DNA of 64,000 nt from Mesoterricola silvestris (GTDB taxonomy: Bacteria; Acidobacteriota; Holophagae; Holophagales; Holophagaceae): the NCBI RefSeq assembly GCF_030295405.1, contig NZ_AP027080.1, positions 2,480,001 through 2,544,000 on the forward strand, in the 5' to 3' direction. This document shows, in pieces, positions 1 through 64,000 of this stretch. The translations under genes were made by a program, and so were the position numbers. Each line of letters opens with the position of its first letter. The first letter of the stretch is position 1. The notes beneath the pieces were generated by a model. The model was not told the origin of the DNA and made no database searches. It saw only the letters and a program-made list of their open reading frames with translations.

Positions 1-1
1 G

Positions 2-1024
2 GGGGTTTTCGAGGGATTGGCTTTCTGGCGCGGGAACTCTGCAGATCCTACGAGGCCAGTTTGGAAGAAGGACATCGCCTACCTTGGCAGCAAGGAAATC
101 GGTGAAATATCGTCAGATGGCAGTTCCCAAATTTCGATTTGTGATCACCTGGGGAGTCCCCGTTATGTTTGGGACGGCATTTCATCTCCAACCCAACAGA
201 AGTTTTTGCCATATGGCGAAGCTCTGGCTGACTCCGCGACTTCCGGGAAGTTTGCCAAGGGGTTCACGAACCACGAGCAGACCGATCCGTCGGGACTTAT
301 CTACATGCAGGCTCGCTTCTACGCCCCGTGGTATGGCAGGTTCCTCAGCCCCGACCCGGCGCGGGACCAGCACTTCGAGGAAACGCAGAGCTGGAATATT
401 TATAGCTATGTTCAGAACAACCCGACGATGAACATCGATCCCAATGGGCAGTGGAGAACTGGAATTCATAACAAAATAATTTCCAAAGCATTCGAGGGCA
501 GGTATAGCTCTGAGCAAATTAAGATCATTCAAAATGCGAGTAGAGATTTCGACCTCGGAAAGGGGGCGATTAGTACGCGTTACCCAAACAGTCAGGATCC
601 CGCAAACTCGCCCTGGCATAGCATGACACCCGGAGGTGGTGACCCTTCCGATGCCAAAGCTAGCCGTGATGCGTTTGTGGAACAGACAATCGATCAAGCA
701 GCACAGCTTCGATTCGCCTCAGAGAATGCAACCGGGGATGAGAAGACGAATCTTGAAAACCAAGCTCTGGAGCTAGTCGGGATTGCGCAACATCCAGTAG
801 CCGACGAGACGAGCCCATCACATGAGGGATTCCAAAAGTGGGCAGGGGTTCAGGATGTGGTTACTGCCGTGAAGGGTGCCGCGCATGTTGGGAAAGAATT
901 GTTCATTTCCAAGAAACGGCTCGAAGAAGCTGCAAAGCGCGTAAAGGCAGTAGATGGTAGGGTCAACAAGAAGGTCGAAGATCTGAGGAAAAAGGAAGAA
1001 GAGAAGCGAAAGCCTGCAAATTGA
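2..1024 (+). CDS. RHS-repeat protein, C-terminal part with toxin-like tip (5' end outside window)
   Basis: The frame is open to the left edge of the window, so this is the tail of a longer RHS/YD-repeat protein; the TTG at 17 is not a believable start. Counting from 17, residues 43-143 carry the RHS core signature (DHLGSPR, GLIYMQARFY, GRFLSPDP, YVQNNP, DPNG). In polymorphic toxins this core encloses and ends the shell, and the sequence after it is the variable toxin. Here about 190 residues follow, with spaced His residues (H151, H201, H259, H269) and a motif HPVADETSPSHEGF. That pattern resembles helical zinc-dependent phospholipase/nuclease folds, but the fold is inferred, not recognised with certainty. 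The end is Lys/Glu-rich. GC is clearly lower than in the backbone genes, which fits a mobile toxin cassette. Confidence 0.8.
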   Translation, partial: GVFEGLAFWRGNSADPTRPVWKKDIAYLGSKEIGEISSDGSSQISICDHLGSPRYVWDGISSPTQQKFLPYGEALADSATSGKFAKGFTNHEQTDPSGLIYMQARFYAPWYGRFLSPDPARDQHFEETQSWNIYSYVQNNPTMNIDPNGQWRTGIHNKIISKAFEGRYSSEQIKIIQNASRDFDLGKGAISTRYPNSQDPANSPWHSMTPGGGDPSDAKASRDAFVEQTIDQAAQLRFASENATGDEKTNLENQALELVGIAQHPVADETSPSHEGFQKWAGVQDVVTAVKGAAHVGKELFISKKRLEEAAKRVKAVDGRVNKKVEDLRKKEEEKRKPAN

Positions 1025-1036
1025 GGGAGGGTGAAT

Positions 1037-1564
1037 ATGCTTATCCGAATTCGTTCATTAATTATTGGGGTGATTACAATGACAGCGAGCGCCCAGAACC
1101 TCGATAAAATCCCTTTACCAGTCGAATATCAGAAGGTTGCCCAATTGAAATCCGACAAGGACCGAATTGCCCTTGCATGGGGAGCAGCAAAGGACGCGAG
1201 ACTCCCTGATTTTGAGAAATTTCGCATTGTTCTTAAGTTAACCCTAGAAATGAATGAAAAGGGACCCTTTATCTGGGAGCAGATGAAGTCTGAACCGAAT
1301 TGGGATTCCACCATGTCTCTCTACGTTCGTGTTTCAGGAATTGCCTCTACTGACTATCCGTTTCTGAAGCCATGGTATGGGAAGCAGCATCACACAGAGC
1401 TTCTGAAGACACTACAAAACATGGGCTACTACAAGGCTGACGGAGTGACACCGGGGAAGCGAAGGTTTTCGGAATCCGACAAGAAAAAAATCTTCGACTA
1501 TGCGACCACCTTGTATTTGAGAAGTGTGCAGCCAGCCCCATCAAGCACTTCTTCCCCCAACTGA
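1037..1564 (+). CDS. Small secreted protein; candidate immunity protein of the RHS toxin
   Basis: I do not recognise a family. The gene begins 12 bp after the RHS stop and is probably cotranscribed with it. ATG 1037 is preferred over the in-frame GTG 1031 because the purine-rich stretch GAGGGAGGG (1023-1031) sits at correct spacing for it. The N-terminus is a good signal peptide (basic start, then a hydrophobic run ending TASAQ), so the mature protein of about 155 residues should be periplasmic or surface-associated. Position immediately after an RHS C-terminus and low GC are typical of immunity genes. An exported immunity protein would fit a toxin that acts in the periplasm. Both points are inference from context. 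Confidence 0.6.
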   Translation: MLIRIRSLIIGVITMTASAQNLDKIPLPVEYQKVAQLKSDKDRIALAWGAAKDARLPDFEKFRIVLKLTLEMNEKGPFIWEQMKSEPNWDSTMSLYVRVSGIASTDYPFLKPWYGKQHHTELLKTLQNMGYYKADGVTPGKRRFSESDKKKIFDYATTLYLRSVQPAPSSTSSPN

Positions 1565-1630
1565 CCTCACCTCCAACCCCAGTAGCAAGCAACAGCAGGC
1601 CCACAGCACTGAAGGAAGGTTCCTGTTCAA

Positions 1631-2884
1631 ATGTCGAAGCTAAAGACTCCAGCCACATTCGAGACGACATTCGGTAGCTATGAAGTCACCGAGCTAATTG
1701 GCGAGGGCGGGGCTGGTCGGGTCTATGGCGGGACCGGACTAGATGGGAGACCCATCGCACTGAAGGTCCTGTCTGAGGAGAGAGCATCCAAGGAGAAGCG
1801 GGGGCGGTTCAAAAACGAGATAGCCTTCCTCGCCCGGAACAATCACCCAAACATCGTCACGGTCCTGGACCACGGGATCGCGACAAGTGGCAGTATCAAG
1901 GGACCGTTCTACGTGATGCCGCGATACAGCAGAAGCCTCCGTCAGTTGATGAAGGACGGGATGAAACCGGGTGACGTTCTTCCTTTGTTTGCTCAGTTTC
2001 TAGACGGCGTTGAGGCAGCGCATCTTCAGAAGGTGGTGCATCGTGACCTCAAGCCGGAGAACATCCTACTGGACGCAGGCGGTAAGACTCCCGCGATTGC
2101 CGATTTCGGGATCGCCAAGTTCAATGAGGACGTCATCGCCACGCTGGTCGAAACCTCACCGGCTCAGAGGCTCGCCAACTTCCAATACGCCGCCCCAGAG
2201 CAGAGAACCCCTGGGAAGGAGGCGGGCGTTGGTTCTGACCTCTATGCCCTGGGGCTGATGCTGAATGAGATGTATACCGGTGCCGTGCCGCATGGAACGG
2301 ACTACAAGACCATAGCCAGTGTCTTCCCTGAGATGGGGTTCCTGGATGAGATCGTCACGAAGATGCTGAAACAACAACCACAAGATAGACCCGGATCCAT
2401 CGCAGAAATCAAGGCTTTAATCCAGCGCTACCAATCTAAAGCTGTATCTCTTCAGCGATTGAGCAAAATCGACAACACAGTAATTCCAGAAGGCAAGGTG
2501 GACGATCCATTAGCATTCGAGCCACCAAAGCTAGTGAACTTTGATTGGGATGGGGAGAATCTAACGCTGATCCTTGATCGCCCGGTTTCCTATGAATGGA
2601 TCGCAGCGGTAAAAGACCTACGGGGCAGTTATTCATCGGTTATGGGGAAGGGTCCAGAAACATTTTTCTTTAAGGGTAATAGGGCAACGGTTGCTGCCCA
2701 GGAATATCAAGTCCAACAAATCATCGATCTGTTCAAACCTTGGCTTCCGATGGCAACTCAACGCCTTAGACAAAAATTGGAAGATGCTAACCAGCGAGCA
2801 GAAGCCGAACGAAAGACAAAGCAGCGGCAAGAGCGAGAAGCTGAAGAACGTCGAGTGAACTTGCTGCGAAATATTCGAATCTGA
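1631..2884 (+). CDS. Soluble Ser/Thr protein kinase
   Basis: This is a Hanks-type kinase of 417 residues that phosphorylates protein Ser/Thr using ATP. Visible motifs are the glycine loop IGEGGAGRVY (23-32), ATP lysine K45, catalytic HRDLKPEN (D139), DFG (D158) and a YAAPEQ segment in the activation region. The kinase domain covers about residues 15-270. A tail of about 150 residues follows, with no membrane segment, a mixed alpha/beta stretch and a charged Arg/Glu-rich coiled coil at the end, so it is predicted cytoplasmic. The tail was not recognised. It follows the RHS and putative immunity genes on the same strand with low GC and may belong to the same acquired island. Confidence 0.85.
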   Translation: MSKLKTPATFETTFGSYEVTELIGEGGAGRVYGGTGLDGRPIALKVLSEERASKEKRGRFKNEIAFLARNNHPNIVTVLDHGIATSGSIKGPFYVMPRYSRSLRQLMKDGMKPGDVLPLFAQFLDGVEAAHLQKVVHRDLKPENILLDAGGKTPAIADFGIAKFNEDVIATLVETSPAQRLANFQYAAPEQRTPGKEAGVGSDLYALGLMLNEMYTGAVPHGTDYKTIASVFPEMGFLDEIVTKMLKQQPQDRPGSIAEIKALIQRYQSKAVSLQRLSKIDNTVIPEGKVDDPLAFEPPKLVNFDWDGENLTLILDRPVSYEWIAAVKDLRGSYSSVMGKGPETFFFKGNRATVAAQEYQVQQIIDLFKPWLPMATQRLRQKLEDANQRAEAERKTKQRQEREAEERRVNLLRNIRI

Positions 2885-3272
2885 ACAGTCTGATGGAAAA
2901 CATTGTGTCCTTTCGGCAGGCGTGCGTTAAAGCGTAGCTTGATGGCGGGTAGGCTCATGGGTCGCTTGAGATCGCCCATTGTCATAGGCCATCAGAAACT
3001 GACCCCCCGGATGGGCGCGCTCCTGTCGTGGCGACCACCCGGCGCGCAGGGACGCGGGGGGGGTGCATTCGATCGGTTCCGGATACGCTGGCCAAACCCA
3101 GGTGGCGCGGTTGGCGTGCATTCGATCGCCCCGGGTGGGGCGCTCGCTTTTCGCGACTGAGGCCAGGGTAGTCGGCCCTGCCGGACCGGGCGAGCTGCCC
3201 CGGGGTCCCCAACGGCGGGCTGGCCTTGGCCGCGGGGGCTGGGATAATGCTTGCACCCCTCCGAGGTACCCC
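2885..3272 (+). other. Intergenic junction between island and backbone
   Basis: There is no convincing gene in this 388-bp gap. It carries a 13-bp direct repeat GTGCATTCGATCG at 3063-3075 and 3116-3128. Base composition rises from the low-GC island to the high-GC backbone across it, so it probably marks one edge of the acquired segment. A GATAAT box at 3243-3248 is a plausible -10 for the following TfoX-like gene. Confidence 0.4.
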
Positions 3273-3605
3273 ATGGCCACCCAGCAGCGCACCGTCGATT
3301 TCATCCTGGACCAGATGGGGGACGCGGGGGCCGTGTCGGCCAAGCGGATGTTCGGGGAGTACGGGGTCTTCCTGGACGGCAAGATGTTCGCCCTGATTTG
3401 CGATGACCGGCTGTTCCTCAAACCCACACCCGCGGGCCGGGAGCTGCTGGGCGCGGTGACGGAGGCGCCGCCCTATCCAGGCGCGAAGCCGTGCCTGCTC
3501 ATCCCGGAGGAGGACTGGGACGACCGGGAGCGTCTGGCGGCCCTGGCCCGGGTCACGGCGGACGGGCTGGAGGCGCCCCGGAAGAAGACCAAGGCCCGTT
3601 CCTAG
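3273..3605 (+). CDS. TfoX N-terminal domain protein
   Basis: This 110-residue protein matches the TfoX N-terminal domain in length and pattern: a MATQQ start, then SAKRMFGEYGVFLDGKMFALI, a typical K-R-MFG-x-YG-x-F core, and a short Lys-rich tail. The family is named after a competence regulator, but single-domain members are common and mostly uncharacterised, so a competence role is not claimed. ATG 3273 is chosen because GAGGT lies 5 nt upstream and the family N-terminus aligns there, although the frame stays open further upstream. A family A repeat follows directly and separates it from the convergent metallo-hydrolase gene. Confidence 0.8.
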   Translation: MATQQRTVDFILDQMGDAGAVSAKRMFGEYGVFLDGKMFALICDDRLFLKPTPAGRELLGAVTEAPPYPGAKPCLLIPEEDWDDRERLAALARVTADGLEAPRKKTKARS

Positions 3606-3667
3606 GCGTGGGTCGGCAAACCCTAGGTGCCTAGAAATCGCGATGAGGGGGCTGTTCCAGGTTGCGC

Positions 3668-3839
3668 GGATCCCCATTCATCCCATGCATCGGCGTTCAT
3701 CCCGGTTTCCGCAGGGCTGGCGCGGAGGTGGGTCGGAGCGCACGTTACTCGACGGCCTTGACCCAAAGGTGGCGACAAAACCCAGCGAAGTTCAAACGGG
3801 GATAAACAGGATCCAGGGGAAAACCAGGATAAAGAACGG
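3668..3839. repeat. Family A intergenic repeat, copy A1
   Basis: This repeat of about 170 bp fills the gap between two convergent genes and ends at the base before the MBL stop codon. Its left part has GGATCC, two TTCATCCC boxes and a TTTCCGCAGGGCTGG box. Its right part has GGGGATAAACAGGATCC, which pairs with the left end. Similarity to the other A copies begins earlier, at about 3623 (CCTAGGTGCCTAG). The copy at 35328-35493 is nearly full length in the opposite orientation, and the one at 31901-31986 is shorter. Confidence 0.75.
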
Positions 3840-4691
3840 TCAGTCGACGTTGACGGTCCGGTAGCCTTCGCCCTCGGGCACGATGCGCACCAGCTTCGGC
3901 AGATGCGCGCCGGCCAGGACCGCCTGGGCCGCCGCCGCCCGGCGGAAGAAGTCCAGGCGCGAAGCCACGGCCCGCTCCCCATCCAGGTCGTACACGATCC
4001 CCGTTTTGGGCCGGGCGAACTGCACGGCCCCGAAGTGGATGAGATCCCCGATGCACCACAGTTCCTTGCCCTCCGAGCGGAACGCGAAGACCATGTGGCC
4101 CGCGGTGTGGCCGGGGGCGGCCAGGGCGGTGACCCCTTCGGCGGGGGTGGCCCCGTCCCCGAGGAGCGTCACATCCTTGCCGTAGGCGGCGAAGATGGCC
4201 TTCACCTTGGGGATGCGGTCCCAAAGGCGCTCGGGCAGGCCCGCCTTCGTCGTCCACTGGTCGTGCTCGGTCCTGGAAACGCAGAGCTTGGCCCGGGGGA
4301 AGGCCCGGGTGCCGTCGGGACGGAGGAGGCCGCCCACATGGTCGAAGTGGAAGTGGGTGATGAGCACCATGTCCACCTGGTCCGGCTTCAGGCCGGCGGC
4401 TGCCAGCTGGGTGAGCAGGTGGCCGGAATCCACGTCCGGGTCCTTGCCCATGCCGGTGTCCACGAGGAGGGTCCGGCCGGGCATGCGCACCAGGAAGGCG
4501 TTCACGGGGGTGCTGGCGGCCTTGCGGCCGCCCAGGAGGCCCACGGCCTCCGCCGGGGGGATGTCCTTGAGGAGGGAGGCCTCCAGGGAGAGCGTGCCGT
4601 CCACCAGGGGTTGAACGGTCATGCGACCAAGGGGCACGGGGGCCTGGGCGTTGAGGATCAGGGTGGCGAGGCAGGGCAGGAGGATTCGCAT
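3840..4691 (-). CDS. Exported MBL-fold metallo-hydrolase
   Basis: This is a metallo-beta-lactamase-fold hydrolase of 283 residues. The zinc motif HFHFDH is at residues 113-118, preceded by LVDTGMGKDPD and followed by PGHTAGHM and IGDLIH, the expected later His and Asp ligands. The N-terminus MRILLPCLATLILNAQA looks like a signal peptide, so the enzyme is probably periplasmic. Overall pattern resembles the lactonase/quorum-quenching-like branch of the superfamily, but the substrate cannot be read from sequence. A -10-like TAGAAT lies only 6 nt upstream of the ATG, which suggests a leaderless message. It is divergent from the FAD oxidoreductase gene. Confidence 0.85.
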   Translation of the reverse strand: MRILLPCLATLILNAQAPVPLGRMTVQPLVDGTLSLEASLLKDIPPAEAVGLLGGRKAASTPVNAFLVRMPGRTLLVDTGMGKDPDVDSGHLLTQLAAAGLKPDQVDMVLITHFHFDHVGGLLRPDGTRAFPRAKLCVSRTEHDQWTTKAGLPERLWDRIPKVKAIFAAYGKDVTLLGDGATPAEGVTALAAPGHTAGHMVFAFRSEGKELWCIGDLIHFGAVQFARPKTGIVYDLDGERAVASRLDFFRRAAAAQAVLAGAHLPKLVRIVPEGEGYRTVNVD

Positions 4692-4697
4692 GACGGG

Positions 4698-4703
4698 ATT
4701 CTA
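4698..4703 (-). promoter_or_regulatory. -10 box of leaderless promoter for MBL-fold gene
   Basis: TAGAAT (minus strand) is 6 nt upstream of the ATG at 4691. A CTGACG hexamer (4721-4726) lies 17 bp further upstream as a possible -35. There is no room for a Shine-Dalgarno site if transcription starts 6-8 nt after the box. Confidence 0.45.
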
Positions 4704-4747
4704 CTCCTGCCCACCATGGGCGTCAGGCCCTGATGTTAGACTTCCGC

Positions 4748-5800
4748 ATGGTCGATTCCTCCCCCACCCGGGCGCCGTCCCCCCTCCTGGAGACCCTGGT
4801 GGTGGGTGCGGGCGTGGCGGGGCTCACCTGCGCGGGGGCCCTGCGTAGCGCCGGGCGCCAGGTGGTGGTCCTGGAGCGGGCCCACGGCATCGGGGGGCGC
4901 TGCGCCACCCGGCGCTTCGACGGGCAGGGGGTGGACTTCGGGCCCCTCTTCGCCCACGGGCACCATCCGGCCTTTCTCAAGGCCCTGCGGGAGGTGGAGG
5001 CGGAACCCCTGCGGGACTGGCCCCGGCGGGTGGAGGGTGGGGGTCCCCCCTGCCAGCCCGGCGCCCTGGAACCCACCGTGCGGCGGGTGGCCTTCGCCGA
5101 GGGCATGAAGGCCTTTCCCCGGCACCTGGCCCGGGGACTGGAGATCCGCCTGGAGACCCGGGTGACGGGCATCCGGGCCGTCCCGGGCGGCTTCGAGGTG
5201 GTGGCCGGCGACGGCCCGCCCCTGCGGTGCCGGGACCTGGTCCTGGCCCTGGCCCTGGAGCAGACCCGCCGGCTCCTGGACACCCTGGAGCCCTTTCCCC
5301 AGGCCGCGGGCCTCCGGGCCCTCCTGGGCCTCTTCGGCAGCGTGCCCTGCCTCACGGTGATGGCGGGCTATGCCCTGGACGCGCCGGTGCCCGCCTGGGA
5401 CGTGCTGTACCCGGAGGCCTCCGACGCGCTGCAGCTGGTGGCCCAGGATTCCACCAAGCGCGCGGCGCCCCGGTTCCGCACCTTCGTGGCCCAGGCCCGG
5501 CCGAAGTGGTCCCGGCAGCACCTGGACGCCCCCACGGAGCAGTGGGGCCGGGAGCTGCTGGACGAGGCCGCCGGGCACCTAGGGCCCTGGGCCGCCACGC
5601 CCCTCTGGACCTACCCCCACCGCTGGCGCTACGCCCGGCTGGGACCCACCAGCGAGCTCGCGGAGCCGCTGCGCATCGAATTCCCGGGGGGCGCCCGCCT
5701 GGGGCTGGCCGGGGATGTGTTTTCGCCGGGAGGGGGCCTCCAGGCCGCCTGGCTTTCCGGGATCCGCCTGGCGGATCGCTTCCTGCAGGAGCCTTCATGA
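4748..5800 (+). CDS. FAD-dependent NAD(P)-binding oxidoreductase, renalase/amine oxidase-like
   Basis: This flavoprotein of about 350 residues has an N-terminal Rossmann dinucleotide motif VVGAGVAGLTCAGALRSAG followed by the FAD ribose-binding Glu in VVLERA and GGRCATRR, a pattern shared by renalase-like amine oxidoreductases. The C-terminal GLAGDVFSPGGGLQAAWLSG is the second FAD-binding block of the family. The substrate is unknown. ATG 4748 is chosen over ATG 4733 because TAGACT (4737-4742) lies 5 nt upstream of 4748, consistent with a leaderless start; the longer form would add five residues. The stop overlaps the ribA start (ATGA), so the two are translationally coupled. Confidence 0.8.
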   Translation: MVDSSPTRAPSPLLETLVVGAGVAGLTCAGALRSAGRQVVVLERAHGIGGRCATRRFDGQGVDFGPLFAHGHHPAFLKALREVEAEPLRDWPRRVEGGGPPCQPGALEPTVRRVAFAEGMKAFPRHLARGLEIRLETRVTGIRAVPGGFEVVAGDGPPLRCRDLVLALALEQTRRLLDTLEPFPQAAGLRALLGLFGSVPCLTVMAGYALDAPVPAWDVLYPEASDALQLVAQDSTKRAAPRFRTFVAQARPKWSRQHLDAPTEQWGRELLDEAAGHLGPWAATPLWTYPHRWRYARLGPTSELAEPLRIEFPGGARLGLAGDVFSPGGGLQAAWLSGIRLADRFLQEPS

Positions 5801-6531
5801 GCATGGATTCCAAGCTGAACGAACTGGTCGAGCGGGACCGGGACCACGAATGCAAGGGCTTCGGACCCGACCAGGTGTGCGTGCGCATCGTGGCCGTGGC
5901 CAAGCTCCCCAGCCGCTTCGGGGATTTCCGCATCGCGGCCTTCTGGAACAACCGCGACCAGAAGGACCACATCGCCATCATCCACGGCGACGTGGTGGGG
6001 GCGGAGGACGTGCCCACGCGCATGCACTCCGAATGCCTCACCGGGGACGTGGTGGGCTCCCTGCGCTGCGATTGCCGGGACCAGCTGGAGACGGCCCTTT
6101 CCCGCATCGGCCAGCTGGAGCGGGGCGTGGTGCTCTACATGCGCCAGGAGGGCCGGGGCATCGGCCTGGCCAACAAGATCCGCGCCTACGCCCTCCAGGA
6201 CCAGGGCCTGGACACCGTGGAGGCCAACCTCGCCCTGGGCTTCCGGGACGACGAGCGGGACTACGCCGTGGCGGCCCACATGCTCCACAGCCTGGGCATC
6301 GGCTCCATCCACCTCATGACCAACAACCCCACCAAGATCGAGCAGCTCACCCGCTACGGCGTGAACGTCAGCCGGCGCCTGCCGCACCTCCTGCCCCCCA
6401 ACGTCCACAACCGCTTCTACCTGGAGACCAAGGCCCGGCGCTCGGGCCACTACATCGATTTCTCCGGCACCCCCCACCTGCAGGAGCAGAGCGACCCCGT
6501 GATCGTGGAGGGCATGCCCGGAGCCGAGTGA
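5797..6531 (+). CDS. ribA: GTP cyclohydrolase II
   Basis: RibA opens the imidazole ring of GTP to start riboflavin synthesis, releasing formate and pyrophosphate. The 244-residue protein shows the zinc-binding and catalytic signatures HSECLTGDVVGSLRCDC, RQEGRGIGLANKIRAYALQD and DTVEANLALGF followed by DERDY. It is a monofunctional RibA, with no DHBP synthase (RibB) domain attached. The ATG at 5797 overlaps the stop of the upstream flavoenzyme gene by four bases; an in-frame ATG at 5803 is an alternative. Coupling of a flavin-precursor enzyme to an FAD-dependent enzyme is a sensible pairing but may be chance. Confidence 0.93.
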   Translation: MSMDSKLNELVERDRDHECKGFGPDQVCVRIVAVAKLPSRFGDFRIAAFWNNRDQKDHIAIIHGDVVGAEDVPTRMHSECLTGDVVGSLRCDCRDQLETALSRIGQLERGVVLYMRQEGRGIGLANKIRAYALQDQGLDTVEANLALGFRDDERDYAVAAHMLHSLGIGSIHLMTNNPTKIEQLTRYGVNVSRRLPHLLPPNVHNRFYLETKARRSGHYIDFSGTPHLQEQSDPVIVEGMPGAE

Positions 6532-6607
6532 CCGGCAATGATTCATTGAACCTGTCACCAAATCCCCCCAGGTGGAGTCCAAGGACACATATCTGGAAGG
6601 GGATCCC

Positions 6608-9202
6608 ATGGAGTTCACGCTCAACGGCCAGGACAGGACCTTCGACGGGGATCCCGGGCAGGAGCTCCTGGCCTACCTCCGGGACGTGGCCGGGCTCAAG
6701 AGCCCCAAGGACGGGTGCTCCGGCGAGGGGATCTGCGGGTGCTGCACGGTGCTGGTGGACGGCAAGGCCCGGCTCAGCTGCCGCATGGCCGTGAAGGACG
6801 TGGCGGGCCGGACGGTCACCACGGTGGAGGGGCTCTCCCCGGAGGAGCGGGACGCCTTCGCGGATGCCTTCGTCCTCAAAGGCGGCGTGCAGTGCGGCTT
6901 CTGCACCCCCGGCATCGTCATGAAGGCGGCCTCCCTCCTCCGGAAGAACCCCGGCCCCACCCGGGAGGAGATCCGGGACGGCCTGAACGGGAACCTCTGC
7001 CGCTGCACCGGCTACAAGAAGGTCATCGATTCGGTGGCGTGCGCGGCCGAGGCCCTGCGGGAGGGCAGGCCCGTGGCCTTCCCCGGGGGCACCGGCGCGG
7101 TGGGCACCCGGCACCCCAAGTACACGGCGCGGGAGGCGGTGCTGGGGGAGCGGGTCTTCGTGGGGGACATGGTGGAGCCGGGCATGGTCTACGGGGCCCT
7201 GCGCTTCTCGGACCACCCCCGGGCCCGGGTGCTGAGGGTGGACACCACCGAGGCCCTGCAGGTGGAAGGGGTGCTGGCGGTGCTCACCGCCCGGGATATC
7301 AAGGGCCGGCGGGTCAACGGCATGATCTACCGGGACTGGCCCGTGATGGTGCTGGAGGGGGAGGAGACCCGGTGCATCGGCGACGTGCTGGCCTCGGTGG
7401 CGGCTTCCACGGAGGAGGCCGCCCGGGCCGCGGCGGGCCTGGTGCGGGTGGAGTACGAGGTGCTGCCGCCGGTCACGGACATCTTCGAGGCGCTCGAACC
7501 CGGGGCGCCCCAGCTCACGGACCACGGCAACGTCCTTTCCGTCACCGAGGTGCGCCTGGGCGACGCGGAGGGGGCCCTGCGCACCGCCGCCCACGTCACC
7601 CGCCAGCGCTACACCACCCAGCGCATCGAGCACGCCTTCCTGGAGCCCGAGGCGGCCCTGGCCGTGCCCTGGACCAAGGACGGCGAGGCCGGCGTGAAGA
7701 TCTTCGACGGGGGCCAGGGCGGCTACGAGGACCGCCGGCAGATCGCCGAGCTCCTGGACCTTCCCGAGCGCCTGGTGAACGTGGTGCTGGTGCAGAACGG
7801 CGGCGCCTTCGGCGGCAAGGAGGACCTCATGGGCCAGCACCACGCCGCCATGCTCTGCCTGGCCACGGGGCGCCCCGTCATGCTCCGCTTCGACCGCAAG
7901 ACCTCCCTGCGCACCCACGCCAAACGCCACCCCATCGTCATGGACTACGAGCTGGGCTGCGACGCGGAGGGCCGGCTGGTGGCCCTGGTGGCCCGCATGC
8001 ACTCGGATTCCGGCGCCTACGCCAGCGTGGGCATGAAGGTCATCGAGCGGGCCGTGGCCCACTCCGCCGGGGCCTACGCCATCCCCAACGTCCACGTGAA
8101 GGGCACCGCCGTCATCACCAACAACGCCCCCTGCGGCGCCATGCGGGGCTTCGGGGCCAACCAGGCCGCCTTCGGCATCGAATCCAGCGTGGACGAACTG
8201 TGCGCCCTGGGGGGCTTCGACCGCTGGCAGTTCCGCTGGGACAACGCCCTCACCGAAGGCAAGGCCACGGCCACCGGCCAGGTGCTGCGCAGCGGCGTGG
8301 GCGTGCGGGCCTGCCTGGAGGCCCTGGAGGGCCGCTTCCGGGCCGCGAAATACGCGGGCCTGGCCGCGGGCATCAAGAACACCGGCATCGGCTGCGGCAT
8401 GCCCGATTCCGGCATGGCCAAGATCGAGATCCTGGGCCCGCAGAAGGTCGTCCTGCACCACGGGTGGTGCGAAATGGGGCAGGGGGCCCACAACATGGCC
8501 CTGCAGACCCTGGTCACCGAGACCGGCATCGACCCCGCCGTCATCGAGGTGCGGGTGGAGACGGACGCCGAGACCCGGTGCGGCATGACCACCGCCAGCC
8601 GGGGCACGTCCCTGGTGGGAAACTCCGTGCGCGAGGCCGCCCGGGGCCTGAAGGCGGACCTGGCCGCGGGGCTCACCCTGGCCGATCTGGCGGGGCGGAC
8701 GTACCGGGGCGAGTGGGTCTGCGACTGGACCACCAAGGTGGGCCAGGAGCCCCCCGAGGGCCGGGAGATCGTCACCCACTACTCGTACGGCTACGCCGCC
8801 CAGCTGGTGGAGCTGGACGGAGCCGGGCGCATCACCCGGGTCACCGCCGCCCACGACGCCGGCAGGATCATGAACCCCACGCTCTTCGAGGGGCAGATCG
8901 AGGGCTCCCTGCACATGGGGCTGGGCTACGCCATCACGGAGGATTTCCCCTACCGTGACGGCTGGCCCGTGTCCTGGAAGATGGCGGATCTGGGGATCCT
9001 GCGCACCCGGGATATGCCGGAACTGGACGTGATCGGGGTGGAGGTGCCGGATGCCCACGGCCCCTACGGGGCCAAGGGCGTGGGGGAGATCGGCCTGGTG
9101 CCCACGGCCCCGGCGGTGGCCAACGCCCTGCGGCAGTTCGACGGCGTGAGGCGCACGGCCCTGCCCCTGAGGGAGCTGCGGCTCCTGGGCCGGGGGAAGT
9201 GA
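6608..9202 (+). CDS. Selenium-dependent xanthine dehydrogenase-type molybdenum hydroxylase
   Basis: This is a single-chain molybdenum hydroxylase of 864 residues. The N-terminal 160 residues form two [2Fe-2S] domains (CSGEGICGCC, then QCGFCTPG and NLCRCTGYKK). The rest is the molybdopterin-binding half with GGAFGGKE, CGAMRGFGANQA and the catalytic Glu segment AKGVGEIG near the end. This fused architecture without an FAD domain, directly followed by a ygfK homologue, is characteristic of the selenium-dependent molybdenum hydroxylases (Se-dependent xanthine dehydrogenase family). They carry labile selenium at the Mo site rather than selenocysteine. ATG 6608 is preferred to GTG 6572 because GGAAGGGG is 5 nt upstream. 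Likely substrates are purines or related N-heterocycles. Confidence 0.85.
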   Translation: MEFTLNGQDRTFDGDPGQELLAYLRDVAGLKSPKDGCSGEGICGCCTVLVDGKARLSCRMAVKDVAGRTVTTVEGLSPEERDAFADAFVLKGGVQCGFCTPGIVMKAASLLRKNPGPTREEIRDGLNGNLCRCTGYKKVIDSVACAAEALREGRPVAFPGGTGAVGTRHPKYTAREAVLGERVFVGDMVEPGMVYGALRFSDHPRARVLRVDTTEALQVEGVLAVLTARDIKGRRVNGMIYRDWPVMVLEGEETRCIGDVLASVAASTEEAARAAAGLVRVEYEVLPPVTDIFEALEPGAPQLTDHGNVLSVTEVRLGDAEGALRTAAHVTRQRYTTQRIEHAFLEPEAALAVPWTKDGEAGVKIFDGGQGGYEDRRQIAELLDLPERLVNVVLVQNGGAFGGKEDLMGQHHAAMLCLATGRPVMLRFDRKTSLRTHAKRHPIVMDYELGCDAEGRLVALVARMHSDSGAYASVGMKVIERAVAHSAGAYAIPNVHVKGTAVITNNAPCGAMRGFGANQAAFGIESSVDELCALGGFDRWQFRWDNALTEGKATATGQVLRSGVGVRACLEALEGRFRAAKYAGLAAGIKNTGIGCGMPDSGMAKIEILGPQKVVLHHGWCEMGQGAHNMALQTLVTETGIDPAVIEVRVETDAETRCGMTTASRGTSLVGNSVREAARGLKADLAAGLTLADLAGRTYRGEWVCDWTTKVGQEPPEGREIVTHYSYGYAAQLVELDGAGRITRVTAAHDAGRIMNPTLFEGQIEGSLHMGLGYAITEDFPYRDGWPVSWKMADLGILRTRDMPELDVIGVEVPDAHGPYGAKGVGEIGLVPTAPAVANALRQFDGVRRTALPLRELRLLGRGK

Positions 9203-9207
9203 GCGCC

Positions 9208-12200
9208 ATGGGCAAGCCCTTCCGCCCCGCCCCCCTCGAGATGCTCGCCGGATGGATCTTCCGGGAGCTGGACGCCCGCGACACGGTCATGGGGATCCCC
9301 AAGGCCAATTTCCAGGTGCCCACCCCCGCCATGGCCCGCACCCTCTTCGGCCACACCGTCGCCGCGCCCCTGGGCGTGGCCGCGGGCCCCCACAGCCAGC
9401 TGGCCCAGAACATCGTCTCCAGCTGGCTCTGCGGCGCGCGCTTCATCGAGCTCAAGACCGTGCAGATCCTGGACGAGATCGAGGTGGCCCGCCCCTGCAT
9501 CGACGTGGAGGACGAAGGCTACAACTGCGAATGGAGCCAGGAGCTCAAGCTGGAGGAATCCTTCACGGAGTACCTCAACGCCTGGGTGCTCCTGCACGCC
9601 CTGGCCCACCGGCTGGGCCTTCCGGGCCCGGGCACCCATTTCGCCATGAGCGTGGGCTACGACCTCCAGGGCATCCGCACGCCCCGGGTGCAGGGCTTCA
9701 TCGCGTCCATGCGCCACGGGGGCGCGGCCCTGGCCGACGCCGTCGACCGGGTCGCGCGGGTCTACCCCGCCGTGCGGGACCTGGACATCCCCGACGAGCT
9801 CTCCAACCACGTCACCCTCTCCACCATGCACGGGTGCCCCCCCGACGAGATCGGGCGCATCGCCACCTTCCTCCTTACGGAGGTGGGCGTCCACACCTGG
9901 ATCAAGCTCAACCCCACGCTCCTGGGGGCCCCCCGGCTGCGGGGGATGCTCAACGCCACCCAGGGCTTCGACATCGAGGTGCCCGACAGCGCCTTCGAGC
10001 ACGATCCCAAGTTCGACGAGGCCGTGGCCATGATCCGCGGCCTCGCCGCCACGGCCCGGGACCTGCCCCTGCAGTTCGGCCTCAAGCTCACCAACACCCT
10101 GGAGGTGCGCAACCACCGCGCGGTATTCCCCCCCGCCGAGAAGATGATGTACCTCTCCGGCCGGGCCCTGCACCCCCTGACCCTCAACCTGGCCCACCTC
10201 CTTTCGGAGGAGCTGGATGGCCAGGTGCCCATGAGCTTCTGCGGCGGCGCCGACGCGGGGAGCTTCCCGGCCCTGGTGGCCGACGGCCTGGGCCCGGTCA
10301 CGGTGTGCACGGACCTGCTCAAGCCCGGGGGCTACGCCCGGCTCCAGCAGTACCTGGTCAACCTGGACGCGGCCATGGCCGGCGCCCCGACCCTGGACGC
10401 CTACATCCTGGCGGCCTCCGGGGGCCACGGCGCGCGCGTCAACCTGGCCCGCCACGCGGTGAAGGCCGCGGGGGACGACGCCTACGTCCGGCGCCCCCGG
10501 CCCCTGCGGTTCAAGGGGCCCCGGGCCCTGGGCCATTTCGACTGCATCTTCGCGCCCTGCGTGGACGGCTGCCCCACCAACCAGAACATCCCCGACTACC
10601 TCTGGCTCGTGGCCCACGGCCGGCCCCGGGAGGCCATGGAGGTGATCCTGCGCACCAACCCCCAGCCCGGCATCACGGGAAGCGTCTGCGACCACCCCTG
10701 CACGGAGAAGTGCGTGCGCATGTTCTACGACGCGCCCGTGGCCATCCGGGAAATCAAGCGCTTCGCCTTCGAACGGGGCGGGGCCTTCCCCGAGCGGCCC
10801 GGTCCCCGGCGCAACCTCAGGGTGGCCATCGTGGGCGCCGGGCCCGCGGGGCTCTCCGCCGCCTATTACCTGGCCAAGGCCGGCTTCGAGGCCCACGTGT
10901 TCGAGGCCAAGCGGGAGCTGGGCGGCATGGTGTCGGGCGTCATCCCGGGCTTCCGCCTCACGGGGGAGGCCCTGGGCGCCGACCTGGACCGCCTGGCGGA
11001 CCTGGGCGTCACCTTCCACCTGGGCGAGGCCCTGGGGCGGGAGCGCACCCTGGGCGAGCTGCGCCGGGACTTCGCCTGCGTCTTCCTGGGGGTGGGGGCC
11101 CAGAAGGGAAAGCGCCTGGGCATCCCGGGGGAGGAGGCCGAGGGCGTGGTGGACGCCCTGGACTTCCTGGACCGGGTGCGGGCCGGCACCCCCATGGACC
11201 TGGGCAGGCGGGTGATCATCATCGGCGCGGGCAACACCGCCATGGACGCGGCGCGCTGCTCCCGGCGCCTGGTGAAGGACGGGGACGTGACCATCGTCTA
11301 CCGGCGCACCCGGGCCCAGATGCCCGCGGACCCCGCCGAGGTGGTGGACTGCCTGGAGGAGGGGGTGGGCCTGCGGGACCTCCTGGCCCCGGCCTCCGTG
11401 GTGACCGCCGGCGGCAGGGTGACGGGCCTGGCCTGCGCCCGCATGGCCCTGGGGGAGCGGGACGCCTCGGGCCGGGCCCGCCCCGTGCCCGTGGAGGGCG
11501 GCGAGGAATTCCTCCCCGCCGACACCATCATCCCCGCCATCAGCCAGGAGCCGGTGCTGGACTTCCTGGACGGGCTCGAGGTGGCGCGGCGCCCCGACGG
11601 CACCTTCCGGGTGGATCCCGCCACCCGGGAGACCTCCGTGCCCGGGCTCTTCGCCGGGGGGGACGTGGTGCACGGCCCCTCCTCCATCATCGAGGCCATC
11701 GCCGACGGCCGCGCCGTGGCCGAGACCATCGCCCGGCGCCACGGCGTATCCGTGCCGGAGGAACCCTTCCTGGCCAAGGGCGAGCCGCACGCGGCCCTGC
11801 TGGAGCGCAAGGCCCGGGTGGTCCCCGCCCTGCAGGTGCCCGTGCTCCCCGTGGCGGAGCGCGCCGGCTTCGAGGAGGTGCTCCACTCCATCACCCCCGA
11901 GGCCGCCGCGAAGGAGGCCTCCCGCTGCCTGGACTGCGACGATCTCTGCAGCCTCTGCGTCACGGTGTGCCCCAACCGGGCCATGCTGGCCTTCCCCATG
12001 GACCCCCTGCGCCTGGCCCTGCCGGTGCTGGTGCAGCGCCAGGGCCGCCTGGAATTCCAGGGCACCCGCACCCTGGACGTGACCCAGGCCGTGCAGACCT
12101 TCAACGTCGCCGACTTCTGCAACGAGTGCGGCAACTGCACCTCCTTCTGCCCCACCGCGGGCGCCCCCTACCGCGACAAGCCCCGGTTCTGGATCGACCG

Positions 12201-12507
12201 GGACGGCTTCCGGGAGGCGGCGGACGACGCCTTCCGCATGGAGCGCCGCGGCGCGGACCTGGTGCTGGAGGCCCGCCTCCAGGGCCGGGAACACCGCCTG
12301 GAATCCGGGCCCGGCGGCACCGTCTACCGCTGCGGCCCCTTCACCGCCCGGGCCCGCCCCGGTTCCTGGGCCATCACGGACTGGGAGGTGCGGGGCAACC
12401 TGCCCGAAGGCACGGAGGTGGATCTGGCGCCGTACGGAACCCTCGTGGTGCTGCTCAACGCGGCGGCGTCGGTGCCGGACCTGGCGGCTACGCCCGGGTC
12501 GCGATGA
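9208..12507 (+). CDS. ygfK: YgfK-type iron-sulfur flavoprotein, putative selenate reductase subunit family
   Basis: This 1099-residue protein has three parts. Residues 1-400 are dihydroorotate/dihydropyrimidine dehydrogenase-like. The middle is a glutamate synthase small-subunit-like module with Cys-rich CVDGCPTNQNIPDY and SVCDHPCTEKCVR, an FAD motif GAGPAGLSAAYYLAKAG, and an NAD(P) motif GAGNTAMDAARC. Near the C-terminus, CDDLCSLCVTVCPN and CNECGNCTSFCPT bind [4Fe-4S] clusters. This is the YgfK family, which co-occurs with selenium-dependent molybdenum hydroxylases and probably passes electrons between NAD(P)H and that enzyme. ATG 9208 (GGGGGAAG 8 nt upstream) is preferred over GTG 9199. The gene is coupled to the upstream hydroxylase, and its last 20 bp overlap the convergent hemerythrin gene. 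Confidence 0.85.
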   Translation: MGKPFRPAPLEMLAGWIFRELDARDTVMGIPKANFQVPTPAMARTLFGHTVAAPLGVAAGPHSQLAQNIVSSWLCGARFIELKTVQILDEIEVARPCIDVEDEGYNCEWSQELKLEESFTEYLNAWVLLHALAHRLGLPGPGTHFAMSVGYDLQGIRTPRVQGFIASMRHGGAALADAVDRVARVYPAVRDLDIPDELSNHVTLSTMHGCPPDEIGRIATFLLTEVGVHTWIKLNPTLLGAPRLRGMLNATQGFDIEVPDSAFEHDPKFDEAVAMIRGLAATARDLPLQFGLKLTNTLEVRNHRAVFPPAEKMMYLSGRALHPLTLNLAHLLSEELDGQVPMSFCGGADAGSFPALVADGLGPVTVCTDLLKPGGYARLQQYLVNLDAAMAGAPTLDAYILAASGGHGARVNLARHAVKAAGDDAYVRRPRPLRFKGPRALGHFDCIFAPCVDGCPTNQNIPDYLWLVAHGRPREAMEVILRTNPQPGITGSVCDHPCTEKCVRMFYDAPVAIREIKRFAFERGGAFPERPGPRRNLRVAIVGAGPAGLSAAYYLAKAGFEAHVFEAKRELGGMVSGVIPGFRLTGEALGADLDRLADLGVTFHLGEALGRERTLGELRRDFACVFLGVGAQKGKRLGIPGEEAEGVVDALDFLDRVRAGTPMDLGRRVIIIGAGNTAMDAARCSRRLVKDGDVTIVYRRTRAQMPADPAEVVDCLEEGVGLRDLLAPASVVTAGGRVTGLACARMALGERDASGRARPVPVEGGEEFLPADTIIPAISQEPVLDFLDGLEVARRPDGTFRVDPATRETSVPGLFAGGDVVHGPSSIIEAIADGRAVAETIARRHGVSVPEEPFLAKGEPHAALLERKARVVPALQVPVLPVAERAGFEEVLHSITPEAAAKEASRCLDCDDLCSLCVTVCPNRAMLAFPMDPLRLALPVLVQRQGRLEFQGTRTLDVTQAVQTFNVADFCNECGNCTSFCPTAGAPYRDKPRFWIDRDGFREAADDAFRMERRGADLVLEARLQGREHRLESGPGGTVYRCGPFTARARPGSWAITDWEVRGNLPEGTEVDLAPYGTLVVLLNAAASVPDLAATPGSR

Positions 12508-12898
12508 AGGGGTAGAAGTCCTGGTCCTCGGCCCGCAAGCGGCGCTCCAGGGCCCGCAGGAAGTCCAGGGTCTGCACCCGGAAGGGCTCGGGTGCGGCCA
12601 GCACCTCGGTGGTGGAGAGCCAGCGCTTGAGGTGGGCGGTGAGGGCCTCCTTGAGGCCGCCCACCTCGTTCATGTAGGCGGTGGTCTTCTCCCGCACGGC
12701 GGCGTCGGGGCTCCCGAGGAGGGTGGGATACAGGGCCCGGTCCTCGAAGGCCAGGTGGATGTTGAGCCGCGCGCCCAGGGTCACCATCAGCTGCCGCGCC
12801 CCCAGGGCATCGAAGGCCCCGGGCTGGAGGCGGCGGTTCAGGTCCTCCAGGAGCCCGTGGATTTCGGCGTGGTGTTCCTGGTAGCGGTCGAGGTTCAT
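12488..12898 (-). CDS. Hemerythrin HHE-domain protein
   Basis: This 136-residue four-helix protein of the hemerythrin cation-binding family begins MNLDRYQEHHAEI and contains NIHLAFEDRALYP and, at the end, RAEDQDFYPF, matching the H...H-x3-E...E/D pattern that holds a di-iron site. Such proteins bind O2 or NO or handle iron. ATG 12898 is chosen because AAAGG lies 8 nt upstream; an ATG at 12940 is in frame but lacks a site. A TTGAC-N4-GTCAA palindrome 66 bp upstream suggests FNR/CRP-family control, fitting a role in oxygen or nitrosative response. The 3' end overlaps the end of ygfK. Confidence 0.8.
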   Translation of the reverse strand: MNLDRYQEHHAEIHGLLEDLNRRLQPGAFDALGARQLMVTLGARLNIHLAFEDRALYPTLLGSPDAAVREKTTAYMNEVGGLKEALTAHLKRWLSTTEVLAAPEPFRVQTLDFLRALERRLRAEDQDFYPFIATRA

Positions 12899-12963
12899 GG
12901 TCGTGCCTTTCAGGGGGAGGGCGGCCTCCACCTCCACCATGAACCTCCGGCGCCCGGGGCGAC

Positions 12964-12977
12964 TTGACGGCGGTCAA
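12964..12977 (-). promoter_or_regulatory. FNR-like palindrome upstream of hemerythrin gene
   Basis: TTGACGGCGGTCAA is a perfect two-fold palindrome with the spacing of an FNR/CRP-family half-site pair (TTGAC-N4-GTCAA). It lies in the 89-bp gap between the VOC gene stop and the hemerythrin start. It differs from the classical FNR half-site (TTGAT) at one base per arm, so it may serve a Dnr/FNR relative. Confidence 0.5.
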
Positions 12978-12987
12978 GGGCCCCGCG

Positions 12988-13356
12988 TCAGGCCATGGAA
13001 TGCAGCCCGAAAAGGTTGTCCTCGGTGTCGTAGGCCAGGACGATGAAGCCGTACTCGCCGATGGAGGTCTTGGTCTTCAGGATCTTGCCGCCGGCCTTGA
13101 GGACGCGGTCGGCCTCCACGGCGCAGTCCTGGCAGCTGAAGTAGACCAGGGTGCTGTTGCCCCCGGAAGGGCAGCCCGCCATCTTCACCAGGGCCCCGGG
13201 GGTGCCGTAGCTGGTCATGTCGCCGTTGAAGGCCCACATCTCCGGCTCGGCGGCGCTGAGGGACGCCAGCTCGGTCTGGAACACCTTCTGGTAGAAGGCC
13301 TTGGCCCTGGCCATGTCCTGAACGTAGATTTCGAACCAGCCCACCGGATTGCCCAT
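12988..13356 (-). CDS. VOC (glyoxalase/bleomycin-resistance) family protein
   Basis: This 122-residue protein has the beta-alpha-beta-beta-beta repeat of the vicinal oxygen chelate fold: WFEIYVQDMARAKAFYQKVF at the N-terminus, FSCQDCAVEADRVLKAGGK in the middle and AYDTEDNLFGLHS at the end. Members are metal-dependent lyases, dioxygenases or binding proteins, and the reaction here is not predictable. The start at 13356 is supported by a perfect AGGAGG 6 nt upstream; a longer in-frame version to 13413 has no such support. The start of a partial family B repeat lies about 75 bp upstream. Confidence 0.82.
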   Translation of the reverse strand: MGNPVGWFEIYVQDMARAKAFYQKVFQTELASLSAAEPEMWAFNGDMTSYGTPGALVKMAGCPSGGNSTLVYFSCQDCAVEADRVLKAGGKILKTKTSIGEYGFIVLAYDTEDNLFGLHSMA

Positions 13357-13430
13357 GGTCGTCCTCCTTGAGATTGCGACTCGAATTTTGGATGGGGGCG
13401 TTGGGAATTTCAACTGGAATCGGCTGGATA

Positions 13431-13516
13431 CCCTTCATCCGGGCGCGCCGACCCACCCCGCGGCTGGCCCTGCGGGAACGGGGATGAAGGTGATGGAGGG
13501 GATGAAAGGGATGAAG
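13431..13516. repeat. Family B repeat, partial copy B4
   Basis: This copy keeps the apex (GCGCCGACCCACCCC) and the right arm (CTGGCCCTGCGGGAACGGGGATGAA and repeated GGGGATGAA units), while the left arm is reduced to CCCTTCATCC. It lies between the VOC gene and the unknown secreted-protein gene, just downstream of the latter's 3' end. Confidence 0.65.
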
Positions 13517-13525
13517 AACCGAACT

Positions 13526-15214
13526 CTAGGGGCGGGTGGGGCAAGGGACAAGACGCCGGAGCAGGGTCCATAGGCCGCTGGCCTGGGTTCTGCCGGCGCC
13601 GTTGGGGACGGCCTGGGCCGGGCCGGAACTGGCGGGGGCTTCCAGGAGGCCGGTCACGAGGATCACCGAGGGCTCCTCGCCGGGGGCGGGGGCCTCGGTG
13701 CCGGACACCGCCAGAACGAAAGGAATGGGGGGCGCGGTGGAGGAGGAGGACGAGGAGGAGGAGGTGCCGGTGGACGGGTCGGCCGGGGAAGCGGAAAGGT
13801 TGGCGAGGGCGGTGGAGGAGCTGGCGAGGGTCGGTGCTCCGGCCGCCTCGGATTCGCGGTCATCCAACTGATCCAGGCTCTCCGCGTTGAAGGCCTGGAT
13901 GAGGTCCGCCAGCCAGACGCGGGACAGGGCGGAGATCCGCAGCAGATCGAAGGCCTGGGTGAAAACGCTGGTGCCGGCCAGGGCCACCCCGTCGGACGCG
14001 GCGGCCAGGTCCGCGGCCGAAGCGGCGGAGCCGGCCTGGTTCGCGGCGGTGCTGGCGATGAGGAGGAGGCGGGAACCGGCGAACAGGCTGTTGCCCAGGC
14101 CCAGGGCCCGGGTCCCCGCCGCCGTCACCAGCGCCGCGAATTCGTCGAAGGTGGCGAAGGTATCGCTGCGGGTGCGGGAATCGGCCAGAGGGGAGGTGGG
14201 GCAGGGTGCCTGGCGGCCCCTGAGGATGCCCGCGGTCAGGCAGGCGATGCCATGGCGGTAGAGGTGGGAAATGGTGACGTTCCGGGCCCTGAACCCCTCC
14301 GCCACGCCCCGCTCGCACACCGGAAGAATCAGGTGGTGCCGGGCGGCCAAGGTGCATCCTTCGGTCAACCCGGCCAGGGCCGTCGCCATGGCCGGCATGG
14401 GGGGTTCCAGGGCGGTATCGCCGGAGTCGGGCGTCCCGGGCGGCGCCCCGGTGCAGTTCAGCCAGGCATTCTCCTGGCTGTTGGCATACCGCTGGTAGAC
14501 GGCCCGGCTCGCCCCCGACAGGGCCGCCACCTCCCCGAAGATATCCCCGTCCGCCTCCAATTCGAGGCTGACGGCGATCAGGCTGTCGCCCACCAGGCCC
14601 AGGACGGCGGCCGCGGCGGAATGGTTTCCGTTGGCCTGCAGGGCGGCCTGACCCAGGCGCAGGCCCGCCCCGGCGGACTGGAGCGCGTAGGCGTCCCGGT
14701 TGAGCTGGTACATGAGGGCCCCGCCCTGGGCCGACAGGCGATCGAAATCCGCCAATTGATTGCTCTGGGTCAACGCGAGGCGCTCCTTGGCCTCATCGGC
14801 CGCCTCTCCCTCCAGGCACCATCCGGGGCCCAGGACCTCCGGGTTCTGGAACAGGTGCCGCGCATCCGCGAACACGCGCAGGGCCTGGGCCTGGATTCCG
14901 GTCCGGTAGTGGGGATCGCAGGGGCCCAGGGCATGGCCCATCATGGCGGCCGGCCCGCAAAGGGGGCCCAGCGCCTGGAACCCGTTCAGGGCCGGATCCT
15001 CCAGGAACGGGTTGGACCGGGCCTGGGCCGGCAGCGCGGCGGGATCCATCAGGGCGCCCAGGCCCAGCAGGAGCATGCAACAGAATCCCGGGCGCCCCGA
15101 AGGGGCCGGCGCCTTCCGCCGGGCCGGGGGCCCGGCCTGGGCCAGGGTCCCGGCCAGGAGCACAAGGGTTACGCCGCGCAGGCAGACGTAACGGGGGATC
15201 AGTCGGACGGTCAT
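13526..15214 (-). CDS. Large secreted protein of unknown function
   Basis: I do not recognise a family. The 562-residue product starts with a signal-like segment (GVTLVLLAGTLAQAG) followed by a second hydrophobic stretch (FCCMLLLGLGALMDPAALPAQA), so the true export signal could be either one. The body is Ala-rich and helical with scattered Cys residues. Near the C-terminus there is a Ser-rich linker (STGTSSSSSSSSTAPP) and a short basic tail. The start is supported by GGGAG upstream. No catalytic motif is visible. Helix-rich composition and an exported N-terminus suggest an envelope or secreted structural protein, but that is only an impression. Confidence 0.55.
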   Translation of the reverse strand: MTVRLIPRYVCLRGVTLVLLAGTLAQAGPPARRKAPAPSGRPGFCCMLLLGLGALMDPAALPAQARSNPFLEDPALNGFQALGPLCGPAAMMGHALGPCDPHYRTGIQAQALRVFADARHLFQNPEVLGPGWCLEGEAADEAKERLALTQSNQLADFDRLSAQGGALMYQLNRDAYALQSAGAGLRLGQAALQANGNHSAAAAVLGLVGDSLIAVSLELEADGDIFGEVAALSGASRAVYQRYANSQENAWLNCTGAPPGTPDSGDTALEPPMPAMATALAGLTEGCTLAARHHLILPVCERGVAEGFRARNVTISHLYRHGIACLTAGILRGRQAPCPTSPLADSRTRSDTFATFDEFAALVTAAGTRALGLGNSLFAGSRLLLIASTAANQAGSAASAADLAAASDGVALAGTSVFTQAFDLLRISALSRVWLADLIQAFNAESLDQLDDRESEAAGAPTLASSSTALANLSASPADPSTGTSSSSSSSSTAPPIPFVLAVSGTEAPAPGEEPSVILVTGLLEAPASSGPAQAVPNGAGRTQASGLWTLLRRLVPCPTRP

Positions 15215-15288
15215 GGGCACTCCCTCGGGTCGTTCGAAACAGGGGATGCCGATTTTTACCGATTGGTTTCCCGCCCGGACGTGCCGCC

Positions 15289-16110
15289 TCAGGCGACCCA
15301 TTCCTCCTTGCGCACCTCGCCGTCCACGCCGACCACCACGACCTTCAGGGGCACCCGGCGCTGGGCGGCCTGGGAGGCCACCTGGGCGCAGCGCAGGAGG
15401 CCGCCGCAGCAGGGCACCTCCATGATCATCACAGTGATGGTGTTCACCTGGGCCTCGTCGATGAGGGCGGTGAGCTTGGCCACGTAGGATTCCTGGTTGG
15501 AATCCAGCTTGGGGCAGGCGATGGCCACCTTCTTGCCGGGCAGCCACTTCTGGTTGAAGTCGGGCAGGGCGAAGGCCACGCAATCGGCGGCCAGGAGCAG
15601 ATCGGCCTTGTGGAAGACCGGGTTCAGGGGGGAGATGAGGTGCATCTGCACGGGCCAGTGGGTGAGCTGGCTCTGGAGGCCCTCGGCGGCCACGGGGGCC
15701 GCGGCGCGTTCGAGGGTGCGGGGGGCGGAACCGGGACAGCCCATGGGTTTCTCCTTGTAGGCGGGAATGGCGACCTTGAGCTCGGCCAGGTAGGCTTCGG
15801 CCTCCCGGAGGTACGCGGTCTGGGCGTGGTGGTGGAGGTGCTTGAGGTGGGCCTTGAGGGTGTTGGGGCCCATGGGAAGGATGTTGTCGAGGGTGCGGCG
15901 CTCGTCGTAGGGGGCGGCTTCGCGCGTCTCCACGGCGATGGCCCCCTGGGGGCACTCGCCGATGCAGGCTCCCAGCCCGTCGCAGGTGATCTCGCTCACC
16001 AGGCGGGCCTTGCCGTCGATGATCTGCAGGGCCCCTTCGGGGCAGCCCTCTGCGCAAAGGCCGCAGCCGTCACACAGCTCCTCGTCGATGCGGATGATCT
16101 GGCGTTCCAT
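15289..16110 (-). CDS. 4Fe-4S ferredoxin-domain protein, FNR-box controlled
   Basis: This 273-residue iron-sulfur protein has two N-terminal clusters of the bacterial ferredoxin type (CDGCGLCAEGCPEGAL and CDGLGACIGECPQGAI, residues 13-60), then a long domain with His-rich HLKHLHHHAQ, conserved Cys in PMGCPGS, and PCCGGLLRC near the end. Proteins of this layout are often found in anaerobic and nitrosative-stress regulons alongside hemerythrin or hybrid-cluster proteins. The biochemical role is uncertain and may be electron transfer. The start at 16110 is where the ferredoxin domain begins; the frame extends further upstream without sense. A perfect FNR box lies 47 bp before the ATG. Confidence 0.8.
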   Translation of the reverse strand: MERQIIRIDEELCDGCGLCAEGCPEGALQIIDGKARLVSEITCDGLGACIGECPQGAIAVETREAAPYDERRTLDNILPMGPNTLKAHLKHLHHHAQTAYLREAEAYLAELKVAIPAYKEKPMGCPGSAPRTLERAAAPVAAEGLQSQLTHWPVQMHLISPLNPVFHKADLLLAADCVAFALPDFNQKWLPGKKVAIACPKLDSNQESYVAKLTALIDEAQVNTITVMIMEVPCCGGLLRCAQVASQAAQRRVPLKVVVVGVDGEVRKEEWVA

Positions 16111-16156
16111 GGCGTCTCCCGAGGTTCCAGGATGGCGGACGCACGCGGACCGCGCC

Positions 16157-16170
16157 TTGATCTGCATCAA
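16157..16170 (-). promoter_or_regulatory. FNR box upstream of ferredoxin gene
   Basis: TTGATCTGCATCAA matches the FNR consensus TTGAT-N4-ATCAA exactly. If its centre is at -41.5, transcription would start roughly a dozen bases before the ferredoxin ATG. It also lies 70 bp upstream of the divergent ettA start and could touch that promoter. Confidence 0.75.
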
Positions 16171-16215
16171 GAACCGGCCGGAAATCGCCCGGGGGGGAAT
16201 CCCCGCCCCCTGCCT

Positions 16216-16221
16216 TATGAT
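16216..16221 (+). promoter_or_regulatory. Probable -10 box of ettA
   Basis: TATGAT lies 18 nt before the ettA ATG, leaving room for a short leader with GGAG. Similar TATGAT boxes precede the alkyltransferase-like gene (17971-17976) and the PilZ gene (41346-41351) at comparable distances. No clear -35 is seen. Confidence 0.35.
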
Positions 16222-16239
16222 GGTGCCTGGAGACCATTC

Positions 16240-17922
<1,683 letters not shown>

Positions 17923-17970
17923 TCCGGCCAAGGCACCGGATATTCACCGTGCGCGGGTTCGCCCGGTGCA

Positions 17971-17976
17971 TATGAT
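17971..17976 (+). promoter_or_regulatory. Probable -10 box of alkyltransferase-like gene
   Basis: TATGAT lies 19 nt upstream of the ATG at 17996 and just upstream of the GGAG ribosome site. It is preceded by a GC-rich stretch, and no -35 match was found. Confidence 0.3.
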
Positions 17977-17995
17977 CTTGTTGGAGATGTGAACC

Positions 17996-18493
17996 ATGTC
18001 CGTTCCCGTCCTAGCGTTCCACCACTACCTGCACAGCCCGGCGGGCTGGATCGGCGTGGGCCTGGCGGAGGGCGGCAAGATCAGCCATCTGGAGATCCTT
18101 CCCGAAACCGAGGACACCCTCATCCTCACCCCCCGGAACCGCCGGGAACCCCGGGTCATGGACTTCCTCAAGACCCAGCTGGACGGCTACTTCCGCCGGA
18201 CCCTGCGCACCTTCAACCTGCCCATGCACCTGGAGGGGGACGCCTGGCGGCAGCGGGTGTGGGCGGAGACCCTCGGGGTGGGGTACGGCCAGACGGTGGA
18301 CCTTGCCACCCTGGCCCGGCGCCTGAATTCCGGCGACCACCCGGAGGCCGTCGCCGCCGCCCTGGCCGCCAACCCCGTGGCGATCCTGGTGCCCTCCCAC
18401 CGGGTCCTGGGCTGGGAGGGCGGGGAGGCCCTACCCTGGCTCCGCTTCCTGAGGAAACTGGAGGGGTTGGCGGAAGCATCGAACCGGGCCTAG
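17996..18493 (+). CDS. MGMT/Ogt-family alkyltransferase-like protein lacking the catalytic cysteine
   Basis: The 165-residue protein follows the O6-alkylguanine-DNA methyltransferase fold: an N-terminal RNase-H-like half, then the DNA-binding helix-turn-helix with GYGQTVDLATLARRL and AVAAALAANPVAILVPSHRV. In active enzymes the last motif is PCHRV with Cys as alkyl acceptor. Here codon 18395-18397 is TCC, giving Ser (S134). The Arg finger normally preceding AVG is also replaced (HPEAVAA, Glu). By analogy with alkyltransferase-like (ATL) proteins, it may recognise alkylated bases without repairing them and recruit excision repair. ATL proteins usually carry Trp or Ala here, so Ser is unusual. 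GGAG lies about 10 nt upstream. Confidence 0.78.
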   Translation: MSVPVLAFHHYLHSPAGWIGVGLAEGGKISHLEILPETEDTLILTPRNRREPRVMDFLKTQLDGYFRRTLRTFNLPMHLEGDAWRQRVWAETLGVGYGQTVDLATLARRLNSGDHPEAVAAALAANPVAILVPSHRVLGWEGGEALPWLRFLRKLEGLAEASNRA

Positions 18494-18600
18494 ACCAGGT
18501 TTCCGACGCACCCCAAGGATCCCTGCCGAAGCCGCAGATAACAATTTCCTGATAACTTCGGTCCGGCTCCTCAGCCGAGAACGGACTGAGCTCGATGGCT

Positions 18601-18755
18601 CATCCCCTTCATCCTGTTCATCCGATTTCATCCCTGTTCCCGCAGGGCCAGAGCAGCGATGGGTCGGCGCATGCGGGTCAACGACGCGCCACCCCATCTC
18701 ATCGCTGGCCCTGCGGGAACAGGGATGAAATCGGATGAATAGGATGAAGGGGATG
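18601..18755. repeat. Family B palindromic repeat, copy B1
   Basis: This 155-bp imperfect palindrome lies between two convergent genes. The left arm reads CATCCCCTTCATCCTGTTCA, then TTCATCCCTGTTCCCGCAGG; the right arm is its complement (CCTGCGGGAACAGGGATGAA, then GGATGAAGGGGATG). The apex carries GATGGGTCGGCGC. As RNA it would form a long hairpin. Copies lie at 46438-46592 and 62097-62247, with a partial copy at 13431-13516. The rest of the 335-bp gap shows nothing else. Confidence 0.8.
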
Positions 18756-18828
18756 AACGTGCTCCCAGGGAAGGCGCCAAGGCGTTTCGGGCCATCGACT
18801 CCGCCGGGATCCGTGGCTCAGGTCCGGC

Positions 18829-20136
18829 TCAGCGCGCCCGGAGCGGGGCGGTGGCCCTGAGCAGGAGCTCCCGCTGCCAGGCGGCGAAGGCTTCCGGGTC
18901 GGTGCAGGCCAGTTCGCAGAACCGGGCCACGTACGCGGGGGAACTGCGCTCATCCTCCAGCTCGTCCCGGGTGGGGGGCCGGGGGGGTGGGGCGGGGGCC
19001 CCGGAAACCGGTGCGGGTTCCAGGGGGGGGAGGTCGGCGGCGGCCATGAGGGCCGCCTCTTCCTCCTCCCGGGCGCCGGCCCGCACCCGCCGGCGCTCCT
19101 CCAACTGGGCCTCGAGCCGGGCGAGGCGGGCCTCCCGCGCCTCCCGGGTGCGCTGCCGCTGGGCTTCGGCATGGTCCTGGTCCCGCCGGGCCTCCAGGGC
19201 CGCCTGGGCCTCGCGGGTCCGCCGGCCCTCCGCCTCCCGTTCCGCCGCCTCCCGGGCGGCCTGGCGCTTGGTTTCCTGGCGCCGCCGCTTCCGTTCCAGG
19301 TTGGCTTCGTGCCAGGCCCGGGTGTTCCGGGCTTCGGAGGCCCGGGGGGCCACGGCGGGGCTACAGGCTGTCGGGCGCAGGCCCCGGGCCAGGGCCTCCG
19401 CGGCCCATTCGCGGGCCGCGGCCTTCTCCAGCCGGTAGGGCCCCGGTCCCCGGGCCAGGAAGCAGGGCAGGCCCACGCCGGGAAGGGGCTCCCACCCCTT
19501 GAGGAGCTCCCCCAGGGGGTCGGGCGTGAAGGGGCCCAGGGCCCGCCTCCACAGGGTCCACGGCGCCGTGGCCACGCACCGGTCCCAGCCGTCGCCCAGG
19601 CCCAGGCTGAACAGCCGGGCCTCCGCGGCGATCTTCGCCATGGGGGCAGCCGCGTCCCGGCCGGAGCCGGGACGGGACGTCACGGCCGCCAGGGCCCGCT
19701 GGGCCAGGGCCAGGCTCTCGCTCTGCACCAGGCCGATGTGGACGGTGCATTCCATGCGGGTCTGGGTGGCCAGGGCGGCCTCGGTCTGTTCAAGCAGGGA
19801 AACGAGCCGCGCCCGGGCCGGGTCCCCCTCCGGCAGGATGGCCAGTCGCTCCAGGTACTTGATCTGCAGATCATAGTTGGCCGCCATGCGTTTCCAGGCG
19901 GCTTCCAGGGACTGGAGCGGCTCGGCGAGGGCGCGGATCGCCTCCCGGCAGTGGGGGGAATCGGCCAGCTGGGCATACAGCGGGGTGCGGTACCGGTCCA
20001 GGGCCCTGCGGGCCCCCCCGGCGGGATCCAGGGCGGGAGAAGAGGCGGAGGACCCGCACGGCGGAGGGTCCATGGCCATCAGGTGCCCGGCGCACAGGGC
20101 CAGGGCCAGGAGGATGCGAAGGGGAAAGACGGGCAT
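18829..20136 (-). CDS. Exported coiled-coil protein of unknown function
   Basis: I do not recognise a family. The 435-residue product begins with a signal peptide (PLRILLALALCAGHLMA) and a Cys a few residues into the mature part. Residues 30-280 are helical with no clear motif. Residues 280-380 are an almost uninterrupted Arg/Glu/Ala/Gln coiled coil (repeated ERK, AREA and LEAR units). A Pro-rich stretch and a short C-terminal domain ending WQRELLLRATAPLRAR follow. The start is supported by GAGGA 7 nt upstream; an upstream in-frame ATG at 20172 is less likely. A periplasmic scaffold role is possible but unproven. Confidence 0.6.
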   Translation of the reverse strand: MPVFPLRILLALALCAGHLMAMDPPPCGSSASSPALDPAGGARRALDRYRTPLYAQLADSPHCREAIRALAEPLQSLEAAWKRMAANYDLQIKYLERLAILPEGDPARARLVSLLEQTEAALATQTRMECTVHIGLVQSESLALAQRALAAVTSRPGSGRDAAAPMAKIAAEARLFSLGLGDGWDRCVATAPWTLWRRALGPFTPDPLGELLKGWEPLPGVGLPCFLARGPGPYRLEKAAAREWAAEALARGLRPTACSPAVAPRASEARNTRAWHEANLERKRRRQETKRQAAREAAEREAEGRRTREAQAALEARRDQDHAEAQRQRTREAREARLARLEAQLEERRRVRAGAREEEEAALMAAADLPPLEPAPVSGAPAPPPRPPTRDELEDERSSPAYVARFCELACTDPEAFAAWQRELLLRATAPLRAR

Positions 20137-20214
20137 GACGACGTCCTCGGGCAGGGCACGGCCCTCCCACACACCCTCACCTGCGCCGGATTCCCCCCAC
20201 GTTCCCCGGCGGGT

Positions 20215-21741
20215 TCAGGGCAGGTCGCCCTCCACCCGCCAGATGGGCAGCTCCATCCCCGGGGCGGGGGCGGGGAGCAGGCCGTTCTCGAAGGCGCCGT
20301 CGTCGCTTTCCGGCTCGCACAGGTACACCGCGATGGCCCCCATGGGCTGGTCCGTGCGCACCAGCACGGAGCCCGCCGGGGCGATGCGGGCCGAACGGCG
20401 CCAGGACACCGTGAGTTCGCCCACCTTGGCGGCCTCCAGGATGGCGCGGCCCGCCTGGGCGCCCAGGGCTTCCACGGTGGGAACGTCCGTGTCGTAGGTG
20501 CCCGAAGGGGTCTCGACGGCCAGGCCGTGGCCCTTGAGGGCCTCCCCCACCCGGGCCGGCACCAGGTAGGCCCGGGGCCGGGGCACCACCAGGCTCCCCA
20601 CGAACCGGGCCAGGTGGGGCAGGGTGAGGCTGCTGGGCGCGCCCTCCAGGGTGCGGGGGGTGCGGGTGAGGATGGTGACGGGGTCCGGGGCGCGCTCCAG
20701 GCGGTAGCGCACGGCGATGCGCTCCCGGGGTGTGCGGCAGGAGGCCACGGTGTGCACGACGCTGTCCCGGTGGGCGGCCACGAAGCGCAGGGTCTCCAGC
20801 ATGAAGGCGTAGGCGGTGCGCACCCGCTCCTCGAAGGGGATGTAGGCGTAGCACTCCAGGAGCAGGTCCATGCGGCTGGTGAGGCCCCGGTAGTTGCTGC
20901 CGAAGCGGGGGTGGTGGGGGTAGGTCATCCAGCCCTCCCGCACCGGGGAGCGGGGATCGGCGTCCCCGTCGGCGTCCAGGACCCGCTCGTCCTCCACGAA
21001 GTTCCCGTACCAGCCCGCGTCCAGGCCGTGGTTGGCCTTGAGGGCGGCGGTGACCGGCGGCAGGAGGCGCTCCCGCATGAAGTCGATGGGTTCCCGGCGT
21101 CCGCTCTCGATGGTGTGGGGGATGTCGTAGGTCATGGAGAAGCGGTGCACGGAGCCGTTGGTGGCGTGGTTGTCGATGGTGAGGTCCGGCTCCCACTCCT
21201 GGCACACGCGGGTCTGGAGCAGGCGCATCTCCAGGGTCTCCTGGCGCATGTAGTCGCGGTTGAGGTTGACGCCCGAGCCGTTGACCCGGGTGCCCACGCC
21301 GCTGTCCGGGCCCAGCTGGCCCGTGAGCTTGGGCAGGTGCAGGCGGCGATTGCCGGGGTCGATGGCGTCGTTGCCGTCGGGGTTGAAGAGCGGGGCCACG
21401 ACGAGGGTGAGCTCGGCCAGCAGGTCCCCGCCGTGGCTGCCCTCCAGCAGGTCCCGGACCAGCATCAGGCAGCCCTCCTTGCCCTCCACCTCCCCGGCGT
21501 GGATCCCGCTGATGACCAGCACCACCGGCAGCCCCAGGGCCCGGGCCTCCATGGGCGTCGTGACGGAATGGGCCGAGAGCACCAGCAGCGGCAGCTCCCG
21601 GCCCTGGGGGCTGGAGCCGAAGCTGGAGACGTGGAGGCGCCGGTCCCCCCGGGCCTCCAGCCCCGCGATGAAGGCCATGACATCGGCGTGGCGCGAGGTC
21701 TCCTCGTAGCGGGTGGCTTCGGCGCGGGTGAGCAGCGGCAT
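20215..21741 (-). CDS. M14-family zinc carboxypeptidase
   Basis: This 508-residue metallopeptidase removes C-terminal residues or cleaves related amide bonds. Zinc-site motifs are visible: SGIHAGEVEGKEG (HxxE) near residue 80, FNPDGND, VNLNRDYMR (substrate Asn-Arg pair), and DNHATNG with the third His near residue 190. The C-terminal third is a beta-rich domain that ends PAPGMELPIWRVEGDLP. No signal peptide is seen, so it may be cytoplasmic. ATG 21741 is chosen because GGAG lies 6 nt upstream; ATG 21765 would add eight residues. It is on the same strand as the downstream coiled-coil gene and the upstream MFS gene. Confidence 0.85.
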   Translation of the reverse strand: MPLLTRAEATRYEETSRHADVMAFIAGLEARGDRRLHVSSFGSSPQGRELPLLVLSAHSVTTPMEARALGLPVVLVISGIHAGEVEGKEGCLMLVRDLLEGSHGGDLLAELTLVVAPLFNPDGNDAIDPGNRRLHLPKLTGQLGPDSGVGTRVNGSGVNLNRDYMRQETLEMRLLQTRVCQEWEPDLTIDNHATNGSVHRFSMTYDIPHTIESGRREPIDFMRERLLPPVTAALKANHGLDAGWYGNFVEDERVLDADGDADPRSPVREGWMTYPHHPRFGSNYRGLTSRMDLLLECYAYIPFEERVRTAYAFMLETLRFVAAHRDSVVHTVASCRTPRERIAVRYRLERAPDPVTILTRTPRTLEGAPSSLTLPHLARFVGSLVVPRPRAYLVPARVGEALKGHGLAVETPSGTYDTDVPTVEALGAQAGRAILEAAKVGELTVSWRRSARIAPAGSVLVRTDQPMGAIAVYLCEPESDDGAFENGLLPAPAPGMELPIWRVEGDLP

Positions 21742-21823
21742 GGGGGACTCCGGAAGGTGTGGCATTGTCCTCCCCCGGGCGCGCCCTGTCCAGACGCGAA
21801 GGCCGGTGGGAAAAACCGGGCCC

Positions 21824-22885
21824 TCAGGACCGCCCGGGATCCAGCCACGCCACGGCCCGGTACGCCAGCCAGCTCCCCACGGCCCTGCCGGAGCTGGAGG
21901 CCAGCTTCTGCACCGCCACCCGCGGGAAGATGGCCCGGGGAAAACCGCAGGCGTAGAAGCGGATCGTGCTGGCCATGTACGACAGGGCCGAGGTGAGCCC
22001 CAGGCCCGCCAGCAGGGTGACGCGGGGCAGGGGCCCGCAGCGGGGGAAGGCCAGGAGCAGGGCCAGGAGCGCGAGGCTTCCCGCCAGGCCCACCGCGTAC
22101 GAGATGCGGTCCCCCAGGGGGCCCAGGCCGTTGCGGAACAGGAGGGTGCCGAAGGCGTGGGCGTAGGCCTCCACGGCCAGCAGCACCCCGATCCACTCCC
22201 GGGGCAGGGCGCAGGCCTGGGCCAGGCGGTAGGGGACCAGGGCGTTGGCCAGGTTGATGACCACGAAGTTGAGGGCGATGAGGACCATGCCGGCCAGGGC
22301 CGCCAGGGGCGGGCCCTCCTCCCCGGCCGGGGCGGGCTCGGCGGGGTCCAGGTCCCGCAGGGCCAGCGCCCCGGCCAGGGCGACGATGGCCGCGCCGGCC
22401 AGGGCCACCAGCACCCTCGCGGGCACCGCCGCCCGGGGGCTGCCGGCCACCGCCCCGCCCAGGAGGAAGCCCGAGCCCACCCCCAGGGCCTTGGTGAAGC
22501 TGAACCAGGAAAGGCGGCTCCTCAGTTCGGGGGGATGGCTGGAGCGCACCGCCATGCGCATGGCGGCCACTTCGGTGCCCGCCATGCCCACGCCCAGGGC
22601 CAGGGCGAAGGCCGCGTAGACCCAGGGGGGCGCGCCCAGGCGCAGCCCGAAGAGTCCCAGCAGGAGCACCCCGCTGGCGGCGTCCGACACCCAGGCCAGG
22701 GTGAGCACCCGGGGCACTTCCGCGGGGCGGTAGATGACCCAGGCCACCACCAGGATGGCGCCCAGGCCCAGGAGGGGCGTGCTCTTCAGGAGGGAGGCGT
22801 TGCTGCGCCAGAGCAGGGGGGCCGTCGCCACGAAGAAGATATTGGCGAACCGGAGGAGCAGGGTTAGGACGTTGACGGAGGGCAT
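21824..22885 (-). CDS. MFS-like multi-pass membrane protein
   Basis: The 353-residue product is almost entirely hydrophobic, with about ten predicted membrane helices (for example SVNVLTLLLRFANIFFVAT, GVLLLGLFGLRL, MVLIALNFVVINLANALV). Short charged loops such as SHPPELRSRLSWFSF resemble the loop 2-3 region of major facilitator proteins. It is shorter than a typical 12-helix carrier (about 400 residues). Substrate and direction cannot be inferred. The upstream Shine-Dalgarno is weak. It is divergent from the SRAP gene, with 72 bp between the starts. Confidence 0.6.
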   Translation of the reverse strand: MPSVNVLTLLLRFANIFFVATAPLLWRSNASLLKSTPLLGLGAILVVAWVIYRPAEVPRVLTLAWVSDAASGVLLLGLFGLRLGAPPWVYAAFALALGVGMAGTEVAAMRMAVRSSHPPELRSRLSWFSFTKALGVGSGFLLGGAVAGSPRAAVPARVLVALAGAAIVALAGALALRDLDPAEPAPAGEEGPPLAALAGMVLIALNFVVINLANALVPYRLAQACALPREWIGVLLAVEAYAHAFGTLLFRNGLGPLGDRISYAVGLAGSLALLALLLAFPRCGPLPRVTLLAGLGLTSALSYMASTIRFYACGFPRAIFPRVAVQKLASSSGRAVGSWLAYRAVAWLDPGRS

Positions 22886-22944
22886 GGGGGGGCTCGGACT
22901 CAGGCCTCACCGATGGCCCCGGGGGCCCGGAGGTTCCCGTGGGG

Positions 22945-22950
22945 TAGAAT
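22945..22950 (+). promoter_or_regulatory. -10 box of leaderless promoter for SRAP gene
   Basis: TAGAAT (in GGGTAGAAT) ends 7 nt before the ATG at 22958, too close for a leader with a ribosome site. This matches the arrangement at 4698, 4737, 31136 and 50218. Confidence 0.5.
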
Positions 22951-22957
22951 CGGGGGC

Positions 22958-23602
22958 ATGTGCGGCCGCTACGCCCTCTCCTCCCCCCTCGAGTCCCTGG
23001 AAGCCCAGTTCGAGGCGGAGGCCCAGGCGTTGTGGACGCCCCGGTACAACATCGCCCCCACCACCCCGGTGCTCGTGGTGCGCAACGGCGCAGCCGGCCG
23101 CGTCATCGTCCTCCAGCGTTGGGGGCTCGTCCCCTCCTGGTCCAGGGACGCCTCCATGGGGGCCCGCATGGCCAACGCCCGGGCCGAGACCGTGGCGGAG
23201 AAACCCAGCTTCCGCGGGCCCTTCCGCCGGAACCGCTGCATCCTCCCCGCGGACGCCTTCTACGAGTGGCGGGCCGGCACCCCCAAACAACCCTTCGCCA
23301 TCCGCCCCGCCGGGGGCGGCCCGCTGGCCTTCGCGGGCCTCTGGGACCGGTGGGAGGGGCCGGAGGGGGTCCTGGAGACCTGCACGATCCTCACCACCTC
23401 CGCCAACGGGGCCATGGCCCCCATCCACGACCGCATGCCCGTGATCCTGGCGCGGGAGGACTATGGGCGCTGGCTGGACGAGGGGGGGACCGACCTGCTG
23501 CGACCCTGCCCCGACGCCTGGCTCCAGGTGCATCCGGTGGGCCCCCGGGTGGGCAACGCCCGCAACGACGACCCCACCCTCCTGGAGCCCCTGGATGACT
23601 AG
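22958..23602 (+). CDS. SRAP-domain protein (YedK/HMCES family)
   Basis: YedK/HMCES proteins form a covalent thiazolidine link to abasic sites in single-stranded DNA and shield them. The 214-residue sequence starts MCGRYAL, and the Cys at position 2 becomes the N-terminal nucleophile after Met removal. PRYNIAPTTPV follows near residue 30, then ANARAETVAEKPSFR, the conserved Glu in FYEWR near residue 105, and His in PIHDRMPVIL near residue 160. All expected active-site residues are present. The last eight bases overlap the start of the next gene, indicating an operon. Transcription is probably leaderless. Confidence 0.9.
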   Translation: MCGRYALSSPLESLEAQFEAEAQALWTPRYNIAPTTPVLVVRNGAAGRVIVLQRWGLVPSWSRDASMGARMANARAETVAEKPSFRGPFRRNRCILPADAFYEWRAGTPKQPFAIRPAGGGPLAFAGLWDRWEGPEGVLETCTILTTSANGAMAPIHDRMPVILAREDYGRWLDEGGTDLLRPCPDAWLQVHPVGPRVGNARNDDPTLLEPLDD

Positions 23603-24122
23603 CCACCCGCGCGAATGGATCTACATCGGCCTGGTCGTGGCCGCCCTCTTCGGCCTCCACGGCCTGCGCCGGGTCTTCTGGGCCTTCTCGCTGCTGGTGC
23701 TGCCGGGGACCTTCGCCCACGAGGCCCTGCACTTCCTTTCGGGCCTCCTGCTCAACGGCGGGCCCGTGAGCTTCAACCTCCTGCCCCGGCGGGAGGGGAC
23801 GGGCTGGGCCATGGGTTCGGTCAGCTTCAACCACCTGCGGTGGTACAACGCCTTCTTCATCGGCATGGCCCCCCTCCTCCTGCTGCCCGCGGCCTACGGC
23901 CTGGTGGTGTGGAGGCTGCGGGGGGTGCCGGTCTTCGGGTGGCGGGAGGCCCTGGCGGTGTACCTCATCGCGAACCTGGTGTACGCGGCCCTTCCGTCCT
24001 GGCAGGACGTGCGGATCGCGGCGCGCTCCCCCATCGGATGGCTCCTGCTGGCGGCGGGCCTGGGGTGGGGCTGGCATGCCCTCCAGGTGGGGGCGCCCCC
24101 CGCCCAGGTCCGCGCCAGGTAG
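23595..24122 (+). CDS. Membrane protein with HExxH zinc motif, M50-like
   Basis: The 175-residue protein has about four or five membrane helices. In the second helix, FAHEALHFLSGLLL carries HEALH, the zinc-binding HExxH motif of site-2-protease-like (M50) membrane metalloproteases and related proteins. The later GWAMGSVSF and FIGMAPLLLLPAAYG segments are also family-like. The usual second metal-ligand motif (NxxPxxxLDG) is not obvious, so activity is uncertain. The ATG at 23595 overlaps the 3' end of the SRAP gene by eight bases, which indicates coupled translation and suggests a link to SRAP function. Confidence 0.6.
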   Translation: MTSHPREWIYIGLVVAALFGLHGLRRVFWAFSLLVLPGTFAHEALHFLSGLLLNGGPVSFNLLPRREGTGWAMGSVSFNHLRWYNAFFIGMAPLLLLPAAYGLVVWRLRGVPVFGWREALAVYLIANLVYAALPSWQDVRIAARSPIGWLLLAAGLGWGWHALQVGAPPAQVRAR

Positions 24123-24125
24123 GGC

Positions 24126-25700
24126 TCAGTGGTCCATGACCACCGGCTTCCTGCCGGCCATGGTCTTTCGCATGAGGAGGATCAGGGGCAGCAGGGCGAA
24201 GCACAGGACGCCCATGACCCAGAACGTGTCCGAGAAGGCCATCATCGTGGCCTGCCTCTGGAGCAGGCCGTAGGCCATGCCCTGGGCCTGGTGCGCGGCG
24301 TCGGGGGCCGAGGCGCCCTTGGCCACCAGCACGTGGGAGGCCTTGTCCAGGAAGCCCTGGTAGGCGAGGCTCGCCGGATGGAGGTTGGCCACCAGGCTGG
24401 CCTGGTGCACCTGGCTGCGCCGGGCGAGGATGGTGCTCACCAGGGCGATGCCCGTGGACCCGCCGATGTTGCGCACCAGGTTCATCATGCCCGTGGCGTA
24501 GCTGGTCTTGTCCATGGGCACGTTCTGGAAGGCCGTGACGTTCATGGGCACGAAGAGGAACGCCAGCCCGAAGCTCTGCAGGCACCGGGAATACATGGCG
24601 GTGTCGAAGGGCACCTGCAGATTGAACCGGGACATCCACAGCAGGCCCGCGCCGCAGGTGGCGAACCCGGCGGCGATGAGGATGCGGGTGTCGAACTTCC
24701 GCAGCAGCATGGCCACCACCGGCATCATGAGCAGGATCACCACGCCGCCGGGGCTGAGGATCCAGCCGCTGAGGCTGGCCGTGTAGCCCAGGAGCGTCTG
24801 CAGGAAGATGGGCAGGAGCGCCAGGCTTCCATAGAGCACGAAGCCCAGCACGAAGAGCATTACCGTGGACACGGCGAAGTTCCGGTCCTTGAGCAGGCGC
24901 AGGTCCAGGATGGGGTGGTCCTTGCGCAGCAGGTAGAACACCACGCCCACCAGGCACACCACGGCCAGCACGGCGCACACCAGGATGAGGTTGGAGGCGA
25001 ACCAGTCCCGGCGCTGGCCCTCGTCCAGGACGATCTCCAGGGCCGCCAGGCCCAGGGTGAGGACGCCGATGCCCAGGTAGTCCACCTTGAAGCCGTCCTT
25101 GACGGACATGCGCTTGAGGGTCGGGGGATCGTGCACCATGCGGTAGGTGAGGAACAGCGACAGGATGCCCACCGGGATGTTGATGAGGAAGATCCAGTGC
25201 CAGCTGTAGTTGTCCGTGATCCATCCGCCCAGCACGGGGCCCACGATGGGGGCCAGCACGACGCCCATGCCGTAGAGGGCCATGGCCGCGCCCCGCTTTT
25301 CCGGGGGGAAGTTCTCCACCAGGATGGCCTGGGAGGTGGGCTGCAGGGCGCCGCCGCCCAGCCCCTGCATGATGCGGAAGAAGATCAGCCAGGGCAGGCT
25401 GGGGGCGAGGCCGCACAGCATGCTGGAGACCGTGAAGATCCCCACGCAGGTCATGTAGAACCGCTTGCGCCCGAAGAGCCCCCCCAGGTACCCGCCCAGG
25501 GGAAGCACCACGGCGTTGGCCACCAGGTACGAGGTGAGCACCCAGGTGGCCTCGTCCACCGTGGCCGAGAGGTTGCCCGCGATGTGGGGCAGGGCCACGT
25601 TGGCCACGGAGGTGTCCAGCACTTCCATGAAGGTGGCGATCATCACCACCAGGGCGATGATCCACGGGTTTACGGCGCGATGCCGTGTTTCGGTCGTCAT
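24126..25700 (-). CDS. DHA2-family multidrug efflux MFS transporter (EmrB-like)
   Basis: This 524-residue proton-coupled exporter has 14 predicted helices. Typical DHA2 motifs are present: motif D1 LDTSVANVALPHIAG in helix 1, motif A GGYLGGLFGRKR between helices 2 and 3, and motif C VLAPIVGPVLGGWITDN in helix 5. It is the last gene of a three-gene operon with an HlyD-type adaptor and a TolC-type outer-membrane channel, which together form an EmrAB-TolC-like tripartite pump spanning both membranes. GAGG lies 8 nt upstream of the ATG, and the gap from the adaptor stop is 10 bp. Confidence 0.92.
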   Translation of the reverse strand: MTTETRHRAVNPWIIALVVMIATFMEVLDTSVANVALPHIAGNLSATVDEATWVLTSYLVANAVVLPLGGYLGGLFGRKRFYMTCVGIFTVSSMLCGLAPSLPWLIFFRIMQGLGGGALQPTSQAILVENFPPEKRGAAMALYGMGVVLAPIVGPVLGGWITDNYSWHWIFLINIPVGILSLFLTYRMVHDPPTLKRMSVKDGFKVDYLGIGVLTLGLAALEIVLDEGQRRDWFASNLILVCAVLAVVCLVGVVFYLLRKDHPILDLRLLKDRNFAVSTVMLFVLGFVLYGSLALLPIFLQTLLGYTASLSGWILSPGGVVILLMMPVVAMLLRKFDTRILIAAGFATCGAGLLWMSRFNLQVPFDTAMYSRCLQSFGLAFLFVPMNVTAFQNVPMDKTSYATGMMNLVRNIGGSTGIALVSTILARRSQVHQASLVANLHPASLAYQGFLDKASHVLVAKGASAPDAAHQAQGMAYGLLQRQATMMAFSDTFWVMGVLCFALLPLILLMRKTMAGRKPVVMDH

Positions 25701-25710
25701 GGACGGGGCC

Positions 25711-26805
25711 TCAGCGGGTGAGGATGGTGGCGTCGACGTTCATGCCGGGGCGCAGGACCACGCGGTCGGCGTCCCTGGGGTCCAGCTTGATCTTCACGGG
25801 GATGCGCTGGACGACCTTGACGAAGTTGCCCACGGCGTTCTCGGGGGGCAGCAGGGACAGGCGCGAGCCCGTGGAGGCCGCGATGGAATCCACCGTGCCG
25901 CGCAGCACCAGGCCGTTCATGTCCACCGTGACTTCCGCCTCCTGGCCCACGTGCACCTTGCGCAGCTGGGTCTCCTTGAAGTTGGCGGTGATCCAGGTCT
26001 GGTGCAGGGGCACCAGCGTGAGCAGGCCCTGGCCCGGCTGGATGATCTGGCCCAGTTCCACGGACTTGCGGGTGACCACCCCGTCCACGGGGGCCGTGAT
26101 GCGGGTGTAGGAGAGCTGGAGCTCCAGGGCCTCCAGGTTGGCCTTGGCGGCGAGGATGCCGGCCTTGGCCTGCACCGTGCGGGCCTCCTGCGCGCCCAGG
26201 CCGGCCTTGCGGATATCGGATTCCTGGCGGACGCTGGCCAGGCGGCGCTGGGCGGCCTTGTACTGGCTGTCGGCCACCTCGAAGCGGTTGCGGTAGGCGT
26301 CGAAGGCCTGGGCGGAGATCTCCTGGCGCTCGGCCAGGGGGCGGGTGCGCTCCTGGTCGGCCTTGGCGGTCTCCAGGGTGGACCTGGCGGCCTCCAGGTT
26401 GGCCTCGGCCACCTGCAGGTCGGAACTGCGGGCCTGGTCGTAGGAGGAGCGGGCCTTGTCGGTGTCGGCGTGGGAGGAGGCCACCTGGGCCTCGGCCTGG
26501 GCCAGGGCCGCCCGGGCCTGGTCCACCCGGGCCTGCAGGTCCCGGGCGTCCAGCTGCACCAGCACGTCCCCCGCCTTCACGGCCTGGTTGTCCTCCACGA
26601 GGACCTTCTCCACGCTGCCGCCGACTTTGCAGGACACGGGCACGAGGTGCCCGTCCACCTGGGCGTCGTCGGTGGAGACGCGGTCCTTGTAGTGGAGCCA
26701 CATGCCGCCGGCCACCAGCACCGCCACGGCGCCCACGGCCAGGAGGAGGGTGCGCTTGCGGCCCGTCTTGGCGGGGGTCTCGATCTGTTCGGTCATATCG
26801 CTCAT
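25711..26805 (-). CDS. HlyD/EmrA-type membrane fusion protein
   Basis: This 364-residue periplasmic adaptor connects the inner-membrane pump to the outer-membrane channel. It has an N-terminal anchor (TLLLAVGAVAVLVAGGMWL), a biotinyl-lipoyl half-motif (DDAQVDGHLVPVSCKVGG), a long alpha-hairpin with coiled-coil heptads (residues 90-210), and the barrel-domain ITAPVDGVVTRKSVELGQ. The DDAQV pattern is the EmrA/HlyD signature. The start at 26805 overlaps the stop of the upstream tolC-like gene by one base (TAATG) and has GGAG 6 nt upstream. Confidence 0.9.
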   Translation of the reverse strand: MSDMTEQIETPAKTGRKRTLLLAVGAVAVLVAGGMWLHYKDRVSTDDAQVDGHLVPVSCKVGGSVEKVLVEDNQAVKAGDVLVQLDARDLQARVDQARAALAQAEAQVASSHADTDKARSSYDQARSSDLQVAEANLEAARSTLETAKADQERTRPLAERQEISAQAFDAYRNRFEVADSQYKAAQRRLASVRQESDIRKAGLGAQEARTVQAKAGILAAKANLEALELQLSYTRITAPVDGVVTRKSVELGQIIQPGQGLLTLVPLHQTWITANFKETQLRKVHVGQEAEVTVDMNGLVLRGTVDSIAASTGSRLSLLPPENAVGNFVKVVQRIPVKIKLDPRDADRVVLRPGMNVDATILTR

Positions 26806-28421
26806 TATCGGCTCCGTTTTCCGGCGAAGAGGGGTTCCAGCTGGCCCATGGCCTTGGCCAGGTCCGCCCGGGACTGGTTGAGGCGCCAGAGGGCGTTGAT
26901 GCGGTTGTCGGTGGCCCGGGCCAGCTCGTCCTGGGCGTTGACGACTTCGATGTTGTTGCTCACGCCGGCCTCGAACCGGTGCCGGGCCTGGACCAGGGCC
27001 TCCTCGGCCAGGGCCACGGCCTGGGTGGCCACGTCCACCTCGCTGCGCGCGGCGTCCATCTCGGCCTGGGCCACCTGCACCTCGAGGCCCACCTGGGCCT
27101 TGATCTCCTTGCGCTCCTCCGCGACCCGGTCGAGCTCGAGCTTGGCCTTGGCGGTCTGGGCGGAGATCCTGCCGCCGGTGAACAGCGGCACCTTGACCCC
27201 CAGGCCCACGGTGTAGGTGGGAACCCAGGGCTGGTTGGGGGAGAGCCCCATGGAGGCGTAGGACCCCGTGACCACCAGGCTGGGCAGCCGCAGGCTGCGG
27301 GCGGAATCCCGCAGGCTCAGCGCGGCCTGCTCCCGGGCGTCCAGCGCGGCCACTTCGGGGCGCTGGCTCAGGCCCTTGCCGTAGGCCTCCTGGAAGGTGA
27401 AGGCCACGGCCTCGGGCGCCGTCAGGGGATCCGTGAGGATGATGTCCGTGGAGGGATCCAGGTCCAGGAGCTTGACGAGGCCGAAGCGGGCCGTGCTCAC
27501 CTGGGTCCGGGCCTGGATGAGGCGCTGGCGCTCGTTCTGCACCTGCACCTGGGCCCGCAGGGTGTCCAGCTTCGTGCCCAGGCCGTTCTTCTGCTGGTCC
27601 TCGGCCAGCTTCTCCAGGGCGCCGGCCAGCTCCACCCGGCTTTCGGCGGCCTTCACGGATTCCGTGGCCCGCTGGGTGCGCAGGTACTGCCCCACCACCA
27701 GGGCCGCGATGCCCTCCCGCGCCACCCGGGACTGGGCCTGGGCCGAGGCCTCGCCATGGCGGCTGGCCTTCCAGCGCTGGTAGAGGCTCAGGTCGAACAG
27801 CGGCGCCTCGGCGCGGATGCCCACCTGGCCCGAATTGAAGGGCCCCACCACCTCGGGCCCCCCCTTGCTGGGGATGCCCAGGAAGGAATCCAGGTTCTGC
27901 TTGGTGCGGTTGTAGCCCGCCACCCCTTCCACCGTGGGCATCAGGGCCGACGCCGCCAGGCGCCGTTCATCCTGGCTCTGGGCGATGTTCAGGAGCGACT
28001 TGTGGATCTCGGGGTTGCGGGTGAGGGCCTGGTCCAGGGCCTGGGCCATGCTCAGCCGCACCGCGGGCTCCGCCGCGGCCAGGGTGCCCGCCGCCGCCAG
28101 CCCCAGCAGGGGCAGCCACAGGAACCGCAGCCCCGCCGCCCCCAGCTCCCCGCCGTTCAGGATGGACTGGATGATGGGCCCCACGTAGCACCCCGATCCC
28201 ACCAGCCCCGCCCCCTCCCCGTGGATGCGCGCCAGCAGCTCGCGCCCCGCCTCGTCGATGAACCTCACGTCCCGCAGGTCCAGCACCGCCTTCGCGGGAT
28301 CCGTGCGCCCCTGCCAACCGCTCCAGGCCTGGGCCAGCTCAGCCACCCAGGCCCCCGCCAGCTTGCCTTCCAGAACCAGGGTGAGCCCCGTGTCCTGTTC
28401 CCTGGGAGTTATTCGAAGCAT
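26805..28421 (-). CDS. STAS-like domain fused to TolC-family outer-membrane efflux protein
   Basis: The 538-residue product has two unlike parts. Residues 1-90 resemble a STAS/anti-sigma-antagonist domain (LTLVLEGKLAGAWVAELAQ, VLDLRDVRFIDEAG). Residues 98-117 form a signal-like hydrophobic stretch (LRFLWLPLLGLAAAGTLAAA). From 118 on it is a TolC-type channel with two helical repeats and typical motifs (RLSMAQALDQALTRNPEI, LNIAQSQDE, VPLFTGGRI). ATG 28421 has GGAGG 6 nt upstream. A cytoplasmic domain ahead of a secretion signal is odd: it may be cleaved off, or the real channel may start at an internal codon. It is first in the efflux operon. Confidence 0.8.
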   Translation of the reverse strand: MLRITPREQDTGLTLVLEGKLAGAWVAELAQAWSGWQGRTDPAKAVLDLRDVRFIDEAGRELLARIHGEGAGLVGSGCYVGPIIQSILNGGELGAAGLRFLWLPLLGLAAAGTLAAAEPAVRLSMAQALDQALTRNPEIHKSLLNIAQSQDERRLAASALMPTVEGVAGYNRTKQNLDSFLGIPSKGGPEVVGPFNSGQVGIRAEAPLFDLSLYQRWKASRHGEASAQAQSRVAREGIAALVVGQYLRTQRATESVKAAESRVELAGALEKLAEDQQKNGLGTKLDTLRAQVQVQNERQRLIQARTQVSTARFGLVKLLDLDPSTDIILTDPLTAPEAVAFTFQEAYGKGLSQRPEVAALDAREQAALSLRDSARSLRLPSLVVTGSYASMGLSPNQPWVPTYTVGLGVKVPLFTGGRISAQTAKAKLELDRVAEERKEIKAQVGLEVQVAQAEMDAARSEVDVATQAVALAEEALVQARHRFEAGVSNNIEVVNAQDELARATDNRINALWRLNQSRADLAKAMGQLEPLFAGKRSR

Positions 28422-28522
28422 GGAAACCTCCACGCACCGTAATGCCGAATCCGTGCCGAAACATAACTATCACCGTCAACAATAAATATGGTTTCCGTCT
28501 ATGGGGTGTGCCGAAGGCGCCT

Positions 28523-28555
28523 GCCGATATTTGGGCGACGTGCCGAAATATCGGC
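28523..28555. promoter_or_regulatory. Inverted repeat upstream of efflux operon, candidate operator
   Basis: GCCGATATTT (28523-28532) and AAATATCGGC (28546-28555) form a perfect 10-bp inverted repeat with a 13-bp spacer, about 100 bp upstream of the operon start. The motif GTGCCGAA recurs at 28453, 28508 and 28540. This looks like a repressor site for the efflux operon, but no cognate regulator gene is adjacent. Confidence 0.4.
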
Positions 28556-28639
28556 GGTTTGCTTCGTTGGGCCCGAACCGTCATGCCCCGCCGGGGGCTG
28601 CTGGGGTGAGGGACGACGTTCCTGGGGGAGGGGGCGGCC

Positions 28640-29009
28640 CATGGGGTCCCGGCCTGGCGCGCCGACCCATCGTTAGCGCTTCCGCAGCAGCGAGCTGCTG
28701 CTGGCGCTTGCCGTTGTCCAGTGACGACAGGTGCGTGAGGGAGTGGGGGGGGGAAGGAGTCGATGGGAATCTTGTGAATTTGGGATCGAAATGTGTTTAA
28801 ACATAGATTTGTTTTTCTGCTTTGACCTTTCTCGGTTGCCGTTCCGACCTGGATGACCTGTTGTCCATCCCCGGAGCGGTCTCAGGGGCGGACATGCCGC
28901 GCCGAGTTCCTACGCCACCTGTCGTCATTGGACAACGGCAAGCGCCAGCAGCAGCTCGCTGCTGCGCAAGCGCTACCGGTGGGTCGGGGCGCCGGGTCGG
29001 GACCGCATG
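28640..29009. repeat. Long inverted repeat with 94-bp arms and a 182-bp AT-rich loop
   Basis: Arms 28640-28733 and 28916-29009 match at 86 of 94 positions in inverted orientation. Each arm also holds its own small palindrome (GCAGCAGCGAGCTGCTGC) and a GCGCCGACCCATCG-like block shared with family B. The 182-bp loop is much more AT-rich than its surroundings and contains TGTTTAAACA. No gene is visible in arms or loop. It fills the gap between the efflux operon start and the 3' end of the sigma-54 activator gene. Confidence 0.8.
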
Positions 29010-29079
29010 GGCCGAACCATCCCGGGGGGCCACGCCACTCAAACCCGCGGCCCCCGGCAGGGCATGCCCGTCCCCGTCC

Positions 29080-31128
29080 TCAGATCCCAAGCTTCCTCAT
29101 CCTGCTCTGCAGCGTCGTGCGCTTCATCCCCAGCCTCGCCGCCGCCCCATCCGCGCCCCCGACCTTGCCGTGGGTGGCGGCGAGGGCTTTGAGGATGTGG
29201 GCGCGGTCCGCGTCCTCCAAGGTCTCGGCCGGGGCGGGGGCGGGGCGCTCGGCCTGGAGTTCGGCGAAGGGGATCTCCAGGTCGCGGCCGCGGCTGAGGA
29301 TGACGGAGCGCTCGATGACGTTCTCCAGTTCGCGGATGTTGCCGGGCCAGTCCCAGGCCACCAGGGTCTCCATGGCCCGGGTGGGGATGGATTCGATGGG
29401 GCGATGCATGCGGTGGGCGAATTTCTGGGTGAAGTAGCGCACCAGGGTGGGGATGTCCTCCTTGCGCTCCCGCAGGGGCGGGACGCGGATGGGGAAGACG
29501 TTGAGGCGGTAGAAGAGGTCCGCGCGGAACTCCCGTGCTTCCACCATGGCGGTGAGGTCGCGGTTGGTGGCGGCGATGAGCCGCAGGTCCACCTTGCGGG
29601 GACGCGTGCCGCCGACGCGCTCGAACTGCCGCTCCTGGAGGGCCCGCAGCAGCTTGGGCTGCAGCTCCAGGGGCAGGTCGCCGATCTCGTCCAGGAAGAG
29701 GGTCCCCTGGTGGGCCAGCTCCAGGCGGCCCGTCTTCGGGGCGATGGCGCCGGTGAAGGCCCCCTTCTCGTGGCCGAACAGTTCGCTCTCCACCAGGCCC
29801 GCGGGGATGGACGCGCAGTTGATCTGCACGAAGCCGCGCTCGGCGCGGGGGCTCAGGGAGTGGATGGCCCGGGCCATGAGCTCCTTGCCGGTGCCGGTCT
29901 CGCCCAGCAGCAGCACGGTGGCGTCCGACGGGGCCACGGTCTCCACCTGGCGCAGCACCTTCTGCAGGGAGGGGCTGCGGCCCACGATCTCCATGCCGAA
30001 GTCCTTGTCCATCTCCTCCTGCAGGTAGAGGTTCTCCTGGGCCAGCTGGTCCCGGAGCGTCTGGATCTCCTCGTAGGCGAAGGCGTTGTCCAGGGCGATG
30101 GCCACCTGGGCCGCCACCCGGGACAGCAGGTCCACCGTGGTCGCGGGGAAGGCGTCGGCCCTGCGGCTCAGGAAGGAGAGCACCCCCATCACCCGGTTCC
30201 GGGACACCAGCGGCACGCAGCACATGGCCGCCAGGCCCTCGCCCTTGACCAGGACCTGGGGGATGGGGCCTTCGAAGGCGTCCAGGTCGGCCCGGGTGAA
30301 CACCAGGGCCCTGCGCAGGTCCATGGCCTGCTGGCTGGGGCCGTTCTTCACGGTGAAGGCCTGGTTCTCCTGCATGTGGCCGCGGTTGGTGGGGTAGTCC
30401 AGGAACCGCAGGAGGGGGTCTGCCTCCTCCTGCACCAGCACCAGGGCGATCCCGTCGAAGGCGAAGCGCTCCCGCAGGCTGGAGGCGATGGCCTGGAAGA
30501 GGTCCCGGGGATCCCGGTGCTCCACCAGCTCGTTGGTGATCTGGAGGAGGACGCGCTGCTGGTCCCGCTCCCGGGTGAGGTTCGCGTTGGCCTCGTCCAG
30601 CTGGCGCAGTCGCAGGATCTTCAGGGTGAAGGAGGCCACGAATTTCGCCAGGAAGACCAGGTAGGCCGGCCCCGCCTCCCCGAAGGCGCCGGGTTCGCGG
30701 CTGGCCAGGGCCAGGCCCCCCACGAGCCGCTCGGGGGTGCGCAGGGGCAGCAGCACCCAGGAGCGGTACCCGCTTTCCCGCAGGAGCCGCCCCGATCCTT
30801 CCCCGGCGCAGGCCTCGCCGGGGATCCACAGATCCGTCTGGAGGTTGCGCGTGAGGTCCACGAGGCCCGGGTGGGGCTCCACCTGCACCAGGAAGCCGTC
30901 CTCGCCCAGCTCCGCCGTCCACACCGTCTCGGGCCGGATCTCCTCCGGATCCCCCAGCCAGAGCGCCAGGCGATGCACCGGCAGGGAGGCCTGCAGCACG
31001 CGGAAGAGGGCCGGCCCCAGGGTGCCCAGATCCCTGCAGGGGCCCAGTTCCGCGGCCGCGTCCAGGAGCTGGGCGAGGCGGGGTGCCTCCATGTCCCGGA
31101 AGCTCCGGGCGGCCGCGGTGACGTTCAT
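29080..31128 (-). CDS. Sigma-54-dependent transcriptional activator with GAF domains
   Basis: The 682-residue regulator resembles FhlA/NorR-type enhancer-binding proteins. It has N-terminal sensory regions (one weak, residues 1-160, then a GAF domain about 195-340), a coiled linker, and the AAA+ domain with Walker [16 protein letters not shown], the sigma-54-contact motif [13 protein letters not shown] and Walker [12 protein letters not shown]. The C-terminus has a Fis-type helix-turn-helix ([20 protein letters not shown]). No receiver domain is seen, so it responds to a ligand rather than phosphorylation. The start is set at 31128: no Shine-Dalgarno is visible but TATCAT lies 7 nt upstream, suggesting a leaderless message. 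Target genes are not evident. Confidence 0.88.
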
Positions 31129-31135
31129 GCGGGAG

Positions 31136-31141
31136 ATGATA
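31136..31141 (-). promoter_or_regulatory. -10-like box of leaderless promoter for sigma-54 activator
   Basis: TATCAT on the minus strand ends 7 nt before the ATG at 31128, and no ribosome site is present. It is a weaker match than the TAGAAT boxes elsewhere. Confidence 0.35.
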
Positions 31142-31257
31142 TCAGGCCCGCCCGGCGCGCCCAGGGCGCCGGAACCCGCCCCGGGGTTCCGGCACATCTG
31201 GTCTGGGGCCGGACCCGAGCGCGGCGGCCCCGAATCCACCCCAACCCTGGAGGCACC

Positions 31258-31839
31258 ATGTCCCCAAGCACGCGTATGCTCCTGATCGCCCCGCTCCTGG
31301 CCGCGGCGCCCCTGGCCGCCGCCGAGGCGGGCTTCGGCGCCCAGCTCCATCTGGCCAAGCCCCTGGGCACCTTCTCCGATGCCCGCCACCTGGACAACAC
31401 CCTGGGCTGGGGCCTGGGCCTCATGGTGCCCGTGGACTTCGGCGCCGGCCAAGGTCTCCGCCCCAAGCTGGACTACCTCTCCTTCCGCCGCGGCGCCGGG
31501 GACCAGCGCTACAAGGCCGACGCCCTGCTCCTCATGGCCGACTACACCTGCTTCGTGGCCGACGAAGCCGAGGGCGGCTACGTCTTCGCCGGCCTGGGCC
31601 TCCACTCCACCCGCCTGGACGCCACCCGGGGCATCGGCCCCCTGGTCACCGGCGCGCGGCACACCCACACCGGCTTCGCCTTCAACGTCGGCCTCGGCTA
31701 CGCCTTCACCCGGAACTTCACCTTCGAAGTGAAGTACCTCGGCATGGACATGGGCCGCCTCGCCTACACCCTCCCCGCCACCACCGACCCCTCCTTCATG
31801 GCCAACGCCATCGTCGGCTCCCTGGGCTACAAGTTCTAG
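31258..31839 (+). CDS. Outer-membrane beta-barrel protein
   Basis: The 193-residue protein has a signal peptide ([16 protein letters not shown]) followed by alternating amphipathic strands with aromatic residues, and ends with GSLGYKF. A terminal Phe is the recognition signal for the BAM assembly machinery. Size fits an eight-stranded OmpA/OmpW-like barrel. No peptidoglycan-binding domain is present. GGAGG is 4-5 nt upstream. It is divergent from the sigma-54 activator. A similar but distinct barrel is encoded at 53519-54133. Confidence 0.78.
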
Positions 31840-31900
31840 GGTGCGTCGTCATACCCCAGGTGCCTTGGCTCCATGATGAAGGGGCCCTTCCTGGCTGAGC

Positions 31901-31986
31901 GGATCCCCGTTCATCCCATCCATCGGCGTTCATCCCTGTTTCCGCAGGGCTGACGCCGAGGTGGGTCCGAGCGCGAGTTACTCGAT
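31901..31986. repeat. Family A repeat, shortened copy A2
   Basis: It holds the GGATCCCCGTTCATCCCATC and TTTCCGCAGGGCTGACGC blocks through GAGTTACTCGAT. The right part present in A1 and A3 is missing. The upstream flank (CCCAGGTGCCTTGG, about 31855) also matches the A1 flank. It lies between two genes on the plus strand. Confidence 0.65.
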
Positions 31987-32064
31987 ACCCCCCCGGACGC
32001 TTTTCCCGTTTCCGGATTGAGGCGGAGTGTTGCATCATCGTGTGAGGTATATGGGGAGTCGAGG

Positions 32065-35000
32065 ATGCGGCGTGCGTGGGGGGTTCTGGGGGTCTGTTTT
32101 TCGGCCATGGCGCTGGTGGCGTCCGATCCGGCGGCGCTGCCCCTGGTGAACGCGGGGTTCGAGGAGCAGAAGGACGCGCAGGTGGTGGGGTGGACCCTGG
32201 CGAAGGCCACCGGGGCGACGGTGGCCATCGGGCTCGGGCACAAGGCCGGGTTCCGGAGCCTGCGCCTGGAGAACCCCGCGGGGGGCGCCGAATCCACCGT
32301 GGTCTCGGAACCCGTGAAGCTGGAGGTGGGGCGGCTGTACCGGCTCAGCGCCTTCATCCGCACCAAGGGGGTGCACCCGGATCCCACGGCCCGCTACCCC
32401 ACGGCCCTGGGGGCCTGCGTTTCCATGAAGAGCTTCCCCTTCACCAACGCCTCGCCCACGGTGGCGGGCGACGGCTCCCAGCGGGTGTCGGTGGCCTTCT
32501 TCGCCACCACGGCCCAGGACCGGGTGCAGCTGCACCTGGGGCGCAACGGGAAGACGGAGGGGGCGGCCTGGTTCGACGACCTGAAGCTGGAGCTGGTGGA
32601 CGACATCGGCGCGATCATCCCCATGGAGACGGTGCGCTGGGCCGGCAAGGGCTTCCGCTACGACGACGGGGGCTGGATCGTGCTGCACATCGAAGGCGAG
32701 CCCTACGACCGGGGCGTCCAGTACGGCCAGCTGGTGGCCCAGGAGCTGGCGCTGTTCGTGGAGAAGCTGGCCAACCTCCAGGACAAGGGCGATCCCGTCC
32801 GGGGCTGGGAGCGCCAGCGGACCCTGGCCGACGCCCTGATGCTGCGCAAGTACGAGCCCGAATTCCTGGAGGAGATGAAGGGCATCGCCGACGGCGCGGC
32901 CAGGGCCGGCGCGAAGTTCCGGGGCAGGGCCCTGGACGTGCTGGACGTGGTCACCGCCAATTCCGACATCGACCTGGGCGAGATCGCCTCGGCCACCAAG
33001 GTCACCGCCTCGCCCCTCACGGGCCGCAGCTTCCTGAAGGCCGAGGACGAGGCCGCCACGGGAGGGAAGGGGGACCGGTGCTCCTCCTTCATCGCCACCA
33101 AGTCGGCCTCCGCCGACGGCCGCGTGGTCATGGGCCAGATCTTCATGTGGCCTCCCGGATACACCGGCGTGGACTGGAACGTCATGGTGGACGTGCAGCC
33201 CGCGAAGGGCCACCGCTTCGTGATGCAGACCTTCCCGGGCGGGATCAGCTCGGGCACGGACTGGTACATCAACGACGCCGGCATCGTCATCGGCGAGACC
33301 ACGGTGCAGCAGACCCCCTTCAACCCCGACGGCACCCCCGAGGCCAACCGCATCCGCCAGGCCGCGCAGTACGCCACCAGCATCGACCAGGTGGCGGAGA
33401 TCCTCAAGACCCGCAACAACGGCCTCTACACCAACGACTGGACCATCGCCGACACCAAGACCGACGAGGGCGCCGTGTTCCTCCTGGGCACCAAGGAGAC
33501 GCGGCTCTGGCGCACCGGAAGCAAGGGCCACCCCGCGGACACCCCCGGGGGCCTCAAGGACTTCGTGTGGGCCGACAACAACAACCGGGACCTGGGGGTT
33601 CGCAAGGAGCGCATCCCCAACGCCGAGAACGAGCCCGTGGACCTGGCCTTCAACACCTGGAACCGGGACATCGCCTTCCAGGAGTTCTACCGGCAGTACG
33701 GCCAGGGCAAGTTCGACCTGCAGGCGGGCGTGGCCCTCAACGCCTCCAGCCCCATCAACCGCCCCCACGCCTGCGACGGCAAGCTCACCACCTCCGAGAT
33801 GGCCGAGAAGCTCATGTTCATCGCCCACTTCGGCAAGACCACCCTGCGCGAGAAATGGGTGGGCGGGCGCTTCATGGCCGATCTCCCCGGGGCGACCCCC
33901 CACCTGACCCTGGGCTTCACCACCTTCAGCCCCCTCTACGTCGCCGACAAACTCAAGCAGGCCCGCGCCGCCGCCCCGGAGCCCGCCCCGGCCCCCAGGG
34001 CCGATCTGGCGGCCGCCAAGGACGTCTACGCCTTCCCCAAGCGCCTGCTCTGGTCCAATACGGTGCTCCCCGCCACGGACGGCGAGAACTGGTTCGTGAG
34101 CGGTTCCGCGGCCTACCACGCCCTCCTCAAGCGGCTTCCCGAGGCCCAGGACAAGGCCGCGGCCTCCCTGCGCGACAGCCTCGCCGAGCTCAACGCGCGC
34201 TACGCTTACGTGGTCTCCAAGGAGGGTTCCCTGGCCCCCGCCAAGGCCCGCACCGCCTACGACCGCTACGGCGCCTACCAGATCCCCCGGATCAAGGGCA
34301 CCTTCCTGCTGCACCAGCTGCGCCTCCTGGTGGGCAACGCCCTCTTCGCCAAGGCCATGGCCGCGGTGCACGACGGGTTCAGCAACCGCCCCATGACCAC
34401 CGAGGATTTCACCCGGACCTTCTCCAAGTCGCTGGGACGGGACCTGTCGCCCTTCATCCAGCAGTGGGTGGGCCGGGAGGACCTGCCCGATCCGGTCATC
34501 ACCGCCACCGTGGCCCCGGCCGCGGAAGGCTTCGATGTGACGGTCAAGGTGACCCAGCCCGGCAAGCCCTGGCACTTCGTCACCTTCGTGGAGCTGCGCA
34601 CGGCCAAGGGCTCCCGCTTCCTGCGCCTGGAGTCGGACGAGGCCATGGGCTCGACCACCTACCACGTGCCCGACAAGCCCACCCGGGTGATCTTCAACGC
34701 CGGCCGGGACCTGCCGGTGCGCCAGGAGAACCCCTACACCCTCCCCAACCTCCTGGACGATTTCGACCACACCCTGTACGTCTTCGGCACCTCCCGGGAA
34801 GTGGAGGCCAACCGCTCCCTGGCCCTGAACTTCCGGGACCTCATGGCCGACGCGTTCACGGAGATCCTCCCCCCCGTCAAGCCGGACGCCGAAGTGACCG
34901 ACGGGGAACTGGCCTCCCGGGACCTGGTGGTCTTCGGCGGCCCCGAGGAGAACAGCCTCCTGGCGCGCATGGCCGGTGAGCACAAGCTGCCCGTCACCTT

Positions 35001-35250
35001 CGGCCGTGGCTTCTTCCGGTTCCAGGGCAGGACCTACGGCAGCTCCTGGGACGGCCTGGCCCTGGCCCTGCCCAACCCCTACAACCCCAAGCGCACCCTC
35101 TACCTCTACACCGCCAACAGCCGCCTGGAACTGTGGCACATGACCCACGCCTTCCAGAGGGGGCTGCCGGGGTGGGTGCTCTACCGCGGCGCGGAAACCG
35201 CGGCCAAGGGCTTCCACGCGGAAGCGCGCCACGAGGTGGAGCTGGACTAG
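32065..35250 (+). CDS. Large exported C45/phospholipase-B-like Ntn-hydrolase with extra domains
   Basis: The 1061-residue product starts with a signal peptide (MRRAWGVLGVCFSAMALVAS). Residues 20-190 look like a jelly-roll carbohydrate-binding module (VNAGFEEQKDAQVVGW, EVGRLYRLSAFIRTKG). Residues 205-620 are an Ntn-hydrolase of the acyltransferase/C45 and phospholipase B-like group: EPYDRGVQYGQL, then GDRCSSFIA with the likely nucleophilic Cys after self-cleavage, and NDWTIADTKT. The rest resembles the C-terminal part of M1-type peptidases (FTRTFSKSLGRDLSPFIQQW) followed by a beta domain, without an HExxH. Substrate is unknown, perhaps acyl-amide or lipid. GGGGAG lies upstream of the ATG. Confidence 0.72.
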   Translation: MRRAWGVLGVCFSAMALVASDPAALPLVNAGFEEQKDAQVVGWTLAKATGATVAIGLGHKAGFRSLRLENPAGGAESTVVSEPVKLEVGRLYRLSAFIRTKGVHPDPTARYPTALGACVSMKSFPFTNASPTVAGDGSQRVSVAFFATTAQDRVQLHLGRNGKTEGAAWFDDLKLELVDDIGAIIPMETVRWAGKGFRYDDGGWIVLHIEGEPYDRGVQYGQLVAQELALFVEKLANLQDKGDPVRGWERQRTLADALMLRKYEPEFLEEMKGIADGAARAGAKFRGRALDVLDVVTANSDIDLGEIASATKVTASPLTGRSFLKAEDEAATGGKGDRCSSFIATKSASADGRVVMGQIFMWPPGYTGVDWNVMVDVQPAKGHRFVMQTFPGGISSGTDWYINDAGIVIGETTVQQTPFNPDGTPEANRIRQAAQYATSIDQVAEILKTRNNGLYTNDWTIADTKTDEGAVFLLGTKETRLWRTGSKGHPADTPGGLKDFVWADNNNRDLGVRKERIPNAENEPVDLAFNTWNRDIAFQEFYRQYGQGKFDLQAGVALNASSPINRPHACDGKLTTSEMAEKLMFIAHFGKTTLREKWVGGRFMADLPGATPHLTLGFTTFSPLYVADKLKQARAAAPEPAPAPRADLAAAKDVYAFPKRLLWSNTVLPATDGENWFVSGSAAYHALLKRLPEAQDKAAASLRDSLAELNARYAYVVSKEGSLAPAKARTAYDRYGAYQIPRIKGTFLLHQLRLLVGNALFAKAMAAVHDGFSNRPMTTEDFTRTFSKSLGRDLSPFIQQWVGREDLPDPVITATVAPAAEGFDVTVKVTQPGKPWHFVTFVELRTAKGSRFLRLESDEAMGSTTYHVPDKPTRVIFNAGRDLPVRQENPYTLPNLLDDFDHTLYVFGTSREVEANRSLALNFRDLMADAFTEILPPVKPDAEVTDGELASRDLVVFGGPEENSLLARMAGEHKLPVTFGRGFFRFQGRTYGSSWDGLALALPNPYNPKRTLYLYTANSRLELWHMTHAFQRGLPGWVLYRGAETAAKGFHAEARHEVELD

Positions 35251-35327
35251 GGTGTTTCGGCAAGCACCTAGGTCCTGAATCCCTAGATTGTTCTCGGTGA
35301 TCTGGCTCCAGCTTTGACTTGGCCTTT

Positions 35328-35493
35328 TTTATCCTGCCTTTTCCCCTGGATCCTGTTTATCCCCGTTTGAACTACGCTTGAAGTTGTCGCAACCTTTGGG
35401 TCAAGGACGGCGAGTAACATGCGCTCCGACCCATCCCTGCGCCAGCCCTGCGGAAACCGGGATGAACGCCGATGGATGGGATGAACTGGGATC
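35328..35493. repeat. Family A repeat, copy A3 (reverse orientation)
   Basis: This nearly full-length copy is in the opposite orientation to A1: GGATCCTGTTTATCCCCG at its start, GCGCTCCGACCCATCCCTGC in the middle and CGCCGATGGATGGGATGAA near its end. It lies between convergent genes. Similarity to the A1 flank continues to about 35525, so it runs across the stop codon and last codons of the histidine kinase gene. Confidence 0.75.
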
Positions 35494-35506
35494 TGCTCAA
35501 CCTCGC

Positions 35507-38005
35507 TCAGCCCCTTTCATCCAGGATCTTCCGGATCTTCATGAGCAGGTCGAAGGGGCTGGCCGGTTTCGACAGGTAGTGGGCCCCATCCTCGAAGAAC
35601 CCCTTCCGGTTGAGCAGGTCCGCGGTGTACCCGCTGATGAACAGCGTCCTGTATTCCAGGCCCTCCCGCCGGACGGCCTCGTAGACCTCCTTGCCGCTCA
35701 TTTTCGGCATCACCACATCCAGGATCATCAGGTCGATGCCCATGCCGGGCGCCAGGGCCTTCTCCAGGGCCTCCTTGCCGTCCGCCGCCTCCAGGACCCG
35801 GTACCCGAATTCCCGGAGGATGCCGCTGGTCATGGTCCGGACCACCTCGTCGTCCTCGGCGAGCAGGAGCGTCTCCGTGCCTCCGGGCGGCCGGGCTTCG
35901 GTTTCCGGAAGGGCGTCGGCCGCCGCCATATCCGCGAGGGGGAGGTAGATGCGGAAGGTGGTTCCCTTGCCCGGTTCGCTGTAGACATTGATGAAACCTT
36001 CGTGCTGCTGGAGGATGCCGTACACCATCGAGAGTCCGAGCCCGGTCCCCTTGCCCAGTTCCTTGGTGGTGAAGAAGGGTTCGAAGATCCGCATGCGGGT
36101 CCGGGCGTCCATGCCGACGCCCGTGTCGGAGACGGTGATGAGGGCGAAGCGTCCCTGCCTGCCGAACCCGTGCAGGGCCGGGAAATCCTTTCCGAGCCGC
36201 CGGGCCTCCGTGGAGATGGAGAGGGTGCCCCCCTTGGGCATGGCATCCCGGGCATTGGTGGCCAGATTCAGGAGCACCTGCTCGATCTGTCCCTCGTCGG
36301 CCATGACGATGAGGCTCTGCTTTCCCGGCCGGGTGACGAGCTCGATGTCCTCCCCGATGAGCCGCGCGAGGAGCTTCTCCACGGTCCCCAGGATCCCGTT
36401 CACATCCACGGGCCGGGGAATGATCACCTGCTTGCGGCTGAAGGCCAGGAGGCTTCGCGTCAGGTTGGCCGCGCGGTCCGAGGCGGCGAGGATCTGGTCG
36501 ATCAAGGTCATCTGCGGATCCTCCGCCTTCATGCGCATCTTCGCGAGATTGCCGAAGCCGATGATGGCCGTGAGGATATTGTTGAAGTCGTGGGCAACGC
36601 CGCCAGCCAGTTGACCTATTGCTTCCATTTTCTGGGACTGATTGAGTTGTTCCATCAGTTTTTTGCGTTCCGTGACGTCCCGGCCGATGGCCAGGGCCCC
36701 CACGATCCGCCCCTCGGCGTCCCGTTCTTCCGTGAACCGGACGCTGTGGGTCTGCATCTCGCCGGAAGCGGCCATGACGTGCATTTCCACTTCCCCCATG
36801 CCGCCCTTGGCGATGACCCCCTGGAGGGCGCTCTGGTAGGCTTCCACCTCGTGGAGGTATCCGGGGATGAGCCCTTCCGGCGACATCTCCAGGGGCGTCC
36901 TGCCCAGGGCGTGCTCGCCATGGCCGCCCAGGGTGGACCGGGCCTGGTGGTTGGTGTAGAGGACCCGGCAATCCCGGTCGTAGCGGATGACATTGTCGGG
37001 CGAATTCTCGGCCAGGGTCCGGAAATCCCGCTCGCGCTGGGCCAGGGCCTCCTCCGCCTCCCTCCGGTCCGTGATGTCCACCCGGATGCCCAGCATCCGG
37101 GTCGTCTTCCCGTCCCGGTCGTGGTCGACGCCGATCCCGGTCACCCGCTGCCAGCGGTAGCTGCCGTCCGCGTGCCTCATGCGCACCTCGCAGGTGTATT
37201 CGTCGAATCCCCCCGTGAGGACCTTTTCCATTTTCCGGGCCACCAGGGGCAGGTCCTCCGGGTGCACCCGCTCCGTCAATTCCCCATGGCCGGAAAATCC
37301 CCGGTGCGGTTCATAGCCGAGCATGGTGTAGAAGGTGGGCGAGGCGTACCACTGGCCGGTCCGGATATCCCAGTCCCAGATGCCGATGTGCGAACCCTCC
37401 AGGGTGAGCCGCAGGCGGTTCTCCGACACCTGCAACTGTTCTTCGGTCCGCTTGCGTTCGACGATGTCCCAGGAGAGGTCCCCCAGGCGGGACAGGATCT
37501 GGACATCGTGCTCGTCGTAATCCGTGGGCTTGTTCCCCACGCCGATGATCGCCGTGATGAGGTTCCCCCGGAACACCGGAACGACCATCTCCCGGAGGAC
37601 CGGCGCGTGGTTTTCCGGCAGTCCCTTGCGGTGGGGCAGGGCGGCGAAGTCGTTGTGGATGACCGGTCGCCGCTCCCGGACGCAGTCGCACCAGACTCCC
37701 GCCTGGTCGATGCTGTAGTGGCTGCCCTTTCCTTCGGCCCGGCACATGTCCTTGAGGGTGTGGGTGGACCAGTTCTGCAGGGTGAGGGTGCGCTGGTCGG
37801 GTTCCAGGAAGTGGTAGAAGCCGATCGTGCTTCCGGAAAGGGCTTCCATTTCGTCCAGGGCCGCGGTCAGGAACGCGTCCATGGTGTGGGTGCCCGCGAA
37901 TTCCAGGAGCCGGAGCCGGGCTTCCATGATGCTCTCATTCCGCAAGGGACGCGCCCGGGCGCCTCGCCGGGGCCTCGCGTGTTTCAGTTCTTGCCCTGCC
38001 TCCAT
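35507..38005 (-). CDS. Hybrid sensor histidine kinase (GAF-PAS-PAS-HisKA-HATPase-REC)
   Basis: This 832-residue sensor has no membrane segment. Order of domains: GAF (about 20-180, with GFYHFLEPDQRTLTLQNWS), PAS with PAC (190-320), second PAS (325-445), HisKA with phospho-acceptor His in GGVAHDFNNILTAIIGFGNL, and the ATPase domain (NLATNARDAMPKGG, DTGVGMD, GTGLGLSMVYGIL). A C-terminal receiver domain carries the phospho-acceptor Asp in DLMILDVVMPKMSG. It is a cytoplasmic hybrid kinase, and no output regulator is adjacent. A perfect AGGAGG precedes ATG 38005. Its last codons lie within repeat A3. Confidence 0.9.
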   Translation of the reverse strand: MEAGQELKHARPRRGARARPLRNESIMEARLRLLEFAGTHTMDAFLTAALDEMEALSGSTIGFYHFLEPDQRTLTLQNWSTHTLKDMCRAEGKGSHYSIDQAGVWCDCVRERRPVIHNDFAALPHRKGLPENHAPVLREMVVPVFRGNLITAIIGVGNKPTDYDEHDVQILSRLGDLSWDIVERKRTEEQLQVSENRLRLTLEGSHIGIWDWDIRTGQWYASPTFYTMLGYEPHRGFSGHGELTERVHPEDLPLVARKMEKVLTGGFDEYTCEVRMRHADGSYRWQRVTGIGVDHDRDGKTTRMLGIRVDITDRREAEEALAQRERDFRTLAENSPDNVIRYDRDCRVLYTNHQARSTLGGHGEHALGRTPLEMSPEGLIPGYLHEVEAYQSALQGVIAKGGMGEVEMHVMAASGEMQTHSVRFTEERDAEGRIVGALAIGRDVTERKKLMEQLNQSQKMEAIGQLAGGVAHDFNNILTAIIGFGNLAKMRMKAEDPQMTLIDQILAASDRAANLTRSLLAFSRKQVIIPRPVDVNGILGTVEKLLARLIGEDIELVTRPGKQSLIVMADEGQIEQVLLNLATNARDAMPKGGTLSISTEARRLGKDFPALHGFGRQGRFALITVSDTGVGMDARTRMRIFEPFFTTKELGKGTGLGLSMVYGILQQHEGFINVYSEPGKGTTFRIYLPLADMAAADALPETEARPPGGTETLLLAEDDEVVRTMTSGILREFGYRVLEAADGKEALEKALAPGMGIDLMILDVVMPKMSGKEVYEAVRREGLEYRTLFISGYTADLLNRKGFFEDGAHYLSKPASPFDLLMKIRKILDERG

Positions 38006-38121
38006 GCGCTCCTCCTTTCCCGGGATCCGGGACCGGTCAGGCCGTGGAAGTGCGTTCGTCACATGATGGAAACCATGAATGGCGGGGGCAAGCATGACCC
38101 CGTACCGTCCCCGCCGCAAGT

Positions 38122-38643
38122 CCTAGGAGCCCGGCGACGTAATCGTTCGTGTCCCAGACGTTCGCCCTGTTTCGTCCTCGCCGGCCAAGCCGGCGATGAC
38201 GGGGGGGTGCGGAAGGGACGTCGGGGCTGGGCTCCGCCCAACTCACTTCGTTGAGCAGAAGGGATTTCGGAAGGAAATGGCTCTCCTGGAAGGCCCAGGC
38301 GAGGAGAGCGGCTCCCAAGGGTTCGTGGGTCTGCTTCGCGATGACCCTCTCGGTGCCGGTGGGCGCCGACGCTGAATGGTTTGCGCCGCCCACAATCTAT
38401 TGAAGTCAGCTCGAGCCCAGACCTGCCCAAGGCCCGGTTCGAGACGAGGTCGCTTTGCCAATTAGCGTTGGCGCCGTCCAATACCCTCCTCGCAGCACTC
38501 GAAGAGAGGCCCTGAGGTGGGCCGGGGCCAATGGGTGAAACACAGGCCCAACCATGGGATGAGAGCCTTCCGTTGCTGCGGGCTTGGCCCGCAGCAACGA
38601 ACCGGGGCGAACGTCCGGGACACGTGCGATTACATAGCCTAGG
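38122..38643. repeat. Family C giant palindrome, copy C3
   Basis: This 522-bp imperfect palindrome lies in a divergent gene gap. Outer arms: CCTAGG, GTAATCG and CGTGTCCCAGACGTTCGCCC on the left (38122-38168) and their complement on the right (38605-38643). Subterminal hairpins lie at 38173-38201 (12-bp stem, loop CCAAG) and 38571-38599 (12-bp stem CGTTGCTGCGGG, loop CTTGG, which reads CCAAG on the other strand). The apex arms are GGCGCCGACGCT near 38362 and AGCGTTGGCGCC near 38464. The two subterminal stems differ in sequence. No open reading frame with coding character was found. Confidence 0.8.
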
Positions 38644-38705
38644 TAAACTACCGTATTCAAATGAGATCAGACCTCCTGGGATGATCTGGGATCCCGGAGT
38701 GGCGC

Positions 38706-39107
38706 ATGGAACCGATGGTCTGGCAGGGGAACTGGGAAATGGGCGAAACCCGGCTGGACGGCCAGCACAGGGCCATGGTCCGGGCCATCAACCTCCTGGC
38801 CACCCGCCTCCAGGAGGGCCGGCCCCGGGAGGGGGTGAACCGGTCCATCACCTTCCTCATGATCTACGCGGAACTGCACTTCCGGGAGGAGGAGGCGGCC
38901 ATGGAGGCCTGCGGCTACCCGGAGCTGTCCGTGCACGTGGCCCAGCATCGGGAGTGTTCCCGGCGCATCGAGGACATGCTCGCCAAGTGGCGGGAGGGGG
39001 ATTCCGGCCTCCTGACCGAGGTCATCGCCTTCTTCAATTACTGGCTCACGGAGCACCTGGGCAACGCGGACCGGCGCTTTTCGGAGTACCTGCGCCGCCC
39101 GGCCTGA
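38706..39107 (+). CDS. Bacteriohemerythrin
   Basis: The 133-residue protein has the complete hemerythrin di-iron pattern: H in LDGQHRAM, HFREEE in the second helix, HVAQHREC in the third, and WLTEHLGNADRR near the C-terminus (H and D ligands), plus N-terminal W-x-G-x-W. Such proteins bind O2 reversibly for storage, delivery or sensing in micro-oxic bacteria. GGAG is 6 nt upstream of the ATG. It is the second hemerythrin-type gene in the window and is of the classical type, unlike the HHE-type protein at 12488-12898. A family C palindrome lies immediately upstream. Confidence 0.9.
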   Translation: MEPMVWQGNWEMGETRLDGQHRAMVRAINLLATRLQEGRPREGVNRSITFLMIYAELHFREEEAAMEACGYPELSVHVAQHRECSRRIEDMLAKWREGDSGLLTEVIAFFNYWLTEHLGNADRRFSEYLRRPA

Positions 39108-39122
39108 GGGCCCCAGTCGGGG

Positions 39123-39617
39123 TCAGGCCCATTTCCCCTCGGGCCGCTTCTTCCAGGCCCAGATGATGTAGTCCACGTTGAGGGGCTTGCCCCCCAGGGC
39201 CTTCAGCTTCGTCATGAGCTGGCCCCGGTGGTGCTGGGTGTGCATGGCCACCTGGGTGAGGGCCTCGTCCACGGTGATGTGGCAGGGCGGGCCGGGGAAC
39301 CAGGGGATCACCAGGTCCCGGCCCAGGCCCTCGGGCGGCAGGTCCCGGAAGAGCGCCCGGAAGGCCTCGTGGTTGCTCCGGGTGTGGGCGCGCAGGGCCT
39401 CGTACGAGGGCAAGGGCGCGGGGGGCTCGAAGGCCAGAGGCTCCCCCCGCAGCACCATCAGGAAGGCCGATTCCGTCTCGGCCATGTGGCGCACGCGCTG
39501 GCGCAGGTCCTCGTCGTCCTGGAAGCCCGACTGTCCCCAGGTGGAGAACCACACGGCGTCCGCCCAGGCCATGTGGTCGTGCATGTCCTTCAGGTGGTCA
39601 AGGAGACTGCTGGGCAT
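39123..39617 (-). CDS. DinB-family putative metalloenzyme
   Basis: The 164-residue four-helix protein matches the DinB/YfiT fold, with spaced His residues that bind a divalent metal: MHDHMAWAD at the N-terminus, LRAHTRSNHEAF in the middle and MHTQHHRGQLMTKLKALG near the end. Family members are often damage-inducible or act as bacillithiol/mycothiol-dependent transferases; which applies here is unknown. GAGGT lies upstream of ATG 39617. It is convergent with the bacteriohemerythrin gene with only 15 bp between stops. Confidence 0.82.
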   Translation of the reverse strand: MPSSLLDHLKDMHDHMAWADAVWFSTWGQSGFQDDEDLRQRVRHMAETESAFLMVLRGEPLAFEPPAPLPSYEALRAHTRSNHEAFRALFRDLPPEGLGRDLVIPWFPGPPCHITVDEALTQVAMHTQHHRGQLMTKLKALGGKPLNVDYIIWAWKKRPEGKWA

Positions 39618-39742
39618 GGGGGCACCTCGGATATTCCAGTTGGGCTCCGGCCAGCATACCTGAATTCAACCGGGGGCAGTTGTGACAAGGGTTTGGATAA
39701 AAAGAAGGTATAAAGAAGATGACAATCACTTGGAGCCTTGCC

Positions 39743-41314
39743 ATGAGCGGAGACCTTCGCACGGATGCCCCTGCGCCCCCCAAGGGCCAGCCCGCGGGCC
39801 TATGGGTCCTCATCTTCACGGAGGCCTGGGAGCGGTGGAGCCACTACGGCATGCGGGCGATCCTCATCCTCTACCTCACCGCCCCGGTGGCCCTGGGCGG
39901 CCTGGGCATGGACAAGCCCCAGGCGGCGGGCATCTTCGGGGGGTACCTGCTGGCCATCTACCTGTTCGCCCTCTCCGGCGGCCAGATCGCGGACCGCTTC
40001 CTGGGCGCCAAGCGAACCATCGTCCTCGGCGGGCTCCTCATCGCCTCGGGCCAGCTCCTGCTGCAGGTACGCAGCCTCAACGGGCTGGTGGCGAGCCTCG
40101 TGCTCATCTCCATCGGCACCTGCCTCCTGAAGCCCAATGTGAGCGCCTCCGTGGGCCGGCTCTACACCAAGGAGGACCCCCGGCGGGACGGCGCCTTCAC
40201 CTTCGAGTACATGGGCATCAACCTGGGCGCCATGATCGCCCCCATCTTCTGCGGCTACATGGCCGAGCAGCCGACCTTCATCGCCTTCCTCACCCGCCTG
40301 GGCCTGCATTCCCCCTCGGGCTGGTCCTGGGCCTTCGGGCTCTCCGGCTTCGGCATGCTCCTGGGCCTGGTGAACTTCGTCCTGCGCCGCAACCTCATCG
40401 TGGACGTGAACCTGCCCGAGGGCCAGAAGGAGGCCGAACCCCGCGGCCTGGGCTTCCTGGTGATCCTCCTGCTGGTGCTCCTGGCCTCGGCCTGGATGGT
40501 CATCGGCGGCCGCAACTGGCCCATCCAGCTCCTGGGCGGGGCGGCGGCCTCCGTGGGCACCATGGCGGCCGTGTCCTGGCTGCTCCGGAAGGGCATCGTC
40601 CAGGGCCGGGCCGCGGCCACCACCGCCACGGGCGAAGCCGTGGCCACGCCCAGCCTGACCCCCGAGGACTTCAAGCGCCTGGGCGTGGTGGGCATGATGC
40701 TCTGCTTCAGCATGACGTTCTGGGCGGTGTTCCAGCAGGCCGGTTCGAGCCTGAACCTCTTCGCCAAGGAGTTCACCCAGCGGGTGGTCTTCGGCTTCGA
40801 GATCCCCGCCTCCTGGTTCCAGTCCGTGAACGCCGTGGGCATCGTGCTCCTGGGCTCGGTCTTCGCCTGGCTGTGGACCCGGAGGGCCGGCAAGTGGCCC
40901 AGCAGCCCCGTGAAGTTCGCCCTGGCCCTGCTCTTCGCGGCCCTGGGCTTCTACCTGCTGGTGCCCGCCTCCCTCATCGCCCAGGCGGTTCCCGGCCAGG
41001 TCACCAAGGTGGGCATGGGCTGGCTGGGCGGCGTCTACCTCATGCACACCATCGGCGAACTGTGCCTGTCCCCGGTGGGGCTCAGCTACGTTTCCAAGCT
41101 GGCCCCCAAGCACATGAGCAGCCAACTCATGGGGGCCTGGTTCTTCGCCACGGGCCTGGGCTCGTACCTGGCGGGCAAAGCGGCCGGGCTCATGGGCACC
41201 ATCCCCCTGGCGGTGCTTTTCGGGTTCTGCGCCACGGTGGCCCTGGCGGCCTCCCTGATCCTGTGGGTCCTGGTCAGCCCCATCATCCGCCGGCAGATGG
41301 GCGGCCACAGCTGA
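39743..41314 (+). CDS. POT/PTR-family proton-dependent oligopeptide transporter
   Basis: This symporter of about 523 residues takes up di- or tripeptides with protons. The diagnostic helix-1 motif is present (TEAWERWSHYGMRAIL, an ExxERF-type proton site), with 12-14 helices, GGQIADRFLGAKR (loop 2-3), SASVGRLY and the C-terminal YLMHTIGELCLSPVGLSYV. The start at 39743 has GGAG 7 nt upstream; ATG 39719 is in frame and would add eight residues, but a TATAAA (39709) lies only a few bases before it, making the downstream start better. The gene stands alone, followed by the PilZ gene. Confidence 0.88.
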   Translation: MSGDLRTDAPAPPKGQPAGLWVLIFTEAWERWSHYGMRAILILYLTAPVALGGLGMDKPQAAGIFGGYLLAIYLFALSGGQIADRFLGAKRTIVLGGLLIASGQLLLQVRSLNGLVASLVLISIGTCLLKPNVSASVGRLYTKEDPRRDGAFTFEYMGINLGAMIAPIFCGYMAEQPTFIAFLTRLGLHSPSGWSWAFGLSGFGMLLGLVNFVLRRNLIVDVNLPEGQKEAEPRGLGFLVILLLVLLASAWMVIGGRNWPIQLLGGAAASVGTMAAVSWLLRKGIVQGRAAATTATGEAVATPSLTPEDFKRLGVVGMMLCFSMTFWAVFQQAGSSLNLFAKEFTQRVVFGFEIPASWFQSVNAVGIVLLGSVFAWLWTRRAGKWPSSPVKFALALLFAALGFYLLVPASLIAQAVPGQVTKVGMGWLGGVYLMHTIGELCLSPVGLSYVSKLAPKHMSSQLMGAWFFATGLGSYLAGKAAGLMGTIPLAVLFGFCATVALAASLILWVLVSPIIRRQMGGHS

Positions 41315-41372
41315 TATTCCAGGTGCCTCCGGCCGATCCCTGCACTATGATCGGATAAACACAACGGAGCCC

Positions 41373-42482
41373 ATGGAAAACGCCATCGATTCCACCATCC
41401 GCAATCCTGACGTCATTCGTGAGGCAATGCGTAATGTTTGCGAGAAGGGCGAGCTCCTCCTGCTGGTGACGCCCTACCTCCGCCTGGAATCCAATTTCCT
41501 CCGCCTGGACCAGGACGCCGTGCACGTCACGGCGCTCATGAGCCGGGAGGAGGCCACCTTCGGCCTGCGCTCCCCGGACCTGCGCATGCGGTTCCCCTAC
41601 GGACACCAGTTCTTCGAGGCGCCCACCCGCGCCAAGGGCGTGGGCATGACCCGGGGCCGCCAGTCCCTGGCCCTGGCCCTCCCCACCGTCATGAACAAGG
41701 ACGACTACCGCGGCGCCCACCGGGTGGACCGGGTCGGGCGGCTCGTGGCCACCTTCAGTTCCCGGAAGTACGACCTGCTGGTGGCCAACGTGGTGAACCT
41801 GAGCACCAGCGGGGTGCGCATCTTCGCCCAGCGGGACTTCGAGGAAGGCGAAGTGATGGTGGACGACACCGTCCACATCGCCCTCACCGTCAGCCCGGAG
41901 ATCGTCATCAATTCCAAGGCCAAGGTCCGCTACGCCAAGGACCGGATCCTGGGCCTGGAGTTCCGCCCCCGGCCCGAGGGGGCCCTGCTGGACGCCTTCG
42001 CCCGGTGGGTCTTCCAGAAGCAGGAGGAGGAGCTCATCCTCCAGGGCGGCCGGGGCGAGGCCGAGGAGGAGCGCCAGGGCGCCGCGGTGCGCGCGGAAGG
42101 CCCGCCCGCGCTGACCCTGGTCTCCGGCGACGCGGGCCTGGAAGCCCGCCTGAAGGAGATCCTCAAGGACCTGCCTGCCCTGGAGCGGGTGGCCCCCGGC
42201 ACCCAGGCCATGAAGGACCTGGCGGCCTCCCCCCGGGGCCTCGTCCTCTTCCACGTGGCGGGCCTGGGCATGGATGACCGCAAGCGCGTCCGCATCCTCC
42301 TGGAGGCCCTGGGGGGACGGGTGCCCTTCGTGCTCCTGGGCACCGGCGTGGACAACGGCGCGCTCTTCGAACTGGGCAGCGAACTCAAGGCCGTCAGCGT
42401 CTACGCCCTGGGCCCCACCTCCTCGGGCCTGCTGCCCCGGCTCATCCAGGGGATCCTGCGCAAGCATTTCCCCCCGGCCTGA
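41373..42482 (+). CDS. PilZ-domain c-di-GMP receptor with receiver-like C-terminus
   Basis: The 369-residue protein has an N-terminal domain (residues 1-110) of the kind preceding PilZ, then PilZ with RxxxR-type RGAHRVDRVGR near 113-123 and NLSTSGVRIF (NxSxxG) near 144-153, the two motifs that bind c-di-GMP. The remaining 130 residues (from PALTLVSGDAGLEARLKEIL) look like a degenerate response-receiver fold lacking a clear phospho-acceptor. It probably turns c-di-GMP level into a motility or attachment output. TATGAT at 41346 and GGAG just before the ATG suggest an own promoter. The EAL/GGDEF protein at 57409 is a possible partner. Confidence 0.82.
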   Translation: MENAIDSTIRNPDVIREAMRNVCEKGELLLLVTPYLRLESNFLRLDQDAVHVTALMSREEATFGLRSPDLRMRFPYGHQFFEAPTRAKGVGMTRGRQSLALALPTVMNKDDYRGAHRVDRVGRLVATFSSRKYDLLVANVVNLSTSGVRIFAQRDFEEGEVMVDDTVHIALTVSPEIVINSKAKVRYAKDRILGLEFRPRPEGALLDAFARWVFQKQEEELILQGGRGEAEEERQGAAVRAEGPPALTLVSGDAGLEARLKEILKDLPALERVAPGTQAMKDLAASPRGLVLFHVAGLGMDDRKRVRILLEALGGRVPFVLLGTGVDNGALFELGSELKAVSVYALGPTSSGLLPRLIQGILRKHFPPA

Positions 42483-42485
42483 CCC

Positions 42486-43499
42486 TCAGGCGTCCACACG
42501 GATCACGATCTTCCCGAAATGGGAGCCCGAGCGCAGCCGGGCCAGGGCCTCCGGCACCTCCCCGAAGGCGAAGACCTGGTCCACCACCGGCCTGAGCCCC
42601 GCCAGGGCCACGGCCCGGGCCATGTCCTCGAACATGCGCCGGGAGCCCACGAAGACCCCCTGGAGCCGCAGGCCCCGCATGAGGATCCGCATGGGGTCCA
42701 GGCCGCCGCCCTGGGCCAGCACGCCGATGACCGTCACGAGCCCGCCGAAGCGCGCCGCGTTGATGGAACGGGGCAGGGTGCCCGCGCCGCCCACTTCCAC
42801 CACGTGGTCCACGCCGCGCTTTCCCGTGAGGCGCAGGACCTCCTTGTCCCAGTCCGGGGTGGCCGCGTAGTTGATGGTGGCGTCGGCCCCCAGCTGCCGG
42901 GCCCGTTCCAGCTTGGCGTCGCTGCTGGAGGTGGCGATGACCCGCGCCCCGTGCAGCTTGGCCAACTGCAGCGCGAAGAGGGAGACCCCGCCCGTGCCCA
43001 GGGTGAGGATCGTGTCCCCGGCCTTGATGCCGCCCACCTCCACCAGGGCGTTCCAGGCGGTGAGGGCCGCGCAGGGCAGGGTGGCGGCCTCCTCGTAGGA
43101 CAGGTGCTCCGGAATGGCCGAAAGCCCCTCCTCGGAGAAGACGCCGAATTCCCGCAGGACGCCGTCCCGGTCCCCGGCCCCCAGGGCCGAGCGCTGCAGG
43201 GCGGGCGTCAGGGTTCCGTCCACCCAGGCCTGCATGAAGCTGGGGCACACCCGGTCGCCCACCTTCCAGCGGGTGACCCCCTCGCCCACGGCAGTGACCT
43301 CCCCGGCCCCGTCCGAGCCCGGAATGGCCGGCAGGCGCGGATTGGGGTTGTAGGAGCCCAGGCCGAAAAGCAGGTCCCGGTAGTTCAGGCTGGCGGCGTG
43401 GAAGCGCACCTGCACCTCCCGGGGGCCCGGCCGGGGCTCGGCCCGCTCCACCAGGGTCAGGTTCTCCAGTCCCAGCGCGGAATATTCGTAGGCCTTCAT
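42486..43499 (-). CDS. MDR-superfamily NAD(P)-dependent alcohol dehydrogenase/quinone oxidoreductase
   Basis: This 337-residue medium-chain dehydrogenase/reductase has N-terminal SLNYRDLLFGLGSY, GSDGAGEVTAVGEGV, and the nucleotide-binding LTLGTGGVSLFALQLAKLHGA, followed by the HVVEVGGAGTLP segment. The position usually held by the catalytic zinc-binding Cys is Asn/Tyr (NYRD), so it more likely resembles zinc-independent quinone oxidoreductases. The substrate is unknown. AGGAGG lies 6 nt upstream of ATG 43499. It is convergent with the PilZ gene (3 bp apart) and follows pyrD on the same strand. Confidence 0.82.
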   Translation of the reverse strand: MKAYEYSALGLENLTLVERAEPRPGPREVQVRFHAASLNYRDLLFGLGSYNPNPRLPAIPGSDGAGEVTAVGEGVTRWKVGDRVCPSFMQAWVDGTLTPALQRSALGAGDRDGVLREFGVFSEEGLSAIPEHLSYEEAATLPCAALTAWNALVEVGGIKAGDTILTLGTGGVSLFALQLAKLHGARVIATSSSDAKLERARQLGADATINYAATPDWDKEVLRLTGKRGVDHVVEVGGAGTLPRSINAARFGGLVTVIGVLAQGGGLDPMRILMRGLRLQGVFVGSRRMFEDMARAVALAGLRPVVDQVFAFGEVPEALARLRSGSHFGKIVIRVDA

Positions 43500-43512
43500 G
43501 GCGGTCCTCCTC

Positions 43513-44580
43513 TCACCCCGAGTAGTACGTGCGCTCAGCGAGGTCCCGGTTCATGCGCCCCACCAGCATGGGCCCTTCGAAGATCAACGACGAGTAGATC
43601 TGCACCAGGGCCGCCCCGTCCTGCAGGGCCACGGCCGCGTCCTCGCCGCTGCCGATGCCGCCGCAGGCCATGAGCTTGATGTGGGGCGGGATGCGGCTCA
43701 GCACCTGGCGGTGGATCTCCCGCGCCTTGATCTTGAGGCCGCGGCCGGACAGCCCGCCCATGCCCAGGGCGTCCACCTTGGCGCGGTTCATCTCCGAAAC
43801 GATGTTCCGGTCCAGGGTGGTGTTGGTGGCGATGAGGCCGGTGACGCCGCTGGCCACGATGACGTCCACGGTGGCGTCCAGTTCCCGGGCGTCCAGGTCG
43901 GGGGCCAGCTTCACCAGCAGGGGCTGGCGTTCCAGCGCCAGGTCCTTGCGCAGGGCCAGCACGCCCTCCAGGAGGGGCTTGAGCTGCTCGGGGGCCTGCA
44001 GGCGGCGCAGGCCCGGGGTATTGGGGGAGGAGATGTTCAGGGCCACGTAGTCCACCAGGGGCGCGATGGCCCGGAAGGCGGCCTCGTAGTCCTTCAGCGC
44101 CTCCTCCTCGGGGGTCTCCTTGTTCTTGCCGATGTTGCCGCCCACCACCAGGCCCGCGGGCCGGCGCTTGAGCCGGCGGGCCACCACCTCCGCCCCTTCG
44201 GAATTGAAGCCCATGCGGTTGAGGATGAGGTTCTCCTCGGGGAACCGGAAGACCCGGGGCTTGGGATTGCCGGCCTGGGGCCGGGGGGTCACGGTGCCGA
44301 TCTCCACGAACCCGAAGCCCAGGGCCTTCCACAGGGGCAGCAGTTCGGCCCCCTTGTCCAGGCCCGCCGCCAGCCCCACGGGGGACGGGAAGCGCAGCCC
44401 GAGCACCTCCCGGGCCAGGCCCGGATCCGGCTGCCCGCACAGGGACCGGGTGAGCCCCAGGACGCCGGGCACCCGCTGGGCGACGCCGCCCAGGGTGAAG
44501 GCCGCGTGGTGGGCCATTTCCGGGTTCATCCTGAAGATCAGGGGCCGGAGCAGGGCATAGGGATCGAAGGAGCGGATCAT
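43513..44580 (-). CDS. pyrD: Dihydroorotate dehydrogenase (quinone), class 2
   Basis: PyrD oxidises dihydroorotate to orotate and passes electrons to membrane quinones, the fourth step of UMP synthesis. The 355-residue length and membrane-associating N-terminus (LLRPLIFRMNPEMAHHAAF) mark class 2. FMN and substrate motifs are VGLAAGLDKGAE, GFGFVEIGTVTP, NRMGFNSEGAEVV, the catalytic Ser region LNISSPNTPGLRRLQ, and GGIGSGEDAAV. It is divergent from the FAD protein at 44688; a CATAAT box (44610-44615, minus strand) is a plausible -10. Confidence 0.93.
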   Translation of the reverse strand: MIRSFDPYALLRPLIFRMNPEMAHHAAFTLGGVAQRVPGVLGLTRSLCGQPDPGLAREVLGLRFPSPVGLAAGLDKGAELLPLWKALGFGFVEIGTVTPRPQAGNPKPRVFRFPEENLILNRMGFNSEGAEVVARRLKRRPAGLVVGGNIGKNKETPEEEALKDYEAAFRAIAPLVDYVALNISSPNTPGLRRLQAPEQLKPLLEGVLALRKDLALERQPLLVKLAPDLDARELDATVDVIVASGVTGLIATNTTLDRNIVSEMNRAKVDALGMGGLSGRGLKIKAREIHRQVLSRIPPHIKLMACGGIGSGEDAAVALQDGAALVQIYSSLIFEGPMLVGRMNRDLAERTYYSG

Positions 44581-44634
44581 GGGCCTCGCCGGGGAACGGG
44601 TGGAACTCCATTATGCCGCCGGGGCCCCGGAACG

Positions 44635-44640
44635 TATAAT
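44635..44640 (+). promoter_or_regulatory. -10 box for FAD-dependent oxidoreductase gene
   Basis: A perfect TATAAT lies 47 nt upstream of the ATG at 44688, with GAGGAG close to the ATG. A divergent CATAAT for pyrD lies at 44610-44615, so the two promoters are back to back. No strong -35 is seen. Confidence 0.45.
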
Positions 44641-44687
44641 CCTGGTTCCGGCCTTGATTCCGATGAATCCCTTCGCCGAGGAGCGCC

Positions 44688-46328
44688 ATGCGATACCTGA
44701 TCTCGAACCTCCCCCTGGCGCTCGGCGAGGAGAAGAAGCCCCTCCCGGACACCCTGGCCGCCCTCCTCGGGGGCCGGGCCGCGGACTTCCGGGATCCCGT
44801 GCTGGAGCGCCTGAGCCTGGACGCGCGCCACAAGGGCTCCATCCGCTTCCTGGCCACCCTGGCCTTCGACACGGACCGGGACATCGCGGACCTGCCCCTG
44901 CCCAAGGGGGCCCAGCTGGACACCGCGCCCCGGCCCGTGGCCTGGGCGGTGCCCCCCGTGGCGCGCAAGCCCCGGGTCGTGGTGGTGGGCAGCGGCCCCG
45001 CCGGCACCTTCTGCGCCCTGCGGCTCCTGGACTACGGCATCGAGCCCGTGGTGCTCGAGCGCGGCGCGCCCATGTCCGAGCGGGTGCGGGCGGTGGCCGG
45101 GCTCTGGAACGAGGCCGTGCTGGATCCCGGCGCCAACGCGCAGTTCGGGGAGGGCGGCGCCGGCACCTTCTCCGACGGCAAGCTCACCACCCGCATCGGC
45201 CACCCCGCCATCCGCTTCGTCATCGAGACCTTCGTGAAGTTCGGGGCCGATCCCAAGGTGCTCTACCTGGCCAGGCCCCACGTGGGCACCGACGTCATCC
45301 GCAAGTGCTCCGTGCTCATCCGGAAAGAGGCCGAGGCCCGGGGGGCCCGGTACCGGTTCCGGGCGCGCCTGGCCGACATCCGCTTCCGGGACGGGGCCGT
45401 GGCCGCGGCCGTGCTGGACACCGGCGAGGAGATCGCCTGCGAGGCCATCGTCCTGGCCCCCGGCCACAGCGCCCGGGACACCTTCGAGATGCTCCACGGC
45501 CACGGCGTGGCCATGCGCCAGAAGGCCTTCGCCATGGGGGTGCGCATCGAGCACCCCCAGGCGCTCATCGACCAGTCCCAGTACGGCCCCTCCAAGGGCC
45601 ACCCGAGCCTCGCCCCCGCCGACTACAAGGTCGTCTGCAACTTCGGCCCCGCCCGGGCCGCGTACTCGTTCTGCATGTGCCCCGGCGGCGAGGTGATCCA
45701 GTGCGCCTCGGAACCCGGCGGCGTGGTGGTCAACGGCATGAGCAACGCCCGGCGCGATTCGGGCTTCGCCAATTCGGGCCTGGTGGCCAAGGTGAACACC
45801 GCCGATTTCGGCTCGGACCACCTGCTGGCCGGCATGTACTTCCAGAGGAAATGGGAGCAGGCCGCCTTCCGCGCCGCGGGCGAAACCTACGGGGCCCCGG
45901 CCACCAGCGTCCAGGACTTCCTCCGGGGCCGGGCCTCCGGGAACCTCCCCGCCACCAGCTTCCGTCCCTTCGCCGTCCCCGCCGACGTGGGCACCTGCCT
46001 GCCGGACTTCGTCCAGGAGCAGCTGCGGGGCGCCATCCCCGACTTCGACCGGAAGATCCACGGCTTCGCCAGCCGCCAGGCCCTCCTCCTGGCCATCGAG
46101 AGCCGCACCAGCAGCCCCGTGCAGATGATCCGGGGCGAGGACGGCCAGAGCGTGAGCCACCGCGGCCTCTACCCCTGCGGCGAGGGCGCCGGCTTCGCGG
46201 GAGGCATCACCTCCGCCGCCGTGGACGGCATCCGGGTGGCCGAATGGATCGCCCAGACCTGCGGGGCGGCGCCCTTCCTGCCCTTCCAGCGCAACGTGAA
46301 GGCCGGGGACTACGCGACCGAATACTAG
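44688..46328 (+). CDS. FAD-dependent oxidoreductase (COG2509-like)
   Basis: This 546-residue flavoprotein has an N-terminal domain of about 95 residues (MRYLISNLPLALGEEKK) followed by the dinucleotide-binding VVVVGSGPAGTFCALRLLDYG, and later FGEGGAGTFSDGKLTTRIG and GEGAGFAGGITSAAVDGIRVAE near the C-terminus. This arrangement fits the COG2509 group of uncharacterised flavoenzymes, widespread in bacteria. The substrate is unknown. GAGGAG is 4-5 nt upstream of the ATG. Its 3' end faces the GNAT gene across a family B repeat. Confidence 0.78.
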   Translation: MRYLISNLPLALGEEKKPLPDTLAALLGGRAADFRDPVLERLSLDARHKGSIRFLATLAFDTDRDIADLPLPKGAQLDTAPRPVAWAVPPVARKPRVVVVGSGPAGTFCALRLLDYGIEPVVLERGAPMSERVRAVAGLWNEAVLDPGANAQFGEGGAGTFSDGKLTTRIGHPAIRFVIETFVKFGADPKVLYLARPHVGTDVIRKCSVLIRKEAEARGARYRFRARLADIRFRDGAVAAAVLDTGEEIACEAIVLAPGHSARDTFEMLHGHGVAMRQKAFAMGVRIEHPQALIDQSQYGPSKGHPSLAPADYKVVCNFGPARAAYSFCMCPGGEVIQCASEPGGVVVNGMSNARRDSGFANSGLVAKVNTADFGSDHLLAGMYFQRKWEQAAFRAAGETYGAPATSVQDFLRGRASGNLPATSFRPFAVPADVGTCLPDFVQEQLRGAIPDFDRKIHGFASRQALLLAIESRTSSPVQMIRGEDGQSVSHRGLYPCGEGAGFAGGITSAAVDGIRVAEWIAQTCGAAPFLPFQRNVKAGDYATEY

Positions 46329-46437
46329 CTTAAGGATCCGACCCAACCTGGCTATAACTAGCGATGCCAGGGGATTGCTGACCGATGAAACGTAAAGTCA
46401 GGCTCCTAGGCCGGGGACGGACTAATTTCAACGGGTG

Positions 46438-46592
46438 ATCCCCTTCATCCTGTTCATCCAGTTTTTATCCCTGTTTCCGCAGGGCCAGTGATGGAGTGGG
46501 GCGGCGCGCAGTTGATCTGCATGCGCCGACCCATCCCTGCTTTGGCCCTGCGGGAACAGGGATGAATAAAGGATTAACAGGATGAAGGGGAT
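46438..46592. repeat. Family B palindromic repeat, copy B2
   Basis: Arms are ATCCCCTTCATCCTGTTCAT and CCTGTTTCCGCAGGGCCAG on the left, with complementary GGCCCTGCGGGAACAGGGAT and GGATGAAGGGGAT on the right. The apex holds ATGCGCCGACCCATCCC. A GGGTGATC/GATCACCC pair just outside (46434 and 46603) extends the pairing. It separates convergent genes. The rest of the 335-bp gap shows only a weak CCTGGC/GCCAGG hairpin at 46347-46371. Confidence 0.78.
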
Positions 46593-46663
46593 GAAAGAGG
46601 GGATCACCCTCTGGCTCCCAGGTGATAGGCCGGGACGGAGGCAAGGCGGGGCGGAAGGCCGGT

Positions 46664-47122
46664 CTACAGCGCGAGCCTGTGGAAGATCTGCCTTCCATCC
46701 CATCTTTTCGAAAATGCGTTGAAGCCCAGGCTGCGGTAGATGGCCAGAGAGGCGGCGTTGTTCTCGTTGGTGTCCAGGCACACGGTAGTACAGGAACGGG
46801 CCCGGGCCAGGCCCAATGCGAATTCCACCAGGGCCCGGCCGGTGCCGGCCTTGCGGGCGGCGGGGTCCACATACAGATCCTCCAGAGTGGCCTCCGTGCC
46901 GCAGGCCCACATGGAGTGGCGGTACCGCAACAGGACGTAGCCCAGGGGGACGCTGCCATCGGTGGCCAAGGCGAACTCCGCGTCCGGGGAGGCCAGGAGG
47001 CGCTCGATGCTCCCGGCGAACTGGGCGTCCGTGGGGGCGCTGCGGCCCAGGTGGTCCCGGAAGCCGGAGGCCAGGGACGTCAAGGATGCCTGATCCGCCT
47101 TCACGGCGCGCCGGATTTCCAT
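46664..47122 (-). CDS. GNAT-family N-acetyltransferase
   Basis: The 152-residue protein begins MEIRRAVKADQASLTSLASG and has the acetyl-CoA binding loop in LYVDPAARKAGTGRALVEFAL (Q/R-x-x-G-x-A type) followed by VCLDTNENNAASLAIYRSLGF, the usual last strands. It transfers acetyl from acetyl-CoA to an amine; substrate unknown. GAGGT lies upstream of ATG 47122. It is divergent from prfC. A second GNAT gene at 56295-56825 is only distantly similar. Confidence 0.85.
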   Translation of the reverse strand: MEIRRAVKADQASLTSLASGFRDHLGRSAPTDAQFAGSIERLLASPDAEFALATDGSVPLGYVLLRYRHSMWACGTEATLEDLYVDPAARKAGTGRALVEFALGLARARSCTTVCLDTNENNAASLAIYRSLGFNAFSKRWDGRQIFHRLAL

Positions 47123-47197
47123 GGGAACCTCTAAATGCTGGTGAACCTAGATCTTGGCAAATACCTTTCGCCGCCGCAAGGAGCTCTCCATCCCGGT

Positions 47198-47203
47198 TAG
47201 AAT
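47198..47203 (+). promoter_or_regulatory. -10 box of prfC
   Basis: TAGAAT within GGTTAGAAT is the same -10 form seen at the leaderless genes, but here it is 54 nt upstream of the ATG. The leader begins at about 47209 and is occupied by the hairpin at 47208-47240. Confidence 0.45.
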
Positions 47204-47207
47204 GAAG

Positions 47208-47245
47208 GGGAGCGGTGGCCGCCAACCCGGCGCCGCTCCCTTTTT
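47208..47245 (+). terminator. Terminator-like hairpin in prfC leader
   Basis: GGGAGCGG (47208-47215) pairs with CCGCTCCC (47233-47240) and is followed by TTTTT (47241-47245), the form of an intrinsic terminator. It lies between the likely prfC -10 and the prfC start, in a divergent gap where no upstream plus-strand gene needs ending. It may be an attenuator or a 5' stabilising stem. Confidence 0.6.
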
Positions 47246-47257
47246 GTGACGGAACCC

Positions 47258-48823
47258 ATGCAACTGAACGAAGAAATCCAGCGCCGGCGCACTTTCGCCA
47301 TCATCAGCCACCCGGACGCGGGCAAGACAACCCTCACGGAGAAGCTGCTCCTGTACAGCGGCGCCATCGACCGCGCCGGCAGCGTCAAGGGCCGAGAAGG
47401 GGCGGGCCATGCCCAGAGCGACTGGATGGAGATCGAGCAGGAGCGCGGCATCTCGGTCACCTCGGCGGCCATGCAGTTCGAGTACCAGGACCACGTCATC
47501 AACCTCCTGGACACCCCGGGCCACCAGGACTTCAGCGAGGACACCTACCGGGCCCTCACGGCCGCCGACAGCGTGGTGATGCTCCTGGACTGCGCCAAGG
47601 GCGTGGAGGAGCAGACCAAGAAGCTCTTCCGGGTGGCCCGGGAGCGGGCCCTGCCCATCTTCACCTTCGTGAACAAGCTGGACCGGCCCGGCCGGGAACC
47701 GGTGGAACTCATCGACGAGGTGGAGGAGCTCTTCGGGCTGCACGCCGTGCCCATGACCTGGCCCATCGGGTCGGGCACGGACTTCAAGGGCGTCTACGTG
47801 CGCGCCACGGGCCAGATCCAGGTGTTCGAGCGCACCAAGGCCGGGCGCAAGGCCCGGGTGGCCGGGGAAGGGGGCCTGGACGACCCCGAGATCAAGGCCC
47901 TGCTCACCCCCGCGGAGCTGCAGCAGCTGCGGGACGACGTGGAACTCATGGACCACGTGCTGCCCCCCTTCGATCTGGAGGAATTCCTGGCGGGACGCCA
48001 ATCCCCCCTCTTTTTCGGCAGCGCCCTGAACAATTTCGGCGTGGCGGAATTCCTGGAGGAGTTCCTGGCCATGGCCCCCGCCCCCCATTCCCGGCCCCTC
48101 AAGGACGGCGGCGAGGTGGCGGTGGACGCCCCCTTCACGGCCTTCGTCTTCAAGGTGCAGGCCAACATGAACAAGGCCCACCGGGACCGGGTGGCCTTCG
48201 CGCGCATCGTCTCGGGCCGCTTCGAGCGGGGCATGGACGCCCTCCACGTGCGCGGCGCCAAGAGCATCAAGCTCAACTACCCCCACATGTTCTTCGGCCG
48301 GGACCGGGTCATCGTGGACGAGGCCTTCCCCGGCGATATCCTGGGCCTGATCAACCCCGGCATGTTCCGCATCGGGGACGTGCTCAGCGCCGCGGGCCCC
48401 CTGGAATTCCACGCCGTGCCGCGCTTCTCCCCCGAGCAGTTCGTCTCCGTGCGCCTGGCGGATCCCGGGGCCCGCAAGGGCTTCCTCAAGGGCGTCCAGC
48501 AGATCGCCGAGGAGGGCGTGGTGCAGGTCTTCTGGCCCAGGGGCGGCGCGCCCCTGCCCATCCTGGGGGCCGTGGGCCGCCTGCAGTTCGATGTGCTCCA
48601 GCATCGCCTCAAGACCGAGTACGCCTGCCCGGTGATCATGGAGCCCCGCGGGTTCCAGATGGCCCGGTGGCTCCAGGGGGGCTGGCCCGAACCCAGCCGG
48701 TTCTGGGGGGAGCTGGTGGAGGATTCCGAGGGCAACCCCGCCATCCTCTTCGAGAACGACTGGCAGCGCCGCACGACCCAGGAGAAGAACCCGGACCTGA
48801 CCTTCCTGGACCATCCCCAGTAG
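47258..48823 (+). CDS. prfC: Peptide chain release factor 3
   Basis: RF3 is a translational GTPase that recycles RF1/RF2 from terminated ribosomes. The 521-residue protein has G1 HPDAGKTTLTEKLL, the switch region QERGISVTSAAMQF, G3 DTPGHQDFSEDTYR, G4 NKLD, and G5 within MTWPIGSGTDF. Domains II and III follow with KRGA-like HVRGAKSIKLNYPHMFFG. Length fits RF3 (about 527). ATG 47258 gives the family N-terminus (MQLNEEIQRRRTFAI) with GGA upstream; GTG 47246 is possible but directly abuts the hairpin's T-run. The leader carries a terminator-like hairpin. Confidence 0.93.
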   Translation: MQLNEEIQRRRTFAIISHPDAGKTTLTEKLLLYSGAIDRAGSVKGREGAGHAQSDWMEIEQERGISVTSAAMQFEYQDHVINLLDTPGHQDFSEDTYRALTAADSVVMLLDCAKGVEEQTKKLFRVARERALPIFTFVNKLDRPGREPVELIDEVEELFGLHAVPMTWPIGSGTDFKGVYVRATGQIQVFERTKAGRKARVAGEGGLDDPEIKALLTPAELQQLRDDVELMDHVLPPFDLEEFLAGRQSPLFFGSALNNFGVAEFLEEFLAMAPAPHSRPLKDGGEVAVDAPFTAFVFKVQANMNKAHRDRVAFARIVSGRFERGMDALHVRGAKSIKLNYPHMFFGRDRVIVDEAFPGDILGLINPGMFRIGDVLSAAGPLEFHAVPRFSPEQFVSVRLADPGARKGFLKGVQQIAEEGVVQVFWPRGGAPLPILGAVGRLQFDVLQHRLKTEYACPVIMEPRGFQMARWLQGGWPEPSRFWGELVEDSEGNPAILFENDWQRRTTQEKNPDLTFLDHPQ

Positions 48824-48905
48824 GTATTAATTCCTGTTGAAGCTCGGCCGAATTACGCTTAGGTTGGACCCAGGCCCAGCCGATACCAGGGTAGGAGAAC
48901 CACCG

Positions 48906-49208
48906 ATGCGACAGGAGATCAAGCCGGAAGACCTGATCGTCACCGAGAACGACGGCACCCGCCGCATCAACCACGATGTCCTGGAATCCTACGGCCTCTT
49001 CAACCTCCCCAAGTCCATCATGCGGAGCGCCTTGATGGTCTACTACGACAACGCCGCCCGCCAGGGACGCGTGGCCGCCCAGACCGTGCGCACCTTCATC
49101 AGCCTCGCCAGCTCCATCACCCGCTTCCCCAAGCCCGTGGCCATCAATTTCACCCGGGGCGCCGCCTACCGCCGGAACATGCGCATGCTCCGGCGCTACA
49201 GCCGCTGA
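48906..49208 (+). CDS. Small basic protein of unknown function
   Basis: I do not recognise a family. The 100-residue product is soluble, basic in its C-terminal third (RGAAYRRNMRMLRRYSR) and acidic at its start (EIKPEDLIVTEND). The middle is helical (HDVLESYGLFNLPKSIMRSALMVYY would span two helices). The basic tail could bind nucleic acid or protein, but no motif proves it. AGGAG lies about 9 nt upstream of ATG 48906. It is followed 11 bp later by the lipoprotein gene on the same strand. Confidence 0.6.
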   Translation: MRQEIKPEDLIVTENDGTRRINHDVLESYGLFNLPKSIMRSALMVYYDNAARQGRVAAQTVRTFISLASSITRFPKPVAINFTRGAAYRRNMRMLRRYSR

Positions 49209-49219
49209 GGGCCGGGAGG

Positions 49220-49729
49220 ATGAACCTCCGCAAGGTCCTGCCCCCGGTGTGCGCGGTCCTGGTGCTGGGCTGCGTGCGGGACAAGCCGTACGCCTTCGAC
49301 CAGCCCAATCTCCAGGTGCGCGCCACCTTCCCCGGCGAGCCCCGGCAGGCCCAGTACCCGGAGGACACGCCCTTCGGCCCCATCCTGTGGTACAGCTTCG
49401 CCTACACGCCGCCCGGCCGCATGGACCTGAACTACCGGGTGGACGTGGGCAACCTCCCCCCCGGCACCCGGGGCGGGGACACGACCCCCGCCGCCCTGGC
49501 CACGTTCCAGGGTTTCCTGGCCAAGCGCCTGGGCGGAACCCTGGAGCGCACCGATCTGCCCCCCGCCCGGGGCCCCGGCTTCAGCTACCGCATCCGCACC
49601 GGCGCCAAGTCCTGGGTGGAAGGCATCGTCGTCCTCAAGCGCGGCCGCCTCCACCACGCCCAGGCCACCGTGGACCGCGCGGACGATCCAAACCTTACGA
49701 CCTTCCTGGGGTCCTTCGCGGTGGACTAG
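49220..49729 (+). CDS. Hypothetical lipoprotein
   Basis: The 169-residue product has a lipobox (LVLGC, cleavage before Cys18), so it is a lipid-anchored envelope protein of about 152 mature residues. The mature part has beta-strand character (LQVRATFPGEP, DLNYRVDVGNLP, SWVEGIVVLKRGRLHHAQATV), resembling a small substrate-binding or chaperone-like fold, but no family was recognised. GAGGG lies about 8 nt upstream. A 500-bp gap with a family C palindrome follows. Confidence 0.65.
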   Translation: MNLRKVLPPVCAVLVLGCVRDKPYAFDQPNLQVRATFPGEPRQAQYPEDTPFGPILWYSFAYTPPGRMDLNYRVDVGNLPPGTRGGDTTPAALATFQGFLAKRLGGTLERTDLPPARGPGFSYRIRTGAKSWVEGIVVLKRGRLHHAQATVDRADDPNLTTFLGSFAVD

Positions 49730-49742
49730 GCGGGGGGGGGGT

Positions 49743-50160
49743 GCGGGTTCCCCCATTGCGCCCCGTTCGTTGACGCAGGCAAGCTGCGTCAACGGAAAGC
49801 TCACGGGCATGGGGGATCGGTGGGTGTTTGCACGCTCCGGCTTCGAGGGGGCCGCGTGGACAGGGGGGCGCGGGGCCGCCCGGAATGGCCTAGGGCTCCG
49901 AGGACACGCTGCGAGTGGTGCCGGGTCGGTCCGGAAGAGCGCCGACGTTGGATGCTAGCGTCGGCGCGATCCGTAGGCCGACCGGAACCACTCGAAGCGA
50001 TTCGATCGGGCATAGGCCCCCCCGGAGAGCCGCAGTCTCTCCACCGGGTCCCCCCCATCGAAGCCGAGGCGTGCCAACACCCACCGATCCCCCCCTCCGT
50101 GGGCTTTCCGCTGACGCAGCTTGTCTGCGTCAGCGAACGGGGCGAAATGGAGGGACCCGC
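49743..50160. repeat. Family C giant palindrome, copy C1
   Basis: This 418-bp palindrome is centred near 49952. Outer arms are 49743-49769 and 50134-50160 (24 of 27 positions pair). Subterminal hairpins are 49768-49794 (stem CGTTGACGCAG, loop GCAAG) and 50109-50135 (stem CGCTGACGCAG, loop CTTGT). Inner arms of about 50 bp (GGATCGGTGGGTGTT and CACGC, CGGCTTCGA blocks) follow. The apex is GCGCCGACG (49939) with CGTCGGCGC (49959). No gene is present. It separates two plus-strand genes. Confidence 0.85.
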
Positions 50161-50217
50161 CCCAAAAACCAGCCCACCCCCCCGAGGCCCCGTACGCCGC
50201 GCGGGCGGGGGGCTTGG

Positions 50218-50223
50218 TAGACT
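50218..50223 (+). promoter_or_regulatory. -10 box of leaderless promoter for TPR kinase
   Basis: TAGACT ends 6 nt before the ATG at 50230, with GGGGGA between. It is identical to the TAGACT at 4737-4742. It is just outside the right arm of palindrome C1. Confidence 0.5.
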
Positions 50224-50229
50224 GGGGGA

Positions 50230-53200
50230 ATGGAAGGTACGGGGGGGGATAAGATTGGGACGGAGCCGGGGCTTGAACCGACCCTGGCCTGGACGGGGGG
50301 GGCATCGGGGGAGGAGGATGCCACGCGGCTGGAGGCGGGGGGGGAACGGCCCCTGACGCTGCCGGAATGGCTGGGGCAGGCCCCGCACCAGCCGGGGCGG
50401 CAGGTGGGGCGCTTCGTCCTGGGGCCCCTGGTGGGCGAAGGGGGGATGGGACGGGTGTACCAGGCCTACGACCCCTCCCTCCACCGCATCGTGGCCCTGA
50501 AGCTCGTCCGGAACCAGGATCCCCAATTGCTCGCACGCTTCGAGCAGGAGGCCCGCGCCCAGGCCCGGGTGGATCACCCGAACATCTGCAAGGTCTACGA
50601 AGTGGGCAACCTGGAGGGCGTTCCCTTCATCGCCATGCAGTACGTGGAAGGGGGCAACCTGGCCCAGCGCCGGCCGGGGCTGGGGCTGGCGGACAAGGTC
50701 CGCATCATCACCCTGGCCGCCGGAGCGCTGGAGGCGGCCCACCAGGCCGGCCTCATCCACCGGGATATCAAGCCCTCCAATATCATGCTGGAGGACCGGG
50801 CCGAAGGGGTCACGCCCTTCCTCATGGACTTCGGCCTGGCCCGGGAGGAGGCGGGCAGTTCCCTCACGGTGGACGAACAGGTGCTGGGCACGCCGGCCTA
50901 CATGGCGCCCGAACAGGCCCTGGGCGCCACCGGACGCATCGATGCCCGGGCCGACGTGTACGCCCTGGGCGCCACCTTCTACTTCCTCCTGGCGAACCGT
51001 CCGCCCTTCCGGGAACCCAACGCCGCCCAGACCCTGGTGGCCCTTTCGGGGACCGAGGTCCCCGACCTGCTCGCGCTGGTCCCGGACCTGCCGCCGGACC
51101 TGGCCGTCATCGTGCACAAATGCCTGGAGAAGGAACCGGACCGGCGCTACGCCAGCGCCCGGTTGCTGGCCGAGGACCTGGAGCGCTTCAGCGCCGGGGA
51201 GCCCATCCAGGCCCGTCCGCCCTCCCTCTTCTACCTGGTGGGGAAGAAGGCCCGCAAGCACAAGGCGACCACCCTGGTGCTGGCCCTGGCGACCCTGCTG
51301 GGCACAACGGCGACGGTGCTCACGGTGCGCACCAACCTGCGGGCCCGGGCCCAGGCGGAGCTGGCCCGGCGCTTCGGGGAGCAGGTGAAGGATCTGGAAT
51401 GGTCCCTCCGGCTGGCCCACCTCCTTCCCTGCCATGACCTCCAGCGGGACCAGGCCCGGGTGCGGCAGGCCATGGCGGCCATCCGGGCGGAGATGGCCGC
51501 CCAGCCGGGGCTGGCGGATGCCCCGGGGGCCTACGCCCTGGGGCGGGGACACCTGGTGCTGGGCGAGTACCAGGAGGCCCGCCGGCAACTCATGAGGGCG
51601 TGGGAACTGGGGGCCCGGGGGCCCCAGGTGGCCCAGGCCCTGGGTTACGCCCTGGGCGAACTGTACCGGCGGGGGCTGGAGGAGGCCGAACGGGAACCCA
51701 TCGGGGATGCCCGCACAGCCATCCGCCAGGAGCTGGAACGGAACTACCGGAACCCGGCCCTGGACTTCATCCGCCTGGCCGGGGACGAACCCTACCTCAA
51801 GGGCCTGCTCGCCTACTACGAAGGGCGGGACGGGGATGCCGCGCGGCTGGCCCGCGAAGCCCTGGCGGCCGATCCCGCCCTCTTCGAGGCGCACAAGCTC
51901 ATGGGCGACGCCGCCCTGGACGAGGCGGAGCAGGCCTTCCAGCAGGGGCTGGCCCAGGACGCGGCGGAGGCCGCGGACCGGGCCGCCCAGGCCTTCCGCA
52001 CCGCCCTGACCATCGCGCGCAGCCAGCCGGGGCTCTACCTCGCCGAGGCCCGCCGGTGCATGCTGGCCCTGCGCCTCTCCTTCCAGCGCAACGGCGCCAT
52101 GGACCGGGCCCGCCTGGACGAGGCCCTGGGCCGGGTGGACCAGGCCCTGGTGTGCGACCCCGGCGCTTCGGACACCCAACTGGTGCTGGCGCAGGTCTGG
52201 AGCACCTGGGCGGAGGAGCTGCGGCACCGGGGCCAATCGCCCATGGAAGCCAACGGGAAGGCCCTGGAGGCCGGGCGGAAGGCGGCGCTGACCGATCCGG
52301 GCGCGGGCCCGCTGCTCGTGATGGCGAACCTCCAGCGGTCCAACGCCGAGTACATCCGGTACCACGGGGGCCTTCCGGATCCCTGGATCGCCGAAGCCGC
52401 CGATCACTTCCGGCGCGCGGCGCAATTGGAGCCCGGGAACACCGCGGCCCTGCGCGGCCATATCCTCCTGTGCTTCGTGGCCGCCGACACGGACCGCCGC
52501 AGGGGCAGGGATCCCCGGGCCGTGGTGGAGGAGGGCCTGGCCCTGGGCGAGCGTCTGGTCAAGCTCCAGCCGGGCCTGGCCAGCAATCACGACTGGGTGG
52601 GCGGCCTGGCGGGAGCCGAGGCCGAGTACCTCCTGGACCACGGCCTGGACCCCGGCCCCTGGTTCCAGCGGGCCAACGACGCCTTCGAGAAGGCCCTGGC
52701 CATCAATGCCCGGGACCAGGCCCTCATGAACAACCTGGCCTACTACACCGCCCGGCGAGGGCAGTGGGATCTGGAATCCGGCCGGCCCGCGGCCTCGACC
52801 CTGGCCCGGGCCCTGGACTACGCCCGCCGCGGCATCGTCCTGGACCCCAAGTCCACCCTGGGCTACGGAACCTTCGCCCTGGCGGCGCGGGCCATGGCCG
52901 AGGCCGAGCGGAGGGCGGGCCGGAACCCCATGGCCACCCTGCGGGAGGGGCTGGCCGCCACCCAGAAGGGGGAGGCCCAGGATCCCAGGTTCTACGACAA
53001 TCCCCTCCAGGCGGGGCTCCTGGGCCTGGTGGAGGCCCAGTGGCTCGCGTCCCAGCACGCATCTCCGGAAGCGGCCCTCACCCTGGCCCTGGCGAAACTG
53101 GAGCAGGCCCGGACCCTGAACCTCATCCCCAGCTGGGAAACGGAACTGGCCCTGGCCCGGGGGCAGCTGCTGGCCGCCGAATACCTGCCGGCCCGGGCCC

Positions 53201-53295
53201 CGGCGCTGCGGGCCGCGGCCCGGAAGCTCCTGGCGGGGGTGGCGCGCATGGATCCCCAACTCAAGCCCCTGAAGGACCTCGGTTCCATTAACTGA
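50230..53295 (+). CDS. Membrane Ser/Thr protein kinase with extracytoplasmic TPR-like region
   Basis: This 1021-residue receptor-type kinase has a cytoplasmic kinase domain (residues 62-320): glycine loop VGEGGMGRVY (68-77), K91, HRDIKPSN (D179), DFGLA (D200) and TPAYMAPEQA. A single membrane helix (TTLVLALATLLGTTATVLTV, 347-366) follows. The outer 650 residues are helical TPR-like repeats with Ala/Leu-rich pairs (EYQEARRQLMRAWELG, DALYYE-type units, AFEKALAINARDQALMNNLAYY). TPR regions bind protein partners, so it may sense envelope state. The promoter looks leaderless. Unlike the first kinase (1631-2884) it has backbone-like high GC. Confidence 0.85.
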   Translation: MEGTGGDKIGTEPGLEPTLAWTGGASGEEDATRLEAGGERPLTLPEWLGQAPHQPGRQVGRFVLGPLVGEGGMGRVYQAYDPSLHRIVALKLVRNQDPQLLARFEQEARAQARVDHPNICKVYEVGNLEGVPFIAMQYVEGGNLAQRRPGLGLADKVRIITLAAGALEAAHQAGLIHRDIKPSNIMLEDRAEGVTPFLMDFGLAREEAGSSLTVDEQVLGTPAYMAPEQALGATGRIDARADVYALGATFYFLLANRPPFREPNAAQTLVALSGTEVPDLLALVPDLPPDLAVIVHKCLEKEPDRRYASARLLAEDLERFSAGEPIQARPPSLFYLVGKKARKHKATTLVLALATLLGTTATVLTVRTNLRARAQAELARRFGEQVKDLEWSLRLAHLLPCHDLQRDQARVRQAMAAIRAEMAAQPGLADAPGAYALGRGHLVLGEYQEARRQLMRAWELGARGPQVAQALGYALGELYRRGLEEAEREPIGDARTAIRQELERNYRNPALDFIRLAGDEPYLKGLLAYYEGRDGDAARLAREALAADPALFEAHKLMGDAALDEAEQAFQQGLAQDAAEAADRAAQAFRTALTIARSQPGLYLAEARRCMLALRLSFQRNGAMDRARLDEALGRVDQALVCDPGASDTQLVLAQVWSTWAEELRHRGQSPMEANGKALEAGRKAALTDPGAGPLLVMANLQRSNAEYIRYHGGLPDPWIAEAADHFRRAAQLEPGNTAALRGHILLCFVAADTDRRRGRDPRAVVEEGLALGERLVKLQPGLASNHDWVGGLAGAEAEYLLDHGLDPGPWFQRANDAFEKALAINARDQALMNNLAYYTARRGQWDLESGRPAASTLARALDYARRGIVLDPKSTLGYGTFALAARAMAEAERRAGRNPMATLREGLAATQKGEAQDPRFYDNPLQAGLLGLVEAQWLASQHASPEAALTLALAKLEQARTLNLIPSWETELALARGQLLAAEYLPARAPALRAAARKLLAGVARMDPQLKPLKDLGSIN

Positions 53296-53435
53296 CCAAT
53301 GGACGGTCGGCCGGATCCCACCGCCCGCGGGCGAGGCCCGCCCTGGTTCCGGCATTAAATAAAGAATCAATTGAAATCCTTCGCGCGCCTAAGTCATATC
53401 GGCCTGCTTGACTGGGAATCCAGGTGGATTCGAGG

Positions 53436-53463
53436 TTGACGGAAATAATTTATTAATTAATCT
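53436..53463 (+). promoter_or_regulatory. Sigma-70-type promoter of outer-membrane barrel gene
   Basis: TTGACG (53436-53441) and TAATCT (53458-53463) are separated by 16 bp, within an AT-rich stretch (AATAATTTATTAATTAA) that stands out from the surroundings. The transcript leader would be about 50 nt and carries GAGGAG. This is the clearest two-box promoter in the window. The rest of the 223-bp gap shows only short GC-rich palindromes. Confidence 0.6.
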
Positions 53464-53518
53464 GTAAGGCGTCAGGCGGTCCCGTTCCGTTCACCCCCGC
53501 CGATTGAGGAGATCTTCG

Positions 53519-54133
53519 ATGAAACGCCTAGCTCTTTCAACGCTGTTCCTGGTTTCCGCCGCTTCCCTGGCGGCGGCCGATTTCACCGGGGGTATCCAGC
53601 TCGGTCCCGCGTTTCCCCTGGGGGATATGCGGGACCTGGCCAACCGTTCCGTCGGTGCCCAGCTGGTCTTTTTCGGCCGCTGGGACCTGGGCGCCGGCAG
53701 CATGGTCCGGGCGCGGCTGGAAGGCACCAGCGCCAAGGGCACCCCGAAGTACCTCAACTCCCCCTTCGGGACCTTGACCAATGCCGACGGCGTCCAGATC
53801 ACGGCCGCCACCACCGGCCTGGGCGCGGACTACCTCTGGTACCTGGAAGGCAGCCCGGCGCGCGGGGCCTACTTCGGAACCGGCCTCTCGTACGCCTCCA
53901 ACCGGGTGGATCTCTCCCTGCCGGTGGCCTCGGGCGGCACGAACAACACCTCGTACAACTCCGGCGGCCTGGGCTACGGCTTCTACGCCGGATACCAGTT
54001 CTCGCCCCGATGGAGCATGGAGCTGGTGTACCGGGCTTCCACCTTCAACAAGGACATCGACGTCAAGGGCCAGACCGGGACGTTCCGGTACACCATGCCC
54101 TCCCTTTCCGTGGTGGCCGGGTACACCTTCTGA
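53519..54133 (+). CDS. Outer-membrane beta-barrel protein
   Basis: The 204-residue protein has a signal peptide (MKRLALSTLFLVSAASLAAA), then alternating amphipathic strands with aromatic residues (FFGRWDLGAG, YGFYAGYQFS, WSMELVYRAS) and a C-terminal GYTF, the BAM recognition end. Size fits an eight-stranded barrel of the OmpW/Opa-like type. Its function is not known. GAGGAG is 7 nt upstream of ATG 53519. The promoter is strong by sequence, so abundant expression is likely. Confidence 0.78.
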   Translation: MKRLALSTLFLVSAASLAAADFTGGIQLGPAFPLGDMRDLANRSVGAQLVFFGRWDLGAGSMVRARLEGTSAKGTPKYLNSPFGTLTNADGVQITAATTGLGADYLWYLEGSPARGAYFGTGLSYASNRVDLSLPVASGGTNNTSYNSGGLGYGFYAGYQFSPRWSMELVYRASTFNKDIDVKGQTGTFRYTMPSLSVVAGYTF

Positions 54134-54143
54134 GGGGCCGAGC

Positions 54144-54869
54144 CTAGGAGCCTTTCTCCGGATTGATGACCGCCCCCTCCGGGGGGCGGGTCAGGTGGCT
54201 CCGGATGGCCGCCACGAACCGGGCCTCGTCGGGAAAGGCGGCCGGATCCAGCACGGGGCCCGGGTACACGGAAACCCGCGTGCGGCGGGCCCGGGCCAGG
54301 CCCCGGAGGTGGGGCAGGAGGCTGGCGTCCCCCACCCAGGGATACTGGGCGTCCGCCCCGCCCAGGTGGAAGGGGAGCACCGGAATGCCCAGGCGATAGG
54401 CCATGCGGATGCCCCCTTCCCGCAGGGGAGCCAGGGCCTCCCCGGTGGTGGTGGTGCCTTCGGGGAAGAGGAGGAAGGGCAGGCCGCCCCGCAGGTCCCG
54501 GCGCAGGGTCTTCAGGGCGGCGGCGCGGCTGAAGGGATCGTCCCGCACCACGAAGCGCAGGCCGGCCTTGCGGGCCCCGGTGCCGATGAGGGGGTAGGCG
54601 GCCACTTCCGCCTTGGCCAGGGCTCCGCTGGGGCGCAGGCTGAGGAACACCACGGGGTCCAGCCAGCTGAGGTGGTTGGAGACCCAGAGCTGCCCGCCTT
54701 CGGGCACGGGCGAGGCCAGCCGGGCCTCCACCCCCAGGCGGTGCAGGATGCGCCGGGCCCAGCGGTGGAGGACCCACTGGGGGCGCCTGCGCCAGCCCAT
54801 GGTGGCGCTGGCGAGGGCCGAGCCTCCCAGGGCGGCCAGGAGGCGCAGCGCGGGCGCGGGGTGCCTCAC
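54144..54869 (-). CDS. 1-acyl-sn-glycerol-3-phosphate acyltransferase-like (PlsC family)
   Basis: PlsC adds the second acyl chain during phosphatidic acid synthesis; relatives acylate other lipids. The 241-residue protein has the catalytic NHLSWLD (NHx4D), a KAEVAAYP segment, and FPEGTTTTG (motif III, FPEG). A GTG start at 54869 is chosen: its bases overlap the stop of the upstream gene (GTGA), implying coupled translation. The N-terminus is hydrophobic (LRLLAALGGSALASA), fitting membrane attachment. It is the last gene of a minus-strand cluster that includes an unknown protein, an agmatinase-like enzyme and a GNAT protein. Confidence 0.8.
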   Translation of the reverse strand: MRHPAPALRLLAALGGSALASATMGWRRRPQWVLHRWARRILHRLGVEARLASPVPEGGQLWVSNHLSWLDPVVFLSLRPSGALAKAEVAAYPLIGTGARKAGLRFVVRDDPFSRAAALKTLRRDLRGGLPFLLFPEGTTTTGEALAPLREGGIRMAYRLGIPVLPFHLGGADAQYPWVGDASLLPHLRGLARARRTRVSVYPGPVLDPAAFPDEARFVAAIRSHLTRPPEGAVINPEKGS

Positions 54870-55339
54870 GAAGGGATCCCGACGCCGTTGCGGTCCTGCA
54901 TGAACCGCTCGATGGCGCTCCGGTCGGCCACGGGGACCTTCCTTTCCCAGGGGCAGCCGCGCTTCCAGAGGCCCAGCATGTCCTCGGGGCAGCCCACCTT
55001 CTCGTAGATGGCCTCCACCGCCAGGGCGAGGGCCTCGGCGCCGAGGGGGGCGTCCATGGCGTCCTTCAGCAGGGCCAGGCGCCACCGGTCCTGGGCCGCG
55101 GCCCAGCGCCGCCCGCCGGGGCGCGGGACCTTGCCCGTGGCCTCCCGGCTGGCCTCCCACAGGGCGGCCTCGAAGCGGTCCCCGGCCTCCAGAGCCGCCA
55201 GGCCCAGGGGGCCCAGGGGGCCGTGGGCCAGGAGCCAGTCCTGGATCTCCTCCCGGGTCAGGAGGCCGAAATCATGGCCGGTCACGAGCTCGTCCCAGCC
55301 CACCCGGGTGCCCTGGCGTTCCAGCAGTGAAAGCCACAT
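54866..55339 (-). CDS. Soluble protein of unknown function
   Basis: I do not recognise a family with confidence. The 157-residue product is acidic and helical (MWLSLLERQGTRVGWDELV, FGLLTREEIQDWLLAHG), with AIYEKVGCPEDMLGLWKRGCPWERK near the end and two Cys residues there. No signal peptide or membrane segment is present. AGGAG precedes ATG 55339. Its TGA overlaps the GTG of the plsC-like gene, and it follows the agmatinase-like gene by 11 bp, so it probably belongs to that operon. Confidence 0.55.
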   Translation of the reverse strand: MWLSLLERQGTRVGWDELVTGHDFGLLTREEIQDWLLAHGPLGPLGLAALEAGDRFEAALWEASREATGKVPRPGGRRWAAAQDRWRLALLKDAMDAPLGAEALALAVEAIYEKVGCPEDMLGLWKRGCPWERKVPVADRSAIERFMQDRNGVGIPS

Positions 55340-55350
55340 GTCCGTCTCCT

Positions 55351-56262
55351 CTAGCTGAGCAATTGAAGGGCAATGTGGGCCGCCACCCGGGCGCTGTCCT
55401 CCGCGCCGGGGAGGGTGGGGGCCAGTTCCATGATGTCGGCGCCCACCCAGGCCACGTTCCGGAGGCAGGCCAGCAGGGTGAAGACGTCCAGCACCGAAAG
55501 GCCGCCGGGGACGGGCTCGGCCACGGCGGGGCAGAAGGCGGGGTCCAACACGTCCAGGTCCACGGTGACGTAGGCCGGGATCTGGCCCACCCGGGCGATG
55601 TCGCCCTGGAGCTGGGAGAGGAGGCGCGGGTCCTTGAGGTCCATGGGGGTCCACATGCGCACCCCCGCGTTCAGGAGGAAGACGATCTCCTCGCTGTCGA
55701 AGCGGGGGGCGCGCACCCCCAGCTGCACCGTGTGCCGGGGGTCCACCAGGCCCTCCTGGATGGCGCTCTTCAGCCAGGTGCCGTGGTGGTGCTCCGTGCC
55801 CCAGGCCTCGCCGCTGCCGGCGTCGGGATGGGCGTCCAGGTGCAGGAGGCCCAGGGGCCCGTACTTGCGGGCGTGGGCGCGCAGGGCGCCCAGGGTCATG
55901 AGGTGGTCGCCGCCCAGGAGGAGGGTCCGGGCCCCCTGTTCGAGCCACCCGTGCACCGTCTGTTCCACGGCCCCCAGGGCTTCGGTGATGCTGAAGGGCC
56001 GCGTGGGGATGTTGCCCCCGTCCACCCAGTCCAGGGCCGCCAGGGTGCGCCCCCCCAGGTCGTGGCCCTGGAGGCGGAAGGGCATGGCCGCGCGCCCCAG
56101 GCCCAGGGTGGCGGCCCGCAGCGCCCAGGGCCCGAGGCGCGCCCCGGGCCGGTTCAGCACGCCGCCGTCGAAGGGGGCCCCCAGCACGACGCCCGGCACC
56201 GGGGCGGGGGTGAGCTGGAGGGGCAGGCCCAGGAAAGGGGTCAGGCCCGTGCGCAGGGACAT
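55351..56262 (-). CDS. Agmatinase/arginase (ureohydrolase) family protein
   Basis: This binuclear manganese hydrolase of about 303 residues cleaves a guanidino group, releasing urea, from agmatine, arginine or a related compound. Metal-ligand motifs are all visible: GGDHLMT, HLDAHPDAG (DAHxD), and VTVDLDVLDPAFCPAV (DxDxxDP). The N-terminus LGAPFDGGVLNRPGARLGP is agmatinase-like. The start is uncertain: ATG 56262 has GGAAG 7 nt upstream, while ATG 56268 and GTG 56283 are also in frame. It follows the GNAT gene closely; acetylation and polyamine metabolism could be linked, but this is inference. Confidence 0.86.
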   Translation of the reverse strand: MSLRTGLTPFLGLPLQLTPAPVPGVVLGAPFDGGVLNRPGARLGPWALRAATLGLGRAAMPFRLQGHDLGGRTLAALDWVDGGNIPTRPFSITEALGAVEQTVHGWLEQGARTLLLGGDHLMTLGALRAHARKYGPLGLLHLDAHPDAGSGEAWGTEHHHGTWLKSAIQEGLVDPRHTVQLGVRAPRFDSEEIVFLLNAGVRMWTPMDLKDPRLLSQLQGDIARVGQIPAYVTVDLDVLDPAFCPAVAEPVPGGLSVLDVFTLLACLRNVAWVGADIMELAPTLPGAEDSARVAAHIALQLLS

Positions 56263-56294
56263 GAGCATCGCTTCCGGATTCACGCGCGCTCCGC

Positions 56295-56825
56295 TCAGGA
56301 AACCAGCTTGAGGCGGGAGTACCGGGCCCGGAGGCGGTCGATGTCCTGCTTCTCGATGACCGACCAGAGCCGCACATCGCCCTCGCGGTAGTAGTCCCGG
56401 GCCTCGGCCACCACCCGCGCGCCCAGGGACGCGTGGATGGACCGGGCGTCGTGGTTCTCCGGCTCCACCAGGAAGCGGCAGGATTCCATGTCCTCGGCCA
56501 GGAGCTTCTTCACCATGGCGCGGATGAGCAGGTAGTTCACGCGGGTCTTGCGGTAGTCCGGGTGCACCGCCAGGGTCGCGCAGTACACGTCCTTGCCGTT
56601 GGGGAAGTTCAGCACATACCCCACGGGCCGGTCCCCGTCCAGGGCGATGAAGCACCACGGGGCGAAGAAGTCCGTGCAGAGCCTCTGGTAGTAGGGGCAC
56701 AGCTCGCCCACCTCGTCCTGCTCCCAGATCTCGCGCTCAAGGCGGCGCAGGTTCGGGAAGTCCTCCGGCGTCATGGGCCGGATCTCGTAGCGCGGCTGCG
56801 TATTCTCCATGAGCGGGATCGCCAT
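56295..56825 (-). CDS. GNAT-family N-acetyltransferase
   Basis: The 176-residue protein has the GNAT pattern: YEIRPMTPEDFPNLRRLE, YVLNFPNGKDVYCATLAVHP, then the CoA-binding DYRKTRVNYLLIRAMVKKLL and a final VVAEARDYYREGDVRLWSV. Substrate is unknown. GGAGG lies 7 nt upstream of ATG 56825, which is preferred over an upstream in-frame start at 56867. It is the first gene of the cluster running to the plsC-like gene, with a family C palindrome just upstream. Confidence 0.83.
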   Translation of the reverse strand: MAIPLMENTQPRYEIRPMTPEDFPNLRRLEREIWEQDEVGELCPYYQRLCTDFFAPWCFIALDGDRPVGYVLNFPNGKDVYCATLAVHPDYRKTRVNYLLIRAMVKKLLAEDMESCRFLVEPENHDARSIHASLGARVVAEARDYYREGDVRLWSVIEKQDIDRLRARYSRLKLVS

Positions 56826-56929
56826 CGGATCACCTCCTGCACCAAGAATGAGTTCCGTCCGTAACACCCTGACGGTCCCTGTGATACGTACCGGATCATT
56901 CCTGCCAAATTCCTGTTAACGCCGGGGGA

Positions 56930-57408
56930 GGCATGTGTCCCAACCCTGCGTCAGGGATTCGCTGACGCAGGCAAGCTGCGTCAGCGGAGGACTCACGTCT
57001 AGAGGTTAGGCGGAAGTGTTGGCACGCTCCGGCTTCGATGATCGTTGGGGGTGGGTGGGGGACTGGGGTTCTCCGGGTGGGCCTAGGGTGTTAAGGCACG
57101 CTTCGAGTGGGGGTGGTGGGGGTGGGGGTGCGCCGACGTTGATCGGTTGGGGGGCTCACAATCTCATGGATTGGGCGAGAGCCAATGGGGTGATCAGCGT
57201 CGGCGCGGAAGGGGGGTCAATCCGGGAAACTTGAAGCGGGTCGACTGGGCATAGGGCCATCAGGGGAGCCTCTGGTTCCGGGTTGGGCGCGTCGCTCATC
57301 GAAGCCGGGGCGTGCCAACACTTCCGCTTAACCTTTCGGTGTGAGTCCTGCGCTGACGCAGCTTGCCTGCGTCAGCGAATCCCTGACGCACGTCCGGGAC
57401 ACGTGCGC
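56930..57408. repeat. Family C giant palindrome, copy C2
   Basis: This 479-bp palindrome is centred near 57169. Outer arms contain GTGTCCC plus CTGCGTCAGGGATT on the left and the complementary AATCCCTGACGCACGT and GGGACAC on the right. Subterminal hairpins at 56960-56986 and 57351-57377 share the stem CGCTGACGCAG, with loops GCAAG and CTTGC. The inner block GTGTTGGCACGC/CGGCTTCGA matches C1. The apex is GCGCCGACG (57130) with CGTCGGCGC (57198). Its right end abuts the stop codon of the EAL/GGDEF gene. Confidence 0.85.
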
Positions 57409-59325
57409 CTACCTGCCGACCCGTCTCGGCTGGCGGCGCTCCACGAAGAGGATGGAGCCTTCGCGGCCCTTGGCTTCCTTCTTGGCGACGGCGGCGCTGG
57501 CGGAGATTTCGTGGTGGTTGGCGTAGTGGCCGGGGTGGGCCTTCACGGCGCCCATGGAGAGGCTCAGGAGGGGGTGGAGCACCTGGCGGCGGGAGCGGTC
57601 CTCGCCGGCGTAGCCGCGGAGGTCCAGGACCTCGGGGCTGAAGAAACGGTCCAGGCCGGCGTCGAAGGCCTCCAGGAGGGCGTTGCAGCGGCGCTCCCAG
57701 TCGGGGCTGCGGAAGACCAGCATGAAATCGTCCCCGCCGATGTGGCCGACGAAGTCCAGGTCCGGGTCGCAGGCGGAGCGGAGCAGGTCCCCGGTCCACT
57801 GGATGACGTCGTCGCCCCGGCGGTAGCCGTGGACGTCGTTGTAGGGCTTGAAGTGGTCCAGGTCGCAGTAGCAGGCCACGAAGGGAAGGTTCTGGTGGAG
57901 GAGGTCGTCCAGGTGCTCGTTGATGGGGACGTTGCCGGGGAGGCCCGTGAGGGGGTTGGCGTAGCGCGCGGCCTTGATCTGCATCTGGGTGATCTCGCGC
58001 ATGAGGTCGTGGCCGCTGCCCATGCCCGCGTAGGCGCCCTCCCGGGTCAGGATGTAGCCGTGGAGGATGTGGCGGGGATCGGATTCCACGATGAGGCGGC
58101 TGAGCTCGTGGAGGCTGGTGTGGTGGTCCAGCACCAGGATGTTCCGGTCCATGATGGCCTCCACCGGCTTCTTGCCGTACACCTCCCGGGAAAAGGGCTT
58201 GAACATCATGTCCATGAACACGTGGCGGTTGATGAGCCCCACCGGGATCCCGTCCCGCACGACGGGGATGGACTGCAGGTCGGCGTCGGCCTGGAAGAGC
58301 TTTTCCACCGTTCCGTTGGGCGTGTCCGGGGAGAGTGCGGGCACCTCCACCATGAGCCGGGCCGCGGTGGACCGGGTGTCCCGGATCCAGCCGGATCCGT
58401 CCGGCTCCCGGCGGCGGAAGAGTCCGGGGGCCGTCGCGGCGTGGGGCAGGGGGGCTGGGCGGCCCAGGAGGTAGCCCTGGCCGTAGTCCAGGCCCAGGTC
58501 CCGCACCACCGCCAGGTCCGCCTCCAGCTCGAGGCCCTCCCCCACCACCTTCGCCCCGGTCTTGGCGGCGATGTCGCAGAGGGACTTCAGGAACTGGAGC
58601 TTGACGGGGTCCCGGCTCACGCCCTGGATGAAGTGCATGTCCACCTTCACGAACTCGGGACGCAGCTCGGACCAGAGGCGCAGGCTGGAGAAGCCCTCGC
58701 CCAGGTCGTCCAGGGCCACGGCGAAGCCCAGCTTCCGGAACAGCGCGATGGCCTTGGCCAGCACGCCCAGGTCCGTGATGGGCAGGGCCTCGGTGAGCTC
58801 GATGACGATGCGCCCCGGGGGCACCCCCAGCTCCTCCAGCCCCTGGATGGGCTGCAGGGAGCTGCGGGCCGCCGTGGCCAGGCTGCCGGGGCTCATGTTG
58901 AGGAAGAGCTTCTGGGTGGCGCCGCTGGCGGCGTAGGCCCGCACCAGGGTGGCGCAGCAGGCGCACTCCAGTTCGTAGAGCTGGTTCGTGAGCGCGGCCA
59001 CCTTGAACAGGCTCGCCGGGGAATGGAGCAGGGTGTCCGAGGGGCCCCGGATCAGCCCCTCGAAGGCCAGCACGACGCCGGTCTCCAGGTCCACGATGGG
59101 CTGGAAGTGGGGCTTGAGCCGGTCCTCGGCGAGGATGGCCCGCAGCGTGTCCCCCAGGCCGGAGAGGCCTTCGCCGGTGCCCTGGGGATGCACGGGCGCT
59201 TCCGCTTCCAGGCCCAGACGGGCCCGGCCGGTGGTGAGGGAGAGGGAGGCGAGGGGAACCATGACCCCACGGTCAGGCCGGGGTGTTCCGGGGGCGTGGC
59301 GCGGCTGCGAAATGCCTGTGAACAT
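57409..59325 (-). CDS. EAL-CBS-GGDEF c-di-GMP signalling protein
   Basis: The 638-residue protein joins an N-terminal EAL phosphodiesterase domain (60-300), a CBS pair region (290-430) and a C-terminal GGDEF cyclase domain (450-610). EAL key residues are mostly present: EGLIR (89-93, Gly in place of Ala), LNMSPGSL, IELTEALP, DDLGEGFSSL, KVD, GEGLE and YGQGYLLGRP, so hydrolysis is plausible. The GGDEF signature reads GGDDF. CBS domains could bind adenine nucleotides. No membrane helices are seen. The start is uncertain (59325 or 59262), with no good ribosome site. It follows the yfiR-like gene by 52 bp on the same strand. Confidence 0.84.
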   Translation of the reverse strand: MFTGISQPRHAPGTPRPDRGVMVPLASLSLTTGRARLGLEAEAPVHPQGTGEGLSGLGDTLRAILAEDRLKPHFQPIVDLETGVVLAFEGLIRGPSDTLLHSPASLFKVAALTNQLYELECACCATLVRAYAASGATQKLFLNMSPGSLATAARSSLQPIQGLEELGVPPGRIVIELTEALPITDLGVLAKAIALFRKLGFAVALDDLGEGFSSLRLWSELRPEFVKVDMHFIQGVSRDPVKLQFLKSLCDIAAKTGAKVVGEGLELEADLAVVRDLGLDYGQGYLLGRPAPLPHAATAPGLFRRREPDGSGWIRDTRSTAARLMVEVPALSPDTPNGTVEKLFQADADLQSIPVVRDGIPVGLINRHVFMDMMFKPFSREVYGKKPVEAIMDRNILVLDHHTSLHELSRLIVESDPRHILHGYILTREGAYAGMGSGHDLMREITQMQIKAARYANPLTGLPGNVPINEHLDDLLHQNLPFVACYCDLDHFKPYNDVHGYRRGDDVIQWTGDLLRSACDPDLDFVGHIGGDDFMLVFRSPDWERRCNALLEAFDAGLDRFFSPEVLDLRGYAGEDRSRRQVLHPLLSLSMGAVKAHPGHYANHHEISASAAVAKKEAKGREGSILFVERRQPRRVGR

Positions 59326-59377
59326 TCGGTTACGAGGGGGTGGGACGAATGGTTACAGGTTCTTCTGGCGGCCTACC

Positions 59378-59788
59378 CTAGCGGACCCGGGCGATCTTGA
59401 GGAAGGCGTCGGAAAGCACGATGCCGGAGGCCTGGACGTTGCGGGTGTTGACGAGGATCGTGGGCTTGCCCTTCTCCAGGACGATGGCCACCCCGGCCCC
59501 GGCCTCTAGCAGGGCCGCGTCGCCGGCCACCACCAGCTTGCCCTCGGCCAGGTAGTCCCGGAGCTGGTCCGCCGTGGCGGCCCAGGCCACCGGCGCCTTG
59601 GCGTCCGGGGAAAGGCCGAGCTGCTTCATCCGCATGGCCAGGTCCAGGTCCCGGCAGGCGATGCGGCCGGGCGCGCCGGCGCTGGCGGAGACGACCTTGA
59701 GGAAGGGCATCAGATCCGGAGGGGCGATGCGGGGCGGGGTGGCGATGGCCACATAAACGAGGATGAGCGCGGCGGGGAAGATCGTCAT
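59378..59788 (-). CDS. Short YfiR/DUF4154-like exported protein
   Basis: The 136-residue product has a hydrophobic signal-like N-terminus (TIFPAALILVYVAIA). Its C-terminal half (AGAGVAIVLEKGKPTILVNTR, then NVQASGIVLSDAFLKIARVR) matches the end of YfiR/DUF4154 proteins, where a periplasmic protein represses a c-di-GMP enzyme. The usual YfiR N-terminal half is largely absent, so it is either a shortened family member or a distant relative. It precedes an EAL/GGDEF gene, as yfiR precedes yfiN. ATG 59788 with GAGGT is chosen over GTG 59797. A perfect hairpin covers this start codon. Confidence 0.6.
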   Translation of the reverse strand: MTIFPAALILVYVAIATPPRIAPPDLMPFLKVVSASAGAPGRIACRDLDLAMRMKQLGLSPDAKAPVAWAATADQLRDYLAEGKLVVAGDAALLEAGAGVAIVLEKGKPTILVNTRNVQASGIVLSDAFLKIARVR

Positions 59789-59809
59789 GGTTGGCACCTC
59801 ATGACGATC
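59780..59809 (-). promoter_or_regulatory. Hairpin over the start codon of the yfiR-like gene
   Basis: GATCGTCATG (59780-59789) and CATGACGATC (59800-59809) form a perfect 10-bp inverted repeat with a 10-nt loop. In the mRNA the ATG start is in the 3' stem, and the Shine-Dalgarno spans the 5' stem and loop (GAGGTGCC), so pairing would block initiation. It could be a translational switch. Confidence 0.55.
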
Positions 59810-59865
59810 ATTCCCGGCCGGCGTACCGGCGGATCCTACGGGCCGTAAATTCTGTATGCCCTAGG

Positions 59866-60870
59866 CTAACGAACGAACAGCGGGTGGATCAGGCGGAGCG
59901 TCCCGTAGGCGATGGCGAAGCTGCAGGGGATCGTCAGCACCCAGGCCACGAAGATGTTCCCCGCCACGCCCCAGCGCACGACGTTGGCGTTCATGGTGGC
60001 CCCCACGCCCATGATGGCGCCGGTGATGGAGTGGGTGGTGGAGACCGGGATGCCGAAGTGGGCCGTGGTGAACAGCACCATGGCCGCGGCGGTCTCGGCG
60101 GCGAAGCCGTGGATGGGCCGGAGCTTGACGATGCGGCTGCCCATGGTCTTGATGATGCGCAGGCCGCCGCTGGCGGTGCCGGCGGCCATCATGCCCGCGC
60201 AGCCCAGCTTCACCCACAGGGGCACGGAGACCAGGTGCCCGGGGGCGACAGTCATCTTGCCGTAGATGATGAGGGCCAGGCAGATGACGCCCATGGCCTT
60301 CTGCGCGTCGTTCTGCCCGTGGGTGAAGGCCATGGCGCTGGCCGAAAGCAGTTGCATCTTCCGGAAGACGACATTGACCCGGTTGCTGGAAACCCGCCGG
60401 CAGATCCATTGGATGCCCAGGATCAGCAGCGCCCCCGTGAGGAAGCCCAGCATGGGGGAGACGAAGATGAAGAGGGTGATCTCCTCCAGCTTGGTCATGT
60501 GGAGGGCGTGGAAGCCCGCGTGGGCCACCACCGCGCCGGCCAGGCCCCCCATGAGGGTGTGGCTGGTGCTGGAGGGGATGCCGAAGTACCAGGTGCCCAG
60601 GTCCCAGAGGATGGCCGCGGTGAGGGCGGCGACGAGCACTTCGGGCACCACGAACTGGGAATCCGCGATGCCCTTGGCGATGGTGGTGGCCACGTGGGTG
60701 CCCAGGAGGGCCCCTCCGAAATTCAGGCACGCCGCCATGACGATGGCGTTGCGGGCCGACATGACGCCCGTGGACACCACGGTGGCGATGGCGTTGGCCG
60801 TGTCGTGGAAGCCATTGATGTAATCGATGGCCCAGGACATGAGGATGATGAGGACGAGCATGGGGATCAT
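59866..60870 (-). CDS. pit: Inorganic phosphate transporter, PiT family
   Basis: This 334-residue low-affinity phosphate (metal-phosphate) symporter has about ten membrane helices. PiT signatures are present in both halves: IDYINGFHDTANAIATVVST, PSSTSHTLMGGL, then AMAFTHGQNDAQKAMGVI and VSTTHSITGAIMG. The upstream DUF47 gene is 16 bp away on the same strand, the standard pit-accessory arrangement. The downstream pst/pho genes lie across a 900-bp repeat-rich gap. Confidence 0.93.
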   Translation of the reverse strand: MIPMLVLIILMSWAIDYINGFHDTANAIATVVSTGVMSARNAIVMAACLNFGGALLGTHVATTIAKGIADSQFVVPEVLVAALTAAILWDLGTWYFGIPSSTSHTLMGGLAGAVVAHAGFHALHMTKLEEITLFIFVSPMLGFLTGALLILGIQWICRRVSSNRVNVVFRKMQLLSASAMAFTHGQNDAQKAMGVICLALIIYGKMTVAPGHLVSVPLWVKLGCAGMMAAGTASGGLRIIKTMGSRIVKLRPIHGFAAETAAAMVLFTTAHFGIPVSTTHSITGAIMGVGATMNANVVRWGVAGNIFVAWVLTIPCSFAIAYGTLRLIHPLFVR

Positions 60871-60886
60871 GGGGCGGCCGGTCCGG

Positions 60887-61537
60887 TCAGGCGTTGCGCA
60901 TGACGGTTGAGCTCACCACCTTCGAGACCAGCTCGATGCGGTCGGTGGCGTCCTCCAGGAGGCTGAGGATCTCCTTCCACTTGATGAGCTCGATGGGATC
61001 CTTGGGGTTCTCGAAGATCTCGGCCAGGGCCGCGTGGTAGACGGCGTCGGCCTGGTTTTCCAGCTCGTTGCAGTACTGGATTCTCTTGTTGATATCCTTA
61101 CCGTTGGACATGTTGCGCAGGTGGCCGATGAGGGGCTTGACCTCCTCGGCGCCGGCCACGATGAGCCGGCCCAGTTCCACGGCGGTGGGCATGACGTTGG
61201 TGATCTTGTAGAGGACGAGCCGCTCGCAGACCCCGTCCAGGCAGTCCACCACGTCGTCGAGGCAGTGGGCCAGGTGGAGGATGTCCTCCCGCTCGATGGG
61301 GGTGATGAAGGTGCGGTTCAGCCGGTCCACGATCTCGTGGGTGATCTCGTCCCCCGCGTGCTCCAGGTCCTTCATCTTCCGGCGCATTCCGGCCCATTCC
61401 CCCGGAGTCTGCCGGGACTTGAATTCGGCCTCGAAGTGCTTGGCGGCGTCCACGAGGTTGGAGGCGGAGCTCTCCAGCAGGTCGAAAAAGACCATTTCGT
61501 GGGGTTTCAACCAGCTGATGATGGAATTCAGGGACAT
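60887..61537 (-). CDS. DUF47/PhoU-like PiT accessory protein
   Basis: The 216-residue all-helical protein resembles PhoU in fold and is the usual partner of PiT transporters. It has FFDLLESSASNLVDAAKHFE, the metal-binding-type EHAGDEITHEIVDRLNRTFITP, REDILHLAHCLDDVVDCLDG and, near the end, LLEDATDRIELVSKVV. It probably modulates the activity or substrate balance of the transporter. GGAG lies 5 nt upstream of ATG 61537. It is the first gene of the two-gene pit operon. Confidence 0.88.
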   Translation of the reverse strand: MSLNSIISWLKPHEMVFFDLLESSASNLVDAAKHFEAEFKSRQTPGEWAGMRRKMKDLEHAGDEITHEIVDRLNRTFITPIEREDILHLAHCLDDVVDCLDGVCERLVLYKITNVMPTAVELGRLIVAGAEEVKPLIGHLRNMSNGKDINKRIQYCNELENQADAVYHAALAEIFENPKDPIELIKWKEILSLLEDATDRIELVSKVVSSTVMRNA

Positions 61538-61644
61538 CGCGGCTCCAGGCAGACCTGCATCCATTGTGCCTCGGAGAGCCCTGGAAACCTAGCCGGAATG
61601 CCACGAATCCCGAAGCCTCCCGTGTATTTTACAAGGGTCCTCCC

Positions 61645-61975
61645 GACGTAAAGGTACGGGTTCCGGACTTTCGCCCCGTTTCGTCATCGCCGGACAAGCC
61701 GGCGATGACGGGGGGAGGGGGAGAGGGATGGGGCTGTGCTTCGCCCAGGGGCTCCGTTGGGCGGGTGGGAGGCCGGATCGGGGGGGGCCTCCCGGGAAGG
61801 GGGTGGGATGGAGCGCGGCTTCCATGGGGGATGGGGTCGCTGCGCGTGGGATGGGTCGGCGCCGGCGGGCGCCGACGATGATTGGTTCGGGGGGCTCTGA
61901 ACCTGGAGGGGCGCCGCTTGGCAAATCAACGTCGGCGCGGGCGGTTTGGCCCGGACCACCCTTCGCAGCGCGTCC
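61645..61975. repeat. Family C palindrome, right-truncated copy C4
   Basis: The left outer arm (GTAAAGGTACGGGTTCCGGA, then CTTTCGCCCCGTTTC) and left subterminal hairpin (61682-61710, 12-bp stem CGTCATCGCCGG, loop ACAAG) are intact. The apex arms are GGGCGCCGACG (61868) and CGTCGGCGC near 61929-61937. The right arm pairs for about 40 bp beyond the apex and then ends without the right hairpin. No gene is present in this part of the 914-bp gap. Confidence 0.7.
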
Positions 61976-62096
61976 CTGGGGCCCTAGCCCAATTTCCCGT
62001 CTCACTCCAGCTATCACTACCGAACCCAGCATATAGTCATCCCATGAAAACTACAGCATTCCCCCTCAGCCAGGAATGACCTGGGTTCAGCGCTTC

Positions 62097-62247
62097 ATCC
62101 CCTTCATCCTGATCATCCGATTCATCCCTGTTCCAGCAGGGCCATAGCCGGGATGGGTCGGGGCATGCAGAGCAACTGCGCGCCGCCCCACCTCGGCGCT
62201 GGCCCTGCGGGAACAGGGATGAATTGGATGGACTGGATGAAGGGGAT
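62097..62247. repeat. Family B palindromic repeat, copy B3
   Basis: Left arm: ATCCCCTTCATCCTGATCAT, then TTCATCCCTGTTCCAGCAGG. Right arm: the complementary CCTGCGGGAACAGGGATGAA, then GGATGAAGGGGAT. The apex has GATGGGTCGGGGCATG and GCGCGCCGCCCC. It lies downstream of C4 in the same gap, between the pit operon and the 3' end of phoB. The remaining 200 bp up to 62451 show nothing clear. Confidence 0.78.
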
Positions 62248-62451
62248 AGAAACCGGAAGTGCCAGATTGGACCTGGTGGCTCCAATGCGGATCGTGATTC
62301 CGGGCGAGTTGCCCCGACCGAAAATCCGTGCGATTGGACTTACGGTTTTATGAGGTGGGGTGGGTCGGAAAGTTGGCTAGGCCCCCACGGGAGGCCCCAG
62401 GGCCCACCCGGCCGAGTACCACGGGCGAAGGTCCGGGGCACGGCCCCTCGC

Positions 62452-63162
62452 CTAAGCGTCCACGCTGCCCATGCGGTAGCCGACGCCGACGACGGTCTCG
62501 ATCAGGGCGGCGGCGTCGCCCAGTTTGGAGCGCACCCGCCGCACATGGGCGTCGATGGTCCTGCTTTCGCCAAGGTATTCCAATCCCCACACTTGCTGCA
62601 GGATCTTCTCCCGGCTGAGCACCCGCCGGGGATTCTGCAGGAAATAGGCCAGGAGCTCGAACTCCCGGCGGGTCAGTTCCAGGGTCTCCCCGTTGACCCG
62701 CGCGATGTGCATGTCCAGGTCCACGGAGATGGGACCGAAGGCCAGCTGCTGGTTCCGGGCCCCGGTGTCGATGAAGGAGGCGCGGCGGAGGATGGCGCGG
62801 ATGCGGGCCACCAGTTCCCGGCTGGAGTAGGGCTTGGAGATGTAGTCGTCGGCCCCCAGCTCCAGGCCCAGGACCCGGTCGATCTCCTCGTTGCGGGCCG
62901 TGACCAGCACCACGGGCAGGGCCCGGTAGCTGGCGTCGGCGCGGATGGCCCTCAGCACGTCCAGGCCGTCCACGTCGGGGAGGGTGAGGTCCAGGAGGGC
63001 CACGTCCAGGCGGGAGGCCTGGCCCGAGGAGGATTGGGAGATGAACCGCAGGGCCTCGCGGCCGGTGCCGAAGGCGGTCAGGGAGAAGCCCTCCCGTTTG
63101 AGATGCTGTTCCAGCCCAAGGCGGATGTCGGCATCGTCTTCGAGGAGGAGGAGGTGGGGCAT
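62452..63162 (-). CDS. phoB: OmpR/PhoB-family response regulator
   Basis: The 236-residue regulator has a receiver domain (residues 1-120) with acidic LEDDAD near the start, phospho-acceptor Asp in VALLDLTLPDVDG, Thr in VLVTARN and Lys in ISKPYSSREL. A winged-helix output domain (140-235) follows with LTRREFELLAYFLQNP, SREKILQQVW and RTIDAHVRRVRSKLG. Its position directly after pstB-phoU supports PhoB, the activator of phosphate-starvation genes. No phoR sensor gene follows within the window. The gap from the phoU stop is 11 bp. Confidence 0.87.
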   Translation of the reverse strand: MPHLLLLEDDADIRLGLEQHLKREGFSLTAFGTGREALRFISQSSSGQASRLDVALLDLTLPDVDGLDVLRAIRADASYRALPVVLVTARNEEIDRVLGLELGADDYISKPYSSRELVARIRAILRRASFIDTGARNQQLAFGPISVDLDMHIARVNGETLELTRREFELLAYFLQNPRRVLSREKILQQVWGLEYLGESRTIDAHVRRVRSKLGDAAALIETVVGVGYRMGSVDA

Positions 63163-63173
63163 CGGGACTCCGG

Positions 63174-63848
63174 TCAGCCTTCGGGAGGGGTCTGCAGATA
63201 GGGGTGCTTCACGCTGACGCCGCCGATGATGAAAAGGACCTCCTCGGCGATGTTGGTGGCCTGGTCGGCGATGCGCTCCCAGTTCTTGATGACGATGATG
63301 AGGTGGCTGGCCCGCTCGATGGTCATGGGGTCGGCCAGCATGAGCCGCAGCAATTCCCGGTTGATGAGCACGTAGAGCGCGTCCACCGAGTCGTCCGAGG
63401 CGATGACGGACCGGGCCAGCTCCGCGTCCCCGTTCACGAAGGCGTCCACGGCCCGGCGCACCATGGAGAGGGTCTCCTCGCCGATGCGCCGCAGGGCGTC
63501 GCCCAGCTCCAGGGGGGGCATGGGGTTGAGGATGAGGGCCCGCCGGGCGATGTTGGTGCAGTGGTCGCCGATGCGCTCCAGTTCGGGGACGATCTTGAGG
63601 GTGGAGGCGATGAGCCGCAGATCCGAGGCGAAGGGCGCCCGCAGGGCCAGCAGGTCGATGCAGGCCTGGTCCAGGCGCAACTCCAGCTCGTCCACGCCCT
63701 TGTCCAGGTCGTTGACCCGGCGGGCGTCGGCGTCGCTGCGGTCCAGGAGGGAGGTGTGGGTCAGGAGGATCATCTCCTCCACCTGCCCGGCCATGGCCAG
63801 GAGGCTGAACTTGAGATCCCTGAGTTCGTTGTCGAAGTGGCGCGCCAT
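63174..63848 (-). CDS. phoU: Phosphate-specific transport system regulator PhoU
   Basis: PhoU, a helical bundle protein, signals Pst transporter state to the PhoR/PhoB system and limits phosphate uptake. The 224-residue protein has [41 protein letters not shown] (the E-x3-D metal site) and NWERIADQATNIAEEVLF (second site). Length is typical. Its ATG overlaps the pstB stop (TAATG), so translation is coupled. It lies in the order pstB-phoU-phoB on the minus strand. Confidence 0.93.
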   Translation of the reverse strand: MARHFDNELRDLKFSLLAMAGQVEEMILLTHTSLLDRSDADARRVNDLDKGVDELELRLDQACIDLLALRAPFASDLRLIASTLKIVPELERIGDHCTNIARRALILNPMPPLELGDALRRIGEETLSMVRRAVDAFVNGDAELARSVIASDDSVDALYVLINRELLRLMLADPMTIERASHLIIVIKNWERIADQATNIAEEVLFIIGGVSVKHPYLQTPPEG

Positions 63849-64000
63849 TAACCGAATCTCCCGCTGATGTAATCCTCGGTCATCCGCACCCTCGGATTGG
63901 TGAACAACATCTCCGTAAGCCCGGTCTCGATGAGCTTACCCATCCAGAAGAACGCCGTAAAGTCACTTACCCGGGCGGCCTGCTGCATGTTGTGGGTGAC
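63848..64000 (-). CDS. pstB: Phosphate ABC transporter ATP-binding protein PstB, C-terminal end (5' end outside window)
   Basis: Only the last 50 codons and the stop are inside the window. They read [20 protein letters not shown], then [17 protein letters not shown] and [10 protein letters not shown], which is the diagnostic PstB end, starting with the switch His of the H-loop (THN). PstB powers high-affinity phosphate import with PstA/PstC/PstS. The stop overlaps the phoU start by one base (TAATG). Confidence 0.93.

Follow-up and report, generated by a model that had tools for sequence, protein, structure and literature searches.

At positions 18601-18755 of the DNA analysed here lies a long palindrome, downstream of a gene (17996-18493) for an ogt-type methyltransferase (NCBIfam TIGR00589). 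We refer to the whole 64-kb stretch as the window (G000:C1:2480001-2544000); it is part of the 4.99-Mb, single-contig genome of Mesoterricola silvestris (G000). The initial annotation had placed three palindromes of about 155 bp and one half copy in the window, and had divided related repeats into families A and B. Sequence reading, an inverted-repeat search and folding found all four copies where they had been placed. The features are as follows.

3602-3820, forward strand: family A element with a CTAG, an IS5-like end and a palindromic core (3673-3820); like locus L116 minus the coding region
13430-13512, reverse strand: truncated copy consisting of a single arm plus some of the apex; the reverse-strand gene at 13526 has its CTAG stop 13 nt away
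18490-18493, forward strand: CTAG that forms both the left end of the element containing the 18601-18755 palindrome and the TAG stop of the 17996-18493 gene
18494-18600, forward strand: left module, with the inverted-repeat end TTCCGACGCACCCC at 18501
18601-18755: family B palindrome, apex orientation a; the right end of the whole element is unrecognisable here
31836-31980, forward strand: family A element reduced to the side of the 3' arm, with its CTAG at 31836
35247-35486, reverse strand: family A element, CTAG at 35247, core at 35342-35486
46325-46328, forward strand: CTAG, left end of the 46438 element and TAG stop of the 44688-46328 gene
46329-46437, forward strand: left module of the 46438 element
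46438-46592: family B palindrome, apex orientation b; the orthologous 2-bp gap in the congener G001 is element-free
46593-46663, forward strand: right module with a degenerate end, adjoining the stop (CTA) of a reverse-strand GNAT-like gene (46664-47122)
61984-61987: CTAG, left end of the third element
61988-62096, forward strand: left module of the third element
62097-62247: family B palindrome, apex orientation a
62248-62376, forward strand: right module with an inverted-repeat end (TTCCGACCCACCCC on the reverse strand at 62357)
62377-62380: CTAG, right end of the third element

The palindrome arms are 90% complementary in the 18601 copy (18600-18670 and 18686-18756), 81% in the 46438 copy (46438-46507 and 46523-46592) and 84% in the 62097 copy (62097-62164 and 62180-62247). 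As anticipated in the initial annotation, the predicted RNA hairpins are very stable; folding gave -131.7, -115.2 and -120.1 kcal/mol respectively. The partial copy (13431-13516; profile match 13430-13512) consists of one half and part of the apex. The apex is shared, as had been claimed, but it occurs in both orientations, so at 46438 GATGGGTCGGCGC is found on the opposite strand. The separation of family A did not hold. A profile built from 30 copies also matches 3673-3820, 35342-35486 and 31906-31980, which places all seven relatives in the window in one family. The 21-nt arm motif TGGCCCTGCGGGAACNGGGAT has 96 matches in the host genome (53 + 43) and its backward-read control none, so the repeat is not a product of chance. 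With the motif shortened by one base, and three mismatches allowed, there were 119 + 105 matches versus 1 + 9 for the control.

Searches of the window found no Rfam match and no tRNA. The window contains other repeats. Two long inverted repeats fall outside the palindrome-family profile: 28626-28752/28897-29023 (127 nt, 84%, 144 nt between arms) and 56931-57044/57293-57406 (114 nt, 89%, 248 nt between arms). A repeat with the palindromic core CGCTGACGCAGGCAAGCTGCGTCAGCG has four copies (49768, 50109, 56960 and 57351), and a 79-nt direct repeat (38135-38213/61644-61722, 84%) includes the hairpin-like TCATCGCCGGACAAGCCGGCGATGA.

To estimate copy number we sampled 400 kb of the host genome, as 20 evenly spaced 20-kb stretches, with the 30-copy profile. 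This returned 14 loci, equivalent to an estimated 175 or so per genome. Over all stretches of G000 examined we collected 85 distinct loci, 65 of which score above 100 bits. The repeat extends beyond the palindrome. In most full copies the palindrome is preceded by a conserved left module, about 110 nt long, which starts at a CTAG and has TTCCGACCCACCCC within the next ten or so bases. This module is kept in 43 of the 65 copies, which allows these to be oriented. The right module is more variable, and often ends with the inverse of the left-end sequence. A full copy generally forms the middle of a MITE-like unit of 250-435 bp with inverted-repeat ends and CTAG. Matches to the end motif numbered 51, compared with 5 for the control, and many were paired 250-435 bp apart around cores. 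Terminal inverted repeats are therefore present, yet some copies lack one or both ends. A sequence like GTGGGTCGG occurs in the apex, at family A ends and, inverted, at family B ends (window positions 3605, 18658 and 62357). A common origin of the three, with GTGGGTCGG on one strand, is possible from the sequence.

The palindromes had been described as lying at gene 3' ends. In the window, the 18601 and 46438 copies are between convergent genes, and the 62097 and 13431 copies each face the 3' end of one gene. The same placement is evident genome-wide, using gene calls from a custom gene finder. Among the 85 loci, 59 are in convergent, 20 in tandem and 2 in divergent gaps; background gaps in a 464-kb sample numbered 58, 225 and 51 respectively (Fisher p 3e-21 for the convergent bias, 81 classified loci). 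Of the other four, three are unclassified at stretch ends and one is inside a gene that is doubtfully called. The elements are short and gene-less, with a single core within a called gene, and the random placement inside genes that would have spoken against the original description was not seen.

The CTAG tetranucleotide accounts for this distribution. A CTAG stop is present at 58 of the 138 genes facing elements, versus 55 of all 355 called genes (p 2e-9). In many cases the distance between this CTAG and the core is exactly 109-112 nt. The remaining 80 of the 138 stops are not CTAG. The window has 38 CTAG sites, where its base composition would predict 184. In the 464-kb sample, we counted 13 CTAG in 356 kb of coding DNA, 54 at stops and 127 in 108 kb of intergenic DNA. 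Because CTAG hardly occurs within genes, and survives mainly as a stop codon and in intergenic DNA, elements that insert at CTAG come to lie at gene 3' ends.

We also considered intrinsic termination, since the repeats had been proposed to be bidirectional terminators. For the 65 copies, read on both strands, none of the 130 arm ends has a T-run after the hairpin, and there are no terminator-like sites at 18400-18900. With placement explained by insertion at CTAG stops, termination finds no support as the reason for the repeats. The hairpins may nevertheless have acquired an effect on transcription or mRNA stability.

We compared the elements with 60 stretches of 20 kb from the congener G001; this is a comparison between species, G000 and G001, rather than between strains. 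The clearest case is element 26 (G000:C1:1497264). In G001, the corresponding convergent genes share one CTAG (GGCGTGCTCTAGCGCGGCGG, gap -4), and G000 carries 388 bp extra between a CTAG on either side. The left flanking gene is 85% identical in G001; the match on the right is weak, at 51% for 102 of 155 residues. This is the sole locus with a clean CTAG on both sides and a single CTAG in the congener. At element 3 (146399), both orthologues sit side by side in G001, where a CTAG again spans the gap of -4. For the 46438 copy the G001 gap is 2 bp and element-free, as judged by the left gene (83% identical). Further element-free G001 gaps measure 0, 1, 4 and 6 bp (elements 7, 13, 50 and 10); elements 7, 50 and 10 were judged by one flanking gene, and element 13 is a weak copy. 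Several other G001 gaps have TGA or another stop, and there a CTAG before insertion is assumed. At element 37, the orthologous G001 gap has its own diverged palindrome and an insertion-sequence-like sequence (L315, G001:C1:1860001-1880000, 2418-4160).

The genes that face elements end where their relatives end. Thus, the unmatched C-terminal tails of 28 orthologous gene ends are only 0-9 residues long, and the genes have not been cut short. Cores are also much rarer in the congener, with 5 in 1.2 Mb of G001 versus 14 in 400 kb of G000. Taken together with the empty G001 sites, this indicates that spread of the elements is largely specific to the G000 lineage.

The source of the elements can be traced to a gene found beside a transposase match. 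Its product matches TIGR04256, named 'GxxExxY', and PF13366 (PDDEXK_3) at 136.6 and 131.3 bits, well above the respective cut-offs of 35 and 22. The host genome has six GxxExxY matches, five of which adjoin palindrome arms. For the diverged gene at L117 (G000:C1:777510-777866) no arms were recognisable. Family A (3590-3860) matches L116, one of these GxxExxY elements, on both sides of a missing coding region (152 nt at 84.9% and 84 nt at 86.9%), and its apex keeps the last codons and stop of the GxxExxY gene. These alignments identify family A as an IS5-ended, GxxExxY-carrying element with the coding region deleted. Family B matches the 3' arm of the GxxExxY gene on both strands and is, by the same comparison, a more derived form with both arms taken from that 3' arm.

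In this genus GxxExxY travels with two types of transposase. It is cargo of an IS5-type transposase in two 1.5-kb copies in G000 (88.7% identical, CTAG ends), and of an IS630-type transposase in seven 1.87-kb copies in G004 (more than 99% identical, CTAG ends). The G004 elements also hold a 141-nt palindrome whose sequence is different (-106.9 kcal/mol). IS630 reportedly prefers the TA in CTAG, to go by the title of Tenzen and Ohtsubo's 1991 paper. Family A has ends similar to the IS5 ends of L111 and L112; those of family B are like IS5 ends but not equal to them. Our search found no autonomous element with the exact ends of family B, and no pair of such ends more than 1 kb apart. Separately, G001 has more than 20 fragments covering the first 53 GxxExxY positions, all with the same score (e.g. 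C1:4180209-4180367). They probably belong to a further high-copy element that bears part of the GxxExxY gene. On the strength of these sequence comparisons, the units around the palindromes can be said to be mobile, CTAG-ended, inserted at CTAG stops and derived from a GxxExxY-carrying element.

The association of GxxExxY with inverted repeats is not confined to the host genome. TIGR04256 matches are present in 48 of 61 genomes of the host's family. At 28 of 30 loci in this set an inverted repeat flanks the gene (scores 34-99; the maximum from 300 shuffled sequences was 28); the other two fall below the threshold of 34. We also scanned named genomes, keeping 80 loci from at least 567 relatives among at least 594 pattern matches listed; three of the 80 repeat loci of the host-family set. 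They come from Deltaproteobacteria, Planctomycetota, Cyanobacteria, Acidobacteriota, Acetobacteraceae, Chloroflexi, Armatimonadota, an archaeal MAG and others. For the 78 testable loci, 64 score at least 34 and 14 fall below, compared with 3 of 130 control positions at the same loci that reach it. At a score of at least 30 the figures are 69 of 78 and 5 of 130, with medians of 46 and 20.

The arms are built from units of 9-10 nt, about one helical turn, and their self-match at distance 10 is 0.367 versus 0.261 in controls. Arm sequences vary between loci (e.g. CACCACGGAGGCACGGAG, ACCGCAGAGAACGCAGAG, AACCACAGATGAACACAGAT and AGCCAGGATGAAGGGGAT), even within a genome. Thus, all six GxxExxY genes of G035 have inverted arms, which differ in sequence; G061, with ten GxxExxY matches in total, has inverted arms at seven of eight loci examined. 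Similarity between arms follows similarity between proteins. Across 108 distinct loci the Spearman coefficient is 0.525, and for 42 loci of one bacterial family it is 0.431; none of 500 permutations was as high in either case. Among the 66 named loci alone the relationship is weak (0.191, matched by 10 of 500 permutations). Plasmid and phage collections were too poor in GxxExxY relatives to serve as a source of strain-level insertions: there were 7 in 72,556 plasmid records and none in 50,697 phage records.

An AlphaFold model of GxxExxY, made from 48 sequences, has a mean pLDDT of 97.6. By sequence there was no solved structure (one match, E 0.78). With Foldseek, the best matches to the model were SSO0001 (4ic1, a Cas4), the AddAB nuclease and the LHK and lambda exonucleases (4ceh, 3syy and 3slp). 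Structural alignment to 4ic1 gave Z 10.2 over 96 residues at 3.4 A. Archaeal Hjc resolvases reached at most Z 7.7, and structure matches below Z 8 were left out as evidence of function. Residues E22, D61, E71, K73 and Q85 are invariant in all 48 sequences and Y89 is present in 47. Hence, the PD-(D/E)XK catalytic residues (E, D, ExK and QxxxY) are all there. The modelled fold and these residues make GxxExxY likely to be an active nuclease, for which the arms are only a candidate substrate. A search of PADLOC anti-phage defence profiles with two proteins returned no families.

Hairpins without a gene are also widespread. One arm pattern, with three mismatches allowed, is present in 55 of 62 genomes and a control pattern in none. 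Counts reach 228, in Fischerella thermalis PCC 7521 (G125). The matches are often inverted pairs about 35-100 bp apart, and 20 of 20 pairs examined fold as a hairpin. Across 61 host-family genomes the arm count correlates with the number of GxxExxY genes (Spearman 0.46, p 2e-4; 0.53 within genus g4), in part trivially because the gene brings its own arms. In G074, there are 41 arm matches and one GxxExxY match, so many arms are not beside the gene. G080 is a clear exception, with 16 arm matches and no GxxExxY match. Conversely, G096, G100 and G000 have the gene and none of the arm type scanned.

Two properties of the palindromes in G000 bear on how the arms are maintained. Relative to the left flank, the apex is in one orientation in 22, and the other in 21, of the 43 orientable copies. 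Agreement between the two arms of the same copy is 0.872, compared with a mean of 0.829 and a maximum of 0.841 when arms were permuted between copies (200 permutations). An apex found both ways round, and arms that match their own partners best, are compatible with arms that exchange or copy sequence. If pairing were under selection, this would account for the arm matching but not for apex flipping.

We favour, at a probability of about three in four, a reading of the palindromes as the interior of MITE-like, non-autonomous elements with CTAG as their insertion site; the estimate includes movement in trans and the gene-hairpin system outlined here. Convergent neighbours can share one CTAG, and insertion there would fall at gene 3' ends with neither protein changed. 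A CTAG-targeting transposase of the IS5 or IS630 type, both of which occur in the genus with GxxExxY as cargo, would have moved the elements in trans. With less certainty, the GxxExxY nuclease may recognise its own arms and act on them where they extrude as hairpins or cruciforms, perhaps at replication forks. If breaks result, their repair might copy one arm onto the other, so that the arms stay matched and the apex can flip. Transposase-driven spread in G000 is well supported; action of the nuclease on the hairpins is what we infer. For the broader proposal, that GxxExxY and arms of 9-10-nt units form a widespread two-part element, we consider the case evenly balanced. Such an element would be a counterpart of REPIN/RAYT based on a minimal, Cas4-like PD-(D/E)XK nuclease, with recognition of its own arms, a gene-less hairpin population and, in this genus, pickup by CTAG insertion sequences.

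Three other explanations were weighed. The nuclease itself could move or copy the palindromes, in the manner of REPINs, and the CTAG-bounded outer parts would then be passengers or older insertions. The inverted arms of GxxExxY genes do follow the protein, other genomes contain gene-less hairpins that lack such ends, and the left module is kept in 43 of the 65 copies rather than in all. However, full copies often start at a CTAG at the fixed distance of 109-112 nt from the core, and the clean empty site lacks all 388 bp of the CTAG-bounded unit rather than just the palindrome. We regard this explanation as unlikely. Slightly less probable still is that the hairpins are selected terminators or protectors of mRNA 3' ends, kept or spread because they stop or stabilise transcripts. 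Very stable folds, a strong convergent bias and arms that drift yet stay complementary would all fit such a role. Against it are the missing T-runs and terminator-like sites, the orthologous convergent pairs in G001 that have no hairpin in gaps of -4 to 6 bp, and the choice of CTAG as target, which accounts for the bias.

The initial annotation had also suggested BIME-like sites. This was near the mark in form, since the repeats are interspersed, extragenic, palindromic and present in many copies. Ordinary REP or BIME sequences would be served by a Y1 (RAYT) transposase, but PF01797 has no match in the host genome and the same search was positive in 5 of 14 control genomes. RAYT/IS200 was rejected on this result. 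The arms also lack a GTAG-type foot, and we consider this explanation very improbable.

No occurrence of six arm strings was found in the open literature searched. There, GxxExxY yielded only mentions (e.g. in the accessible part of PMC8934634) and PDDEXK_3 nothing. As far as that literature goes, a system of GxxExxY gene and inverted-repeat hairpins seems undescribed. Repeats like ATCTGTGTTCATCTGTGGTT are scattered through many phyla, and the tie to one small family of nuclease genes converts them from anonymous repeats to a gene-repeat system that can be tested. GxxExxY, hitherto a name without a function, gains a candidate substrate. For this genome, palindromes at convergent gene ends have a simple account, in that CTAG is found mainly as a stop codon and in intergenic DNA.

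Several known systems are similar in part. GxxExxY is like Cas4, AddB and the lambda and LHK exonucleases in its predicted fold and QxxxY-type motif; unlike them, it is a stand-alone protein of 113 residues whose gene is embedded in inverted repeats. MITEs of IS5 and IS630 are also short, non-coding and of high copy number, with inverted-repeat ends, CTAG at both ends and insertion-sequence relatives in the genus. The present elements differ in their long palindromic core, which stems from a nuclease gene together with its arms. REPINs, as presented in the accessible text of Bertels and Rainey (PMC3116915), are REP doublets with a Y1 HUH transposase. There too, inverted short repeats form hairpins in many extragenic, gene-less copies, the gene is flanked by its own repeats, and a genome may have several gene-repeat pairs. 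Here, however, the gene encodes a PD-(D/E)XK nuclease instead of a Y1 enzyme, and the arms are 9-10-nt units instead of GTAG-tagged REP sequences. Because the Y1 enzyme is absent, the GxxExxY system is REPIN/RAYT-like without being a member. Untagged palindromic repeats such as CGTC are likewise widespread palindromes and, in the part of PMC3733652 available, are not associated with transposase genes; that part asks if untagged repeats pair with specific binding proteins. The repeats described here differ from the CGTC type in sequence and unit structure, and for them a candidate protein can be named.

Follow-up and report, generated by a model that had tools for sequence, protein, structure and literature searches.

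Insertion sequences of the IS200/IS605 type have no terminal inverted repeats, and their two hairpins lie on one strand; IS701 follows the rule of a YTAR target with a 4-bp duplication. A search of a limited literature collection for IS701 together with YTAR gave no result. Bacterial MITEs (RUP, Correia/NEMIS, ERIC, Nezha and others) are short and non-coding, have terminal inverted repeats (TIRs) and foldback potential, and occur in many intergenic copies with few in relatives. REP/BIME repeats (GTAG and CGTC super-families) and RAYT/TIRYT systems are marked by palindromic repeats near 3' ends, often of convergent genes, the REP/BIME units being 20–40 bp long with an unpaired GTAG or CGTC tag. 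CGTC-tagged REPs are defined by this unpaired tag, an 8–9-bp stem starting with A/T pairs and a CCA tail, and are without a known transposase (PMC3733652). Di Nocera and colleagues placed most convergent REPs of two genomes less than 20 bp away from the 3' end of each neighbouring ORF, and in other Acidobacteria tyrosine transposases with inverted repeats on both sides have been described (PMC3733652). Among DDE-type enzymes, duplications of 4 or 5 bp are given for known IS701 members and of 4–9 bp for Geobacillus copies in PMC8024623, while an IS630 preference for TA within 5'-CTAG-3' is recorded in the reference list of PMC2170065 (Tenzen and Ohtsubo 1991).

The window analysed here, a stretch of 64,000 nucleotides of the Mesoterricola silvestris genome, contains an element (38127–38638) in which two GC-rich hairpins lie inside 62-nt inverted arms. 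We consider it likely that such hairpins are the subterminal part of TIRs of about 50–75 bp, and that the elements are non-autonomous foldback mini-transposons of 330–500 bp, MITE-like, that insert at CTAG/YTAR and were moved in trans by a DDE-type transposase. The family shares with bacterial MITEs all of the features listed above; terminal inverted repeats were found together with many dispersed non-coding copies that are absent from the same sites in relatives. It differs from those MITEs in its larger size, in having two subterminal hairpins that are almost perfectly paired while their stems vary, in CTAG edges that fall on stop codons and in a genome without transposase of the tested families. 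As in REP/BIME and RAYT/TIRYT systems the palindromic repeats lie near 3' ends, often convergent ones, but the elements are 330–500 bp long with inverted-repeat ends, their CGTC lies within an 11–13-bp stem, and the genome has no tyrosine transposase. Unlike the same-strand hairpins of IS200/IS605, the loops lie on opposite strands within inverted repeats. The convergent 3'-end location is not new, because convergent REPs had already been reported less than 20 bp from ORF 3' ends (PMC3733652); by size, tags and enzyme the family is not REP. The family is well defined but ordinary in kind, and what is unusual is that the target explains the location so neatly.

The focal element and its family

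The features of the focal copy and of the other copies in the window are as follows.

38123–38126, no strand: CTAG at the left edge, target site copy (from the sequence and from genome-wide CTAG enrichment outside ends)
38127–38172, plus strand: left outer arm of the terminal inverted repeat, GAGCCCGGCGACGTAATCGTTCGT-GTCCCAGACGTTCGCCCTGTTT (inverted repeat, conserved over copies)
38173–38201, plus strand: left subterminal hairpin, CGTCCTCGCCGG-CCAAG-CCGGCGATGACG, one C.T mismatch in the stem
38202–38570, no strand: interior, partly foldback, with central hairpin GCGCCGACG...CGTTGGCGC at about 38364–38470
38571–38599, minus strand: right subterminal hairpin, CGTTGCTGCGGG-CTTGG-CCCGCAGCAACG; loop CCAAG when read inward, stem unlike the left one
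38600–38638, minus strand: right outer arm of the terminal inverted repeat, shortened, GGCTATGTAATCGCACGT-GTCCCGGAC
38639–38642, no strand: CTAG at the right edge (from the sequence)
49747–50156, no strand: second element, of the other subfamily, stems CGTTGACGCAG/CGCTGACGCAG
56937–57400, no strand: third element, 8 nt off the stop codon of the minus-strand gene 57409–59262
61660–61713, plus strand: left end of a fourth, decayed element, perfect CGTCATCGCCGG hairpin with loop ACAAG

The outer arms of the focal element are 79% complementary over 62 nt, and at the left end identity across copies falls to 35% in the flank beyond the outer arm. An earlier note on this DNA had reported different stems at the two hairpins of one element, which the focal copy bears out (38173–38201 versus 38571–38599). 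The perfect CGTCATCGCCGG stem belongs to the copy at 61694, the focal left stem having a C.T mismatch (CGTCCTCGCCGG against ...GATGACG). The isolated hairpins, 27–29 nt each, folded better than 200 of 200 shuffles (z −5.3 to −7.7). For the whole focal element z was −6.8 as DNA and −6.7 as RNA, and for the second element, folded as RNA, −19. The same hairpin architecture was observed at 49779/50124, 56971/57366 and 61694; for the decayed fourth element (from 61660) no right end was recognised. The CTAG to the left of the second element (49726–49729) contains the TAG stop of gene 49220–49729. The sequence CGCCCCGTTCGT, proposed earlier as a flank marker, matched the window 17 times when as many as 2 mismatches were allowed, versus 12.25 expected, which is chance level. 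No intrinsic terminator (hairpin plus T-tract) was found in 37900–38800, and Rfam gave no gathering-level match within the 64-kb window. The window also holds unrelated long inverted repeats with arms of 68–127 nt (28577–29071, 18600–18756, 46438–46592 and 62097–62247), the last of which resembles another in the genome at about 3138.5 kb.

Similarity searches of the 5-Mb genome placed the family at 83 or more merged places. A covariance model of the end, built from 47 distinct end sequences over 52 positions, found at least 150 ends, and among the ends listed 112 pair up, as plus/minus pairs, into 56 elements. Paired elements are mostly 330–502 bp long, the exceptions being two pairs of 73 bp and one of 1124 bp. 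The latter (3725471–3726594, 1.1 kb) was considered as an autonomous element and rejected, as it consists of two elements flanking a small gene of its own. The two 73-bp versions (4800957–4801029 and 2147822–2147894) and a further copy in sister species G004 (L105 1088–1208) have a single-hairpin layout of outer arm, one hairpin of NCAAG type or variant, and outer arm; they are near-perfect palindromes that sit beside a stop codon or between convergent genes. Of two subfamilies, one carries CGTCATCGCCGG on the left and CGTTGCTGCGGG on the right, the other carries CGnnGACGCAG at both ends, and nine mixed elements join ends of both. Co-variation between the two ends of an element was significant only in one subfamily (the SF2 arms), and it is confounded by sub-subfamilies. 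Another hairpin pair in the genome, at 667827 and 668006 (GCATTCGCAGCAG/CTGCTGCGAATGCG and GCAATCGCAGCAG/CTGCTGGGATCGCG, after GACCCAyCGGTAGC), looks like a separate repeat family.

Target site, gene context and mobility

The conserved arm reads GTCCCGGACnTTCGCCCCGGTTCG and is preceded by CTAG-GAGCCyGGCTACGTAATCGyACGT; likewise, outward of the conserved GTCCCGGAC comes GAGCCyGGCTACGTAATCGyACGT and then CTAG. The elements have sharp ends, YTAR followed by GAGCCyGGCTACGTAATCGyACGTGTCCCGGAC..., and sit at CTAG/YTAR. Within 30 nt outside the 150 listed ends CTAG occurs 66 times, a 28-fold enrichment over farther flanks, with distance modes of 24 nt (from GTCCC) and 10–12 nt. A YTAR lies within 28 nt in only 84 of the 150 listed ends, many ends being shortened. 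The CTAG at the edges is itself palindromic; the sole clean non-palindromic target duplication seen is that of element 2988854, with direct repeats TTAG/TTAG.

CTAG is rare, with 126 occurrences in the 354 kb of genome stretches read. Stop codons account for 48 of them, intergenic DNA away from stop codons for 67 and the remaining coding positions for 11. As it is rare in this GC-rich genome and found mostly at stop codons or between genes, insertions fall beside stops. Using gene calls from a codon-usage gene finder written for this analysis, 36 of 56 paired elements were found between convergent genes versus 20 of 182 control gaps (p=1e-14), the control gaps, like the control stop codons below, coming from the same genome stretches as the elements and thus not being a random genome sample. 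The remaining paired elements lie between tandem genes (17) or, the focal copy included, between divergent genes (3). Stop codons facing an element were at most 25 nt away in 79 of 89 cases, and the nearest start codons were at least 66 nt off. TAG was the stop codon beside the element in 74 of 111 cases versus 66 of 170 controls (p=4e-6). Gaps between convergent genes would be favoured in that an insertion there costs neither gene its end, and a duplicated CTAG could supply a TAG stop to both.

The elements are mobile on the time scale of species. End matches in five sister species numbered 13, 10, 3, 1 and 1, with few copies in G004 (about 88% identity in genes), G005 and G002. Almost no end matches were obtained in 396 genomes of the phylum, and an exact-pattern scan of named genomes, the own genome left out, gave 13 scattered single matches in unrelated organisms. 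At orthologous convergent gene pairs, elements of 400–500 bp here compare with sister gaps of about 2–13 bp at two sites: where element 4893299–4893798 lies, the two stops are 7 bp apart in G004 and about 2 bp apart in G001, and at 395697–396112 G001 and G003 have about 8–13 bp. At two other orthologous sites the sisters have 46–51 bp with a terminator-like hairpin in place of the 400–500-bp element. None of these empty sites offers a CTAG junction that is exact to the base and comes from a very close relative, and some relatives have a terminator or additional bases there. At one of these convergent pairs a different palindrome, about 420 bp long, stands in G003 (L197, C179:42900–44000) in place of the family member of the own genome.

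Pairing and loops of the hairpins

Over the 11-bp stem of 47 distinct ends, 99.0% of cells were paired versus 82% in shuffled sets, and covariation was 0.484 versus 0.153; slid versions of the pairing were also far below the real one. Two-sided changes numbered 89 versus 22.8 upon shuffling, in agreement with the compensatory change that the earlier note had described. Its account of interchangeable stems with a fixed loop holds for the stems, which vary while pairing is kept; the loop is not fixed, as the 138 ends fitted in a wider set read NCAAG in 115 cases, CGGGG in 11 and other sequences in 12. In this wider set, which admitted at most one mismatch per end and is biased towards pairing, 29 stem variants had 1571 of 1596 pairs in Watson-Crick form (about 98%), the rest being 2 G.T and 23 other mismatches. 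Since the hairpin lies within the inverted repeat, the loop, read inward from either end, is each time found on the inward strand, so that a right-hand copy with ACAAG on the opposite strand, earlier singled out as an exception, is the rule.

No G-U cell was present among the 47 distinct ends. This is unlike selection on one RNA strand and agrees with a process acting on the DNA or with selection on the two strands together; the hairpin may act in DNA form. Pairing would then be kept by a process at the level of DNA, and not by selection on a single RNA strand. Such a process could be a requirement of transposition for a symmetric end structure, or the repair of imperfect hairpins by template switching.

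Candidate enzymes and competing explanations

Searches for DDE_5 (IS701), DDE_3 (IS630) and Y1_Tnp (PF01797) proteins found none in the own genome. A search of 100 relatives, of which several have incomplete assemblies, gave no autonomous copy that combined the two ends and the same tip with an intact transposase. A DDE-type transposase may have moved the elements in trans and since been lost from the own genome. As a guess, the mobilising enzyme would be IS701-like with a 4-bp YTAR duplication in the first place and IS630-like in the second. Full-length IS701 copies in G001 and G004 occupy a duplicated CTAG, the TAG of which in most copies closes a flanking gene in frame; in copy L155 the TAG of the duplication ends both convergent genes. 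One family member in G004 carries an IS701 fragment (DDE_5, E 1.4e-24) in its central loop. On either side this member is bordered by a CTAG that provides the stop codon of a convergent gene, and its site is a single CTAG in G005 and G001. IS701 differs from the family in its absence from the own genome and in the terminal repeats of its intact G001 and G004 copies (CACTACTGTGTCATAA), on which account IS701 ends were rejected as the ends of the elements.

A 268-bp element in G004 has the tip GAGCCTGTCTACGTAAT and CTAG edges in common with the family and recurs at 140462–140734 of the own genome (L215). The copy there represents a second family of about 270 bp, with TIR GAGCCTGTCTACGTAATAGAAGGCCCCGCGA and CTAG at both edges, that is shared with G004 and G002. 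In G004 (C1:1085000–1088700; L212 863–2669) an IS630-type element, with a PD-(D/E)XK nuclease-like gene next to its transposase, has inserted at a CTAG within a 268-bp palindromic element; the stretch 1085752–1087891 was rejected as an autonomous element, being the 268-bp relative interrupted by IS630 at an internal CTAG.

An IS630/Tc1-mariner-type transposase might mobilise the elements, with the TA inside CTAG being duplicated, and the preference recorded in the reference list of PMC2170065 would suit this, as would the IS630 copies of G004, which occupy CTAG, also at the edge of a family member and within the 268-bp element. We regard it as rather unlikely. The terminal repeats of intact sister copies (TGTAGGCCGCCAGAA) differ from the family ends, no DDE_3 protein is present in the own genome, the TTAG...TTAG copy is better matched by a 4-bp duplication, and the sole transposase piece within a family member is IS701-like. 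Far less probable still is that the hairpins are single-stranded DNA recognition structures of an HUH/Y1 enzyme, as in IS200/IS605, REP/RAYT or the TIR-associated tyrosine transposases of other Acidobacteria. Short GC-rich hairpins with a conserved loop, the convergent 3'-end location seen for published REPs (PMC3733652) and 165-aa Y1 proteins in two sister species speak for it, but the scanned Y1 loci of the sisters have no convincing family end nearby (best E 0.02), an unpaired GTAG or CGTC tag is lacking, and the PF01797 search, positive in those two species and in E. coli, gave nothing in the own genome. The search for a Y1/HUH gene that the earlier note had suggested thus came out negative there, and its reading of the hairpins as RNA or single-stranded DNA recognised in the IS200/IS605 or REP/RAYT manner gives way before the absence of Y1, the terminal inverted repeats with opposite-strand loops, CTAG/YTAR edges of DDE type and the lack of G-U.

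Elements directly after stop codons on both sides could also be bidirectional 3'-end structures maintained by the host as terminators or exonuclease barriers, under RNA selection on both strands and with mobility secondary. Such selection would likewise bar G-U, since a G-U pair turns into C-A on the opposite strand, and at two sites the sisters have terminator-like hairpins in the matching gap. This account is nevertheless distinctly improbable: the focal element has no T-tract terminator and lies between divergent genes, elements are missing at the same sites in sister species, and CTAG targeting with purifying selection suffices for the location. A more serious possibility, though somewhat short of an even one, bears on the hairpin alone and can stand beside the mini-transposon reading, namely that stem compensation reflects only the shared ancestry of a few stem types together with mutational repair of quasi-palindromes, the hairpin being without function. 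The stem types do resemble cassettes (CGTTG+TCGCCGG and CGTC+ATCGCCGG), a few ancestral stems are common to many copies, and template switching gives two-sided changes without G-U intermediates. Against it stand the 29 stem variants with about 98% Watson-Crick pairing, ends with more than one mismatch having been omitted, when complementarity between the focal element's long-range outer arms is just 79%.

It is conceivable, if improbable, that a foldback lineage, through its CTAG specificity in a CTAG-poor genome, colonises stops shared by convergent genes and renews both by duplicating its target, its cassette-exchanged hairpins being at once a DNA structure required for recognition of the ends and two-way insulators of gene ends across the genome. 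For the non-autonomous mini-transposons that we favour, the lesson is that compensatory change free of G-U in a DNA hairpin is no evidence for RNA. They offer an explanation for palindromic repeats that crowd the 3' ends of convergent genes and are usually read as having an RNA function. Target choice alone can render a mobile element nearly harmless, in that, in a genome that retains CTAG chiefly at stop codons or between genes, the need for this site leads it to gene ends, where the stop codon can be regenerated.

Follow-up and report, generated by a model that had tools for sequence, protein, structure and literature searches.

A dispersed family of giant palindromes beside stop codons in Mesoterricola silvestris is probably a new family of CTAG-targeting MITEs

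Results

Giant palindromes in the window

The window, i.e., the whole stretch of 64,000 nucleotides that was analyzed (positions 2480001-2544000 of the 4.99-Mb single-contig genome), contains four copies, C1 to C4, of a repeat designated family C (Table 1). The initial annotation gave these copies a shared plan of outer inverted arms, a subterminal hairpin on both sides, inner arms and a GCGCCGACG apex; this plan is real and was seen in many further copies. C1 folds as described: its DNA fold reached -188.7 kcal/mol (z = -19.2 versus shuffles), and the RNA folds and the inverted arms I3, I7 and I16 agreed. The statement that most of the length is self-complementary applies to C1 and C2, which are very long hairpins (the C2 arms are 114 bp and 89% complementary), but not to C3, the interior of which is much less palindromic (z = -5.95). 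C3 has ends of approximately 44 bp, two hairpins and a paired apex, and its remainder is a set of local hairpins. We agree that the copies contain no gene, as the predicted neighboring genes stop or start outside them.

Table 1. Coordinates of the palindromic features (window positions, except family D, for which positions in the genome are given)
Feature	Position	Strand	Remarks
CTAG with TAG stop codon of upstream gene (49220-49729)	49726..49729	+	14 bp outside C1; CTAGG also follows this gene in G004
C1, full palindromic element, core termini CGGG..CCCG	49743..50160	+	model R1 arms 49744-49846(+), 50058-50159(-)
C1 left subterminal hairpin CGTTGACGCAG-GCAAG-CTGCGTCAACG	49768..49794	+	
C1 apex hairpin GCGCCGACGTT..AGCGTCGGCGC	49939..49967	+	
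C1 right subterminal hairpin, CGCTGACGCAG..CTGCGTCAGCG, allele differs from left	50109..50135	+	
C2, full palindromic element, long-apex subfamily	56930..57408	+	
C2 left subterminal hairpin	56960..56986	+	
C2 apex hairpin, extended loop, conserved T-G wobble polarity	57130..57206	+	
C2 right subterminal hairpin	57351..57377	+	
C3, young-subfamily element, CTAG to CTAG	38123..38642	+	terminal motif CTAGGAGCCCGGCGACGTAAT at 38123-38143, 0 mismatches
C3 left terminal inverted repeat, begins at CTAG	38123..38159	+	
C3 left subterminal hairpin, CGTCCTCGCCGG..CCGGCGATGACG allele	38173..38202	+	
C3 right subterminal hairpin, CGTTGCTGCGGG..CCCGCAGCAACG allele	38571..38599	+	
C4 left arm, apex and right arm (inner part)	61645..61987	+	ends with CTAG at 61984
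389-bp insert in C4 with family-A palindrome (62097-62247)	61988..62376	+	flanking CTAG at 61984 and 62377
C4 rest of right arm and right terminus (..GGGCGAAGGTCCGGGGCACG)	62377..62443	+	weak R1 match 62412-62442
Family D, own genome (L242-L245)	577529-577801, 2767660-2767932, 3706397-3706669, 4249069-4249341		

C4, which had been described as truncated, is instead split by a second palindrome inserted at CTAG; its right arm resumes at 62381 and reaches the terminus near 62443. The insert belongs to family A (TTCATCCCTGTTCCCGCAGGGCC...), a second genus-wide palindromic family with relatives in congeners, which occurs in the window at 62097-62247, 18600-18756, 46438-46592, 13434-13523, 3648-3823, 35339-35514 and 31841-31985. 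Because the insert is bracketed by CTAG and its ends resemble the sequences beside CTAG at another family-A copy, family A probably uses the same CTAG target as family C. In G001, IS5-type transposase genes repeatedly adjoin family-A palindromes (378129-378255, 2160754-2160908, 2758240-2758394 and 3144105-3144259).

Copy number and spread

Used as a BLAST query, C1 gave matches at dozens of places in its own genome. A covariance model of the outer arm (R1; 105 positions) matched 85 arms in the own genome, nine in G004, eight in G005, three in G002 and none in the congeners G001 and G003; copy numbers are species-specific. Among 45 genomes, the model yielded one marginal match outside the genus and none there that was convincing, and no match to family C was found in the plasmids, phages and viral contigs searched. 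A pattern search of genome contigs also returned three records from unrelated bacteria. The family has many further copies, in the own genome and in congeners; we catalogued 56 copies and estimate that the own genome has at least approximately 60, its counts resting on these searches. The copies are gene-less and approximately 390-530 bp long, and they are accompanied by internally deleted minis of approximately 70-130 bp, in which two ends surround a single hairpin. With a pattern for the core terminus, further inverted pairs spaced by 390-470 bp were obtained, together with 67-79-bp minis; the pattern gave 149 matches versus 101 in the reversed control, i.e., about two thirds are expected by chance. 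C1/C2-type copies are old, and the best copy-to-copy identity of their arms is approximately 84%.

Termini shared with a second MITE

Terminal inverted repeats are common to the copies, and the arms could be aligned in 58 ends. The C3 subfamily, the best preserved, numbers 12 copies; their identity reaches 92%, and their consensus, running from CTAG to CTAG, is 526 bp long. The terminal inverted repeats of this subfamily are approximately 44 bp long and start with CTAGGAGCCYGGCTACGTAATCGYACGTG; they run CTAG-GAGCCYGGCTACGTAATCGYACGTGTCCCGGAC, and a DNA hairpin follows on each side. The first 21 bases of C3-type ends are common to MITEs of 273-276 bp in the same genomes. The pattern of this 21-mer gave 35 matches in the own genome and 1-20 per congener, compared with 0-1 for the reversed-pattern control, and the matches include both C3-type ends (exactly at window position 38123) and the 273-276-bp MITEs.

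These MITEs, designated family D, are palindromic with a branched fold and have CTAG on both sides. Pairs of copies are 97-99% identical, which marks family D as recently mobile. It resembles the giant palindromes in its terminal CTAGGAGCCTGNCNA(C/A)GTAAT and its CTAG boundaries, whereas its interior is unrelated to theirs by eye. Possession of the same ends as a recently mobile element marks the giant palindromes as MITEs, by the customary reasoning from common termini. The initial annotation knew of no named family with this plan, and none matches; the terminus, however, is common to another MITE of the same genomes. The 21-mer is that with which a 275-bp palindrome adjoining an IS5-type element of the own genome begins: its inverted ends, perfect over 35 bp, start with CTAGGAGCCTGTCTACGTAAT. 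An origin of the copy-specific outer arms by insertion into terminator loops was rejected, as the terminal sequence consists largely of the element's own inverted repeat.

Position at stop codons and CTAG

Among the 55 copies with usable neighbors, 31 lie between convergent, 22 between codirectional and two between divergent genes. The convergent proportion (31/55) exceeds the 15% of gene pairs in 1.52 Mb of G004 (p = 2.5e-12), and almost every codirectional copy abuts a gene on its stop-codon side. These gene calls come from our simple codon-usage scan, in which single cases may be wrong. A median of 8.5 bp separates the copies from the stop codon that faces them. This codon is TAG in 57 of 84 cases versus 398 of 1210 in the 1.52 Mb of G004 (p = 4e-10), and a CTAG lies no more than 35 bp outside the element at 48 of 112 ends versus 222 of 1210 gene-3'-end controls (p = 1.4e-8). 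CTAG is present even at seven of the 26 ends that face no stop codon, where approximately 0.3 would be expected from the genome-wide rate. More than half of the ends have no nearby CTAG, and where CTAG is present its spacing from the core terminus is variable.

CTAG is rare in this genus of 69% GC (0.29 per kb, or about 444 in 1.52 Mb), and a C followed by a TAG stop codon accounts for 200 of these approximately 444 words (about 45%). The concentration of CTAG at stop codons explains why nearly all copies lie beside one: an element that seeks CTAG and is tolerated only outside genes would accumulate hard against stop codons and between convergent genes. A puzzling pattern would thereby have a simple reason, namely that a GC-rich genome steers a CTAG-seeking element to stop codons, and a mobile element could thus settle at dozens of gene ends while leaving the genes intact.

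Empty sites in relatives

Downstream of the gene that precedes C1, the element is absent in G001 and G002, and other DNA is found there in G004. C2 is absent at the orthologous site in G004, G005 and G001, and C4 at that in G005 and G001. We compared with G004 those own loci for which both flanks were found in G004. Almost no DNA separates the flanks of C2, L032, L043 and L052 in that genome, and only 22-126 bp those of L029, L035, L039, L098, L104 and L105. The cleanest case is L052, where G004 reads CCTAGG-TACC versus CCTAGG-element-CCTTGG-GTAC in the own genome; this fits a CTAG target duplication with one substitution, and no family-C copy shows an exact duplication. CTAG stands at both ends of C3 and several other copies, and many copies show no target-site duplication.

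One convergent site (L028/L113) is occupied by a 420-bp copy in the own genome (G000) and by a 127-bp mini in G004, and at another (L048/L120) clearly different family members are present in G000 and G005. Some insertion sites are therefore old or were used twice. The paired empty and occupied sites form a natural set for asking whether the hairpins replace terminators.

Pairing within and between elements

It had been proposed that pairing is conserved more than sequence. This holds for the outer ~90 columns and the subterminal hairpin, but not for the inner columns 101-200, in which pairing within an element is no better than between elements. In the outer ~90 columns, arm matching within elements exceeds that between elements (z of about 2.4 to 6.4), except in the nearly invariant columns 31-40. 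Over the 58 arms, pairing in the subterminal hairpin reaches 99.1%, with 40 double-change cells and changes on both sides in five of 11 pairs; one-sided G-U changes, i.e., G-U intermediates, were absent from it in these arms. Several elements have differing hairpin alleles in the two arms, each allele being internally matched.

Against a tree-simulated null for covariation, a hairpin column pair alone stood out (E = 0 in the right arm and 0.15 in the left), and no long-range covariation between the arms exceeded this phylogenetic null. The T-G wobble of the apex is conserved in about two dozen copies and gives most elements a polarity. We examined strand-specific RNA by comparing G-U with A-C on the polarity-defined strand: G-U was in excess in the outer stem (p = 0.02), a weak signal that is also uneven, with ratios of 17:0 in the inner part of C2 and 1:15 in L049. 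Thus, this test did not support a strand-specific RNA. No Rfam family matched in the window at the gathering score, and four loci gave only sub-threshold hits at E <= 0.5.

The restriction of co-adaptation to the outer columns, the compensatory hairpin changes without G-U intermediates and the arm-specific alleles point to maintenance of the palindrome at the DNA level, through template switching or a need of transposition, rather than by selection on RNA. Strong pairing within copies together with compensatory changes need not imply a functional RNA.

Search for a transposase

We searched for an autonomous source with the core- and terminal-motif patterns and checked the open reading frames (ORFs) of long pairs. 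With these patterns, no autonomous copy with family ends was found in the congeners or, among the matches listed (first 3.27 Mb), in the own genome. The searches and the ORF checks of the long pairs L046, L114 and L292 yielded only neighboring host genes, composites or gene-flanking copies. The own genome gave no match to the Y1 transposase (PF01797), none to an IS630 transposase, and only two IS5-type hits. The latter elements are bounded by CTAG, with ends CTAGGGGCTGTCGGC / GGGGCTGTCGGCAAACC that resemble the family ends only over CTAGG-GC-TGTC. The second ORF of the own IS5-type element (145 aa, L204:1989-2426) encodes a protein that resembles the GxxExxY type. G001 is rich in IS5-type copies, the ends of which (CTAGG-GTGTGTTCGTAATC) partly resemble those of family C; this likeness is statistically weak, with 62-262 of 5000 shuffles (about 1-5%) as good. 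An IS5-type enzyme is our best guess for the partner. IS630 was rejected in this role, as it is absent from the own genome and the IS630 of G004 has different ends.

Discussion

The initial annotation left open whether these palindromes are a structured RNA, a non-autonomous mobile element or a chromosome-architecture site. The empty orthologous sites, the terminus shared with recently mobile MITEs, the CTAG preference and the species-specific copy numbers argue for the mobile element, and we consider, with a probability of roughly 80%, that family C is a new, elaborately palindromic family of non-autonomous, CTAG-targeting MITEs. The elements would be moved by cut-and-paste into CTAG or CTAG-like sites, presumably with duplication of the target, by a transposase supplied in trans; a CTAG-preferring DDE enzyme of IS5 type is the most likely candidate. 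Several points weigh against this reading: the searches described above gave no autonomous copy with family ends, the likeness to IS5-type ends is weak, more than half of the ends have no CTAG nearby, no copy shows an exact target duplication and the C1/C2-type copies are old. A role in chromosome architecture found no support, as the presence of copies varies between congeners and is linked to CTAG.

Bacterial MITEs mobilized by DDE insertion sequences are the general kind to which family C would belong (PMC2229807, PMC3852290). Like these, it is gene-less and has terminal inverted repeats, many dispersed intergenic copies, empty sites and internally deleted forms. Unlike them, it is longer, its C1/C2 subfamilies are almost wholly palindromic, each end encloses a covarying DNA hairpin, the apex hairpin has a fixed polarity and a partner transposase was not found. 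ERIC/RU-type repeats of enterobacteria, like family C, are intergenic, MITE-like and mobile, and no gene product is known to move them. Their units measure 103-168 bp (PMC2759123).

An alternative is that the elements are functional bidirectional terminators or 3'-end structures, the hairpins of which end or stabilize transcripts on both sides, so that selection sets the convergent position. The predominance of convergent sites and the short gaps to stop codons would fit, as would the co-adaptation of the outer stems within elements, and at L035, L098 and L105 the empty sites in G004 hold an ordinary terminator-like hairpin with no counterpart in the own genome. The elements may have taken over as bidirectional terminators, replacing the hairpin of the relative at some sites, with the outer ~90-bp stem selected for pairing; this would amount to a large-scale replacement of terminators by a mobile element. 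However, the same positions would be expected from CTAG targeting, and the enrichment of CTAG extends to ends without a facing stop codon. No T-run is apparent at the ends, orientation follows no rule (in codirectional settings, the apex polarity matches the direction of the genes in five cases and opposes it in three), and copies come and go between congeners. We therefore regard a terminator function as unlikely, with perhaps one chance in eight or so left to it.

Still less probable is a structured non-coding RNA family with a long helix conserved by selection on RNA. The nearly complete pairing and double changes of the subterminal hairpin, the conserved polarity of the apex and the G-U excess speak for it; yet the hairpin has no one-sided G-U changes, only a hairpin pair and no arm-to-arm pair stands out against the tree-simulated null, the G-U excess is heterogeneous, no Rfam family matches and the sites are empty in congeners. 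We give equally little credence to spread by a RAYT (Y1 tyrosine) transposase that recognizes single-stranded hairpins, as for REP/REPIN-type elements. At about 100 bp, REPINs are short, and they rely on a Y1 transposase. Family C shares with REPINs and BIMEs (PMC3116915, PMC2817692) the two inverted hairpins per unit, the intergenic location and the high copy number. Many of its copies also show no plain target duplication, and RAYT-like genes are present in G003 and G004. In contrast, the copies of family C are 390-530 bp long and carry, at their ends, long inverted repeats that begin at CTAG; no Y1 gene is present in the own genome, where copies are by far the most numerous, and no such hairpins occur near the Y1 genes of congeners.

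Among the congeners, G005 contains a 698-bp palindrome with very long, near-perfect arms (L122:1391-2088), which is probably a further subfamily. In G004, IS630-type elements (742890, 2909303 and others; L192-L199) are in several cases inserted at CTAG directly beside giant palindromes or family-D MITEs.
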